Source: Diprion similis (lineage: Eukaryota; Arthropoda; Insecta; Hymenoptera; Diprionidae). From it: DNA of 64,000 nucleotides. The notes under the pieces are model-generated. The model had not been told where the DNA came from. It searched no databases and was given only the letters and a program-made list of their open reading frames with translations. The position numbers were made by a program, and so were the translations under genes. The stretch lies in contig NC_060108.1 of the NCBI RefSeq assembly GCF_021155765.1, positions 26,747,025 to 26,811,024 of the forward strand, written 5' to 3'. This document shows positions 1-64,000 of this stretch, piece by piece (position 1 is the stretch's first letter; every line of letters starts with the position of its first letter).

Positions 1-2329
1 ATGAGTCATTCGAGGCATTTGTTAGATGCAAATAATGATGAGGTGGTACAAGATCATTCATTATCGGAGGAAACAGTGTCTGTGGAAAACGCTACTCTTG
101 ATGAACGCATCAAAAGTGCTTTAAGTGGAAAAATACTTTATAGAAATGATAGACCTGCGACTTTAGACAGTGGCCTGTTGAGATCAAATGATCATTCTCC
201 CAAACAACTCCTAGATCCAATAAGAGATGATCCAAGCTTGTCGAGTGACCCTCTTTCCTATGGCATCAATAACTACCTTGCATCAATTCTTGCACCTAAT
301 GATGATTTTTACACTAATATCAGCAATTCAATATATGACAAATCTGAAACTTGTATTTTTGATGAAAATAGAACTAGTTTATCATCGGCGATTCTAGGAA
401 CTGAACAAATACCAACTGACGTTAATTGGGAAAACGAAACTGTGGAGATGGAGGGACAAGCGTTTAAACCACCGATGGACTTGGCACAACATTTCAACAA
501 AGGAAAAGATGTTGAGAGTGAAAGTTTACCATGTATAAAAAATACAGTGTCCAAACCGAGGCTCCAAGTTAGTTTCACTGAAACAAAGGAGGCTGGAGAC
601 AATAATACGAAAAAACATGAGCTGACAACGAGACTAGAAAATGCAATGAGCAGATTACAACAGTGCGAACAGCATATTGATGCAAACTGGAATCTTGACT
701 ACTCTGTGCTTGATATTGAGGAGGGCATTAGCGACAAGGAATCCCAGCTCCCAGAACAAGTAGAAGAACACATTAAGGATATCATCAAATCTGCTGAAGA
801 GTATTTAGCCAAATTAGATGAACAGTTGAATGATCTCAGAAATGCAGACGATCAGGTAGGTGTTTTCCAGTTTCATTATTAGAATGAGATGAGGGTGAAG
901 AAACTATCACATCAAAGAAAATACTATTGTTCTTTCCATTGTAGATAATAAACAGCAGTGAACGAACATTAAAGAACATTGATGAAACGTATCAGCTTAT
1001 AATGGATAACTTGTGTAAGAAGATCAAGGAGAGACGAGATTTAGTCAAATTGGAAACAGAGGTGCTTAAATGCGAAGGTCTTACTCCCTTGAGAGCCTGC
1101 AAACAAGAAGTAGACGCTCAAATTCGCAGCACTCAACATCTCGTTGTGCTAACAGATACTATGCTCAAACATCCTGTTACCTTCAACAGAGACAGACTTG
1201 GAAAGATCATCACTGCCACGAGCCATATGGGGAGGTATGCAGCACAGTAATATTCAATCATGTCATTTATACAACTGCTACTTTCCTTTGCATCTAAATT
1301 TTAGGATACCAGCAGTTCCAATGCTAGAGGAGCTACCATATGTGACTTTCAGTCCACCCAGTGAGGAAGCAAAGAAAGAAATTATAGATCGGATATCGTG
1401 CTTGGGCTGTGTGCTGCGAATGGGTCCTGCGCAGTTTACAGAAGTACTTGAACGGCCAGCAGGTCTACGGATAAAGTGGCACGTTGGAGATCCCGAGTAT
1501 GCTTCGGAGGAGCAAACATTCATAGTGCAAAAAGCACTGGGAGAAATTACCGAGCCGACTTCACCTGCTTTTGAAACTGTCTACATTGGCTCTGACACAT
1601 CATGTTTCATCAGAGAAATACCCGTAGATCAACCGATAACTCTAAGGGTGGGAATTCAAATCCCTGACACTGCTTGGAGTATTCATCGAATCACCCGAAC
1701 ATCAATACCAGCCTACTGTAATTACCAATTCCAAAAAGTCACGAGTCGGTAAAAACAAGCATCGCAGTATCCAAATCTAATTCAATAATCTCGGTTTCAG
1801 CTTGGGACATGAACAATGCGGACTACCTTATTACGAACAGTGGCCGAATTGCAACCAAGATTACACAGAATCTTAGCACTCTGTTATCTCGGAGTGCGCA
1901 GTTCGGCACTGACCACATCATAGAGTTCAAAGTAAGTTAGTCAATATGGAAAAATGGATATTTTACGTTTGATAATGACCATTGTATATGCTATAGTTCT
2001 TAGAGACCGCATCAGGGAGCAATGACGAAGGGATTGGACTAGTACTAGAACCTGATGGTGTGAACGAAAGCTTGAAGAGGAGCAGAGCACTTTTGGTAAC
2101 ACCAAATGGTAACATATTCATAGACGGAGAAGAGAAGCTGATGCGATTACCTAAAATGCAATTGGGCACGAGGATAATATTCACAAGCGAGAAAAAGGAC
2201 GAGGATACACTCAGGATGACCATAGAATGCGCCAATAAAGCAGTTACTTACGATTGGACTGTGCAGACACCACTGCACTTTGCAGCCAGATTTTTAGAAC
2301 ATAACAAATGGAACTTTATGATCAAGTAA
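1..2329 (+). CDS. CRLF3: Cytokine receptor-like factor 3 (CRLF3)
   Basis: Exons 1-855, 945-1234, 1305-1717, 1801-1931 and 1997-2329 join in phase to 673 residues. Residues from about 250 form the TRIM-like coiled coil of CRLF3. This is followed by the fibronectin-III region (PGGI/V-type motif seen as RPAGLRIKW, then VYIGSDT) and a C-terminal SPRY-like part (LVTPNGNIFIDG, then VTYDW). Vertebrate and insect CRLF3 are usually about 440 residues, so the first 230 or so residues (Ser/Asp/Asn-rich, no recognised domain) are an extension. CRLF3 is an orphan-type receptor; in locust and beetle its orthologue is reported to mediate neuroprotection by erythropoietin. The intron after 1717 uses the donor GTAATT, the only choice that keeps the frame. 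The frame is open at base 1, so the true start may lie upstream. The identity is firm; the N-terminus is uncertain. Confidence 0.9.
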
Positions 2330-2355
2330 AAGTAGATAAATTGTACAATAATGCT

Positions 2356-2361
2356 TTTATT
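2356..2361 (-). terminator. Possible poly(A) signal of BUD31
   Basis: TTTATT on the plus strand reads AATAAA on the minus strand, 175 bases after the BUD31 stop. If it is used, the BUD31 and CRLF3 3' UTRs overlap in antisense. Confidence 0.4.
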
Positions 2362-2475
2362 TACACAAAAAAGGGAAGAAGAAAATACTGGAAGAGATGA
2401 AAAAAGAATGAAAAAAAAAAAACAGACACGGACAAGTATTCGCTTACACCCTGTTTAACAAGATATGAATTTTTA

Positions 2476-2481
2476 AATAAA
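2476..2481 (+). terminator. Poly(A) signal of CRLF3
   Basis: AATAAA lies 147 bases after the CRLF3 stop codon. It reaches to within 60 bases of the BUD31 stop on the other strand. Confidence 0.5.
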
Positions 2482-2535
2482 ATCAGTGCCTTACATTATC
2501 ATTATTATCATCGTAATAATTTTACATTCATTCCA

Positions 2536-3192
2536 TCAGCCGGAGCAACCTCTGCATCCACAATGGATGCACTCGACTATTCTTCCTTCCTCGAGCTTTC
2601 CCTTCGGAACCCTGCAGATGCAGTTTGTACCAAAATTTGTATCTCTGGTTTGGATACACCGCAGGCAGCACAGATTTTCATAACCAACCTTCTTCCACTT
2701 GGCTATGAGATTCTTGTCAGCTATATTCTCGTTGAGACAGTAGTCATAGAGTTCTGAAATTAAATTCAAGTGCAAATGAGTGAGAAAATTTCCAAATAGT
2801 TTTTGATTAATATTTATTCAATCTATACTCCTCTCTCTGGGAAGAAAGATAATTCACCACCAAAATTTTTCCAAACATTTAATCCTGCCCACTACTAACC
2901 TCTGCTGATGGCTTTGCGACGATAAAATAAATCGTAAATGTAACGAGATTTCTGATGATGAATTTTAAATATTGGCCACAATGATTCTTGTTTTCTCTTT
3001 CCTTCGTGTGGCTCGGTTTCAGCTGCAAAAGATGAAGCAAGGAATTTGTGAAATTGAGCTGATTTTTGGTTATGTCGATATCGTACGGACTAATTAACCT
3101 TCTCGCATTTTTTGTTCCAATTCCTCCAACGTTGGCTCGATTAGTTCCCAGCCATCCGGAGGTGGCTTCTTGCTTCGTCGAACTTTCGGCAT
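2536..3192 (-). CDS. BUD31: BUD31 / G10 splicing factor
   Basis: Minus-strand exons 3192-3099, 3022-2900 and 2753-2536 join in phase to 144 residues, the normal length for this very conserved family. The product starts [16 protein letters not shown] and contains [14 protein letters not shown] and [17 protein letters not shown]. It ends in the Cys-rich zinc-binding tail ([16 protein letters not shown], then CGCRGCSG). BUD31 is a core component of the activated spliceosome (Prp19-related/Bact complex), binding zinc and contacting the U2/U6 catalytic RNA region. Only its C-terminal exon forms a recognisable long ORF, because the first two exons are short. The start codon lies 448 bases from that of PDAP1 on the other strand, with a shared upstream region. 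No missing residues were noted. Confidence 0.97.
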
Positions 3193-3640
3193 ACTTGAGT
3201 TGAGGCGAGATAAAGTAAAATCAATCTATTCAATCAAACACGACTTCGAACAGCTTTGTTTGACGTTTACGCGAATTTGTTCCTGGTCAGTGGTCATTGG
3301 CCAATCGAAGAATTAGACAATGGCATCTGGCGATAACACATATAGGATATTCGTGCAATAAAATTTCACCAGGTGGCGCATGCTGTAGATTTTTTTGTTT
3401 CAGTCGCATAAGCTTAGAGGTTTCAATCGTGTATGCTCGTCAATTTGTCCTTGAACCGGGCTGCTCGTAGTAGTTGCCTGGTAGTTGCCTGCTACAGCCA
3501 GTACGGAGCTGACAAGAAGCTGAGCGGTTAGGAGTGTCGAGTGAAAATAAAGGGTCAGCGAGTAAAGATAAATACGTAGTTGAGGATTTTTTTTTATACA
3601 ATATTCGTCGAAGGTTATCCTATATTTAATTCGCCGAAAA
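3193..3640. promoter_or_regulatory. Divergent promoter region BUD31 / PDAP1
   Basis: This 448-bp interval separates two start codons pointing away from each other. Both 5' UTRs and promoters must lie here unless untranslated exons are hidden further off. No clear TATA box was seen. An 8-bp direct repeat (tagttgcctg twice near 3470-3490) is the only local structure noticed. Confidence 0.6.
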
Positions 3641-4937
3641 ATGCCACGAGGTGAGTTGACGGGAGGTGAAAATCCCGATTTTCGTAATTAGCATGAAATA
3701 AGAGTGTACAAGTACGCAATGTAATATAGGAGCACGTTCTTGTACTGAAGAAATCCTTCTGGATTTCCGCGGACCAAATAACCAATAGATTCGCATATTT
3801 TTTAGGAAAGTTCGTTAATCACAAGGGCAGAAATCGCCGCTTCACGAATCCTGAAGAGTTAGAGGAGCAGCGAAGGCAGGAAGAAAAACAACGACAGTGG
3901 AGGGTTAGCATTTTGAGGTTAACTTTTGTGAGCAATAATATGCGTCCCGGAATTCGCCTGTAATAAACTTGTAACCCATCTGAATACAGCAAACCAGAGG
4001 AGACGCAAGTTCTAGCGAGGAGGAGGAGCAGGAACAATCCAAAGCAGCTGGTGGTGACAAGCTGAAGAAAGTCGATGAGTCTGAATCAGAAAGCGACAGT
4101 GAGTCAGAGTCAGACTCGGACCCAGATGTAATGCGAATTCCTTTAAAGTCATACTTTTCTCTGATTTTCACAAAAGTTTACATTACGTTAGAGATTTCTA
4201 TCACTATTGTCAGTAGTTTAAATTATCGAAGTTATTATTGCCTACAACCATGTCACAGTTTGTTCAAGAAGCATTTTATTCAGTCACGTGATACTGTCTA
4301 ATTAAGAAATGTATTGCATCATGTTACCGACAACGACATGAATCACATTTCTGTTCGATTATTATTTTTGCTCACCTTTCTGCAATTCAAAGAACCTAAT
4401 GGTATTACAAAAACAATTCTATGTTACTGATATTGAAGGAGCTCCTTGAATCATATTACTTACATACATTATTTACAGGGGAAAGCAAAAGGGGTAGAAA
4501 ATCTAATTCAAGTAGAAAATCCGAATAGGGTGCAAAAAAAAGTGAAGAAATTATCCCAGCTGAATGAGACGCTAGCAAAATCATCCAAGCCCGAACTCTC
4601 ACGAAGAGAAAGGTACTTATTGATCTGATAAATAACTACTCTGAAGAAAATGTGATTTGCAATGTGTTCTTCTTCTGATAGTTGTATTAATCTTGTAACA
4701 CTATTCGTTTTGCGTCTTAGGGAAGAACTGGAGAAACAAAGAGCAAAGGCACACTACCAGAAACTCCATGCTGAGGGTAAAACGGATGAAGCACGTGCGG
4801 ATCTGGCTCGACTAGCAATAATTAAGCAGCAGCGAGCAGAGGCTGCTAAACAGCGGGAGGATGAAAAGAAACAAAAAGAATTGGCGCAACAAAAGAAGAC
4901 GGAATTAACGCAGAAGGCTTTGGGAAAACGTTCCTAG
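3641..4937 (+). CDS. PDAP1: PDAP1 / HASPP28 (28-kDa heat- and acid-stable phosphoprotein)
   Basis: Exons 3641-3650, 3806-3903, 3990-4127, 4479-4612 and 4721-4937 join in phase to 198 residues. The first exon carries only ten coding bases (MPR plus one base). Recognised family blocks are an N-terminal basic stretch (GKFVNHKGR), an acidic Ser/Glu-rich middle with many possible CK2 sites (about residues 45-82), the block [23 protein letters not shown], and [18 protein letters not shown] near the C-terminus. Human PDAP1 is 181 residues with the same order. PDAP1 was described as a PDGF-associated phosphoprotein; its molecular role remains poorly defined. A poly(A) signal follows directly. Confidence 0.95.
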
Positions 4938-4958
4938 TGCAATTAATAATCGTTTTAT

Positions 4959-4964
4959 AATAAA
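4959..4964 (+). terminator. Poly(A) signal of PDAP1
   Basis: AATAAA lies 22 bases after the PDAP1 stop, implying a very short 3' UTR. Confidence 0.6.
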
Positions 4965-6500
4965 AAGAATTATGACGAATATTACTATTACTATATTATA
5001 ATCATAATACTAAAAGACTCACTCTTCTCTTTACTCACGTTATTACGTCGCAATTTATTGAAGCAACCAAACAAAAATCACTAAGCGGTCTATTACGTTT
5101 GTTTCATGGATTTGTATTTATTTGTATGAATACAGTTTACTAAACTAACATCAAAGATAGCTCCGATTTTCATTACACCTTGAATTCACTAAAACTTTAT
5201 TTTTCGAAAAATAGTGCCTGGCAGAAGGCAACTGAATTAACATTTCAAACTGCCAATGAATGCAAAGATAATGCAATCAAGAGACTCTAGCCATGTGTGT
5301 AATTCAGAAAAATAAAAGTAGTGTTCTGTAGTGCCGGTGCAACCAGCAGCATACCACCTACACACAGACGCATTGTCGGTAACATTCTTTGGTTTCAAAC
5401 CCACAAGCATTGACGGAAGATATGGTAAATCCGGTTGCCTCAATCACGTGCACAGAACGTTCCGCGTTTCGGAAAACTCACGATACATATATATCATGCA
5501 GCTTAAATTTAAATTTAAACCAATCATCGCGGGCGATGACAAACCAGTAAATATTGAATCACGTTACAAATAGTGACCGAAACTCGCGCGGCGTTAGTAT
5601 CTTTCGAGCAGTACAAGTGGAACCACGCACTGTTCGAGCTGTATCGTTCACCCTAATCTCTGTTTTCTTACCAAACTTAGATTACTCAATTCATACTCGA
5701 ATTGCACACTTGTGGCTCCGTGAGAAAAGGGGTTTTTGAAATTAGTACAGCATGCAAGTATTGGAATTGAGTTTCATCTTGTGTTTTGAATTTTTATGAT
5801 CACGTGACGTGATGGCACGAGATCTATGTCTAAAGTAAAAAAGTGTAGTGCGAATAATTTTAACATAATTGTTTTACTTTTCCATTACTCAGAGACCCTT
5901 CTGAATTGCATGTGTTCAAATTGCAAGTTTTTTCTTCTGGGATTCCTCCATCACTTTGCGTAGCCATGACAAGTGTCACAGAAATCTACTATTTATTAGT
6001 AGCATGGATAGGCTCGTTTACCTACTATCAAAAGGGAACTAAATTACCAAGCAATAATCTTTTTTGGGACTGATTTTACCATCGATTTTATATTTATGCA
6101 AATTTTGGGACCAGCACCTATTGCTGGAACTTTGATATTGACTTATTTTCAATTATTTATTCTCTACGTTGATACGTGCGTGAAAGAATGAAGAGAAGTT
6201 GTCTACATTTATCGGGCATTATAAATGTGGTATAGCGGATACCGAGTCGTCGATAATAGTGTTTTTTTTTTGCGGGTTGTGATCGGCTACCAAAGTCTTA
6301 AAACATCACTGACTAAGACCGCCGAAATTCAATCTCCGGAGTAGTGAGTTTAAACAATTTAGGAAACCGCTTGATAGAGGAGGTTCGAAACTAGATGCAA
6401 AATACGTATTTAAGTGGTGAGATTTTGAACGAAACCGATAAACTTACAACATATTCTGAAAGCTGTACATCGTCTGTCATCGAAGTTACCGGAGAACCGC
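4965..6500. other. Intergenic, PDAP1 to CCDC34-like gene
   Basis: No coding region was recognised. The stretch is AT-rich, with a short self-complementary AAATTT run near 5500-5520 and only short unsupported ORFs. Its right end must hold the promoter and first untranslated exon of the next gene. Confidence 0.6.
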
Positions 6501-6557
6501 CATTGTTTGAATAAAAAGCTCAACATCCTAGTACCTATTATGGATAAACATTCGTCT

Positions 6558-6667
6558 GTAAGTAGCGCACTAAACTCTGCTTCACCCAACACGAAAAGTC
6601 GAAGGGTTAAAAGTTGGCGCTTATTTTAAAGAACTTTCTCTAAAAATTCCACCAATCGGGATTCCAG
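6558..6667 (+). other. Probable 5'-UTR intron of CCDC34-like gene
   Basis: A strong donor (GTAAGT at 6558) and acceptor (TTCCAG ending 6667) bracket about 110 bp just before the start codon at 6699. An upstream ATG near 6539 would read six codons, cross this junction and stop before 6699, so it would act only as a short uORF. Confidence 0.5.
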
Positions 6668-6698
6668 GTCCTCGACCAGGGTTAAATGTTGCACAGTG

Positions 6699-8328
6699 AT
6701 GGCCGATGACAGTGACATTGACAGCTGGTATTTAAGAAAAGATGAAATCGTTCAGACGTCCCATAAAAACCTGCGTTCGAAATTCAACGACCCTGGTCAC
6801 AACGGGATTAGACTATCAAACGGTTACTCCACAGCCTCCCACCGGTCTCGAGCCGGGGAACAAAAATCGTCCGGATCTAGCACTGAAGTTCGTTTCATAA
6901 ACCCAGCGATATACGCGGAGTCTCTCACACCCTCGAACGGCTTCACCGAAAGCGTCGAGACGCCCTGCAGCACAAGCACCGACGAGGAGGCAACCGTCGT
7001 CGTCGAGGTCCGTTGCGGCGACTCGAACGGTCTCGCAGACGGGTTCTCCACCCTATCCGTCAACGAAAACTCCCCCAGCATCGGCGACGGGGATGCCCCT
7101 AGTGATCAGGTTGATCTGGGTGCAGCGGACACGTACCGGTGCGGTTCTGAGTCAGACACATCGCGGACCTCCACGCTTACCCTGACGAACAATTCAAAGT
7201 CCGTTACTCGGCTCGTGAGGCGCTGCGTAATCGATGGGTCCTCAAAAATTTACGACGAAGGAGATACGGCTGTGGATCAGGAGGACGTTCACAGGTGCGT
7301 CATGCTTCGTTGTTCTTTTAATATTTCTAGTTCGAGCGCTGAGAATAAGTGGACATGACTTGTTTTTCAGGTTCTCGACGAATTGTCGCAGAGTAGTGCA
7401 GTTCTCTTCTTCGTCGCTTTCGAGTTCTGCTTTCTCCGACTCCAGGACCAGCGGCCTTGATCTTGCTCGGAGAATCGCCCATCAGGAATGGGTCCAGAAG
7501 AAGCAGCGGGCTGCGCTCCAGAAGAGCGAAGCTGAGCGCAAGGCCGAACTCAGACGTCGGCAGAAAGAAGAACGGGCCGAGAGGGAACGACTTGAGCGCG
7601 AGCGGAACGAACGGGACAATTTTTTAAAATGGCAGGAACGGAAGAAGAAGGAAGAAGCGGATAGGAAACAGGCTGTCGAACAGGAACTCGAACTTCAAAG
7701 GCGGCTGAAGGCGGTCGAAGATCGAGCCGCCATCGCGAAGATAATACATCTTCAGCAGTGGGCGAGAAAAAAGGAAGTTGCGCAGAAAGGTTTCGTTTCA
7801 CTTTCTTTTAGTCAATTTTAGTGGATACTATTGTTGAGAATGCATGATTTCGTCGCGAGGAGGAGATGCTCATCAGCGTGTCGATACCAAATGGTACATT
7901 TCCTGCTGTTTGTGTAGCACAACAGAAGGAACAAGAGCTTAAACAAAAGGCCATTGAAGAAGATCGGAAAAAGAGACTGGCGGAAAGCTCTCAGGCTTTT
8001 GAAAAGTGGCGAGAAAGCGCAAAGAGCAGACCCAGACCTGCTACTCAAGGACTCCTACGTTAGTACAATTATAAGCTGATTAAATATTCAGATAAAGGTT
8101 GACCCCCTCGGCTTTAGTAATTTTTCATTCCTCTTTTGAATTTTATTCGTTGCCAACTGCGTAGCCCACCAGCGTGCTAAGCCATCGTACGTGAATCCGA
8201 AGCCCTGGCAGCAAATCGTCGACGTTGAAGAATCGGAATCACAGGAAGATTTGTTGCGTAAGAAATCCGCAGTGCAGGGCAAACAAAAGGGTAATATTGT
8301 TAGAAGAAGCATCGCATCGCATCACTGA
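6699..8328 (+). CDS. CCDC34-like coiled-coil protein
   Basis: Exons 6699-7294, 7371-7789, 7918-8058 and 8165-8328 join in phase to 439 residues. Residues 1-200 are Ser/Thr/Asp-rich and probably disordered. Residues from about 230 to 380 are a long charged coiled coil, with the repeated element EWVQKKQ / FLKWQERKKKEE / LQQWARKKE (Trp followed by basic and acidic residues) that marks the CCDC34 family. The tail carries SYVNPKPWQ, a short conserved C-terminal motif of that family as I recall it. CCDC34 is linked in mammals to sperm flagella and ciliary transport; whether that holds here is inference. Other coiled-coil families with Trp-Lys-Lys repeats are the alternative. The start was taken as the first ATG of the exon, just after an acceptor. 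Confidence 0.62.
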
Positions 8329-9569
8329 CAACGACAAAATGGCGCAAAAGAAGAGCGTCCACTGAAAGAGGAGCCCACCCACGTATTTTTCAAATCTCAA
8401 TCAGAGACGGTATTACCGATCACTATTCGATCGATCACAATTATCGTCAGCATCAACGTGGATCACGATAATTATTATATCGCTTCGACGGTTTTTAATC
8501 TCTCCTAGCTGCAGGTCATTCCTGCATTCCAGGATCATTTGCGACGTGTATATTATTATTAAATTCATAAGATACAGTGCAATAATGTTATGAAAAGAGA
8601 AACGAAGTATTTTTTAATTCGGGTTACTCGCTTCTCGGCATACCTAATTTTCACGGAACCCGTTTGAGTTAACTTCAACAAATAGTGAAAATTTAGATCC
8701 ACTCGCATTGTCATTGTTTTTTACGAATTTCGTTTTTCTCATTGATCTTTGATTCGTGTCAAATGAATCTATCGAGAACTGATAATTGCAATGTGATTGA
8801 ATCTGTATTTCACCAATTTCTCGAGTCTAGCTTATAACGCTTCCTCTGCACGTCTTATTTTGAAACAACTCCTTGCATAATTTGGTGTGCATAATTTACC
8901 TAGTGATTGCTAGCTACATTTTTTTTATAGATAATGTTTAATGACAGCTAATTATTTTCTTTGTCGAGGTTTAAGAAACTGCGTTACAGACGACTCATGA
9001 AAGTATTTTATAATTGTACTTACTGGCCCTTGCCCCTTTTCGTATTATACCTTATTACATACGGACTAGCTATCGTCTCGTGGCGCTATTTTCTACAAAA
9101 CACAAATCGAACGTGGAGCTCCCCACAGCCGTTTGTCCACTTGATGCCATGCGATTCACTAAACAACAATAAAATTAAAAATCTACATACATCAACCGCT
9201 TGTTCGAGTTTTTTGGCGTGTCAGAATCATTGAACCGATGTCTGTAAAGCGCATTTACATTCACAGAATCCTATATCAGCTTTATTTGTTTGTTCATAAT
9301 CAAAACGTTAACTTTGACATACATTCAATCCTGCTTACCCATGCTTAAAACTTTCGCATCACGCTACAGTGTCGAATCAGTAATTTTAAACGGTTTCGAT
9401 TTAGGTATTCAATATATTGCGTATTCGTCATAATTTTCTCACTCGTGTTAAATGTTTAGTTAATTGTTATCTCTCTATATATTATCACATAGTAATACGA
9501 CATGCTATATTCAAATCGTTCGATGTATACAATAACTAAACGCCGGGAGTTGTAACAACCAAGCAATTC
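8329..9569. other. Convergent 3' region
   Basis: This region holds the 3' ends of the CCDC34-like gene (+) and the ankyrin locus (-). A 90-codon ORF at 8961-9233 has a hydrophobic middle but no splice signals, promoter or family resemblance and is not called. No repeat was seen. Confidence 0.5.
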
Positions 9570-11137
9570 TCAATTGTTCAACAGTTCCTCCTCTTCCTCT
9601 TGAAGTCTTTGAATCTCAGATTTGTTCATAAAGTAGTACGACGGTTGGCGTGCTTTCTGAAAACAACAAATAAAAATCGCTCTCAGTTCTAATTCGCAGT
9701 TTACGCATCGATAGATCTCAGCAATCACGTCTTACCAAATCTTTAAGAACTCGTTTTGCCCCATACTTGATCAAAACGTTACTCAAGTCTTCTACAGCTT
9801 CGACGCCCATCGCGTAATGCAGGGCAGTTCGCTCTAGCTGTAATGAATTTACATTATTCAAGTACAGTATCATGTAGTTACATTTACATTCGAATGACAG
9901 TCTATGTACTCAAGCCTGCATCGTAATTCGCACTTACGTTATCTCCGATCTTCAAAGTCTCCGGATAATTCTGAGCAATAAACTTGACCATTTCAACATG
10001 CTGTCCCAGGGTTGCGATGTGAAGGGCGCAACGACCCATCGAATTCTTTCCCACAGCCAGCAGGCGGCCTCCTCCATTACCGTCACTCAGGAGTTCTTTA
10101 ACAGCGTTAGTATCGCCTCGTCGCACTGCCTGATGAACTTCTTCACGTCGAGACTGCAAGTAGTGAAATTCATAGAAGACTATGAATGGTCGCAAATTGT
10201 TGTTCGAAGATACGGGTACTACACATTTCTTTTTCCATGATACTTGCCACAAAGTTTGGTATAGATTGGAGGAACTGAACGGTGGCCTCGTGTCCTCGCT
10301 GAGTAGCAACGTCGATGATCTGCACACCGTCATCCTTGACGTCCAGGATGTGGTCGTATCCCTCGAGCAGAAGCTCTACGAGTCTTTCGGTTTCACCTGA
10401 GAGCGAAAAAGTCATCAGGTATACCTAGGTAATTAGGTATATCAAACAATTACAAGCTTATTCCTGATAACCTCGATCATCGTACCTCTGGCTGCCAAGT
10501 AGACAACCCAGCGATCAATTTCCGCAATATTCTCCGGGATGCCGGCCTGGTGTGCGACGTCTCTTGCTGTTCTGTAGAGTTCATCCCTGAAACCAACGTT
10601 CACATCCGACTCCTGTAGAAACTGGAACAATCCGTTTGCAGCGTGGGAACGAACGGCGGCAAAGTGGAGGAGGCTCTGGCCATGCTCGTCCTGCCATAAA
10701 TCAACGGGACATGAGTGTTGGTGTGAAAACTTTCAGACTATGAAAAATGGAACAGACATTTGCATAGAATTAATACCCGGTTGTAATTATTGTTCAGGGT
10801 GGAATCTGCCGCATCCGAATCCGGACTCTGGGGATAACCTGCGTCATCATCGGCTGGATGTTCATGGGTTTCCTGTTCGCGCTCCGATATTATCAACACG
10901 TTCGATTCCTACGGTAGTAAGCAGAGAGTCGATTTGTGATCGCAACGTGAGAAGAAGATTATGAGACATCGTGGAGTGAGATGTTCATCGAGTGTCTGGT
11001 GAGTTTTACCTGAGTTTTCACTCTTGGCTTGTTCTTGCTGGCGAAGTTGTACAAGTATGTTGCCAGATAAGTAATGGGATCCTTAGGGCGTGTGTTTGCT
11101 ACTTCGGTTAGTCCTTTTATCAGAGGATCACCCAGGG
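9570..11137 (-). CDS. Dpy-30 motif plus fourth ankyrin module (3' part of ankyrin locus)
   Basis: Minus-strand exons 11137-11010, 10908-10777, 10690-10486, 10396-10251, 10153-9938, 9837-9736 and 9656-9570 join in phase and end at a stop. The first exon encodes LGDPLIKGLTEVA, RPKDPITYLATYL, a clear Dpy-30 dimerisation/docking motif. Next come an acidic linker and ankyrin repeats (HGQSLLHFAA, CALHIATLGQHVEMVKF, TALHYAMG), ending in SYYFMNKSE and a Glu-rich tail. The first exon needs one base from an upstream exon. The exon ending at 15748 supplies exactly that base and also the missing start of the Dpy-30 motif (EMLTDK). I therefore read this as the 3' half of one long transcript of about 1168 residues, from 22158 to 9570, that skips the kinase-like exon. 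The donor at 10250 (GTGGCA) is weak but is the only in-phase choice found. Confidence 0.7.
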
Positions 11138-13300
11138 CTAGAGAGGGATATTTTTTATTGCCAGGAGTTACACGGAGATGTATGTATGATAGTATAATGC
11201 TACCTACAAGAAGCGAGGTAGTGACCCTCGTCGGTTCGAAAAATGGGGATGTCGATCTTAGACTCTCCTGGAACGAAAGAAATCGGTTAACGTTGTAGGA
11301 AAAATTCATCTGGCGTGGAAAACATCGATATGAATGTCTGATATTTTCGGAGTATAAAAGCTCGTGGTAAACGCTGCTGGTTACAGGACGTATAGTTGTT
11401 TGTGGTTGATACTGGATAAACTTAACAACAGGGCTAGCCAGTCCCTTTGACAATGATTTAAAAGTGGAACAGAGTATATACGTAACGCAGCATGCAAAAA
11501 CACAAAGCCAACGAACACAAGACATCACGTTATAGAAATTCAGAGAAGTTTTGTTGATGACATCGGATCACAGTAGACATAGTATTGAGCAGAAGGGTAT
11601 TTGAAAAAGACACTGAATTCAAAAGTCAGTATCATTGCTCGTTAATTGCTTGACGCTCCAAATGAAGATTATATACGTGACTGACGCGTTGTTGCTGTGA
11701 GAATGTTAATGCTTGGTTTATTTTTGCTGTAAATCAGACATTTTTACTTTCAAGAAGGTACATCGTCAGTTCTTTCTTGCAACGTAATGTACAGTGCGTC
11801 AAGTTTTGGAAATCCGTGTGTTTCTTGAATACTCTTATGGGTTATACAGATAAGATATGGGCCTAGTAGCAGTAGTAATAATACTAGTAGTAGTGGTAGT
11901 GTAAAATTTGCATTTGAGAAGAAGAGGTTTATTTTTTTCACTATTGTCGTTTTTTTCGTTGAGGTACTTACACAGCAGTCAATATTGATTGAAATGTTGT
12001 CCGTTTGCGCAGTATGGGAGTATTAATTTCAAATATATTTAGAAAGCAGAGCCTTGTCTTCTTTTCAATACACGCACACTGTACACTACGCACTGCACAC
12101 ATAAAGAGAAAGAGATAAAGAGGGTTCAGAGTGACGGCGAAAGCTCTATCAGACCATCCTCAAATTTAAAGGCGAGAATAGTCTCGATTTATCAATTATT
12201 AAGTTAATCCATCAATATCAATACATTATCAGCGAATATCGGATTATACAGTAAAATCGGTATCCGTGTTATGTTTATAAATCGAGTTGGAAAGATACAT
12301 GCTCCGCCATATGGTGGTTGTTGTTATAACATTGTAAACATCGATTCATGCGTGACATATAAAGCTTTGTTAATTTTTTATACGAATGCACATGGATGAC
12401 TTGCCATCAATGAAATATGGAAACACTAGACACAGCATAATTTTTCTTACTCATCGCGAAACAATCTGTTATCGTTATTACTAGCAGTGATTGCTATTAC
12501 AGAATGGCAAAACATCAAACGCATGTCGTATATCCAATTATCCGCATATTTATTAGTCAATAATATGTAATCTTACTAACCCGATATGAAAAATTCTTCA
12601 GCTCTTCCAGTGCCTAATAATCCAAATTACTGATCTGCCCCAAAATTTTTGTCATTAAAATTCTGCCATCAATTAAACATTTCTTAATAATTTACATGTT
12701 TATAATTGATATGCATAATATCGAATCAATGTATGTAAAGTAGTACAAAATAATGAGTTCACATGCACATATCTTTCCAACAAGATATTTATGTAATATG
12801 TACTGTACATACTGTATATATTGTGTATACGAGTATGTATAACTTATTGGTTTTGATTTAATGCTCCGACATATTACAATTCGACGATTAAGTACACAAC
12901 ATTGGCAAGGGCTTTACATCTAAGGCTAGGAACCGAAAGGGCGTAAACCTCAAATTTCACAGCAATCGATGATTTTACTGCTGAGAAAAGTGAATTTATC
13001 CGCATGAATTGAAATATCAATGGGTTACGCCCTTATGGTTTTTATCCCTCCTGGATATCACATAGAGAGTTCGCATAATAGTATTACAATCTATTCGTTA
13101 TCACCTTCACCACTATATACACGTATTTAACAAATTTGGCGATACGTGAGTTGAAAAACTTTACACATTTACTGTATGTAAGAAATGGGTGTTCTTGTAT
13201 TAATAATTGACATTTAACGCACATCCGCCTATAAACAACCGATTCATCACAACAAGATATTACCCAAAAATCGAACATTTATCCAATGAGTTTACTCATT
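11138..13300. other. Intron or spacer within ankyrin locus
   Basis: No coding exon was found. It contains an imperfect (TAG)n run near 11863-11900 and long AT-rich stretches. It would be intron in the Dpy-30 isoform and 3' flank in the kinase-like isoform. Confidence 0.5.
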
Positions 13301-14703
13301 TTAATTATTATTAACCCGGGACCGGCGCGAGCTAGTCATTCGTTTGCGGAAGGCACTAGCGATCAGGGATGCAATCCTCATAGAATTATTGAGGGCGAGT
13401 TCTTTTTCGAGACTTGTGATGTTCAGCACGGCCCTGCAGAAGTCTTGAAGGGTCTGTAACTCTGTGACAGCAAGGCATTGCTGATTACTAATTTTCACGG
13501 TATTCCTCTGCATGGTTTCCCTGACGCTCAGTCCCCGGACGAGGCACAGATGCCACAAATCTCCAGGCTCCTTCGTGAGCTCCGGGAGTTTCGCGACAAG
13601 GTTGAACTTGAGTGTATTCCCGAGCACAGTGGGCCTCGACGATAGAAAGCCCAACTTCTGGTCCTTCTTGAAGGCCAGTCCCGCGTCGAGCACTGACATT
13701 ATTCGTCCCAGCCGCACGTATGCCCTCCCAATCCGCCCCGGGCGATCCTCGGGCGTGCAGCACACCACTCTGAGGTGATCCTGCACGTTCACCCAGGCCG
13801 CGAGATCTCCTGCCGCGGCAACAAAGACTCCACGGCCGTAAGGCCAGTGGCGGCCATGCAGGCGCCGCTCATCACTCCTGGTCTGCGGGTTGAGGGGCAA
13901 CAGGAGGCCCGCGGCCGCGAGACGCGCGCGCACGTCGCTTGGTCGCTCGAGAACTTCGTTTAAAGTGTAGTAGGTACCGGCCTCGTCCTCGCTCGATCCT
14001 TCGGCCATAAAACTGGCGAGCTCGGGGCTCATCAGCTCGGTCGTTATGTCGCGCTCAGTCTCCTCTAGCTGGTTGACAGTGAGGTTGAGGGGAAGCGGGT
14101 AGGCCGTAAGGTTGCGACAGCACTCTATGACCCCGGCCAACATGTGTTTGGAGGTCGGGTCCAGGTCGAATTTTTCTACTACGGCTACGCTGTGCGATTT
14201 TTCGTCGGCCGACTTCTCCGTGTCGAAGAAATGCGAGTCCGGGTTGTCAGGGATCTCGCCGGTCACTGTCACGCAGTGGAGATCTCTGATCAGTGGATCC
14301 AGCAATTCCGCGAACACAACGTAGCTCTCGTAGTCCGGCACTATAATGTAGCCCGGGAAACATTCCTCGTCCAGGTTTGATGGTCGAACGTGGCTCAGGC
14401 TGTTTAGGCTTACGAAACTTCCGATTGAGCTGCTGCCACTGTTCATGTTACTGTACTTTCTAAGAGCGGGCCAGATAAGGTCAAACAGGTTGTGATCCAA
14501 GCGTGTCAAACGGTGCTTCAGTATTTCAAAAACTGGGCGTTTCAGGTACCGCCCTAGAAGTATACCAGTATTTGTTGCGTTTAATCCGGATGACGAACCT
14601 CGACGTCCACCACCTGCCAACAGCTTGAAACAACGCTCCAGGGTCACCAGGGTTTCCGGTTCTGTGACGTCGCGCCGCGCGGAATATGTGTCTCCTCCGG
14701 GAA
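13301..14703 (-). CDS. Degenerate arginine-kinase (ATP:guanido phosphotransferase) domain exon
   Basis: A single 1403-bp exon encodes 467 residues up to a stop. It spans a whole phosphagen-kinase fold: the N-terminal helical domain (ILLGRYLKRPVFEILK, then YESYVVFAELLDPLIRDLH) and the catalytic domain (AYPLPLNLTVNQLEE, GTYYTLNE, WPYGRGVFV, QDHLRVV, LGFLSSRPTVLGNT, LPELTK). Key catalytic positions are lost. Arg357 sits where arginine kinase has its reactive Cys in CPTNLG. The ATP-binding STRVR arginines are Val192 and Glu194. The second nucleotide arginine is Lys366. Arg312 (HLR) and Arg390 (RG) remain. It is therefore probably a pseudoenzyme. The exon starts in phase 1 after AACACAG, matching the one-base overhang of the exon ending at 15748, so it can serve as the last exon of the ankyrin gene (1297 residues). 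A separate gene with an unseen first exon is the alternative. Confidence 0.75.
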
Positions 14704-15747
14704 CTGTGTTCAATTTTCACCAAAACAATATTAGCAATTACTAAAACATTCGACTCTTTGCTAGACATTCGACTTCCTCACGTTAGGTTCACACTTACAA
14801 ACATTTAGATAATGTGAGATACAACAGATATTGCATTGGGGACTGCACAATGAACGATTAGTCTCGCTGAAATGAAAACTCTTGAACGATGATTTAATAT
14901 TTTTCTCGTTTATAACGTACTTTACTGAATTCACCCTGGGCATACCAACTTCTTGTTTTTCGGTGTACAACTACTTCAGTGATTTATGTGTAAAGATCAT
15001 AAGAAACAAAATATATACTGCAATAACTCAAGTATGGTTTTTCAATTCCAGACTATCGTAAGCATCACTGTTGGAAATAATTCTTTTAAACGTCAAAATT
15101 AATTTCGTATTGTGCAATTGGAATGTTTTTGAATCATCTTCAAATTTTTTATTCGTATCAAGTTTTAGAACAGCTGAAGTGTTGATATATTTTTTCATCA
15201 ATTCAAAATTGAAAATGTCTCAATTTTTTTTAATACAATAGCTAGATGACATCTACGGATGTGACCAAATGCTCAGTCTTTACACGATAAAAAGTGTTGT
15301 GAAAATTCATCGAATAACCATGAATACAGTTTGGTTCAGAATTATGTTCTTAATTCCAACAGTGAAGTTTCGCGATAACTGTCTGTAACACATTTCCATC
15401 GATTTCTCGGGTCTGATAACTGCAGTATTCAAAAATTTATGTCGTTGGAAAAAATGTCATACTACTAGTCTTCTTAAAATCTCTATGAAATCGGGACCAA
15501 AAGTAAAACTTTATAAAAATCAGTGCGATTTGTAATAATTGCAGCGATATTCAGCGTGCTCTCTATTATTCAATGTTCTTACTAGCCACGTTTGGTTTCC
15601 ACACACATTCATGTATTTCCATAGTGCGATAAGCGTGAATCGTGAGCGGTTATAATAATTTCCGTGCATTCGTTGCAACACGCCAAAAGATCCCACGTGA
15701 TTTGCGGTGCCTCAGAAATACATTGAAGAGGGGTCCTATTATTGTAC
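14704..15747. other. Intron upstream of kinase-like exon
   Basis: AT-rich, with no exon supported on either strand. A short ORF beginning with ATG at 14768 (minus) runs into the acceptor in the wrong frame, and the only possible intron there would be under 40 bases. Confidence 0.5.
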
Positions 15748-18700
15748 CTTTATCGGTCAACATTTCGTCAGCAATCTTTTCATGCGCCCCGAAATCCCGA
15801 AGTAATTTTTTATGTGAAAAGTCCTCCTGATTAGTCTTATAATAATCCGCCTTGTGCCCAAACTGTGTAAAATCGAAACCCACAATATCATCAATCCGAA
15901 TATCAACACGCCTATTGGCTACTGTTTTTCCAAAAAACAAGTTCAAGTAGAAAAGTGAAAAATATTTTGAACCGCAGTCCGAACTCACGTTATCTTGGAC
16001 CATAGGATTTGCTCCCAGGTGCAGGAGGAGACTGTAGTAATGCCCGTTGTCCGCGAGGGTGGCTGCGTAATGAAGAGGCGTCCTTCCGTCCCGGTCAGGA
16101 GCGTGTGCCGTTTCTGCGAACCTGCCAGCAAGGTACCTACGGAGTTCGATGTCGATTAAGAATTAAAACGCGAGTCAGCAATTCCTTAGCGATGGTGTCA
16201 GGTCGGCTGATCGATTCACGACTGGGAACAAAGGGCGTGGATGGGTATCGACGACTCGGGTTGACCTTCTCCGCAGTACAGAGAAGCAATTGCAATCCTT
16301 AAATAAGTTATGAGACGTATGTACATCGCGATTGAGAATCGCATTCCGCACGCGGAATGTCACACCCGTCTCACGCGCTGGCGGTCACAGAAAAGGCCAA
16401 GGCTTCTTAAATTACTGATTGGAAAATCAATGCGACTAGGCTTCAGTAAAGTCTGCTGCTATGGAAAAAAATGTTGCAAATTATTCACTGATTTTCTTTC
16501 TCACCTTATGACACCGGTGTGTCCGAATATTACGGCCACGTGCAGAGGCGTTGCTCCGTTTGGCGATGAGCCGTCTCTTGCAATTGCAAATTTACGACGA
16601 TCCAAGGCCCCCTGAAGGTCTCGCAGGTTACCTTCGCGCGCCGCCATGTGAATGGCGTGTATTTTTCCCTGCAAATTAAAAAAGTCCACGTGCTGAATTG
16701 CTGTTTGCATACTCTGGGGAATGTTGTACGTTCGCGTTAATACTTTTGTGCAGTCAAAAGCAGAACTTTTTTTAATTTCATTTGAAACTCCATGTTCATG
16801 CAAAACCTTAGAAACGTGTTAGACACTATTTGGCACGTTGAAGGGTTTATATATTCGAGGATAAAGAACGCACCATGTAGGCAGGAACGTTATCGATGAA
16901 TGCCTGAAGTTCGGGGTTGCTCGAATGCCTTCCGACGAGTCTGCGACCCTCGCCGTTTAGCACCAAAGCAGCGAGCTGCTCCATGTTTCCGTTTTCAACA
17001 AGATCCTCAACTTCCGGATCAACCGTCATGCTTCCATCGTTCAACTCGGCTTCGGGTAGTTCTTCGTGTTCACCGACTATCACCTGGACAAACAAAAGAC
17101 TTGCGCATGATTCGCAATGCGTCACGTTACACAGTGGAAGGACAATCAATAATATATCTCTTTGCATATGTGTATGCGTATATGTATTCATGTATTATTT
17201 ATTTTCTTATCACCCGCATATACTGCACGCGGGCTAAAATTTAAGTACCTTGAGCCATCGGACGACACGGAGTGCGGGCGTTATCGCACTGAATTAATAA
17301 AATACAATTGTAAACCATTCATCATTTATTTGCCGCAGTTAATTTGGGTTAGAGTTTTATATTCATGATTTACAGACAACTGTTATTGATGTAGCAGAGT
17401 GGGTTTCAATTTCGTTGTTTAGAATCCGATGTATCATTGTTATAACAATCGTTCTTCAATAATATCAAATTAATATTAGAGAAATTTAATTTTCAAAATT
17501 TCAACAAAATTCTTCTTAGCCGAATTCGATTCGTGTACATATTTCACACTCTTCATACATGAAACTGTAATGCTTGACGTTGCCGATGCTTCATTCCAAA
17601 AATCTTTATTCAACATCGTTAGCTTTCGTATAAACAACCCGTACGCCAGTTTTAGCATTAATTGTACAAAGAGAGCTTGATTTGAGTCGAACCAGGTTAT
17701 CTCTCCCCGCATCGCAAGCTCAAAATCTCAATCCTCCGATCATACTTTCCAACTTCTACATCTCAATTGCTGCTTGAAATTCCCCAAACCTGATCATCCT
17801 CGTGAACCGTATCGTCAAGTCCGGAATCTCCGGTGCTTGGTTCAGTTCGTTCGTCGTGATCCCCTTTTGTCTCTTCTCCAAGAGCGTCCTGTTCTTTGTG
17901 CTGATCTAGAACCGCTTCCTTGGTCTCCCTGACTTCCTGGTTACCTTCGCCTTCCGTACCCTTCTTGGAATTTTTCACCACCACATCATCGTCCGACGAA
18001 TCCTCATCAGTTTCCTCCCTTAACGGCTCCACCATGGGCTTCGACTCTGACTCTGCCTCTGGTTCTGCCTCTGGCTCGGACTCTGGTTCTGGCACTGGCT
18101 CCGGCTGTTGCTCTTGATCGGGCTCTGGATCTGATTCTGTTATTACTTCAGTTTCAGATTGCGGTTCCTGCGCTGGTTCCGGTTCCGTTTCTGGCTCGGA
18201 TTCCGGTTTCTTCTCTGGTTCCTTGGGCTCAAGCTCTTCGTGGGCTAGTTTTATCTGTTCCTCCAAGTCGTCCTTGCTATCGTCTTTGAAACCATTCTGA
18301 AAAGAAGATGCGTTGCTCGCTAACTGATCAAGATCTTGATTTCGGAAGTCGATCGCCATGGATTTCGACTGTAAATTCGGAGCTCATATTGTCAAACAGA
18401 ATCTGAATTACCCCGAAAGTTTCCTTCTCGCTTTCCCCGGACTTTGATGGTGCCTCCGGACTCCCAAAAGCACTGTCGATGTCCGTGTTGCTCACAGCCT
18501 TCTTTACCCCTCTAACCACCGTTTCTCCAGCTTCCAAGATTCGCCAGTCCCAGTTCTTCGGGTAAGATGTACCGGAAACGCGCGGTGCTTCTGGTATGAC
18601 GACCAAATTTGTCGCGTCTATGTCCGACGGTCGGTTCTTGTAGAAAGACGCTGTCTTTTGTCTCTGTAAGTATAATAATTCCGCATAGTTAAAAACAGGG

Positions 18701-21700
18701 TTACAATATTTGGTGGATAATTCACGGTGTGCTTCTTGTCATTGTTATTGTGATTGTGAACATTGTGGTTGTCAAATGATGTCATGAAAATATCAGTGTG
18801 TTAACTAACGTTATCCATTTGATTTTCGTTGGCGCCGCTTTGGACCAGCATGTCGTACATGATCCCGTCATCCTTCAGTGCTGCAGCGTAATGGAGCGGA
18901 GCCTTCCCTTCGGAATCCTGCGTGTCAATCGTTTCAGGACACCTGGTGAGGATCTCTCGGACAATTTCAGTGTGCCCCAATCCAGCAGCCTGAGAAAAGA
19001 GTGCAACATTTGGAGCATTTAATACCGTTTCGAGTCTGCAGTGACTGCAATCATTTATTTAAGAGACGAAGGATGACGTTTACCTTGTGAAGAACGTTCA
19101 GACCATTGGCATCTTTGCTAGTGAGGATCACCGGGCAAACAGGATCGCTCACTTTCTGCCTGAACCCATCAACGTCGTTTTTAACCGCCGCAGTATGAAT
19201 GTCTTTCACAGTGCCCTGCGGGGATTGAAACTGATCGCTTGAACAACAAATTTTTGTAGTTAATGAACACCGAGATCGAATGTTTGCCTACCATTATGAA
19301 CGGCACTGCCTCTAAGAACTTCTTGACTCGAGGATTGTTGCTCGTCTCGCATCGCAGTTTTAATCCATGGCCCTCCCATAGTACTTGCTGCAGCTTGCCG
19401 ATGTCCCGATTATGAATCCATATCCGTATATTCGACGGCTTGAAGTCCAATGCTGAAAATAAAACATTTCGGGTATTGAAAAAGGTTCACGTCAATTTCA
19501 CCGTCCATCTCTTTAGCAAAGTGGTCAAGTTTAGCCACCGCGAGTTGGCGGAAAATCGAGTCAAGTGAAGGAAGAGGTGTTTTAAAGAATGCATGGGGCA
19601 TGCCGTGACTGCAAACGCTTACCTCGTGTGCCGATGTCCGTGTGCTTTGGAGCAAAGGAATCGCGTGTTTCGCAGGTCGCTAAATATTTTATCACTCAGT
19701 TATAATCTAGGTGAACACACACCTAGTCAGAGGAAAGGTAGGTAGAAGTGAGCTTGCACGATTTACGATATTGCAGCAGCCACCCGCATTAAACCAGCTT
19801 TTAAGCCGTGGAAAGTATTGCTTTATTTTTCATTTTTGTCAGTACCTATAAAAGATGGCCGCAAAAAACGGACAGTGTCTGTCGACCGGATACTAGGCAG
19901 ATTTTTTAGCGGCGTGATAATCGTGTGGTAGACCATACAGATATGAAAAATAGAGGTGAATGGTGGCAGTCGAACAGGGGAAGTCCCGGCATGCCGGAAA
20001 TAAGATAATGTCACACCGTGATACAGAGGATGTGGAATAATAAGATAAAAATCGACGCTTCCGCCTAACGCCGCGAATAATATGTGTTTATACCTATTTA
20101 CTTTCCTTAAGACATCGCAAATTGCGTGTTCTGGAGCTGACTGCTGTTGCAACCATTAAATATTCGAACAGACACGACGTACGTGTGCCCGTTACGAACC
20201 GTGTATTTTACCTAACAAGTTTGCGATGTAATAACACGGGTTCCTTGAAGCATAAGTTGTGCAACGGAATTCATCAGGTGAAATTTTCGTGATTTTTTTC
20301 GACTATTTTCAAACTTGTCACGGGAAGAAAGAAGAATGAGAACCAGTAAAGTCACGTCCAGCAAATCGTCACTGCAATATCTTTCCAACGGCTATATAAG
20401 ACGAGTGATCGTCGCTGGCTTAATTACTCTTAAAACATAATTACATCCGGCGGATCCACAACGTTTTCACATAAAATAATCGATGAACGTTTTCCTGCAT
20501 TTGGCCGTGTCCTACATATCATGATTGTGTGTCTCTGTGTCTGTAAACGAGCTTGGCACCTATTACGAATTTACGTTGTATCGATCATCGGCGTTGGAGT
20601 AAGTTAAACGTACCTAATGCATAGCTCAGAATATAAAGGTATATGTAAGGGGCTTGTGTTGAACTCTTCTGCGACGTTAGACGAATTTAAGTACATAAGT
20701 TACGTCGCAGCTGGCATTTTCACCTTGCAATTACGCCGAATGATGGGGAACAAGCCAGTATTTTGCAAGTTTCACTCTCTTCCCCTCTTCTTCGAACTTT
20801 GCATAATACCATTTTTTTATCATGGAAACACTCGTGCAGGCGATAACCGGCTGATCCTATACTCACTCTCTTTAATGCTGCTCACTTTTCTTCCCTGCAT
20901 TTTTTCACCCTCGGGTAATTCCACCTCCCCCGTATGCTCGAGGTAGTAAGCTGCCGGCTGACCCCGCTTGTCCCAGACACTTGTGTCACAGCCTCCCTTC
21001 ACCAGGACATCCCAAACGGTGTCTGGAGTTGCGCAGGCTGAACAGTAGTGCAGCGCTGTTCTGCCCTCCTGCGGAAAAGGATTTTTTACTTACGATTAGG
21101 GTAACGCTCGAAAGTTTCACGATTTATTCTCCTTTTAACGTGACTAATTAACACCTCGCTACAAATTTATTGTATAATTTATTGACGACAGTATGAGGGC
21201 ATACTTGAAATGGTACGTCGAGCTCGGTATTTATTGTTATTAATATTATTGTTATTCAACCTTTTCGACCAAATACTTTTTATGCGCAACAATCGACGAT
21301 AATTAACGTTTATCAGAATGAAATGACGCAAGAGGCGATAAGTAACGTAATAATTTGAGTTTATAGAGTATTAGAGAAACAGAAGGAAGAAATTAGAGAC
21401 AAGCGATATTTATTACCGCCTATTGACGGTTTTCAGAGACAAAACACTACCTAATTGGCGAATTAGGAGAAGCGGAAACCGATAACTTTTGAGACTAAGG
21501 CGGGCGTCGCGAAAAGACGACGTATCGCGCTAAGCGATCCGGACACGAACCTGCAATTCGACAAACAGGTGGTTTACAGCAGAGGCTGGGTCACGCGAGC
21601 TGTTTCAAAACGAGGAAGACGACGGAGGTTCGGAAAACTAGAGTCTAATAATTATGAACAAGAAGTTGGCGAGCTTTAAATTTCGACAGCTAAACTCTCA

Positions 21701-22158
21701 ACTAGACTCACTCTGTCTCGCTGTTGGGTTGTCGCGGGATAATTTTCCACCAAATACTCAACGATGTCCTGGTGATCATAGTACACGGCTTTGTGGAGGA
21801 GAGGAATGCCCGCGGAGTCCTTTGACGTCGCCAATTTCTTCTTCGGCTCGTCGAGGATCAGCCGTTGGACGTCACCCAGGGCGCCGCGCACCGTCGCGTC
21901 GTGAATCTGGCTGATTTTCGTCTACGGATTGATGCGAACGGAAAATGGAATCAGATCGCGTAATTTGCGGAAAGAGGAAGGTCGCCTCTCCGTTGCACCT
22001 CTTACCAAGTAGATCGGCAGCCCCTTCAGGAAAACCCGCGTTCGAAGGTCCGGAGAATTTTCACCCAGTAACCGGGTTCCTCGACCTTCCAGTACCACAT
22101 TTTCCAACTTCTCGATTTCCCCTCGCTGAAGCCACTGCCTAACGGTGTTTGGGTTCAT
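15748..22158 (-). CDS. Ankyrin-repeat protein, three tandem modules (5' part of locus)
   Basis: Minus-strand exons 22166-22006, 21921-21712, 21068-20867, 19679-19623, 19452-19292, 19215-19084, 18989-18810, 18663-18412, 18296-17790, 17083-16874, 16668-16505, 16136-15989 and 15862-15748 join in phase. There are three modules. Each has a helical unit ending in a hydrophobic P-Y/F-M/L motif, a repeat starting IHxAA, a repeat with PLHVAV or LHKA and GH, a repeat with [10 protein letters not shown], and a closing unit with xGxxAxYY (QPAAYY, KTASFY, HKADYY). Between modules 2 and 3 lies a long Glu/Pro/Ser-rich acidic linker (exon 18296-17790). Ankyrin repeats bind proteins; the partner is unknown. 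The exon at 22166 begins in phase 1, so ATG 22158 is either the start after a 5'-UTR intron or an internal Met. The last exon can splice to 14703 (kinase-like) or 11137 (Dpy-30). Confidence 0.8.
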
Positions 22159-22166
22159 CTGCAGGT

Positions 22167-25100
22167 CTGAAAGCACATTAATGATTTTTGCAAACCATAT
22201 TTGAAAGCAGGTATGGGAACTACGGAATGTGTCTCGTCGAAGAAGTTGTGAAAATGAAGGAAACAATTTCGGGACAGTTCTTCACTTACGCTAAATTTGA
22301 CAAATTACACTATCAATTGTTGAATAATCATCAAAACTTCAGCTTCGATTAATGCGGGAGAAATAAGACGAAAAAGAATCCTCGGAGTTCGTGACTTTCA
22401 ATTAGTTTCATGTAATCTCTACACGGAGTGAATAAAAAAAAAAACAGATTTTACTCAAAACTAAAGGACAAGAAAGATGCATCAGGTTTTTAATTGGTAC
22501 CGTGTACCTTATACATTATGAAATGCAGAATCTGCGTCAGAGTAAAATCTGCTACATTTATGGTAAATTTTTTCTGCAGTTCTGATTACAATCTTCTCTT
22601 CTTCTTTTTCCGTGTATTACGAGTATATAAACACGTTTTCAGCTACATACTGACGGGTTATTCACTCGTCGGTTATGGATGCGGTGAATCCCAAGCATGC
22701 GGCTTGTTTAATTTCAATAACAAAGAATAATTCTCACGTACGCGGCGAGTCCTTCGTTTCTTTCCTACACTTCAATATTGCATAACTCTTTTGATGCTTG
22801 CGGTTCCTTTTCTTTTACTTCAAAAAACTTAAATCACTCATCTGGATAATAGCATATGAATTATTGAAGAGTATAATTTTTCCCTAAAAAAGAATTGCTC
22901 GCGGTATTCAAGTGTACGACTACTCCTAATTACAACAGCCAAATTACGTCATTGTTAAACAAATTTCTATCTACGCACATATCTTTATGTTCAATAGCAA
23001 CCATCGAGCGAAACACATAATGCGTAATAAGTGTGTCGCACAATTTATGCACGTATGAATACAAGATAAGTTTGGAAAGTGACGTATGTCATACACGTGT
23101 ACAGTCGTGGGGAATAGTGCAAAAATCAATTATTTATACTAAAGGCTGTGGGGCTGCCCTACATACGCGACTATTGGAACTGGAACGTCTTTCTGTTTAT
23201 ATCGTAAGCCTAAAGATATTTTTTTGTCCCTTCGACGGATCTACTGATACTATTGTCGAAGGCAAATATGTTTCACAATTAACTATACTTAGGAATTACG
23301 AAAGCAAGAAATCGTGGCATTTTTAGTTTATGCCAAATTTTGAAAAAATTACTGGAACATGAAGTAGAATTTTTCGGTTTATTATTTTCATGAATAAATT
23401 AAATAAACCTTGCACAGGATAATTGCAAATAATTATTGTGAAACTTAGAAGTTCTCGAAAAAAAAAAACAACTTTAATTACGTTACACCAGATATTTTGC
23501 TACTTTTGTTTGAAAAATAATTTCAGATACACACATTTACGATTCAATTGCAGGAACGAATAAATGAAGAAAATTACAAATTTCACGAAAAAATTTACAG
23601 AACTAACATGTACGCACGAGTCTAGAGTAAAAGAAGTTTCTTGGAGAAATTCTTCGCAGAATTTTGTGAAATATAAAAACGGTCGAGTGTTAGAACGACT
23701 AAGTCGACTAAAAAAATATACATTTTGCAAGAATAATCACGATGAATTTTGCAGTGAAGATACGAAAACGTTGAAGTGCGTACAGAGTGCGAGAGAATTG
23801 TTGCAGGGAATCGAATTAATTTTCCTTATACCTTATTCCGTATCTGGGACGCTGATTTAAGGTCGAAAAATCCATTCGACCGACGCCTAAATTGTGTGTG
23901 TGAATTTGCTTTTAAGTGTACAAAGTGTCTGCTCGACTGGTTCAGAAACCAGCGGGCAGTTTGCCTGCGTCGCGTTTGGACGTCACGCGTCGAATGACGA
24001 CGCCTGGCGTCGCGATGCGCCGTTTGTGGGATCTACACGTATAGCAGGGTTGTAGGTATAAGGTATGTACGCGTATCGGTGTATGTACCTCTAATTTGCT
24101 AAATAATATCGATTCCTTATTCATTATTCGGTTAGGAGAAGAATGGAGCTGCAATTCAACATCAAAGAATTTAATTACAAACCTGTAATTCACGCTTTGC
24201 TCGCGGTTATCGCTGCATCACAAAATTTCAATTTTACTCTCCCTGCCGGCATCGATTTGACGAAAATTTAATCGGAACTAGTAAATAACGGTGAAAAATT
24301 CTGAGGGTGAAATAATCTGAACAAACGTTGGACCGAAATAAATTTTCCGTTAGATGCAGCTGTAACGCATATATAACTGACGACAAGTGGGGGAAAAAAA
24401 TTTGGGCAAAAAACTGACTGTCAAGCAGTTGGTAAAGAAAGAAGTTAAAAAAAATTTCTATATTATTTGCTTACGTAGGATGAAAAAAATCGAACATAGA
24501 TCGTTAGCTCAAGGCTGGGAGAATAATGATCGACCATCGGCAAGTAAATATATTCATTTACAAGTGTTTACTTTCCCACGATTCGCGATTGCCTGTAAAG
24601 TGAATCTGAGAATTTACTTTTTTCGCCGGTGATTTCCCGCCCGGCTAGTGACGCGTTCGTTTGGTCAGAGGCAAGAAAAGAATAAAAAATCCCACGTTTG
24701 ATACACGACGTTGATTAAAACGGTTTCTCTCCAACCTTGTGGGATCGCCGCAGGCGTTAATAATGCTTCCTGTCTCAATTTGAAATAGGAAATTAAACTA
24801 TTTTTCGTGAAATGAATTAACCGAAATGGAATTGTATTGAAATTAGAATTCTTGAAATTTTTATCAATCAAAAGTCATAATAATTTTTTTCGATTCTATG
24901 CTTTCTAACCAAGTGCTTTAATTTTAATTAAAACCTATTACCGTAACTACTAATCAGCGCTTACCTTTCATCGCAGTAACGTACAGATCCGTACAATTTT
25001 TTCTTTTCTACTTTTAAATTATTTCTTATTATCTGTGATACGACGAATTCGAGTCTGAGATATTCAAAGACGTACTTATGAAACGTGCTCTATAGTTTCC

Positions 25101-25600
25101 TATCCAAACGATTTTGTAGAGTCGAGTATGAACATAAACAGCTGCAATTACTTATTGAAACCCGCGGTGGGAAGGCCAGTCGATATATTTTCTACATAGT
25201 GCAATGACACATCGACCCTCTGCCGACATTCCAGCTCGACAATTCTTTAAATTTCATCGCGCGATATAGAATATTCGACGAATTTTACACCCCAAAAATC
25301 GACACAAAGATTCTTCGGGAATTAATTACTCCACTTTATATAATCCGAACAGTTTTTCCATGCAATCGATTAAATTTCAAGGTAATTTCCCAAGAGGATT
25401 CGGACAATAAAATCCACCCGCTCAACTACTTTTTGGTATAAGAAAATCCGAAGATTTTAGTTCCGATCGACGTTCCAAGTGACGGGTAAATTACAACTGC
25501 AGGTAATGGCGGTACGCTGTACGTAGTCAGCTCATTGTCAGTCGCCCCTACAGTGTTTAATTATTAAAAGTGATAAGCGCACATCCAGGAAGGCATGGGG
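22167..25600. other. Intergenic, no gene recognised
   Basis: The 5' region of the ankyrin locus; it should contain its promoter and perhaps an untranslated first exon. Several ORFs of 70-100 codons on both strands lack splice logic, signal peptides or recognisable motifs. Base composition is strongly AT-rich. Confidence 0.5.
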
Positions 25601-25619
25601 TATGTATGATGCGCAAGGC

Positions 25620-25898
25620 CCAGCAAATTTTGCGGGGGGATTAAAACTTGGAAGGGTCAATATTTCGAATGGCCCATATGTCGAAATTTCAAACATACGA
25701 AAATAAAATAACGAAAGATGAATTGTTCGAAATCTTGATTTGCATCAGTGTCATTGATTAGTAGCCATTTTAATCAGCAAAACTTTCAAAAACGAAGATT
25801 TCGGAAAGTTCATCTTCCATTATTTTATTTTCACATGTTTGAAATTTCGGAATATGGGCCATTCGAAGTATTGACTTTTCCACCCCGAATTTTGCTGG
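25620..25898. repeat. Foldback (hairpin) repeat 1
   Basis: The two halves are imperfect reverse complements around about 25759. The outer ends are CCAGCAAA and TTTGCTGG; inside, TCGAATGGCCCATAT pairs with ATATGGGCCATTCGA, and GAAATTTCAAACAT with ATGTTTGAAATTTC. Arms are about 135 bp with almost no loop. This resembles a foldback MITE or a long-hairpin RNA source. Confidence 0.75.
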
Positions 25899-26037
25899 CA
25901 GATTTTGACTCGGCTTTCAAGCTTTCCGAATGTTCACTTACGAATAAGGTTCTCTCGCTGCCATTTTGTTTCGAATGAGATAACGGCTCTTGATAACTGC
26001 GTCAACCGCCGGAAATGATGGCACAACCAAGATAGAA

Positions 26038-26415
26038 TGGCAGGCGTGTCTCTGACTGAAAATGTTCACGTGTCAAATCGTATAATGTTTTGAAAGAATT
26101 CAGCCTCTAATTTATTACACATGATTTATTTTGGAAATTCGATAAAATACATGAGAAGAAATCAGATAAGAAATTAAAAAAACACACATCATCAGATGTA
26201 CTAGATCAAATATGACTAACTATATAGTCAACTATATCGATTTTGATCCAGTACATCTGACGATTCGTGCTTTTATAATTTATTATATGATTTCTTATAT
26301 ATTTTATGGGATTCACAAGGTAAATCACGAAATATATTACACGCTGAATCCTTTTAAAACATTTTATGATCTAACACTCATGAAAATTTTCGGTAGGGAT
26401 CAACTCTGACTGCCA
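26038..26415. repeat. Foldback (hairpin) repeat 2
   Basis: A second imperfect inverted repeat centred near 26224, unrelated to the first. TCAGATGTACTAGATCAAA pairs with the mirror around 26245-26265 (TTTTGATCCAGTACATCTGA). Further out, ATAAAATACATGAGAAGAAATC and ATGTTTTGAAAG also have counterparts on the right side. Arms are about 170-185 bp. Confidence 0.72.
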
Positions 26416-27162
26416 GGCAGTTGATTTTTCTTCTGGCGAATATGTTGCTGAAATTGCTTTGCTGGCGAAGTTCGACCTGAATTATGGACGATGATACAGG
26501 CGCTAATTTGGCTGATAATGAGAGGCCGAAACAACATGACACAACATATATATAACAGATAGAATAATAATTGTGCTTAATAATTTTATCAGTATGAGCC
26601 AGACGAATTATGTATATTATTCACCCTAATTCGTTACCTCACTCCGGTAGAGTCAGAGTTGAAAATTTTTATTAGAATATTGTAGTTTGTTGTTAGCAAC
26701 CGGGGTTCTAGCTGCTTCGCGAGTAATACAGCAAACTCATGGATCGAAGGTGAGGGAAAGCAACACGTGGCGCAGGAAAGCTTCGCGGCTTGCAAGCTTT
26801 CTGGAATTACGTCGATCAAATCTAGCCGCACATATTTTTGAATCACGGCGAAAATGATTCTCCGCGATGCCTTTTCAGTGCGAAAATTTAGGAATTTGCG
26901 ACATTGTAGAAGAAAATTAAACGACTGATAACTTGAAAGAAAAAAAAATAATTTTACTCGTCAACACTGCCGGCTGTACGATCAGATATTTGATATTCGT
27001 AATTGCAGTTTACTTTGGTAACTCGGTACCGCTCAGAAATGTGCTTGATTGGCTAAATTAAAACCGAATCGCAGACTCAGCACAGCCGATTCTAGAGTCT
27101 CTGATTCGAAGTAGACTGCAGTTGTATTCGTTCCTCGATAGTGCAGACGTTAAATTTGCAGA
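26416..27162. other. Upstream region of 3D-domain gene
   Basis: No gene seen. It includes the presumed promoter of the gene starting at 27163; no convincing TATA box was identified. Confidence 0.4.
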
Positions 27163-28808
27163 ATGTTCGTCACGAATTATTTCCTCTTCATTTCCGGGTT
27201 ACTCGGGGCGGTTTGCATCGGTGAGTTTGTTCAAATCCATACTTTACCTAATTATTCTTACATTGTGCATTTTATTTTTTTCTTATATTTTCTTCTCACA
27301 TTTTCTTCTACCTAATTACTGTGCAGCGGGAATTGCTGAATCCGTGACATCCAAATGTTCCGGTCGACCGCATTACAACGTTTCATTGACCGCCTATTAT
27401 CCCGACTTCAACAGCGGTTTTGAATCCGATTACTTGGACGCCAGAGGGAAGAAATTGCGACCATTGCAGGTGAGAACTGCGCCAGGAAATTAATTGTTTC
27501 AAATAAGCTGCATACTGCGGATGCAGCTGAAATATGTTCGCAATATGCGATAAATCGTGGAAAATTGATTATTCACTATTTAGATCGGAGTAATATAGCG
27601 AACAAATTGCGCAATTGATTCCGCAATTTGACGGTATAATAACATTGTAAAAATTACCCATCTCATTGCAAAAACTTGAGTTAGATTAGTTTAATACTTT
27701 TTTCCTCGGCTTTCGAATATGAATACAAAAACAAATTCGTATTTTCTTTTTGTTATCAATTTTAATTAATGACACGATGCTACAGAGATTACGAAGTATT
27801 TTTTCAATTACACATCTTTGTACCGACGTGCACAAGTTTCGGCTGCTTCTGACAAAGCTGCCGACATTTCGAGATTAAGCAAATCACGGTACAGCGTGAT
27901 TACCTAATTGTTAATTTGTTTCCGCCGAAGGCGATCAGTCGCGTGTACAAATGTACCGAACTCGGGACTTCACCGAGTCCTATCACATCGCATACTTTTC
28001 CACAAGCCCAAGTTCTGTAGAGTGATTTACGCGGTATGATACATGTGTGCAGCGCGCATACATTTGCAGTTCGGTTAAATTATAAACGTACATGCACGCG
28101 TTATACACCGTGTGTGACCACTTACGTAAACAGCTGCTTTTTATATGCATCAGGTTCGTTTCGTCGAGTGTTTTATCAAGCCGATCGGATGAGGTCGCGT
28201 CAGACTTTTTATTTCGTTGCCCACTGGAGTCTAAAGCGATTTCGGAAAGGTCGCGATGTGGCATCGCAGCTTCCTACGTAAATCATGCATGTTTAAGTTC
28301 CTTGGTTGCGAAGACTCCGATTAATCGCGTTTTTAGGAAAATAAGCAGCTGGAAGCATCGAAAAATTGTTATCAATGGACCCCGTGAAATCGTTTAAAAA
28401 CGGTTGCTTTTGTAGCAGTTATCATCTTTATTGATTAATTTCTCCAAGAGTTTCATTTTCATCCCCACTCCCTTGATTCTGTTTTGCAGAATTTCCTCGA
28501 CGGGCGATGCGACTACGTCACCGTCGGGATGGACGAGGACCTCAACCTTGCTTACGGATCAAGCATCTGCGTTCCGGAGTTGAACGAACACTTCGGAATG
28601 AACATACCGTTTCAGGTGAGAATCTCGTATCTGGTATCACTTGGCCAGGTGATGAAAACAGGCTTAATTCGCAACGTTTTTACAGGTACGAGATCACGGT
28701 GCAAATTTGAAAGGCACTGGATTCTCGAGGATGGATATTTGCGTGAGGAGCGAAGAAGATAGCTATGACAAAGCCGTGAATGGAATAGTCACCATCTACG
28801 TGATCTAA
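27163..28808 (+). CDS. Small secreted 3D-domain (double-psi beta-barrel) protein
   Basis: Exons 27163-27220, 27327-27469, 28490-28615 and 28686-28808 join in phase to 149 residues. Residues 1-19 are a signal peptide (hydrophobic FLFISGLLGAVCI). The mature part has LTAYYPD, LDARGKKLRPLQ, VTVGMD, AYGSSICVPELN, PFQVRDHG, LKGTGFSRMDICV. The three aspartates Asp82, Asp112 and Asp126, the YG turn and the final R-x-D-x-C strand match the 3D (Asp-Asp-Asp) domain of bacterial MltA-type lytic transglycosylases and related RlpA/barwin-like double-psi barrels. Four Cys (30, 74, 94, 128) could form two disulfides, fitting a secreted form. The first exon is essentially the signal peptide. A role in binding or cutting polysaccharide or peptidoglycan is inference. 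It lies tail to tail with an amidase-type PGRP gene. I know no named insect gene for it. Confidence 0.78.
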
Positions 28809-28958
28809 CGGCGATATCTTTACTTTAAAAATATTTCAGGGGTTCCGATGTACGCAGGTTACGTTTATTCATTTATTTATAAAGTTTACAGAATCTGAGA
28901 GAATATCTAGATGCTATGTTTGTAATGACAGCAACACTTGATGTGGATTTGTATGTGT

Positions 28959-28964
28959 AATAAA
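28959..28964 (+). terminator. Poly(A) signal of 3D-domain gene
   Basis: AATAAA 150 bases after the stop at 28808. It lies 135 bases before the stop codon of the convergent PGRP gene. Confidence 0.55.
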
Positions 28965-29098
28965 ATACTTAGACTTTAAATTCCACCAACAGTCGTACCA
29001 CAATTAATGACAAACGCGTGTTTCTTTCTTCACAAGCCATGTGAGGTGTTCTTCATTCTGCATTATGACATCGGTTACTGATAACATTCTAATCACGG

Positions 29099-30791
29099 TT
29101 AACGCGAAGGATTGGACTGCCACCCTGGCCAGGTCTTTATCATATCGAAGAGCTTGTCGCCTGGGCAGGCAGTCTGTGCAGCTTGTTTGTGCCCTAGAAG
29201 GCCGTAAGTGTTCTTTATCTTGCCCAACTCAACCCCACATTGGATCAATCTCTTCGCGGCATTGACGGCGGCTGCTGCTGGTTCCCGATCTGTTGGAAAG
29301 GGGTGAATAGAAACATGATTAGCTATATTGAACCAGTAATAATTACGTATTACCGCAGTCGTGCACTTACTCATGAAATTCCCTATGAAGCTAATTCCGA
29401 TGCTTCTCGAGTTGAACGGCACTGTGTGGGCCCCACGTTTATCCCATCCCCGACCCTCGTAGATGTTGCCATCCTCGCCAACGAGGAAGTTGTACCCTAT
29501 GTCACTCCACGACCTTCTATCGATATGGTCGATCTGCCCGAACAACAATAGCGTGAAAAACAAGTAAAATTTCGTCCGAGGAGAGAGTTCTTTCCCTTTT
29601 CAAGGTGCAGTGATATTATGTTTTCGTCGTGAATAGAACCATTGAATGGAAAGTATATTGCGTCGGAAAACAGTCGGCGAACAGTGGAATTGGTGGATTT
29701 TCTCTATTCATATACGACGGTAGAAAGGTTATCGGGAATCGTTATTGGAAAAAAACATTCTCCGTATATTTCAACGATTGGGCCCATAATTAAGTGTACA
29801 AAACAGAGATTCAGCTGCGATTCCAACCAACTTAAACAATCGGGTGCACATGCTGAAATTCTGTCTTTAATATTCTGCCCACCTGAAAATTTCGGACTTT
29901 CGCCTGACATACGGCTTGATTGGAACAAGCTGTAGATGCTGTATGGTGGATAACTACGAATGGTGCAGGTGTGATTCGAAGGGGGCTGACATTCCCGTTA
30001 GCCTCACGAGCTCCCCATTGAGATCTTTTTATTATCGTTGGGCAATCTAAGGGATCGAGAATAAACAAATTTTTTCAGAAGTTTTCAATTTACAAAACGC
30101 CCTAATACGACCGCGCTAATATGATTTTTAGAATTCGATTCTGATCGTGAGCCTCATAAAGGATAGCAATTGGCCAGAGCATTTGCAACTGCGTGTAACG
30201 CAATCGATTTCTAGTGAGTGAACCTAGTTTTAACCCGTCAAGAATAATGTGTAGTAGCCAGAGTGATTTGCACATAACGTTACACATGTAATAATAATTA
30301 TGAAAATAATAATGTTAACTTCGTAACAGCTATTCTGTACAGTATATTCAATCATACGGCACGGCAGTCGTGGCTGCGTAATTACTCGAGGGTCACATAA
30401 TGTTTCCTGTACGAGGCTAGATTGAGCCAGATAAAATCTAGGATTTCCGCATTAAAACTAGACACTCAATTTTGCACTTTTTACGCATTTACAACAACTT
30501 TGTGCAGGAATTGTTTGGTGCAGTGGAATATGCACGATGGAAAAAAGACTTTCCGCCTAATTTTATTCCGTCTAAATGAGTCGTACATTTTTATTTTTAC
30601 GTCAATATATAATAACGCGAAATTGTCTTCTCCGTTTTTTTATTGTATATCTATCTCATATTTTTGACAAATTTTGACAAATTATGAAAAATAAATTTCT
30701 GCATCAATGTTCGAGACTCACCAGCGTTTGTATAGACGAAAGATTCCACTATAAGGAGGATCGCTGAAATTGTAAGAGCTGCACTATTCAT
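29099..30791 (-). CDS. Short secreted peptidoglycan-recognition protein, amidase type (PGRP-A)
   Basis: Minus-strand exons 30791-30722, 30046-29883, 29533-29371 and 29289-29099 join in phase to 195 residues. Residues 1-23 are a signal peptide, encoded by their own exon. One PGRP/amidase_2 domain follows: RSQWGAR, VVIHHT, WSDIGYNFLVG, YEGRGWDKRGAH, GISFIGNF, LLGHKQAAQTACPGD. The zinc ligands of T7-lysozyme-type amidases are present (His57, His166, Cys174), together with Tyr92. Non-catalytic PGRPs usually have Ser at the Cys position, so N-acetylmuramoyl-L-alanine amidase activity is expected. The GW pair at 107-108 is the form usually linked to DAP-type peptidoglycan. Short, secreted, catalytic PGRPs (SC/LB-like) dampen or tune immune signalling or kill bacteria. 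The subtype cannot be fixed from sequence alone. Confidence 0.92.
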
Positions 30792-30809
30792 CTTGACGTT
30801 TCGCAAGCT

Positions 30810-30814
30810 ACTGA
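30810..30814 (-). promoter_or_regulatory. Possible initiator of PGRP-A
   Basis: TCAGT on the minus strand, the insect initiator core, sits about 20 bases before the start codon at 30791. No good TATA box is at the usual distance. Confidence 0.35.
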
Positions 30815-30979
30815 TTGTGAGAATAACATTTGATACTTAAGGCAGACATGCCGACCATAGAAGAAGACGAATATAGCAGGACCGTAGGCATAGAACGGGA
30901 TGGAAGAACCAGAGATATTCGAGAGTTTAACTTGATAACGAGTATGGTTGGTAACACGAGCGACCTTTCATCTCGGCCC

Positions 30980-30990
30980 GGGGAATTACC
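30980..30990. promoter_or_regulatory. Possible NF-kappaB (Rel) site upstream of PGRP-A
   Basis: GGGGAATTACC resembles the insect Rel/Relish consensus with one mismatch. It lies about 170 bp upstream of the presumed start site of PGRP-A. Immune PGRP genes are commonly Rel targets; use here is inference. Confidence 0.3.
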
Positions 30991-32857
30991 TTGTATATTA
31001 CTTTCAATACGCATAACGAAAGAGTGCACAAACAGATTATCGTCTATCTACTTATACTATTTGCGTTTGTTCTATCCCTACTGTTCGGACTTTTGCATTC
31101 TCTGGATTCGCACATTACGATAAGTAATGTGCAAAACAAAAAAACGCACTTTGCTCACTGGTGATTTTAGTCATATTTACGCGATTTCTTGTTTGCATTA
31201 GCATTCCGACAAGCAACGGATCAATTGACTTTCTCATCGGCAGTTGTATTATGTAATTGCGGTATTTAATTAGTAACCTAATTTTCATCTTTAACAAACA
31301 TGCGTTTCTCTTGCTATCTCGTCCCAGATAACCCACATGTCGCTAAGTCGTCTTTCAGACGGGTTCGCGAAGAAGGCTTTTAGGAAAGTTGTTTGGCAAA
31401 ACTAGAAAACATCTTTTCGGATTAAACAGCATCTTTTTAAAAATCTTTTACAGTAGACATCTGTGTTGGTGTGGAGTGCGTCATTCGAGTTAGTCACATC
31501 AAGTTATTTTGTCTGATTAATGAATCGGTTATCAATAATAAAAAAAAAAAAAAAACCAACCATCAGCCTGTTACATACTATAAGTATCAGAATACCACGA
31601 ATTTATTTAAAAAACATTTTATTTAATCATCATAAATCACCAAATAAATTTTTGCGTGAGTGTAATATACATACATGTATAACATGTTTCACATGCAAAT
31701 AAAAAATGTATAGAATGTAATACGTGGGTAAAACTATAGGTCTACATTATATCGTTTCAACAAATTACACGATGTTACCTAATAATTGTTAGTGATTATA
31801 CAAGCTCTGGCCAATTATTGTGCAGATTTTATTGCAATACTTGAAGATGACTGACGCGTTGTAAAAATCGTTAGAACGTGACTACAAAGTGTATTCCGAA
31901 TGTCTAAAAGTGGCGATCATCGATAGAAGCGTTTTCAAATGCTTGAACTTTGGCGAAAGACAACAATTTGAAGAGCCCAAAACCAAATAAGACGACGAAT
32001 CAAAGTACATACAAGCAGATCATATTGGTTTCTATTAAAAACAGTAGAAACGGTAAGAAATACCTTTTCTCTACCATCATCCGCGGCACGAGCTGAATTG
32101 AGCCCATGGAAAGTAATTAACGGTAAGTGCAAAAGTAATTGCGAGCGCCAAAGCAAATCCCGCGAATAAATTTACGGATTTTATGATTCTCTTTGGAGTT
32201 GTGTATCGTAAGACTAGAGTATCGACATAGTGTACAATCTGACCGAGATAAGATGCAACAAACACGTAATCATCTCGGGGTTTCACCATAATTATTGTAA
32301 TTATCATTCGCAATATGCAACATGATACTCGTACAATCATCTGATACAAAGGTGGGTAGAGTGCATATAAGCTTTACTTCAATCTATAACGATTCTCGGG
32401 TCCTTAAATCACTGGATCACTTCCAACTTCAGGCATATACGTATAATTATTCATCTCCCATTTCTGATTATGTGTACACATTCTACATTAGTCACGAGGC
32501 TTGCGCGTATACATACATGTATAGAAAAGCTGTTTTCTCTTTTTCTAAAAGTATACATAATATTTATATTTTGTGGTATAAGACTGTCCTAGTTTATTCA
32601 TTATTTCGTATATTTTTATCTTCCATTTTTAATCTTTGTACTATTTCGTCGAGGCGTTTTGCTCATATACGTATATATTGTTCAAAACTCCTCTTATTTG
32701 GTATGTTTAATGGTGTAGGTAGAGTTTATAACGTGGTATACTACATCACCATAAAGTTTACAATATAAAATACTATTCAGATAATCCGATTCAACAAGCG
32801 TGCGGTCATACAAGGAATGAATGAATGGATCAATCAAGAAATCATCCGATCGATCGA
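30991..32857. other. Spacer between the two PGRP genes
   Basis: No supported gene. A minus-strand ORF near 32077-32349 has one hydrophobic segment (NLFAGFALALAITFALTV) but no homologue was recognised and no splice connection fits. The left part is the PGRP-A promoter; the right part is the PGRP-B 3' flank. Confidence 0.45.
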
Positions 32858-35597
32858 TCAATCGGTAGGGTTTTTCTTGAGGGTCGTGTTTTCTGTACCG
32901 ACGTCATTCTCCCCGACTTTTTCTCCCGTCCTTGGCCCGGATTCCCTGTACGGCTCCCCCAGGGCAATAAGGCCCGTCCATCTCTGGGTCCCGGTGATGT
33001 CCGCGGTCTTCGTACCCGGCTTGAAGACCCCCTTTCCCGCCAGGCCCCATAAGGGCACGGGGTTCGGCTCCCAGTGGGGCATCGTCTTAATATGAGCGTA
33101 AAACGTTTCCCCCGGGCATTGGGTGTCCCGGCCCTGTCGATGCCCGATAAGCTTGTAATCCGACCTGACCTTTCCCAAGGAAATACCGCACTCGATCAGC
33201 GATTGAAACGCTTCCAGAGACACGTTATTCGGCATGCGTGCTGAAAAAGGGAGGAAAATCGAAGGTCAAAAAATTGATGGGATGGATTCGACGTCCGATT
33301 CGCCGGAAGCGAATAAACACTCACAGGTATAATCGCCGATTATGCAGATCCCGATTCCTTGACCGTTGTACCCCGGGCAATGGGCGCCAACGTGGTCCCA
33401 CCCTCTGCCCTCGTAGACGTTTCCATCTCCGCCGATCACGAAGTGGTACCCGATGTCGGCCCAGTGGTTGACGTCCATGTGAAGGTCTTGGTAGCTCCGG
33501 ACGATGTTGATGCAAGTTGTTTCATCGTAACAGTAGTGGGGTATCCCTCCGTGGTGCGCCACTACATAGGATGAGGGTGATACCACCATGGGCAAGTATT
33601 CCTCCGTTGGTGAACGGGCTCGCCATTCGTTGCGGCTCACTATCCTGGGACAGTTAGACATCACGTCTGCTGGAATTTCATAATTTCATTATGCATCGCT
33701 GATTACATGTACGCAGGAATTGTATAATGTAGGTATAATGCGAATGATTCTACGTGGCAATGGGATTTGCAATGACTCGACAAAATTTTAAGTACCTGCA
33801 ACCGAGTTACGAATCGATCATATTGTACATATTTACATTTCTGCGGAGCAATATGGCCCGCCAATGCCCATCGAGAAATGATGGCCACGAGAGAGGAAGA
33901 AAAAAAAGAACAGAATGGATAAGTCTAATACACCTATCTCAGAGTGTACATAACACAGCACGGAAGCGAGCATCACGCTAGTTGCGCTATCATATTCTCG
34001 ACTATATTGTACCGCAATTTAATGTTTTTCACAAAACCAAGCGTGATTCTACGATAATGACGTCACTGCCGGTTATTATTATAACTATACAGTTGCTCTA
34101 GGCATTGAATTTCGTTTTTTTTCATTTCCTGTTCCCTCTTCCGTGTACCGAACTTTATTCGTGAATACGCAAATATATGCAGTGCAAAGTGAACAAGTAA
34201 TTAGCGAAAGGTGTTGTGGTGTTGTACCGACTACAGAAAAAACTCTTTATGATCACTCTAAGGTTGCCTATTATATGAGAGGTGCACCACGTGAGTTTCG
34301 AGTTGGATACGAAAATCTTCCATTGCCAGAATTTCATCAATCTAGAGTACGATATATAATTACCGCAATTGTTTGTCTTCCGACACTTCGAACCCGATTA
34401 CCGATACTCAAATCTTACCACGATAACACGATAACAAAGTCATCGAGTCTTTCTTTCGTCAGGCTGAATATAATAATAATGCGGGATTAGGAATGTTTAA
34501 TTTACACTTCCTTTTGCGTTGCACGTGAGTTTATTGTCGTGTTGCTCGTGGTGTTACGTTGTACCTCGCCTCAATTACGCTATCCAGGATTTTCACCGGT
34601 TAACAATACTCATCAACTCGTTCTAAACTTGCGTGTCATGCCTGATAAACGAGCCTGAAACTGTAATCTTGAATTCCATTGAAACAAAGCGATTGATTAC
34701 GATACTAAAACTTCACAGAATCTCGAAGAAAAATTTCACACAACAACTTGAAACTAACACTGTTTACGGTAAGCGATCTTCATAACAGCACATTGCATTA
34801 AACACAAGAACGTTTGTTTGATTGTTGAAGATAAAAACGTGGTGCTAAGGCACTGATTTTAAAAGATGCCGTGCAGTTCGCTGCTGATATCGACCTGCAA
34901 TTTTCAAGCATGGATAAGGCCTGATAATCGAAGGCTTTTTTGTGTGCCAGTAGCAATACTCTAACGATAACTTTCCGCATGAATCAAGTGAGATCGTAAA
35001 AACAACGTGATCCGATCAATTATCATAAATTTGTTGAAGAACCTTATCAATGGAGTAATCGGAATTAATTACTGATAAATCGGAACGTTTAAATCAGGTT
35101 ATTAAGTGCAGCAGGACTTCATGCTATACTACGCGATTAACATTCCCAACTGCGTTTGAAATATTTTTTAATAGCATTGAATAAAAATAGAATTCTTTAC
35201 TATTCAACTATTCAGACAATACAAGAAAATACTAGAAACTACCGATTAAAATTATCTGGCATCAGATGACAAGTAAAATAGTCAACACTGAAAAAGTTTT
35301 CTTCCGTGTACGGCCATGAGATCCGCACGACAAACGAATCCAATTTGTAGAGGAATTCCCAAACGCACTGAATTCTCTATTTGTACAACTCTAGCCAGAT
35401 GCACTGTACTATTATCTATTTGATTTTCGTTCAACGCAAAGGTGATCACTGAAAACAAGTTGGAACTAAATAATCTCACCCTTACTTGGTGTGGTGGAAA
35501 TTGTTTCTTCGGAGAGTTTGATGGGAGTTCCAATCGCTAAAGAGCCGATTGTACTCAAAACCATAATGGTCGATTTGTAATTGCTAAATCGACTCAT
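32858..35597 (-). CDS. Secreted peptidoglycan-recognition protein with C-terminal extension (PGRP-B)
   Basis: Minus-strand exons 35597-35480, 33669-33325 and 33240-32858 join in phase to 281 residues. The first exon gives a signal-peptide-like N-terminus (TIMVLSTIGSLAIG) and a short Thr/Ser-rich linker. Its link across a 1.8-kb intron rests on matching phase and a good donor (GTGAGA). The PGRP domain has RNEWRAR, VVAHHGG, WADIGYHFVIG, YEGRGWDHVGAH, GICIIGDY, LIGHRQGRDTQCPG. Zinc ligands His78, His188 and Cys196 and Tyr114 are present, so amidase activity is expected. After residue 217 comes an unusual 64-residue tail, Gly/Thr/Glu/Lys-rich with no recognised domain. It is in tandem with PGRP-A but not a recent copy, as the exon boundaries and sequence differ. 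An additional small exon inside the long intron cannot be excluded. Confidence 0.85.
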
Positions 35598-35606
35598 GGC
35601 AAGCGA

Positions 35607-35640
35607 AAACTGAGAGAAGTGCGCGGAACGAATTATAGAT
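35607..35640 (-). promoter_or_regulatory. Core promoter of PGRP-B
   Basis: On the minus strand a TATA-like TATAATT (35637-35631) lies about 25 bases before an initiator TCAGTT (near 35612), which in turn is 15 bases from the start codon at 35597. The spacing is right for an insect TATA/Inr promoter. Confidence 0.5.
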
Positions 35641-35699
35641 AAAACTGGCTGATCATTGCGCTCACGCAGCCGCTTTTAAACTCAAAACTAAAGGACGCC

Positions 35700-35709
35700 G
35701 GGTATTCCC
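35700..35709. promoter_or_regulatory. Possible NF-kappaB (Rel) site upstream of PGRP-B
   Basis: GGGTATTCCC, one mismatch from the Rel consensus and nearly palindromic, lies about 90 bp upstream of the presumed start site. Confidence 0.35.
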
Positions 35710-36795
35710 TCCCAATCTGATCGGAGGTACTTAGAGACCCACCCCCCCTCTTTGCCCCTCCACTTAGTTTATGTGCGTCTACCACGAGCAATTGATCTGG
35801 ATTATTGTATAAGAATGCTGTGCCATCGGAATCCAATTTCGTTTGCAGTTCAATATTTGCATACCTCGGAAACTATTCGTATGGAATGATTCGAGAATTA
35901 CAAGCATGGAGTTGTGTATCATTTTCATCTAACGCAGTTCACCTCTAACGTACTTGAAGACGTCCAGAAATAATAAATGTAAAATTTTTTCATCATTTGA
36001 TGTACAATTTTTATTTTCATTCTCGCTGTGTATAAAGAATTCCATGCTACCTGCCTCGAATCTGAACAAATTCAAAAGTTTTCTGTAATACAACTTTCGG
36101 AATATAAATCTTTCAACATATCAAAAAATTTGTGGAAAGATATTCGGATTACTTCTGTAAACCAGTAGATGGATTAATTGTTTCTCAAATACGTACTAGG
36201 CTTAAAGATTTCAATACATCATTTGCTAGATGAATTCAGAAAGGTGTATAAAATATGTTAGAAAGCGAAATTCTCATCATTTGTAGAAAAGTCTAAGGCA
36301 GAATGATGTTACTGTGCTTTCTTGCATAGGTAATTGTAAGTGTAATGTAAGTGTATAATTGTCCCCGTTTTATTTTAATTTCATTGGATTTATTTTCATT
36401 CTGTATGAAAAAAATGTTAATGGTATTTCGATATCTCCAGGCAGACGATGTGCTATAGTTACTACCACTCCATACATTTCAGTATTGAATACTGCATGTC
36501 GGACCAACGTGGAAAGATCCTATTACAAGTCAGACAGATTTCTACGCCTGCTTATGACGCAAGCAGCAACCGGACTCGCGCCAAAGTAAAGATGTATGTT
36601 TATTCAAGAAGCCTGTTTCGTGAGCCAATCATATTTCTGGCTGCCTGCGTGTCACATGCGGTCGACAAATGGCGGTGAAATTGATCGTGTCATGGCTTCG
36701 AGTAGCTAGCATCCTTGTTCGCGTCTGACAAGTCCGACTCCTCGGACAAAAACTTAAATCATAAGCGCGGTGCAGACGGGAAAAAAACTATAATC
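35710..36795. other. Intergenic, PGRP-B to TAF5
   Basis: Divergent upstream regions of two genes on opposite strands. No gene or repeat recognised. Confidence 0.5.
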
Positions 36796-39710
36796 ATGGA
36801 CAACGAGAAAAGCACGATGCTCGCAGTGCTGCAGCTGTTACGGAAATACAATTTAAAGGTAATTATTGACCTAACCTCAAATCGCAAATATGACATGTAA
36901 ACAAAACTATTTGGTTAGATTAAAATACGCCTCGGCTTTCTCCCCAGGGTACTGAGGAGCTATTTAGAAAGGAAGCAAACCTGACTGATGTTTCAGCTGA
37001 GGATAATCAGCAAACTGATTCTGAAGTTAGCAGCGTACTATCAGCTTACAAAAGCGAGGGTGACCCAGCGCTGTATGAAAAAGCGTATACCGAACTTAAG
37101 AAATTCGTTGAAGGGGCTCTGGATATTTACAAGGTTTGCGATAAATGATTAATTCCTTGTGCATTTTTGTCTGACCTTACCTAATATTAATTTCTGTTTT
37201 CTGCAGCATGAACTTGGCACAATATTGTATCCGGTCTTGGTTCACATGTATCTGGAACTTGTTTACAACAACCACTCGGGAGAAGCAAAACAGCTGCTGG
37301 AGAAGTTTAGTGGTAATTTGGAGGAATATTATCAGGAGGATCTGAAGCGATTATCTAACGTCACAAAACGGGAACAGATTGCTGGTAATGAGCTGACGGA
37401 TACTTTCAAGTGAGGATCAGAGCTATAGGATTTATAAGCAAAGTAAGCTGTACAAGTAAATCTGTTACAGAAAATGACGATCCCTTTCTTACAGATCCAA
37501 TCAGTTTATTATAAGGATGTCCCGAGACACTCTTTCCATACTCAAGCGACATCTTCAAGAGAAAAAGCATAGCGTTTTACTCAATATCATTCAGGAGCAT
37601 CTTTACTTTGATATGTACGAAGGTGTTGCTCGGAATAAGCAACAGATTGAAGCAACGTCAGGGGCCGTTGTGGGGGAAGCTACACGACAAGGTATAACTT
37701 GAAAGCAATCAATGGTCTCTGTCTTAAATTTGTTCAAATCTTTGGCCTTCAACTTCAAGGATCGCTTTGAACTTCACAGATAACAAGGCTAAGGTCTATT
37801 ATGGGCTTTTAAAGGAACCAGATATTCAGTGCGTCCCGCCAGCTGAGGAAGAAGAAGATGATGGTGGTGGGGAGGGAGGAGATAAACCAAAGAAAAAGAA
37901 AGCAAAAAAAGATCCGCTCTTCTCGAAGAAAACTAAATCAGATCCTAATGCACCTCCGGTCGGAAGAATGCCCTTACCAAATTTGTTAGTTCACTTTCAC
38001 ACTTTCTTGATTTTGATCACGCTTACTTTGTATCACTGCTTAAAAAGATTGATCCAATTTAGGAAAGATGCCGATAAACTGGAGAAGGTTAAAGCACTGA
38101 GAGAGGCTTCTAAGAGAGTTGTATTGGGACCAGACAGTCTTCCATCAATATGCTTCTATACTTTATTGAATTCAGTACACAGGTAGGAAATATATTGAAT
38201 ATTTTAAATCGTATCGATGATTCAATAACATTTTTGCTGATATAATTACAGTGTTACTGCTGCAGAAGTTGCAGAAGATTCCAGTTTGCTTGCCATTGGC
38301 TTCAGTGATTCGGCAGTCAAAGTATGGAGCCTGATTCCACAAAAATTAAGACTGATGAAAAGTGGGGATCAACTACAAGACATCGACCGCGAAGCTGGTA
38401 CTCGCGACTTTTTCTCCTCTCGAAAAATCTGACTCCGGCATTTCTAAGTTAATGTTTCTGCTGTTATCTTTAATCTCAATAATACTTTCAAGACGACGTA
38501 CTTGTGAGAATGATGGACGACAGAACAGCTGAATCGTCAAGAACCCTGTATGGACACAGCGGACCTATTTATAGTTTGTCATTTAGTCCGGACAGAAATT
38601 TACTACTGTCTTCATCAGAGGACACAACAGGTGAGCATAACACAGTGAACATCAAAGGTTCATTTTCTATCAATATATAAATATTGATGAAATTTGTAAT
38701 GAGCGTTAAATATTCTACAAAAAAGTATTGTCTTTAACTACTTAGTTTGCTGAACAATTATCTGATCTTTCTCTTCCTGGTTCCAGTAAGGCTATGGTCT
38801 CTCCATACGTGGACCTGCGTTGTTTGCTACAAGGGTCACTTGTTCCCTGTTTGGTCCGTGAGATTCTCACCGCATGGTTACTATTTCGCGACAGGTTCCC
38901 ACGACAAGACTGCAAGACTCTGGGCCACTGACGCTCATCAGCCTCTCCGAATTTTCTCTGGGCATTACTCAGATGTCGATGTAAGTTGCTTGTAATTAAT
39001 TTTCGTATAATGTGAATTTAACTCTCATCGCTGTCCTCTTTCATCTTCAGGTTGTACAGTTCCATCCAAATTCAAACTACGTTGCTACGGGATCCAGTGA
39101 CAGGACAGTCAGACTGTGGGATTGTATTACTGGAGGTCAGGTGCGGTTGATGACCGGCCACAAAGGTCCCATATATTCCCTTGCATTTTCGGCGGAAGGT
39201 CGCTTCCTGGCGACTGCAGGTGCCGATAACAGAGTCCTGATTTGGGATTTAGCGCACGGACACCTGGTCGCAGCTTTATCCAGCCATACAGCCACAGTAC
39301 ATTGCTTGTTCTTCAGTAGAGACGGTAATATCTTAGTGTCAGGGTCCCTTGATTCGACGCTGAAGCTTTGGGATTTTACCAAACTCGCCGAAGAAATGAG
39401 CTTAGAGGACGTCAACGTCTCGCATAATCCTGACGTCAAAACTTGCGTCGAAACCTACCTCCTACGAACTTTTCCGACAAAAAATTCACCCGTTCTCACC
39501 CTGCACTTTTCGCGAAGAAATCTTCTACTAGCAGTCGGTATGTTCGAGGTATCTTAGACGAGACGGGTTCTTCCAGTGCTTATGATTGTCAGCGTGAATT
39601 TCAGAACGAGTAATAGTTCATTGAACCTAAGTGTGAAGTTTAAAACTGATTCATACTAATGAACCATCATATCGAGCTTAATATTAATTTTTCAAGGTGT
39701 AGCCTCTTAG
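36796..39710 (+). CDS. TAF5: TFIID subunit TAF5
   Basis: Exons 36796-36858, 36948-37133, 37207-37409, 37495-37691, 37780-37984, 38063-38182, 38252-38397, 38493-38630, 38787-38980, 39051-39537 and 39697-39710 join in phase to 650 residues. The N-terminus has a LisH motif (LQLLRKYNLKGTEELFR) and the NTD2 domain (LGTILYPVLVHMYLELV). A Lys/Gly/Glu-rich linker follows, then six WD40 repeats ending in WSL, WAT, WDC and WDL. The family tail reads HFSRRNLLLAVG. TAF5 is a scaffold of TFIID, pairing with TAF6-TAF9 in general RNA polymerase II initiation. The final 14-nt exon gives the ending GVAS, like the short ending of other TAF5 proteins. Reading through the donor at 39538 would give a similar-length alternative end at 39557. 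Confidence 0.96.
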
Positions 39711-39991
39711 AATTCTACAAAATGGCAATATTTCGATAATTTTGTTGGACGTGTTATACCTCAAAAAACTGTTGTATAAAATTCAGATCAGAGGTGTAAA
39801 GGATGCGAGAAAGAAGACAATACAACAAATGTAAATGAGTAACATTATTTACTCGATAATGGCGAAAATGTACAGTATAACTTAACCATATATTTTCATG
39901 AAATAATTACTCATGTAAATTCACAACGATTATTGTTAGCTTAGCTTCATCGACCAATCATTTTCTAGCCCCTAAATACTTTCCCTCACTG

Positions 39992-39997
39992 AATAAA
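39992..39997 (+). terminator. Poly(A) signal of TAF5
   Basis: AATAAA 282 bases after the TAF5 stop. Confidence 0.5.
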
Positions 39998-40032
39998 ACG
40001 GTATTGTATTTTGTAATACCTTTACATTAATA

Positions 40033-40038
40033 TATTTA
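40033..40038 (-). terminator. Poly(A) signal of enolase
   Basis: AATAAA on the minus strand, 325 bases after the enolase stop. It lies only 36 bp from the TAF5 signal, so the two transcripts meet or overlap. Confidence 0.5.
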
Positions 40039-40362
40039 TTAAATAATAATCTACAGTAACGGGATGGATAAAATGGGAGTTTTTGTTGAAACTGAGTAAT
40101 GAGCGTTTGCTGATCCGTGGAAGAGGAAATTTTTTTGCCGATGATACACAGCAGACTAGTACGTTAAGAGCAGGAATATCGTTTTTTATCGAATCTAACA
40201 TTATAAGGGAATGCTTGCCTTGCGATATTTTGTAACTGATTCTTAATTGCAACCACGCATTATCGTTTTGTTGATATTTCCACTTGAAAAAGGCAGACCA
40301 TTCTCAATAACGGTACGATAAAATTGTAATAGTACTTCTGTCAAAAATTTAACAAGCTTAAT

Positions 40363-42174
<1,812 letters not shown>

Positions 42175-42893
42175 ATTGTCTGTCTTGGAGCAAGTGCTGT
42201 ATTTGGAACTGATGAAACTGGAAAATTGATTATTACATGGTTAGATGGTTCTGAATGAGAAAAAATTCAGTTTGAAATTAAGCTTCCAATTAGCTTGAGA
42301 CAAGTTACATCACAACAGAATTTGGCAATAATTAATCGCGGCCGTTCTGAATTGTAACGCACCATACTTAATGAGTTGCGTTTAATGACCTACAATTCTT
42401 AAATTTATTAGACCAAATTCATCAAACTTCAAGCTCTGCCCTGGAAAACGCCCAGAATAATTACTGGTTGACATATAATAGTGTCAATTAATTTGACCTT
42501 AGCAAGGTCGCACAGTGACATTGAATTGCAAGGTGAACCCGGAAGTGTGTAATGATACTAACATGAATTAGAAAGAAAAAAAAAAAGAAAAGCTGACCAA
42601 CTTGAAAATAGAGCAGTCAGTGGTTTGAAAAGTAGTGAAAAATAGAAACTGCGATGACCTCCGGGTGACGGTGAAATTTCGGCTGATCGAAGAGACGCGG
42701 AGTCCGGCTCGCACCAACGACATTCGTGTAATACTTAAAAGGAAGGTAGACCGTGATATTATGTAAAATCTGCCGGCAGTAAACCCGATTACAGCATCAC
42801 AGTATATTTTCGATTGAGTGGAAAATGAAAAGGTAACGTTTGTTGAGAATAATCACATAACTAGGGTGTTTCTCACAGAAAAATTCAACTCAC

Positions 42894-42960
42894 CTGAGAT
42901 CGGGAGGCACGGCCGACTAGCTGTGCTTGAATCAGACTGATCAGTGATCGAGCTACGAGT
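42894..42960 (-). promoter_or_regulatory. Enolase first untranslated exon and initiator
   Basis: A strong donor (CAG|GTGAGT, exon end 42894) marks an untranslated exon that can join the acceptor at 42219. A TCAGT initiator on the minus strand at 42940-42936 lies about 45 bases upstream of that donor. The exact start is not fixed. Confidence 0.5.
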
Positions 42961-43070
42961 GTGACCTACCCGTGACCTCTATCCTTACGCCGTGGTTTCA
43001 GAACTTTCAGACACCGAGGAGAACGAGTCTATAGGCATTATACTTATCGATCGTGAGCTTGCTGACCTTA

Positions 43071-43145
43071 GGCTGGATTTTCACGGGCGTCAAATTGACG
43101 CGACTGCAGGGAGACGCTCATGAAAATGGGTACCGACTAGGTACT
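43071..43145 (+). repeat. Left terminal inverted repeat
   Basis: About 75 bp, imperfectly matching 53296-53401 in reverse complement. It holds a near-perfect 15-bp palindrome at 43087-43101 (GCGTCAAATTGACGC). Confidence 0.75.
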
Positions 43146-43609
43146 GACGCAATGACAAACTGTCGCGAGTCTGAACTACGTGGTTGAGTCAGTGGTTCTC
43201 AACTGTGTTTTTTATTCGAAGACTTGAAAATTCTAGGATCGTTAATTAGACGAGTGAATAAACGGAGAAAATGAAGACGCGAGCAGGGAATCCATAGAAC
43301 AGTAGCAGTCTTTCGACGTAAGAAAATGATCGATTTCATTCTCATAATTCCAGAACCGTGCACTCGCGCATAATAAAGATGCCATTTCATACGTTTCTTA
43401 CTGCATAGTCCATACTGAAAATATTACGGTGTGTCCAGGGCCTTTCTTCTGAACGATAAGCGATAACAAAAAAAAATAGCAATGTTTGATTCGTTTCGAT
43501 GCATTACATGTATTAAAATTCTAGAATAATGAGAAGAAATTAGATTATTTCTTTATATCTCAAATTCCGGAACAGCTAATTATGGAGCTTTAGACAAGCT
43601 CGGTGGAGT

Positions 43610-43915
43610 TCAGTCAAGATTTGGCTGATTTTGAGAGTCAGTTGAATTAATTCTTGGATGCACTATACCTACAGATGTAATTTTTCACGAGGAATCGATT
43701 CCACGCAATCCAAATACGCTGCGAGCCACGCATAAGGATTGATAGCCGAAAAACGATGGAATTCTTGACGTGACTATTTTTGCATCTGTTGTTCCAACGC
43801 AACTCTAGATGTCTTCTTCGCATTTCTGAGGGTACAATTGGTCTAGGAAGAGTCGTACAAATCGACTCCAGATGGAAAAATTCCTAGATAAAAAAGTTAC
43901 AACAACAAGTAAAGC
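43610..43915 (+). repeat. Decayed satellite monomer, left edge
   Basis: Shows the monomer landmarks in order but heavily mutated: a TTCTTGGATGCACTATACC block, AATCGATT, CGCAATCCAAATACGCTGCGAG, GAGGGTACA, GCTGACCCCTT. Confidence 0.6.
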
Positions 43916-44405
43916 TGACCCCTTCCAACCATGGATCAAGACTCATGCCCAAAATGTATGGAATTTTACAGAAATTTTAACAGAGAGGAAAGCAAAATCA
44001 CAAATAGCTGTCAAGTTTCAGCTGTTTATTCAATACGTTTTGAGTCTACATTGTAGTGCTTATAGTACAAGCGTTGGTGGTCAGGGTGTAGTAATTTAAT
44101 GAGTTACCAAATAGCATGTTAAAATGAAAGACAAAAAAAAATGTTAAGTTATGTTTCAACAGCATGTATGGAATCTAATTATTGTACGGGAAAATGAGTG
44201 TGCGGTGAACAGTAACGGAGACAGAATATAAAAAATATTATATCAAATAGTGATGATCATAGTTTTTCAATATAGCTCAAGTTTTGGCCTGCGTCCAGAT
44301 GCAACACGCCTCTGTCGGATAAGATATATGATGTGTGATACTGTATTCTCTATTTTGTATGACAAACATTGAAATGAATAATAAAAAATCAATATTCCCC
44401 GTATT
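43916..44405 (+). repeat. Flank repeat S, left copy
   Basis: A segment of about 490 bp with a diverged direct copy at 52390-52865. Shared blocks include CCATGGATC, GTTTATTCAATA, GTTACCAAATAG versus GTTGCCAAATAG, GCAACACGCCTCT versus GCAATGCCTCT, and ATTGAAATGAATAA versus ATTGAAATAAATCA. Confidence 0.55.
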
Positions 44406-44439
44406 TATTTTGGATTTTTTCAATTATTGGTCGTCTGGT

Positions 44440-47400
44440 ATTCTAGATCTCTTTTTCGAACTCGCGACGATCCAATTATTCTAGAATGAATCAGGGGAAT
44501 CGATTCTGAGTTTTGATGTTTTTTGCTCGGAAAAAAGTTGGGATTGCCCCTTTGGATTTTTGATGAAGAATTTTGATAACAATGAAAAATGCTGGAAACA
44601 ACTCTTTATTGCACTATATCCACGTAGACTTGCGTAGAAAACCGATGAAACGCAGTGCGAATATACTACGAGCAACGGGTCGAGAGTTACAGCCAAAGAA
44701 CGAGAGCCTCTTTTTGCATGCTTAGATATCTGCTGCCTGGTCTTTCCTTCGTAACTCCTCTGTTGTTGATCCTGCGATCTTTATAGTGTGTTTTATAACT
44801 TCCTAAGGGTTCATGTAATCTGGAAAGGGTCACATATATCAATTCGGAGACAAAAGATTTTTTGCCCAGAAAAAAAGTAAGGTTGACCCCTTGTGATTTT
44901 TGGTAATAATTTTGAAGACTTGAAAAAGTTCTGCAATTAATTCTTTGGGGCACTATTCCGAAGTAACTTTGCAAGAAAAATCGATTAGGCGCAGTCCCAA
45001 TACACTGGAAGCAGCGGCTGGAAAGTTACAGCCGAAAAACTGGAGATTTTCATCGTCATTTTTCTGCTGTTGGCCCTACGCTCTTTTTCATGTGTTTTCT
45101 AAGTTCCTTGTGGTCGAATTACTCTAGAGAGGGTCATACCAATCGATTTCGACACGAAAAATTTTCGGCTCCCAAAATGGAGAAAAAACTAAGGCTAACC
45201 CCTTTGGATTTTTGACGAAAATTTCGACGTCTCTGAAAAGTGTTAAAATAAATTCTTTGAGGCACTATTCCGACGTAATTTTGCGAGAGAAATCGATTGG
45301 TCGCAGTCCCAATAGGCTGCGAGCAACGCCCGAAAAGTTACAGCCAAAAAACTGCTCATTTTCATCGTCATTTCTCAGCTGTTGGTCCTACGCTCTTTTC
45401 CATGTGTTTTCTGAGTTCCTTGGGGTCGAATTACTCTAGTGAGGGTCATACCAATCGATTCCGAGACGAAAAATTTTCGGCTCCCAAAATGGAGAAAAAA
45501 CTAAGGCTAACCCCTTTGGATTTTTGACGAAAATTTCGACGTCTTTGAAAAGTGTTAAAATAAATTCTTTGAGGCACTATTCCGACGTAATTTTGCGAAA
45601 GAAATCGATTGGTCGCAGTCCCAATAGGCTGCGAGCAACGCCTTAAAAGTTACAGCCAAAAAACTACTTATTTTCATCGTCATTTCTCTGCTGTTGGTCC
45701 TACGCTCTTTTTCATGTGATTTCTGAGTTCCTTGGGGTCGAATTACTCTAGAGAGGGTCATACCAATCGATTCCGAGACGAAAAATTTTCGGCTTCCAAA
45801 ATGGAGAAAAAACTAAGGCTAACCCCTTTGGATTTTTGACGAAAATTTCGACGTCTCTGAAAAGTGTTAAAATAAATTCTTTGAGGCACTATTCCGACGT
45901 AATTTTGCGAGAGAAATCGATTGGTCGCAGTCCCAATAGGCTGCGAGCAACGCCCGAAAAGTTACAGCCAAAAAACTGCTCATTTTCATCGTCATTTCTC
46001 AGCTGTTGGTCCTACGCTCTTTTTCATGTGTTTTCTAAGTTCCTTGGGGTCGAATTACTCTAGTGAGGGTCATACTAATCGATTCCGAGACGAAAAATTT
46101 TCGGCTCCCAAAATGGAGAAAAAACTAAGGCTAACCCCTTTGGATTTTTGACGAAAATTTCGACGTCTTCGAAAAGTGTTAAAATAAATTCTTTGAGGCA
46201 CTATTCCGACGTAATTTTGCGAGAGAAATCGATTGGTCGCAGTCCCAATAGGCTATGAGCAACGCCTGAAAAGTTACAGCAGAAAAACTGCAAATTTTCA
46301 TCGTCATTGCTCTGCTGTTGGTCCTACGCTTTTTTTCATGTGATTTCCGAGTTCCTTGGGGTCGAATTACTCTGGAGAGGGTCATACCAATCGATTCCGA
46401 GACGAAAAATTTTCGGCTTCCAAAATGGAGAAAAAACTAAGGCTAACCCCTTTGGATTTTTGACGAAAATTTCGACGTCTCTGAAAAGTGTTAAAATAAA
46501 TTCTTTGAGGCACTATTCCGACGTAATTTTGCGAGAGAAATCGATTGGTCGCAGTCCCAATAGGCTGCGAGCAACGCCCGAAAAGTTACAGCCAAAAAAC
46601 TGCTCATTTTCATCGTCATTTCTCAGCTGTTGGTCCTACGCTCTTTTTCATGTGTTTTCTGAGTTCCTTGGGGTCGAATTACTCTAGTGAGGGTCATACC
46701 AATCGATTCCGAGACGAAAAATTTTCAGCTCCCAAAATGGAGAAAAAACTAAGGCTAACCCCTTTGGATTTTTGACGAAAATTTCGACGTCTTCGAAAAG
46801 TGTTAAAATAAATTCTTTGAGGCACTATTCCGACGTGATTTTGCGAGAGAAATCGATTGGTCGCAGTCCCAATAGGCTGCGAGCAACGCCTTAAAAGTTA
46901 CAGCCGAAAAACTACTTATTTTCATCGTCATTTCTCTGCTGTTGGTCCTACGCTCTTTTTCATGTGATTTCTGAGTTCCTTGGGGTCGAATTACTCTAGA
47001 GAGGGTCATACCAATCGATTCCGAGACGAAAAATTTTCGGCTTCCAAAATGGAGAAAAAACTAAGGCTAACCCCTTTGGATTTTTGACGAAAATTTCGAC
47101 GTCTCTGAAAAGTGTTAAAATAAATTCTTTGAGGCACTATTCCGACGTAATTTTGCGAGAGAAATCGATTGGTCGCAGTCCCAATAGGCTATGAGCAACG
47201 CCTGAAAAGTTACAGCAGAAAAACTGCAAATTTTCATCGTCATTGCTCTGCTGTTGGTCCTACGCTTTTTTTCATGTGATTTCCGAGTTCCTTGGGGTCG
47301 AATTACTCTAGTGAGGGTCATACCAATCGATTCCGAGACGAAAAATTTTCGGCTTCCAAAATGGAGAAAAAACTAAGGCTAACCCCTTTGGATTTTTGAC

Positions 47401-50400
47401 GAAAATTTCGACGTCTTCGAGAAGTGTTAAAATAAATTCTTTGAGGCACTATTCCGACGTAATTTTGCGAGAGAAATCGATTGGTCGCAGTCCCAATAGG
47501 CTGCGAGCAACGCCCGAAAAGTTACAGCCAAAAAACTGCTCATTTTCATCGTCATTTCTCAGCTGTTGGTCCTACGCTCTTTTTCATGTGTTTTCTAAGT
47601 TCCTTGGGGTCGAATTACTCTAGTGAGGGTCATACTAATCGATTCCGAGACGAAAAATTTTCGGCTCCCAAAATGGAGAAAAAACTAAGGCTAACCCCTT
47701 TGGATTTTTGACGAAAATTTCGACGTCTTCGAAAAGTGTTAAAATAAATTCTTTGAGGCACTATTCCGACGTGATTTTGCGAGAGAAATCGATTGGTCGC
47801 AGTCCCAATAGGCTGCGAGCAACGCCTTAAAAGTTACAGCCGAAAAACTACTTATTTTCATCGTCATTTCTCAGCTGTTGGTCCTACGCTCTTTTTCATG
47901 TGTTTTCTGAGTTCCTTAGGGTCGAATTACTCTAGTGAGGGTCATACCAATCGATTCCGAGACGAAAAATTTTCGGCTCCCAAAATGGAGAAAAAACTAA
48001 GGCTAACCCCTTTGGATTTTTGACGAAAATTTCGACGTCTTCGAAAAGTGTTAAAATAAATTCTTCGAGGCACTATTCCGACGTAATTTTGCGAGAGAAA
48101 TCGATTGGTCGCAGTCCCAATAGGCTGCGAGCAACGCCCGAAAAGTTACAGCCAAAAAACTGCTCATTTTCATCGTCATTTCTCAGCTGTCGGTCCTACG
48201 CTCTTTTTCATGTGTTTTCTGAGTTCCTCGGGGTCGAATTACTCTAGTGAGGGTCATACCAATCGATTCCGAGACGAAAAATTTTCGGCTCCCGAAATGG
48301 AGAAAAAACTAAGGCTAACCCCTTTGGATTTTTGACGAAAATTTCGACGTCTTCGAGAAGTGTTAAAATAAATTCTTTGAGGCACTATTCCGACGTAATT
48401 TTGCGAGAGAAATCGATTGGTCGCAGTCCCAATAGGCTGCGAGCAACGCCCGAAAAGTTACAGCCAAAAAACTGCTCATTTTCATCGTCATTTCTCAGCT
48501 GTTGGTCCTACGCTCTTTTCCATGTGTTTTCTGAGTTCCTTGGGGTCGAATTACTCTAGTGAGGGTCATACCAATCGATTCCGAGACGAAAAATTTTCGG
48601 CTCCCAAAATGGAGAAAAAACTAAGGCTAACCCCTTTGGATTTTTGACGAAAATTTCGACGTCTCTGAAAAGTGTTGAAATAAATTCTTTGAGGCACTAT
48701 TCCGACGTAATTTTGCGAGAGAAATCGATTGGTCGCAGTCCCAATAGGCTGCGAGCAACGCCCGAAAAGTTACAGCCAAAAAACTGCTCATTTTCATCGT
48801 CATTTCTCAGCTGTTGGTCCTACGCTCTTTTTCATGTGTTTTCTGAGTTCCTTGGGGTCGAATTACTCTAGTGAGGGTCATACCAATCGATTCCGAGACG
48901 AAAAATTTTCGGCTCCCAAAATGGAGAAAAAACTAAGGCTAACCCCTTTGGATTTTTGACGAAAATTTCGACGTCTTCGAAAAGTGTTAAAATAAATTCT
49001 TTGAGGCACTATTCCGACGTAATTTTGCGAGAGAAATCGATTGGTCGCAGTCCCAATAGGCTGCGAGCAACGCCCGAAAAGTTACAGCCAAAAAACTGCT
49101 CATTTTCATCGTCATTTCTCAGCTGTCGGTCCTACGCTCTTTTTCATGTGTTTTCTGAGTTCCTCGGGGTCGAATTACTCTAGTGAGGGTCATACTAATC
49201 GATTCCGAGACGAAAAATTTTCGGCTCCCGAAATGGAGAAAAAACTAAGGCTAACCCCTTTGGATTTTTGACGAAAATTTCGACGTCTTCGAAAAGTGTT
49301 AAAATAAATTCTTTGAGGCACTATTCCGACGTAATTTTGCGAGAGAAATCGATTGGTCGCAGTCCCAATAGGCTGCGAGCAACGCCCGAAAAGTTACAGC
49401 CAAAAAACTGCTCATTTTCATCGTCATTTCTCAGCTGTTGGTCCTACGCTCTTTTTCATGTGTTTTCCGAGTTCCTTGGGGTCGAATTACTGTAGTGAGG
49501 GTCATACCAATCGATTCCGAGACGATAAATTTTCGGCTCCCAAAATGGAGAAAAAACTAAGGCTAACCCCTTTGGATTTTTGACGAAAATTTCGACGTCT
49601 TCGAAAAGTGTTAAAATAAATTCTTTGAGGCACTATTCCGACGTGATTTTGCGAGAGAAATCGATTGGTCGCAGTCCCAATAGGCTGCGAGCAACGCCTT
49701 CAAAGTTACAGCCGAAAAACTACTTATTTTCATCGTCATTTCTCTGCTGTTGGTCCTACGCTCTTTTCCATGTGATTTCTGAGTTCCTTGGGGTCGAATT
49801 ACTCTAGAGAGGGTCATACCAATCGATTTCGAGACGAAGAATTTTCGGCTTCCAAAATGGAGAAAAAACTAAGGCTAACCCCTTTGGATTTTTGACGAAA
49901 ATTTCGACGTCTCTGAAAAGTGTTAAAATAAATTCTTTGAGGCACTATTCCGACGTAATTTTGCGAGAGAAATCGATTGGTCGCAGTCCCAATAGGCTGC
50001 GAGCAACGCCCGAAAAGTTACAGCCAAAAAACTGCTCATTTTCATCGTCATTTCTCAGCTGTTGGTCCTACGCTCTTTTTCATGTGTTTTCTGAGTTTCT
50101 TGGGGTCGAATTACTCTAGTGAGGGTCATACCAATCGATTCCGAGACGAAAAATTTTCAGCTCCCAAAATGGAGAAAAAAACTAAGGCTAACCCCTTTGG
50201 ATTTTTGACGAAAATTTCGACGTCTTCGAAAAGTGTTAAAATAAATTCTTTGAGGCACTATTCCGACGTAATTTTGCGAGAGAAATCGATTGGTCGCAGT
50301 CCCAATAGGCTGCGAGCAACGCCCGAAAAGTTACAGCCAAAAAACTGCTCATTTTCATCGTCATTTCTCAGCTGTTGGTCCTACGCTCTTTTTCATGTGT

Positions 50401-52045
50401 TTTCTGAGTTCCTTGGGGTCGAATTACTCTAGTGAGGGTCATACCAATCGATTCCGAGACGAAAAATTTTCGGCTCCCAAAATGGAGAAAAAACTAAGGC
50501 TAACCCCTTTGGATTTTTGACGAAAATTTCGACGTCTTCGAAAAGTGTTAAAATAAATTCTTTGAGGCACTATTCCGACGTGATTTTGCGAGAGAAATCG
50601 ATTGGTCGCAGTCCCAATAGGCTGCGAGCAACGCCTTAAAAGTTACAGCCGAAAAACTACTTATTTTCATCGTCATTTCTCTGCTGTTGGTCCTACGCTC
50701 TTTTTCATGTGATTTCTGAGTTCCTTGGGGTCGAATTACTCTAGAGAGGGTCATACCAATCGATTCCGAGAAGAAAAATTTTCGGCTTCCACAATGGAGA
50801 AAAAACTAAGGCTAACCCCTTTGGATTTTTGACGAAAATTTCGACGTCTCTGAAAAGTGTTAAAATAAATTCTTTGAGGCACTATTCCGACGTAATTTTG
50901 CGAGAGAAATCGATTGGTCGCAGTCCCAATAGGCTGCGAGCAACGCCCGAAAAGTTACAGCCAAAAAACTGCTCATTTTCATCGTCATTTCTCAGCTGTT
51001 GGTCCTACGCTCTTTTTCATGTGTTTTCTGAGTTCCTTGGGGTCGAATTACTCTAGTGAGGGTCATACCAATCGATTCCGAGACGAAAAATTTTCGGCTC
51101 CCAAAATGGAGAAAAAACTAAGGCTAACCCCTTTGGATTTTTGACGAAAATTTCGACGTCTTCGAAAAGTGTTAAAATAAATTCTTTGAGGCACTATTCC
51201 GACGTAATTTTGCGAGAGAAATCGATTGGTCGCAGTCCCAATAGGCTGCGAGCAACGCCTTAAAAGTTACAGCCGAAAAACTACTTATTTTCATCGTCAT
51301 TTCTCTGCTGTTGGTCCTACGCTCTTTTTCATGTGATTTCTGAGTTCCTTGGGGTCGAATTACTCTAGAGAGGGTCATACCAATCGATTCCGAGACGAAA
51401 AATTTTCGGCTTTCAAAATGGAGAAAAAACCAAGGCTAACCCCTTTGGATTTTTGACGAAAATTTCGACGTCTTCGAAAAGTGTTAAAATAAATTCTTTG
51501 AGGCACTATTCCGACGTAATTTTGCGAGAGAAATCGATTGGTCGCAGTCCCAATAGGCTGCGAGCAACGCCCGAAAAGTTACAGCCAAAAAACTGCTCAT
51601 TTTCATCGTCATTTCTCAGCTGTTGGTCCTACGCTCTTTTTCATGTGTTTTCTGAGTTCCTTGGGGTCGAATTACTCTAGTGAGGGTCATACCAATCGAT
51701 TCCGAGACGAAAAATTTTCGGCTCCCAAAATGGAGAAAAAACTAAGGCTAACCCCCTTGGATTTTTGACGAAAATTTCGATGTCTTCGAAAAGTGTTGAA
51801 ATAAGATCTTTGAGGCACTATTCCGACGTAATTCCGCGAGAGAAATCGATTGGTCCCAGTCTCAATAGGCTGCGAGCAACGCCTTAAAAGTTACAGCCGA
51901 GAAACTGCTTATTTTTATCGTCATTTCTCTGCTGTTGGTCCTACGCTCTTTTCCATGTATTTTTTGAGTTCCTGGTCGTCCAACCAGTCAAGAAAGGGTC
52001 ATACAGGTCGATTTGGAGATGACAAATCTATGGCAGTAGAAAAAG
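44440..52045 (+). repeat. 312-bp satellite array, about 24 monomers
   Basis: The landmark GGTCGCAGTCCCAATAGGCT recurs at 45299, 45611 and so on every 312 bp up to about 51541. One unit has a 1-bp insertion (50175). Two diverged units precede it (near 44665 and 44985) and one follows (51853). Monomers fall into type A (CCCGAAAAG...CTGCTCA, TCTAGTGAGGG, CTCCCAAAATGG), type B (CCTTAAAAG...CTACTTA, TCTAGAGAGGG, CTTCCAAAATGG) and a C variant (GGCTATGAGC, CAGCAGAAAAACTGC). Divergence rises at both ends, as expected of an array homogenised in its middle. Every unit has a 6-bp-arm dyad TTTCGA...TCGAAA in most A units. Confidence 0.97.
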
Positions 52046-52078
52046 GAAGGCTCCTGAAATCTGTAGAACATCCGATTG

Positions 52079-52320
52079 TGAGTCGAGGTGGCTGCTCGAA
52101 AATAGCGACCATTAGTCAGTTATTCATTACACTGTCAGAGATATTTTTGCTATATCTCTCAATGTATGCCTGGTAGCTCAAAACGTGATACGATCGCCGC
52201 TTACGTGCTTCTCCATTCATAACTAGGCAATTCGGAGATATTTTAGTATAAAACTACTTTTGGTACAACGAGAACTTCTGAACCGAGGAGGTTACTCGAA
52301 AACGAGGACTGACTGATGGA
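52079..52320 (+). repeat. Diverged 200-bp-spaced direct repeat
   Basis: GTGAGTCGAGGTGGCTGCTC near 52079 recurs as CTGAACCGAGGAGGTTACTC near 52282, followed on both sides by similar CGAAAA and ACTGA-like blocks. Confidence 0.4.
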
Positions 52321-52389
52321 TTGCTTGTAGCCTTGATGCTGTATTACCATACTGAATCCATGACTGCTGGCTTCAGAGGGAATGCTATC

Positions 52390-52865
52390 GAGCTTGCTGA
52401 GCGAGCCATGGATCGAAAGTGATAACCGAACAGAATAAAATTAGCACTAACTGTTTAGAGAAGAGGTCAAGACAAATCACAATTTCATAAGTTCAAAGTA
52501 TAGGTTTCAGTTTATTCAATATGCCTTATTCGTAATACAAGTGTTCAGGTGTCAGTGTATAGTACTTCAACAAGTTGCCAAATAGTTTTGCGGAGTAAGA
52601 CAACAAAACTCGCAAAAGATTGATTGAACATTACATAAGAAATCTAACTATCATATGATACAGAAGAAGTGCAATCCACAATACCGCAGGCCGAATATGA
52701 TAAATGTTATATGAGATCGTTATAATCCTAATTGGTAAGTAGAGTTTAAGCTCCGTTCTGCATACAGGTGCAATGCCTCTCCGCAGGAAACGATATGTAT
52801 AATATTGCATTGTTACTATTTGATGTAATTCGTATTGAAATAAATCAATGAGTAAATTGATCCCT
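52390..52865 (+). repeat. Flank repeat S, right copy
   Basis: Diverged direct copy of 43916-44405 in the same orientation and followed, like the left copy, by satellite-monomer sequence. Confidence 0.55.
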
Positions 52866-53170
52866 TTGTATTTTCTCTGTATTTTCTAAGCTGTTGGTGC
52901 TAATACGATCTTTGAAATCCCTCCTCCGCTGTGCTAGGCGTTCAATTTGTCTGAATAGGGTCCTCTGATTTAATTTAAAGGCAAAAAGTTTGTCGCCCCA
53001 AAATGAAAGAAAAAGCTAGGCAAACGCTTCAGATTTTTGGTGAAAATTTTGATGAATTTAAATAATGCTAGAATTAAGTTTTCGATGCACTATACCGACT
53101 TAATTTTTGTGAGGGGCATCGATTGCGTGTTGTTCGAATACACCATCAGCTACTTCATCTTGCTTTTCCA
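52866..53170 (+). repeat. Decayed satellite monomer, right edge
   Basis: Monomer landmarks are recognisable: TGTTGGTGCTAATACGATC, GGCAAAAAGTTTGTCGCCCCAAAATG, GATTTTTGGTGAAAATTTTGATG, GCACTATACCGAC, GCATCGATTGCG. Confidence 0.6.
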
Positions 53171-53295
53171 TTTTCTCAATTTTTTCACACTGCCAATTAA
53201 CAATCAAAAGTTTTCAAATTCTTGTAATAAAAATGTAACTGAGATCCATTGGCCTAACTATATGGGTTTCGCCGCACGTCATTCAAACCGTGTGT

Positions 53296-53401
53296 TGGTA
53301 CTCTTGGTACCCATTTTCATGAGCGCTTTTTATCGCTGACGACGTGGCGTTGCCGCTTCAAGTTGCCGTCGCGTTAATTTAACGCCCGTGAAAATCCAGC
53401 C
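53296..53401 (-). repeat. Right terminal inverted repeat
   Basis: About 105 bp; it carries an extra segment of about 35 bp relative to the left end. The subterminal palindrome at 53371-53385 (GCGTTAATTTAACGC) matches the left palindrome with paired changes. Confidence 0.75.
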
Positions 53402-53403
53402 TA

Positions 53404-56400
53404 TTATGCTAAGGATTGTTAAGGGCAGTCAACAATGAGCAATAGTATGAAGCGCACGAAACAACACGTACAGCGCGCCTTTGGAATTCTTAAAAACCCG
53501 CTCAAGTCAAAGCTGGTAAGGAAGTTCATTCATTCATTTCAAGTCAAGCTGGTAATCACAGACATTGATCTATGCGGTGGAAGAAGAGTAACGTTCTGTA
53601 TTGCCGGTACAGCCGGTAGAATGCAGTGATGCAGTGACGCTTTGACGATAACATTGTTATTACCGTCAACTGAAGATGATACCTATAATACTTTCAGTCA
53701 ACATCACCGCTTATCGCAATGTCCAAATCAACACTTTCATCTACGCCTGACGCTGTGGATCACGGCAATTCGATAAGCATCGACCCGTGTCGTGTGCTAC
53801 CCGCTTCAACATAACATACCGTAGGACGTTGATAGTCATTTCTTGCCACATACTTTGTTCACGAAATATTGGAAATATTTTAAATACGAAATGTGGTTGA
53901 GCCTTATTTGATCGTCGGGATGAACTAAACTGCACAACATTTATCTTCGTGCATACTTAACCTGCAGGAGCCGTTTCGGACTCATTTTACCCTCAGATAT
54001 TCGAACGAATAATAAAACATCTCACGATCGACAACAGCAAAAATACATCAAAATTGAGTCGTTTTTCGGCTCCGTGTATGCTCCGATTACGGCAGCGACT
54101 TTAGGCTATGCGCAATTCCTGTCTTCTGCAAATCTGGTCCGAATAGGGTTTGAGTTGACTAATTTCAGTATTTCTCAAAATTCGCAAAAAATCAATTGAA
54201 ACAATACAAAAGGGTTGAATTTTAGTTTTTTGCGAGGCTAAAAACTTTCCGTCTCAGAAATGATTTCAGTTACCCTTTCCAAACTAATTGAACTCCGATG
54301 AATTCAATATAAATCAAACGGGTGGAACGAAATTTTGGAAAATTTTTCATCCTTAAGTTTTCTCCTCTCACACTCGATTTGTAGATGCCTACCTTAACAC
54401 ATTCTAAGTCAGGTATTACAAAACGTTAACTAGATCATCGTAGAATTAAGAGTCGATCCAAAATCCGTATAATAGGTATGATATTATCTATCTGTTAACA
54501 AAGAATGAAACATAACAACTTCAAGGTGACAATAGTTTTAATACAATAATATTACATTCGATGATAGATATGGGTTAGTCGTCATATCGCAATAATATCA
54601 TTATCATTTGTAGTAATTATATTATCCATACATGTAATTTTAATTTGTGTATACATTTATTGTAACGTTAGATGAAATACTGCGTATAAATACATTGAAC
54701 TAAGATTTTTCCTAAATAACTAGTGGGATCCTAAGTTTACGAACGTCGAAGATATCCTTGCTCTCAAATGAAATAACGACTTGCTTCCATTATACTCTCA
54801 ATACGCTGGTAGTATTATGTGATGAGAATATGTCATCGGAATCTCATAATTTTCAACAGACATAATCTGACACCATTTTTTGAGTTTACAAATTCGTTAA
54901 ATGTCTGATTGATAAATCAGAAAAGTATTGAACGTTTAGTATATTTGAAATTCTTCGGAAATTTCATAACGAATGTAATATTATTCGTAATTATAATAGC
55001 CAGTTATGGTGATAAAAATAAATACTTAGAAACTGATCAGTCACCAATTGCTGCATTCATTTTTTTTTTTTTTTTTTTTCGCTGTATTTGTCATAAGTGT
55101 TATCATTACAATGATTAGCATTGTTTCTTTCACAAATATATCTCCCATCCTTACTATTGAGATGTATGTATATAAATATATGGCATGTTTATAGAGTAGC
55201 TATAACGGAAAGCGAAATAAACTTTCCCGGCAATTTTCACAATAACTACATCAACGAAAAGTTGCAGTGACACAAAAAACAATGTTCATTTTGCCTGGTT
55301 TGTACAAAATCTTAAGTAACAAATAACATTATCATCAAGTTTGATTTTCTTTTCATAAATAATAGTTTCCGTGTTATTATATTATACAAAGTGAAGTTAT
55401 TTACCGCGATTATAAAATTATGTGTATTATTTTTTCGCATTACTCTTTTCCAGGTCTTATTTTTCTTTTTTTTTTCTTTTTTTTTTTTGTTCTTTTAAGT
55501 ACGTCAAGGGTGTTGGCATGTGGGCGCGCTGGATCTTTATGAAAATACTGTGACTACTTTACTAAATAGCCTACAAACTGTAGATGTTTTAAGGTGATAT
55601 TAACAATACGTACCCTAATATTATATGTGTATTATTATACTTATCTGACTTACAATTAAATATTTATCCTCTACACTACATCATGTCATCATTATTGTAT
55701 CATTGTTATATTTCTAAAGAGGCTGGCATAACCGACTGGATTCAGAAAGCGTACACATTATCTGTATAGTGATATTAGCATATTTCTAGAAAATGTTAAA
55801 CCCATCACACGGAACACCAGATAGTTGTAATCAATCAATGTAACTACAGGTATGTTTACCTAGATGTAAATGTTTAGGTTCATAAACAGTGTACATATAC
55901 ATACACGATTGACGCTAGCGTCAGAAATTATGGTGTTGGTACCAAGATTCTTTTTTCTTCTTTTCTCATGTTTTCTTTCAATTTCAGCTTTTTTTTTTAC
56001 TTTTTTTTTACATATATAAGCGAAATAGTTGGGCGGAGTGTGTATAGCTTACTGCAGTTCAAATAATACCACTATTATGGAAATGTACAACAGGAAGTGT
56101 GTGAATTCATGGGAATGCGAAATCGTCGTTGAAATACACATAAAGAGAAAAAAAAGAAAACCCGTTACAGTGTAAACTGCGCGACGGGTAACAATAAGAA
56201 GAATCTTAAGTTTTTTCCAAGATGAAAAATAGTAATATTGCATGGGAATAATATATGCTTTTTTCCAGTTAGCCTTTTCTTTCTCACAAAAAAGTGTACA
56301 GCGAAAAAAAAACCAAACTATTTCTACACTATTTAGGGAATTTGTAATATATACGCAGTTTGTGAATAAATAGTTGATTTGAAAACGAAAAAAAAACAAC

Positions 56401-57011
56401 AGAAAATTTGACGTATCAACGCGTTGCACGTTTTCACAATAGATTTGAGCGCGGGGAAAAGTAATAATTAAATCTTCTTACCTAACTTGTATTATTGTAG
56501 TATATATATAATGTATAACCCCACGTAACGGTATATATCCACATTATACGTATATATCCACACGTCACTTGGCTGTACGTGTTATTTGGGCCGTAGGTAG
56601 CATAATGTATGTCATGACAATTGCATGTATATAAAGATTTTAGAAACAAAATTTTTCTTCATTTGCTCTAAGTGACATGGTTTTTATTTTCTCGTATTTT
56701 GCTTCCAATTTTTCAATATCATTTGTATAAATTTTCTTCGCCTTTCTTCATTTTATACATATACACAGTTTCACGCTGCATAATATGTAACCGGCGCGTA
56801 TCGTGACGTGATATTTTTTTTTTTTTTTTTTAATTTATGCTCTGTTATTACGTTCATTTAATTTATTACCGAAAATTCTCCACACGAACTGACGGATACA
56901 CAATAAAACTGTGTCATTCGCGCAGTAGTGCACGTAGGTATGTCTTACGCCAAGTACATTTCATACTGCTTGCCATACATACGTACGTACGTTTTAGTCA
57001 GGATTCCTCTT
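53404..57011. other. Non-coding AT-rich region
   Basis: No gene recognised. Long T runs occur (about 55060-55080, 55460-55490, 56814-56831), with several short ORFs and no splice logic. The right end should hold the 3' UTR of the Cys-rich peptide gene. Confidence 0.5.
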
Positions 57012-59526
57012 TTACGGCGGCGACACGATGTCGGTCGCGCTAACGTTGCTCCTACATCTGTAGACATAAGCGCTGGCCGACAAGTCGTCGTCCGTTCTTA
57101 CGCACTTGAATGAGGATGGGCAGGGGCATCTGAAAAGCAAGAAGCAAAGGAAAACGTCAATAAATAGTAAAAACTTGTGCAAGACTTTTTCTCACCGTTT
57201 TACTTCGTCATTTATTTAATTTTACGCACGCGTATTATCCGAAAAACTTGATGCGTTTGGAAATCTTTAATCGCAAGGAAACTTCGTCATAGTCGATGGC
57301 ACTTACGTGTTCTTCATGAAGAATTCTATCCGCCTTTCGAATGGCGTGTAAATCGCCCATCCACACGGTGCCGTTTTCTGGCAAGGTCTATCGGAATTGG
57401 ATCTGCGCGCTCGAATACTTTCCGGAAACTCGTGTCCATCTCCGACACTGATCAGCCCTCCAGCCTCCGCCCGAGTCTCATCCGCACTGTTTGTGCCATC
57501 CTGCAGTTTGTCCTGAATTAACTGTAATACAGATGATCATATAGATCAGGTTGTAACGATGCAATGATATCGATTAATCCGTGAAATTCCAAGACTGCGA
57601 TATTCTTTTGCTCCTGTCATCACTAATCTCCTCTTTTCAATCGACTTCTGCTGTGTTAGTTCACTAGATTGTATATTAATTATTATCGATCAACTGGTAA
57701 TTTGTTGAACAGGAGGTGGCAACTCGGGGAAAGAAGAAGAAGAAGAAGAATTTTATCAAGGATGTTTCACTGAGAAAAAAGTGAAACCGTGATTACAATA
57801 TTTCATGAGTACAGAAATGACGAGAGATTACTTCACAAATGATTTTACTTTGACTAGGTAATTTTGTACGATTTCTAAGATTTCACATGACTTCTTGAAT
57901 CTGTAAAGAGATTTTTGTAATCCTGAATGATTTCTCATGACTACCAATGATTATTGATGTGGAATTTCATTTTAACACTACTGATTTCAGTTTCATTTCG
58001 GAGACGACGAAATCATTTCCAATGATATTTCCACCGTGATTACTTGAGTGGAAAACCCCTTGAGAATTATCGACGAGGTGAATAAGAATTTAAACTCGGA
58101 AGAAGATAACGTTGAAGCGCAAAGGAATCATCGCGAAAAACGAAAACTATTCTCGTTTATCCATTAATTGTTTTCAACAAAAAGTTGACTTCACCTCTTG
58201 CCCTGAATTTTGAACGAAGAGTTGAATATTTGAACGCCAAAACAATTAGTGGCGAACTATTTAATAACACTGCAAAAAGTGATAGAAAAAAGTCAACCGA
58301 ATTTTCATTCACGAGAAAGTAACAACGGTCTCACTTTTCAGATCGGTATTCGACCGGTAAGGCTAGCGATTCCCTGAATTTCTTGTGCGACAACGAAAAC
58401 GTATTTTTTTTTTCTTGCTCTATCACGAATTAGACGGCAATTTGATCGAGGAACGTGGATTTGCCCACGTCCACATGCCATTATACGTAGGACGGAAGCG
58501 AAGCCGCAGGATTACAACCGAATCAACGATCACTCTATATGCTATGGATGTGCATATTGCATATTGCAGCTTGCGTCGGAGTTGTGCGAGTGCAAGCTGG
58601 CGCAGCAAATGCGTCGCATATACCTACTAGACGTGCATCATCATGAATGCGTGGACTCTCAATTTATGAATGAAATGTTCCATACGGAGTCGCGTGACTT
58701 GCCAGTGGATTATTATTAAATCTAGACTCAACTGGTTCGGTGTAATTAGTGCAGCGCAGTCCATACACAGCGAAACCCCGACGCCGAGCCTCGACTCTTG
58801 ATGTGCGTAAGTGTAATCATTTCGGCGCATGCGATTAGGAAACATCAGTTGAATCTCACTCGCGTTTGTGTATAATTCTTGGACTCACATTCATTCGGGG
58901 TCGCGAAACTGTCGCCCCGGTGATCTCTCAATAATCGCTAAGGCGGACTCTGATAACTTTCGTGCCGCATACAGCACGATTGTTTATATAATAATAGCTA
59001 TATTAATTAGTGGACGCTACTTTGTTGTGGGACGGATGGATGGATGGATAAATTCCGAGGCGCCATTCTACCAAGTATTCCGACAATATCGAGCTGCGGA
59101 TATCCAAGCGGGAGGAGGATAAAAACCGAGTAGATAGGTACGTAGTAACGTCACCCATGATCATCTAGTATGTACCTAGCGCCAAGTTCCAAAGTTCCGA
59201 CCTTAAGGACTCGAGCTTCGGTCCGTCACGACGGTGCGCCCACGTTGGGTCACGCATGGATCTGGCGATAAATCTGGATGCCAGTTGACATTGACCCTGC
59301 GTGCGGGGCTTTTATGTGTATACTAGATGGTCTAGGGCGTGAGGTGTGTATAGGAAAGGGAGTGTGCGAGAGACGGTGGTAATGACGATGCACCGAATAA
59401 CAAGGTATCGTGTTTGTGGCACAACAGGTACCTACTCACCAAGTTGTAAACGGCCGCAGCGTTGATCAGCGAGCAGAACCATAACGCGGAGATGATAAAG
59501 CACAGGGTTAGTCGAAACGCAGCCAT
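57012..59526 (-). CDS. Cys-rich secreted peptide precursor, family not recognised
   Basis: Minus-strand exons 59526-59440, 57521-57307 and 57129-57012 join in phase to 139 residues. Residues 1-23 or so are a signal peptide (LTLCFIISALWFCSLINA). A spacer follows and then a likely proprotein-convertase site RARR at 66-69. The predicted mature chain is about 70 residues with six Cys (76, 82, 102, 104, 110, 126), enough for three disulfides. Its frame is C-x5-CGWAIY, CPC, C, then SAYVYRC. Signal peptide, spacer, dibasic site and compact Cys-rich C-terminus is the layout of a neurohormone, growth-factor-like or antimicrobial precursor. I cannot assign it to a named family. A TATA box lies upstream (60011-60020), giving a 5' UTR of about 460 bases. 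The first intron is 1.9 kb. Confidence 0.75.
57728..57746. repeat. (AAG)n microsatellite
   Basis: A short GAA/AAG run inside the first intron of the Cys-rich peptide gene. Confidence 0.7.
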
Positions 59527-59700
59527 GTCTGATGTGCGGCGGGTATTCGTTCCTTACTAATTTCAAATCAACGCGAAGAACGCAGCCTCAGCTTCAATTC
59601 GCCGACTGCGTAAAGGTCCCGGTCCGGGTTTCGTCTTTCGCCTAGGTACGCGTCTCTCCGACGATCCGCCCTGCGCACGGCTGGGAAGTTGTATAGCTGC

Positions 59701-59732
59701 AGTATTATTATACTCGAGTATTATTATACTCG
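59701..59732. repeat. Perfect 16-bp tandem duplication in 5' UTR
   Basis: AGTATTATTATACTCG occurs twice in a row, in the presumed 5' UTR of the Cys-rich peptide gene. Each unit is itself partly self-complementary (AGTATtattATACT). Confidence 0.8.
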
Positions 59733-60010
59733 AGGAGACGACTTTTGTCTTCTCTGTCGAAGTGCCTTCGCCGCTGAGATTCGAAAATCCGTCGTGTAAC
59801 CGCCGACGCGCACAGAACTGCTACTGGCGTGCAAAAATATGTACTTTTCTGTGCAATCTAATCGTAAAGTAACGCCGAAATTATCGGATCTCTGCCGATA
59901 CTTGACGAACCACGCGAGACTTACTACTGAAAACTGACTCGCCTTAACGCGATGGGAAAAAAGTCGAGGACCTGTCACTCTCTCAAGTGAGGAGGCTCGC
60001 GCTGCGGAGG

Positions 60011-60020
60011 GTTTATATAG
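60011..60020 (-). promoter_or_regulatory. TATA box of Cys-rich peptide gene
   Basis: CTATATAAAC on the minus strand, in a GC-rich surround, about 490 bases upstream of the start codon. The start site would fall near 59985. Confidence 0.6.
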
Positions 60021-60163
60021 AGGCTCGGCTCAGCTAGCTCTCAGCCCCACGGTGGTGGGGAGAGACTACGCTAGAAGTTATAATATTAGTTGTAAGTTCA
60101 ACTTAAGTAGCGACTTGTGGGAGGCAGTAATAATAATAACGATAATGAATCACGGGAAGGGAC

Positions 60164-60196
60164 GAGAAGGGAAGGGAAGGGAAGGGAATGGAAGGG
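60164..60196. repeat. (GGGAA)n simple repeat
   Basis: An imperfect run of GGGAA units within a purine-rich stretch from about 60152 to 60198. Confidence 0.8.
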
Positions 60197-60198
60197 AG

Positions 60199-61986
60199 CT
60201 CCGCCACTCAGAGACGGGCTTTTGCTAATAATCCTCCCCTTCTTTCCCTGCCTCTCCGATCATAACCTCGAGGAGCCGCAGTTTCAAATTTCGAACGTTC
60301 GAACGCGGCTGCGTACTACTTTGGCGGGAATCCCCGCGTGTCCGGCAACTCGTCTCTCCTGTTTTCCCCGTTTTGCGTATTTAAAAACTCGAGGGATCTC
60401 CCGTGGAAAATCGATCTTGATGGTCCATGGCCCGATATACCACACCTCTGCAACGTCGTAATTATTGTCGATCTTAAATTTTCTCCCGAATACTTTTCGA
60501 TGCAGGTTACCCTTTACACATCTGCTTTGCATGAATACATAGGCATATGTACAGTATATATGTAAGCATATACCGCGACTACTTGGCGAGTTTATCGGCA
60601 GTTATTTTAGACTTCAAAGAAAACCATTGAAATCTTTCGCGAATATTAGTTACACGAACACTATACGCAGCTTAAATCTCACGCGTGTAACCTCGCGGCG
60701 TCCATACGACGAGTCTCTTTTCGGTGTCCTTTATTCTTCCTGTCGCATGCACCTCGTGCTCTTTTGCTCGGCACCGCACAACGGTGAAAAACTGGATACA
60801 TTTTGCTCAAAATTACCAAGTTTTCTTGCCAAGTTGTTCAGATCTCAGAACTTGAACCCTTCTAAGACGGTGGCGAAAGTCGCGGCGGCGAGCAGTTGCA
60901 AAAATATGAAACAACGAATTTTCACGTTCGTTCCGAAACGAAACGTGTATTTAAGAAGATGATGTAACATGACGAAATAAGAAAATGAGATAAGGAAGAC
61001 ATAGCGTCGTTATATATGTTGAATAAAACTGATATTGCCTGCGTATCAGAAACGAAGAACAAGCGTCGTCGGTTTTAAGGAAAAAAATTCTCACGAGTTC
61101 CAAATTAATAAAGATCCCTCAATTTTCCTGACTCTCCCTGCCGGCTACTGAAACCACTTTCTGGATAATTTTGCTTTAAAAAATTTTTTATTTCACACCG
61201 AGTGGTTGAAAATTTCGTGAACAATCTTACGGGGAATCTCAGCATTTCTCTTCAATTCCACGGAAGATCTCCGGGCTGTAGGCTGGAGGAGGGTTTAGGG
61301 CACGACGCTGGAAAATTCATGTGATACCTATGGGGCCGACCGTGAAGGAGAGAGGGATTGATTAACGGCAGTGATGCGTGACTCGACGGAGGCTCGCCTC
61401 ACGCCATCCAATCCAAGCTCCTCCTCCTTCTCGTGACGTCACGTCACCTCATACTCGACCCGATTCTAGTGCAGCGGCAACAACCAGCGTCTAACTTGTT
61501 GAAAACTTCTCGGTCATCGTTACACGTTACGAACCACGCCACGACGAAGACTTAAGTACGCCTTGTTTACCTCACGTTTAACGCTGTAACTTGTTTTTCA
61601 AAATAACGACAGTGCAGCTTCGTTCACTCAAAATCATCGTTATTTCAAATAATCGATTTTTTTCGCCATGTGCCGAAAAGACGATATAAGTTAATGTTTA
61701 AATTCCTTAAAAAACTTGGCAGCAGACAATGTAACCGATTATCGTAATATAGCAAGTATAAGCGTGTCTGGGAAACAAAATCGGCTTGGCCATTCGTCGA
61801 CGAAAGACCTCGGACCACGTGGTGCGTAGTTCAATGATCGCAGCTAGGCGCGAGGCTCTTTCGTAATAGAAACGCAAATTCGTTAGGTATAATAAGATAC
61901 GCGCGACTATTGACCCATCAAGATTACTTGTGTAGAACCGATCTAATTTTCGTGTCTCCACCAAGCGAGTCTTCTACGATTAGTTA
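60199..61986. other. Non-coding region with CRE-like site
   Basis: No gene recognised on either strand. TGACGTCA followed by CGTCA (61434-61446) is a CRE/ATF-like palindrome with an extra half site; whether it serves a gene is unknown. Confidence 0.4.
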
Positions 61987-62473
61987 GGGGGCATCCATTA
62001 TTCACGTGATGCCTGTGTAATCAAATTTAAAATCTCCCTCCTTCTCCCCCCCCCCCCCCCTCCTTGCCCGTTATCACCTGATTTTCCTCACCAATAACAA
62101 TGATGATAAATATATATTCAAAAAATGTAAATCGAATGGTTATTCATATTGCAAATGGTAACGTGATCTGAAAGATAAAAGATTTTGTTTTAAGAACGAA
62201 ATAACTTTCCATATAATCTATGGAATATATTCTATTTTGTTATGAACGATAAATAGATTTAACGTTAATTATCGATTACTCGCGCGTCTGGGTTAAAACT
62301 CTGTTGAAACGAAAAAGAAATCTCTACGTATACTTGGTGCTTTTAGAAAAAATGTACCAAAAAATACACGTGATATTGCCAGAGACCTTTCCTTTCCCCC
62401 ATGTAATCAATTGTGATATTTTCAAGTACCCCTTCCTCACATCTTGAGTCTCACGTGATTAATGGAGGCCCCC
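61987..62473. mobile_element. MITE with about 28-bp terminal inverted repeats
   Basis: The left end GGGGGCATCCATTATTCACGTGA mirrors the right end, which on the minus strand from 62473 reads GGGGGCCTCCATTAATCACGTGA. Both ends are flanked by TTA (61984-61986 and 62474-62476), a possible 3-bp target duplication. It is 487 bp with no ORF, so non-autonomous. It contains a 15-base C run at 62046-62060. Confidence 0.75.
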
Positions 62474-62476
62474 TTA

Positions 62477-64000
62477 AGAATAAGCTGGAACTATTCAAAC
62501 GATGTACGTAATACACCCGAAGCCTACGGATATGCAACAAGTTATGAAAAGCCAAAAGAAATGTGAAAATACGCATTTTCCTTGACCAAATATTTCTAGA
62601 TAGTAGTATTTTTTCTCAGACTCCGTCGCTGTAATGAAACGACTTAAAGATCACCGATCTGATAATTCCAAACTTGTTGAAACAAGTTTTTCCCAACTGA
62701 ACTCTGCCCAATCCATTAGGGGGATGATAACATGTGTAAGGCTTTAAAGACCTGGTTATAACATACGCATATCTATCGGCTTATTTGATAACGCCATATC
62801 CCTCAGCTACTGCAATATTCTTACATTAAAAATGTTTTTCTGCCTTGCTCGATGGCTTGCGGATGAAGGTGAAATGAAATATTTAAAAAAATTCCATATC
62901 GCTCAAGGCGCCGCCTAAATTTGAATCTAACATAGCGAATCTAAAAGGCTGCGGGCTTACAAAATAGGATAGAAAAATACAAGCTGATCAGCGATTCAAA
63001 CTGTCAAACATATATTTTAATTCAGCGACTAAGTGGTCTATATACGCAGCTTTGGTAATTATTAATTATCATGATCGAACCAGTAAAGGGCGGCGCGCAC
63101 GTGACATGAGAATAGGTCGGGCTCTGAGGCAGTCAGAGTAAACTAGATGAGCTGCTAAACATTCTTGCGAGAAGAGCTTAAACTGGTTTACACCAACGCG
63201 TCTGCCCCGCCAGCATATATACCTTACACTCTGCTACGTGATTACCTTGCTCGCTATACCGGAGGATTAAGACTTTTCTTCTTAGCCGGAGGGTTAGCAA
63301 TTTCCACTCCGTATATCCGTAAAGCACCGAGTACGCAGCTTCAACTACCCTCGAATATTCATTCGCATGTAGCAGACACTTGGGCGTCTTTTTTCCTAGG
63401 AGTATAAAGCACGTGGGGATCGGTTAGCAGGGATAACCGTCCAGATTTTGAAACAAATACTATATTTATTTATTACATGCGTATAAGATGTTTACAGTGG
63501 TCGTCGAAAGTCAAGTGCAATGACGATACCTATTTTATGTACTTGCATAAATGAGGATGTTTTTCTTTAGCTTGAAAAAAATATCGTGTCATAGGTGGAG
63601 GTGCGTGTTTGTTTGAATATTAAAAAAAAAAACAAAAAAAAAAAAAAACTGCTTCAATTCTATCGATTTCCGCATAATCATTGCCAATCGCTTATTGTTG
63701 TTTGTCCCCGTCTCGAATCGGTAGTTATGTGAGTAAAATATGCGTTGTTAACAAGTTGCGCACCGTAAGCGATAACGCGTCTGAATATATTGCTGTCTTA
63801 AAAAACATTTTTTTCTCCCTCAAGCGAAACGCAATATTCGCATAAAACGGACAAACAAATAATCTTAAATGAAATTTCACGTGACGTCAACCGTATTTCG
63901 CAGTAATTAAAGTTGCACAGATTTTACTCGAAGTTACATCAACCAGTACGCATGAAATGATAAAAAAATTTCAACTAGATCAAGGGCTGCAGGGTTCCGT
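62477..64000. other. Non-coding region at window end
   Basis: No gene recognised. An 80-codon ORF at 63165-63407 has no supporting motif or splice sites. An A-rich run lies at 63622-63649. Confidence 0.45.

Follow-up and report, generated by a model that had tools for sequence, protein, structure and literature searches.

An insect ankyrin protein with a degenerate guanidino-kinase domain, a probable pseudoenzyme, at one of two alternative C-termini

One exon in the 64,000-nucleotide window analyzed here (the whole stretch of Diprion similis DNA under study) encodes a domain with the fold of arginine kinase that is joined to ankyrin repeats and has lost catalytic residues, raising the question of whether this domain is still an enzyme and, if not, what it might do. 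The exon (L, 13301..14703, minus strand) falls within an open reading frame of 471 aa (14716-13301, minus strand) that opens a few codons upstream of the splice acceptor and closes with the stop codon at 13301-13303. Exon L scores above the Pfam cut-offs for PF00217 (103.5 bits, cut-off 22.4) and PF02807 (36.9 bits, cut-off 25.7), and thus both halves of the arginine-kinase fold are present. A phmmer search of PDB chains yielded 46 distinct sequences at E<=0.001 (best E 7.9e-38), all of them arginine, taurocyamine, creatine, lombricine, glycocyamine or protein-arginine kinases; at the level of sequence, this match is far beyond chance. These results bear out the complete arginine-kinase fold recognized in an earlier note on this DNA. 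A confident structure prediction for the guanidino-kinase (GK) domain likewise shows an intact two-lobed arginine-kinase fold; compared with arginine kinase, the last helix is predicted to run on, together with a basic tail, and the N-terminal inserts are predicted to be longer, in part with low confidence. A second prediction, for 876 residues, gave a mean pLDDT of 69.2 and a pTM of 0.60, with 253 of the 876 residues below 50. Phage records gave no match. The G+C content of the exon (13301-14703) is 55.8%, compared with 40.5% for the window, and several long open reading frames in other frames overlap it, perhaps because of this high G+C content.

The exons of the surrounding gene, all on the minus strand, were modelled from splice sites and phases and then compared with the catalogued proteins. 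The first ankyrin module is encoded by exons A (22006..22158, from the ATG of isoform X2), B (21712..21921, with GT-AG borders, a fitting phase and a model identical to protein P0002) and C (20867..21068), and the second by exons D (19292..19452), E (19084..19215) and F (18810..18989). A linker follows, encoded by exon G1 (18412..18663) and exon G2 (17790..18296), the latter acidic and rich in Glu and Pro; a start of G2 at 18368, which departs from X2 by 24 residues, was dropped, since the catalogued protein begins at 18296. The third module spans exons H (16874..17083), I (16505..16668), J (15989..16136) and K (15748..15862), and exon K is the branch point from which splicing proceeds either to L or to M1, both joins reproducing catalogued proteins. 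Exons A-K with L, which carries the degenerate GK domain, the basic C-terminal tail and the stop, are identical, letter for letter, to P0002 (D. similis LOC124406047 isoform X2, 1278 aa); the junction 15748|14703 is in phase, so that the in-phase linkage to an ankyrin protein proposed earlier is correct. Exons A-K with M1-S match P0120 (isoform X4) from residue 6 on; the five extra N-terminal residues of X4 (MKDLQ) probably enter 8 bases upstream of the start of exon A, from a further exon.

The alternative C-terminus of X4 starts with exon M1 (11208..11267) and continues with the Dpy-30 motif in exon M2 (11010..11137; PF05186, 53.4 bits, residues 831-868 of P0120; own-genome match C4:26758067-26758180), a linker in exon N (10777..10908), a C-terminal ankyrin module in exons O (10486..10690), P (10248..10396, with a GC instead of a GT donor, that is, a GC-AG intron at 10248), Q (9938..10153) and R (9736..9837), and the final exon S with the stop (9570..9656). 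Accordingly, P0120 combines ankyrin repeats (Ank_2, 167 bits) with the DPY-30 motif in one protein, and exon L shares its gene with the ankyrin exons located at about 9.6-10.7 kb and with the Dpy-30 exon at 11.0-11.3 kb; a separate ankyrin gene at 9.6-11 kb was considered and ruled out, this region being the alternative C-terminus of LOC124406047. Upstream of LOC124406047, on the same strand, lie Amidase_2 exons of the peptidoglycan-recognition type (29099-29599 and 33266-33685, both minus strand). Protein P0020 of Microctonus carries Amidase_2 at 58-192 ahead of the ankyrin repeats and the GK domain, probably through fusion of neighbouring gene models, and this order suggests that the neighbourhood has been kept in Hymenoptera. 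Elsewhere in the window are an exon of a PP28-type casein kinase substrate phosphoprotein (4656-4937, plus strand; PF10252, 74.6 bits) and a coiled-coil open reading frame (7231-7821, plus strand) with a weak match to CCDC34 (21.9 bits, below the cut-off of 35).

After exon K, the D. similis gene thus continues either with the GK exon or with the Dpy-30 and ankyrin exons, as represented by two catalogued isoforms of a predicted annotation. In Neodiprion, the Dpy-30 form P0115 is spliced from a donor within the GK exon, and both the GK domain and Dpy-30 are found in some predicted proteins of wasps, ants, a bee, mosquitoes, a midge, three beetles, butterflies and Orthoptera; the Dpy-30 pattern used for this sorting overlooked several true Dpy-30 isoforms (e.g. 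P0116-P0119), which makes its class counts rough. We compared the ends of these proteins in a panel of 77 rows, one per species, which was hand-picked from the matches of the GK, Dpy-30 and cockroach queries and does not include every species. A basic tail (IF followed by a run of R/K) ends the GK-ending forms in 51 of the 57 rows without Dpy-30. The six rows without a match to the tail pattern are Diprion (AFRKR by eye), Glossina brevipalpis (another C-terminus) and four polyneopterans. Of the 20 rows in which the GK domain and Dpy-30 occur together, 16 lack the tail pattern at the junction, so that in predicted ant, wasp and mosquito proteins the tail is replaced where Dpy-30 follows; in the other four (three beetles and Battus) it is kept mid-protein. 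That the tail is conserved right up to its stop speaks for a genuine GK-ending form. We do not claim an amphipathic or calmodulin-binding C-terminal helix, given that the hydrophobic moment is ordinary in comparison with shuffled tails, which matched the observed moment in 15-35% of the trials (ten sequences).

The active site was examined using Limulus numbering and, as the reference, AK1, an intact arginine kinase built from exons of the same genome that has the expected residue at all 17 Limulus positions checked. The available text of the structural literature describes the nucleotide as guided by a cluster of Arg124, 126, 229 and 280, with Ser122, His185 and His284 contacting the ring (PMC12467219), the guanidine as held by Glu225 and Cys271 (PMC5598448) and, in the transition state, as polarised by Glu225, Glu314 and Cys271 (PMC11075012). 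Compared with AK1, the Diprion GK domain carries the changes S122A, N274V and, in agreement with the earlier note, C271R at the reactive cysteine, R124V and R126E in the STRVR motif (which reads AGVIE) and R280K at another nucleotide-binding arginine; E225Q, H185G, H284V, R330C and the deletion of E314 had been overlooked. H227, R229 and R309 are retained. Hence the phosphate-binding arginines 124, 126, 229, 280 and 309 read V, E, R, K and R, and the guanidine-positioning residues 225, 271 and 314 read Q, R and deleted, neither of which is the set of an active enzyme: the domain lacks the two catalytic carboxylates, the cysteine and the adenine histidines. Assignment of the exon to a separate active kinase gene, which would have overturned the original interpretation, was not borne out: the exon lies within catalogued proteins that combine ankyrin repeats with the GK domain (ANK-GK), and the two further guanidino-kinase genes of the D. 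similis genome (C3:13.07 Mb and C10:3.56 Mb) have intact active-site residues at the columns checked, those of the second kinase being taken from alignment columns. Most insects have a single arginine kinase gene, according to the available part of one report (PMC9725125).

The ANK-GK architecture extends far beyond Diprion. The search with the GK region returned 118 proteins, and ankyrin repeats and PF00217 occur together in 112 of these, among the matches listed. Their sources are a cockroach and species of Hymenoptera, Lepidoptera, Coleoptera and Diptera. A termite, Diploptera, Timema and Schistocerca came in through a cockroach query, and Anabrus through the Dpy-30 query (orders were assigned from species names and general knowledge). 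Among the matches listed, all named ANK-GK proteins are from insects. The architecture had been called unusual, which holds in comparison with other phosphagen kinases but not within insects, where it is widespread and no sawfly oddity. A metagenomic protein of 2144 aa (P0114), perhaps from a protist, contains four GK-like stretches and no ankyrin family, and stands outside this architecture.

For the family-wide residue counts, we used 140 matches with at least 250 GK residues matched, which correspond to 112 distinct sequences, including the partial P0113, two short GK-only gene models and three metagenomic proteins, and leaving out P0114 and the two copies from the window. Position 126 is E in 104 sequences and D in 6 (2 gaps); position 225 is Q in 88, H in 17, L in 6 and R in 1, and never E; position 271 is R in 109 and C in 2 (1 gap); E314 is found in none, and neither is the combination of R126, E225 and C271. 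R229 and H227 are kept in all 112 sequences and position 280 is R or K in 99, whereas H185 and H284 are lost throughout (with one gap at 284), S122 is kept in only 24 and R309 in 38, and at the arginine-holding positions 63-68 most alignment rows have other residues. With R126, E225, E314 and most other ligand-binding residues gone, the domain appears to be a pseudoenzyme. That it is still a kinase, acting through other residues or on another substrate, is very improbable: its length and fold are complete, and at least 11 of the 118 matches are named 'Arginine kinase', but these names look automatic, and the catalytic carboxylates at 225 and 314 are absent from every sequence, with R126 and C271 replaced in 110 and 109, respectively. 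Somewhat less improbable, if still unlikely, is a domain that is catalytically dead and binds nucleotide, arginine or phosphoarginine, so that it would act as an energy or arginine sensor switching the scaffold. The invariant R229 and H227, the basic residue at 280 and the predicted two-lobed fold would fit such a sensor; against it, the acidic residue at 126 should repel phosphates, the residues that have been lost contact the nucleotide or the phosphoryl group in the available text of PMC12467219 and PMC11075012, and the arginine-holding positions are mostly gone as well.

The history of these losses can be read, with caution, from the panel and its tree. At the 95% level or above, the 77-row panel has 35 columns fixed at the AK1 residue and 22 fixed at a different one; the pocket positions 122, 124, 284 and 309 drift. 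R124 is still present in 5 of the 7 polyneopterans of the panel and C271 in 2 of them (2 of the 3 blattodeans). Hymenoptera, Lepidoptera, Coleoptera, Diptera and polyneopterans come out as one group each, with partly modest support (84/50 for Hymenoptera, 82/97 for polyneopterans), in a tree whose root is a drawing choice and which carries long-branch warnings for Timema and Anabrus and an odd composition for Schistocerca. By parsimony, R126, E225 and E314 would have been lost first, before the split of Polyneoptera and Holometabola, and C271 and R124 would have been lost later or several times, if the tree is read with arginine kinases outside.

The GK domain is not the most constrained part of the protein. 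Identity between Diprion and Athalia is 71% for the first ankyrin module, 74% for the second, 88% for the third, 69% for the GK domain and 80% for Dpy-30 with the fourth ankyrin module; the corresponding values for Diprion and Aedes are 35, 51, 63, 45 and 55%. Among the five modules, the GK domain ranks last or next to last in conservation for each of the nine species compared, if still far from random, so that it diverges faster than most of the protein, indicating weaker constraint. This faster divergence, along with the loss of the catalytic residues, is what would be expected if exon L were a neutral remnant or an annotation artefact. Such an origin is barely credible, however, given that several insect orders retain the domain in their proteins, a pattern that speaks against neutral decay, that the tree groups these orders, that both the AK-like and the new columns are fixed in the panel, and that the tail before the stop is conserved. 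Taken together, the 112-sequence alignment, the confident predicted fold and the retention across orders support the original proposal of a pseudokinase, with catalytic residues lost and a predicted fold kept over a long-lived lineage.

Judging by its residues, the GK domain is thus probably a protein-binding piece and not an enzyme, and we infer that it has been kept for binding or scaffolding. The interpretation that we consider likely is that LOC124406047 encodes an ankyrin scaffold with a dead GK fold as an alternative, protein-binding C-terminal domain. In the two catalogued isoforms, splicing after exon K selects the C-terminus, either the GK fold with its basic tail or the Dpy-30 docking motif with a fourth ankyrin module. 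The ankyrin modules and the Dpy-30 motif would bring a signalling complex together and anchor it, with the GK fold as an exchangeable surface for protein binding that would determine the choice of partner.

Neither an ankyrin-guanidino-kinase protein nor a phosphagen-kinase pseudoenzyme is described among the open-licence literature matches listed. A pseudoenzyme within a scaffold is a known kind of protein; in the phosphagen-kinase fold, we found none described in the open-licence literature. The available portions of papers on sperm, antenna, ovary kinome and testis hold nothing on this ANK-GK gene. Drosophila CG15118 is a possible ortholog, as a lead only. In the accessible text of the respective papers, a P element strikes both enabled and the first intron of CG15118 (PMC2553195), expression of this gene is described for Bolwig's organ, the brain and the nerve cord (PMC2323238), and a connection with Glossina GMOY006156 is drawn (PMC4977773). 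With automatic-looking names of the kind noted above, such proteins can end up among the enzymes of kinome or target lists.

Among the described proteins that we found, the nearest by architecture appears to be C. elegans ARCP-1 (F34D10.6), a ciliary scaffold of BAG neurons that binds PDE-1 and brings it to cilia (PMC6953435, here and below as far as its text was available). ARCP-1 shares ankyrin repeats, a DPY-30 domain and the existence of two transcript forms with the insect protein and differs in that no GK domain is mentioned for it (PMC6953435); no protein named ARCP-1 or from Caenorhabditis is among the best 120 of the 1243 matches of the Dpy-30 query. If ARCP-1 is the counterpart, the GK fold would be an insect addition (or a worm loss). 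By this domain analogy, which is weak, the scaffold would most likely be located at sensory-neuron endings or cilia, a part that carries perhaps a third of the confidence given to the scaffold itself. The same protein might instead have its main place in the sperm flagellum, Dpy-30 being found in radial-spoke complexes and the GK domain recalling the phosphagen shuttles of sperm tails, but we regard this as improbable: the Dpy-30 motif is present, the title of a cited paper links DPY-30 domains to radial spokes, and Culex sperm is rich in arginine kinases (PMC9934393), yet the main text of that paper, in the version available, has two arginine kinases and lacks the word ankyrin, and ARCP-1, the closest characterised protein with ankyrin repeats and DPY-30, acts in sensory neurons. 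More speculatively, and with rather low confidence, a dead GK fold spliced in and out of a ciliary or sensory ANK/Dpy-30 scaffold might recruit active arginine kinase or a cyclic-nucleotide enzyme, coupling the local energy buffer to signalling, and would then be the first family of pseudoenzymes to be described among the phosphagen kinases.

An ankyrin protein and a guanidino-kinase fold also meet in the ASB9-creatine kinase complex (PDB 6v9h), which consists, as far as its record was available, of separate proteins with ElonginB/C, whereas in Diprion both are in one chain and the kinase is without catalytic residues. Compared with arginine kinase itself, the Diprion domain has the same two-part fold (PF02807 and PF00217), with 30% identity over 346 aligned residues to 1p52. 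The ANK-GK family keeps R229, H227 and the WP-GRG core; the differences are the replacement or deletion of R124, R126, E225, C271, E314, H185 and H284 in Diprion and the fusion to ankyrin repeats. Pseudokinases keep a kinase fold without key catalytic residues and can be conserved for long times, the usual cases having the protein-kinase fold. The Diprion GK domain, in contrast, has the phosphagen-kinase fold, which is unrelated to that of protein kinases, and, if our interpretation is true, it extends pseudoenzyme evolution to this fold, with traces of stepwise loss.
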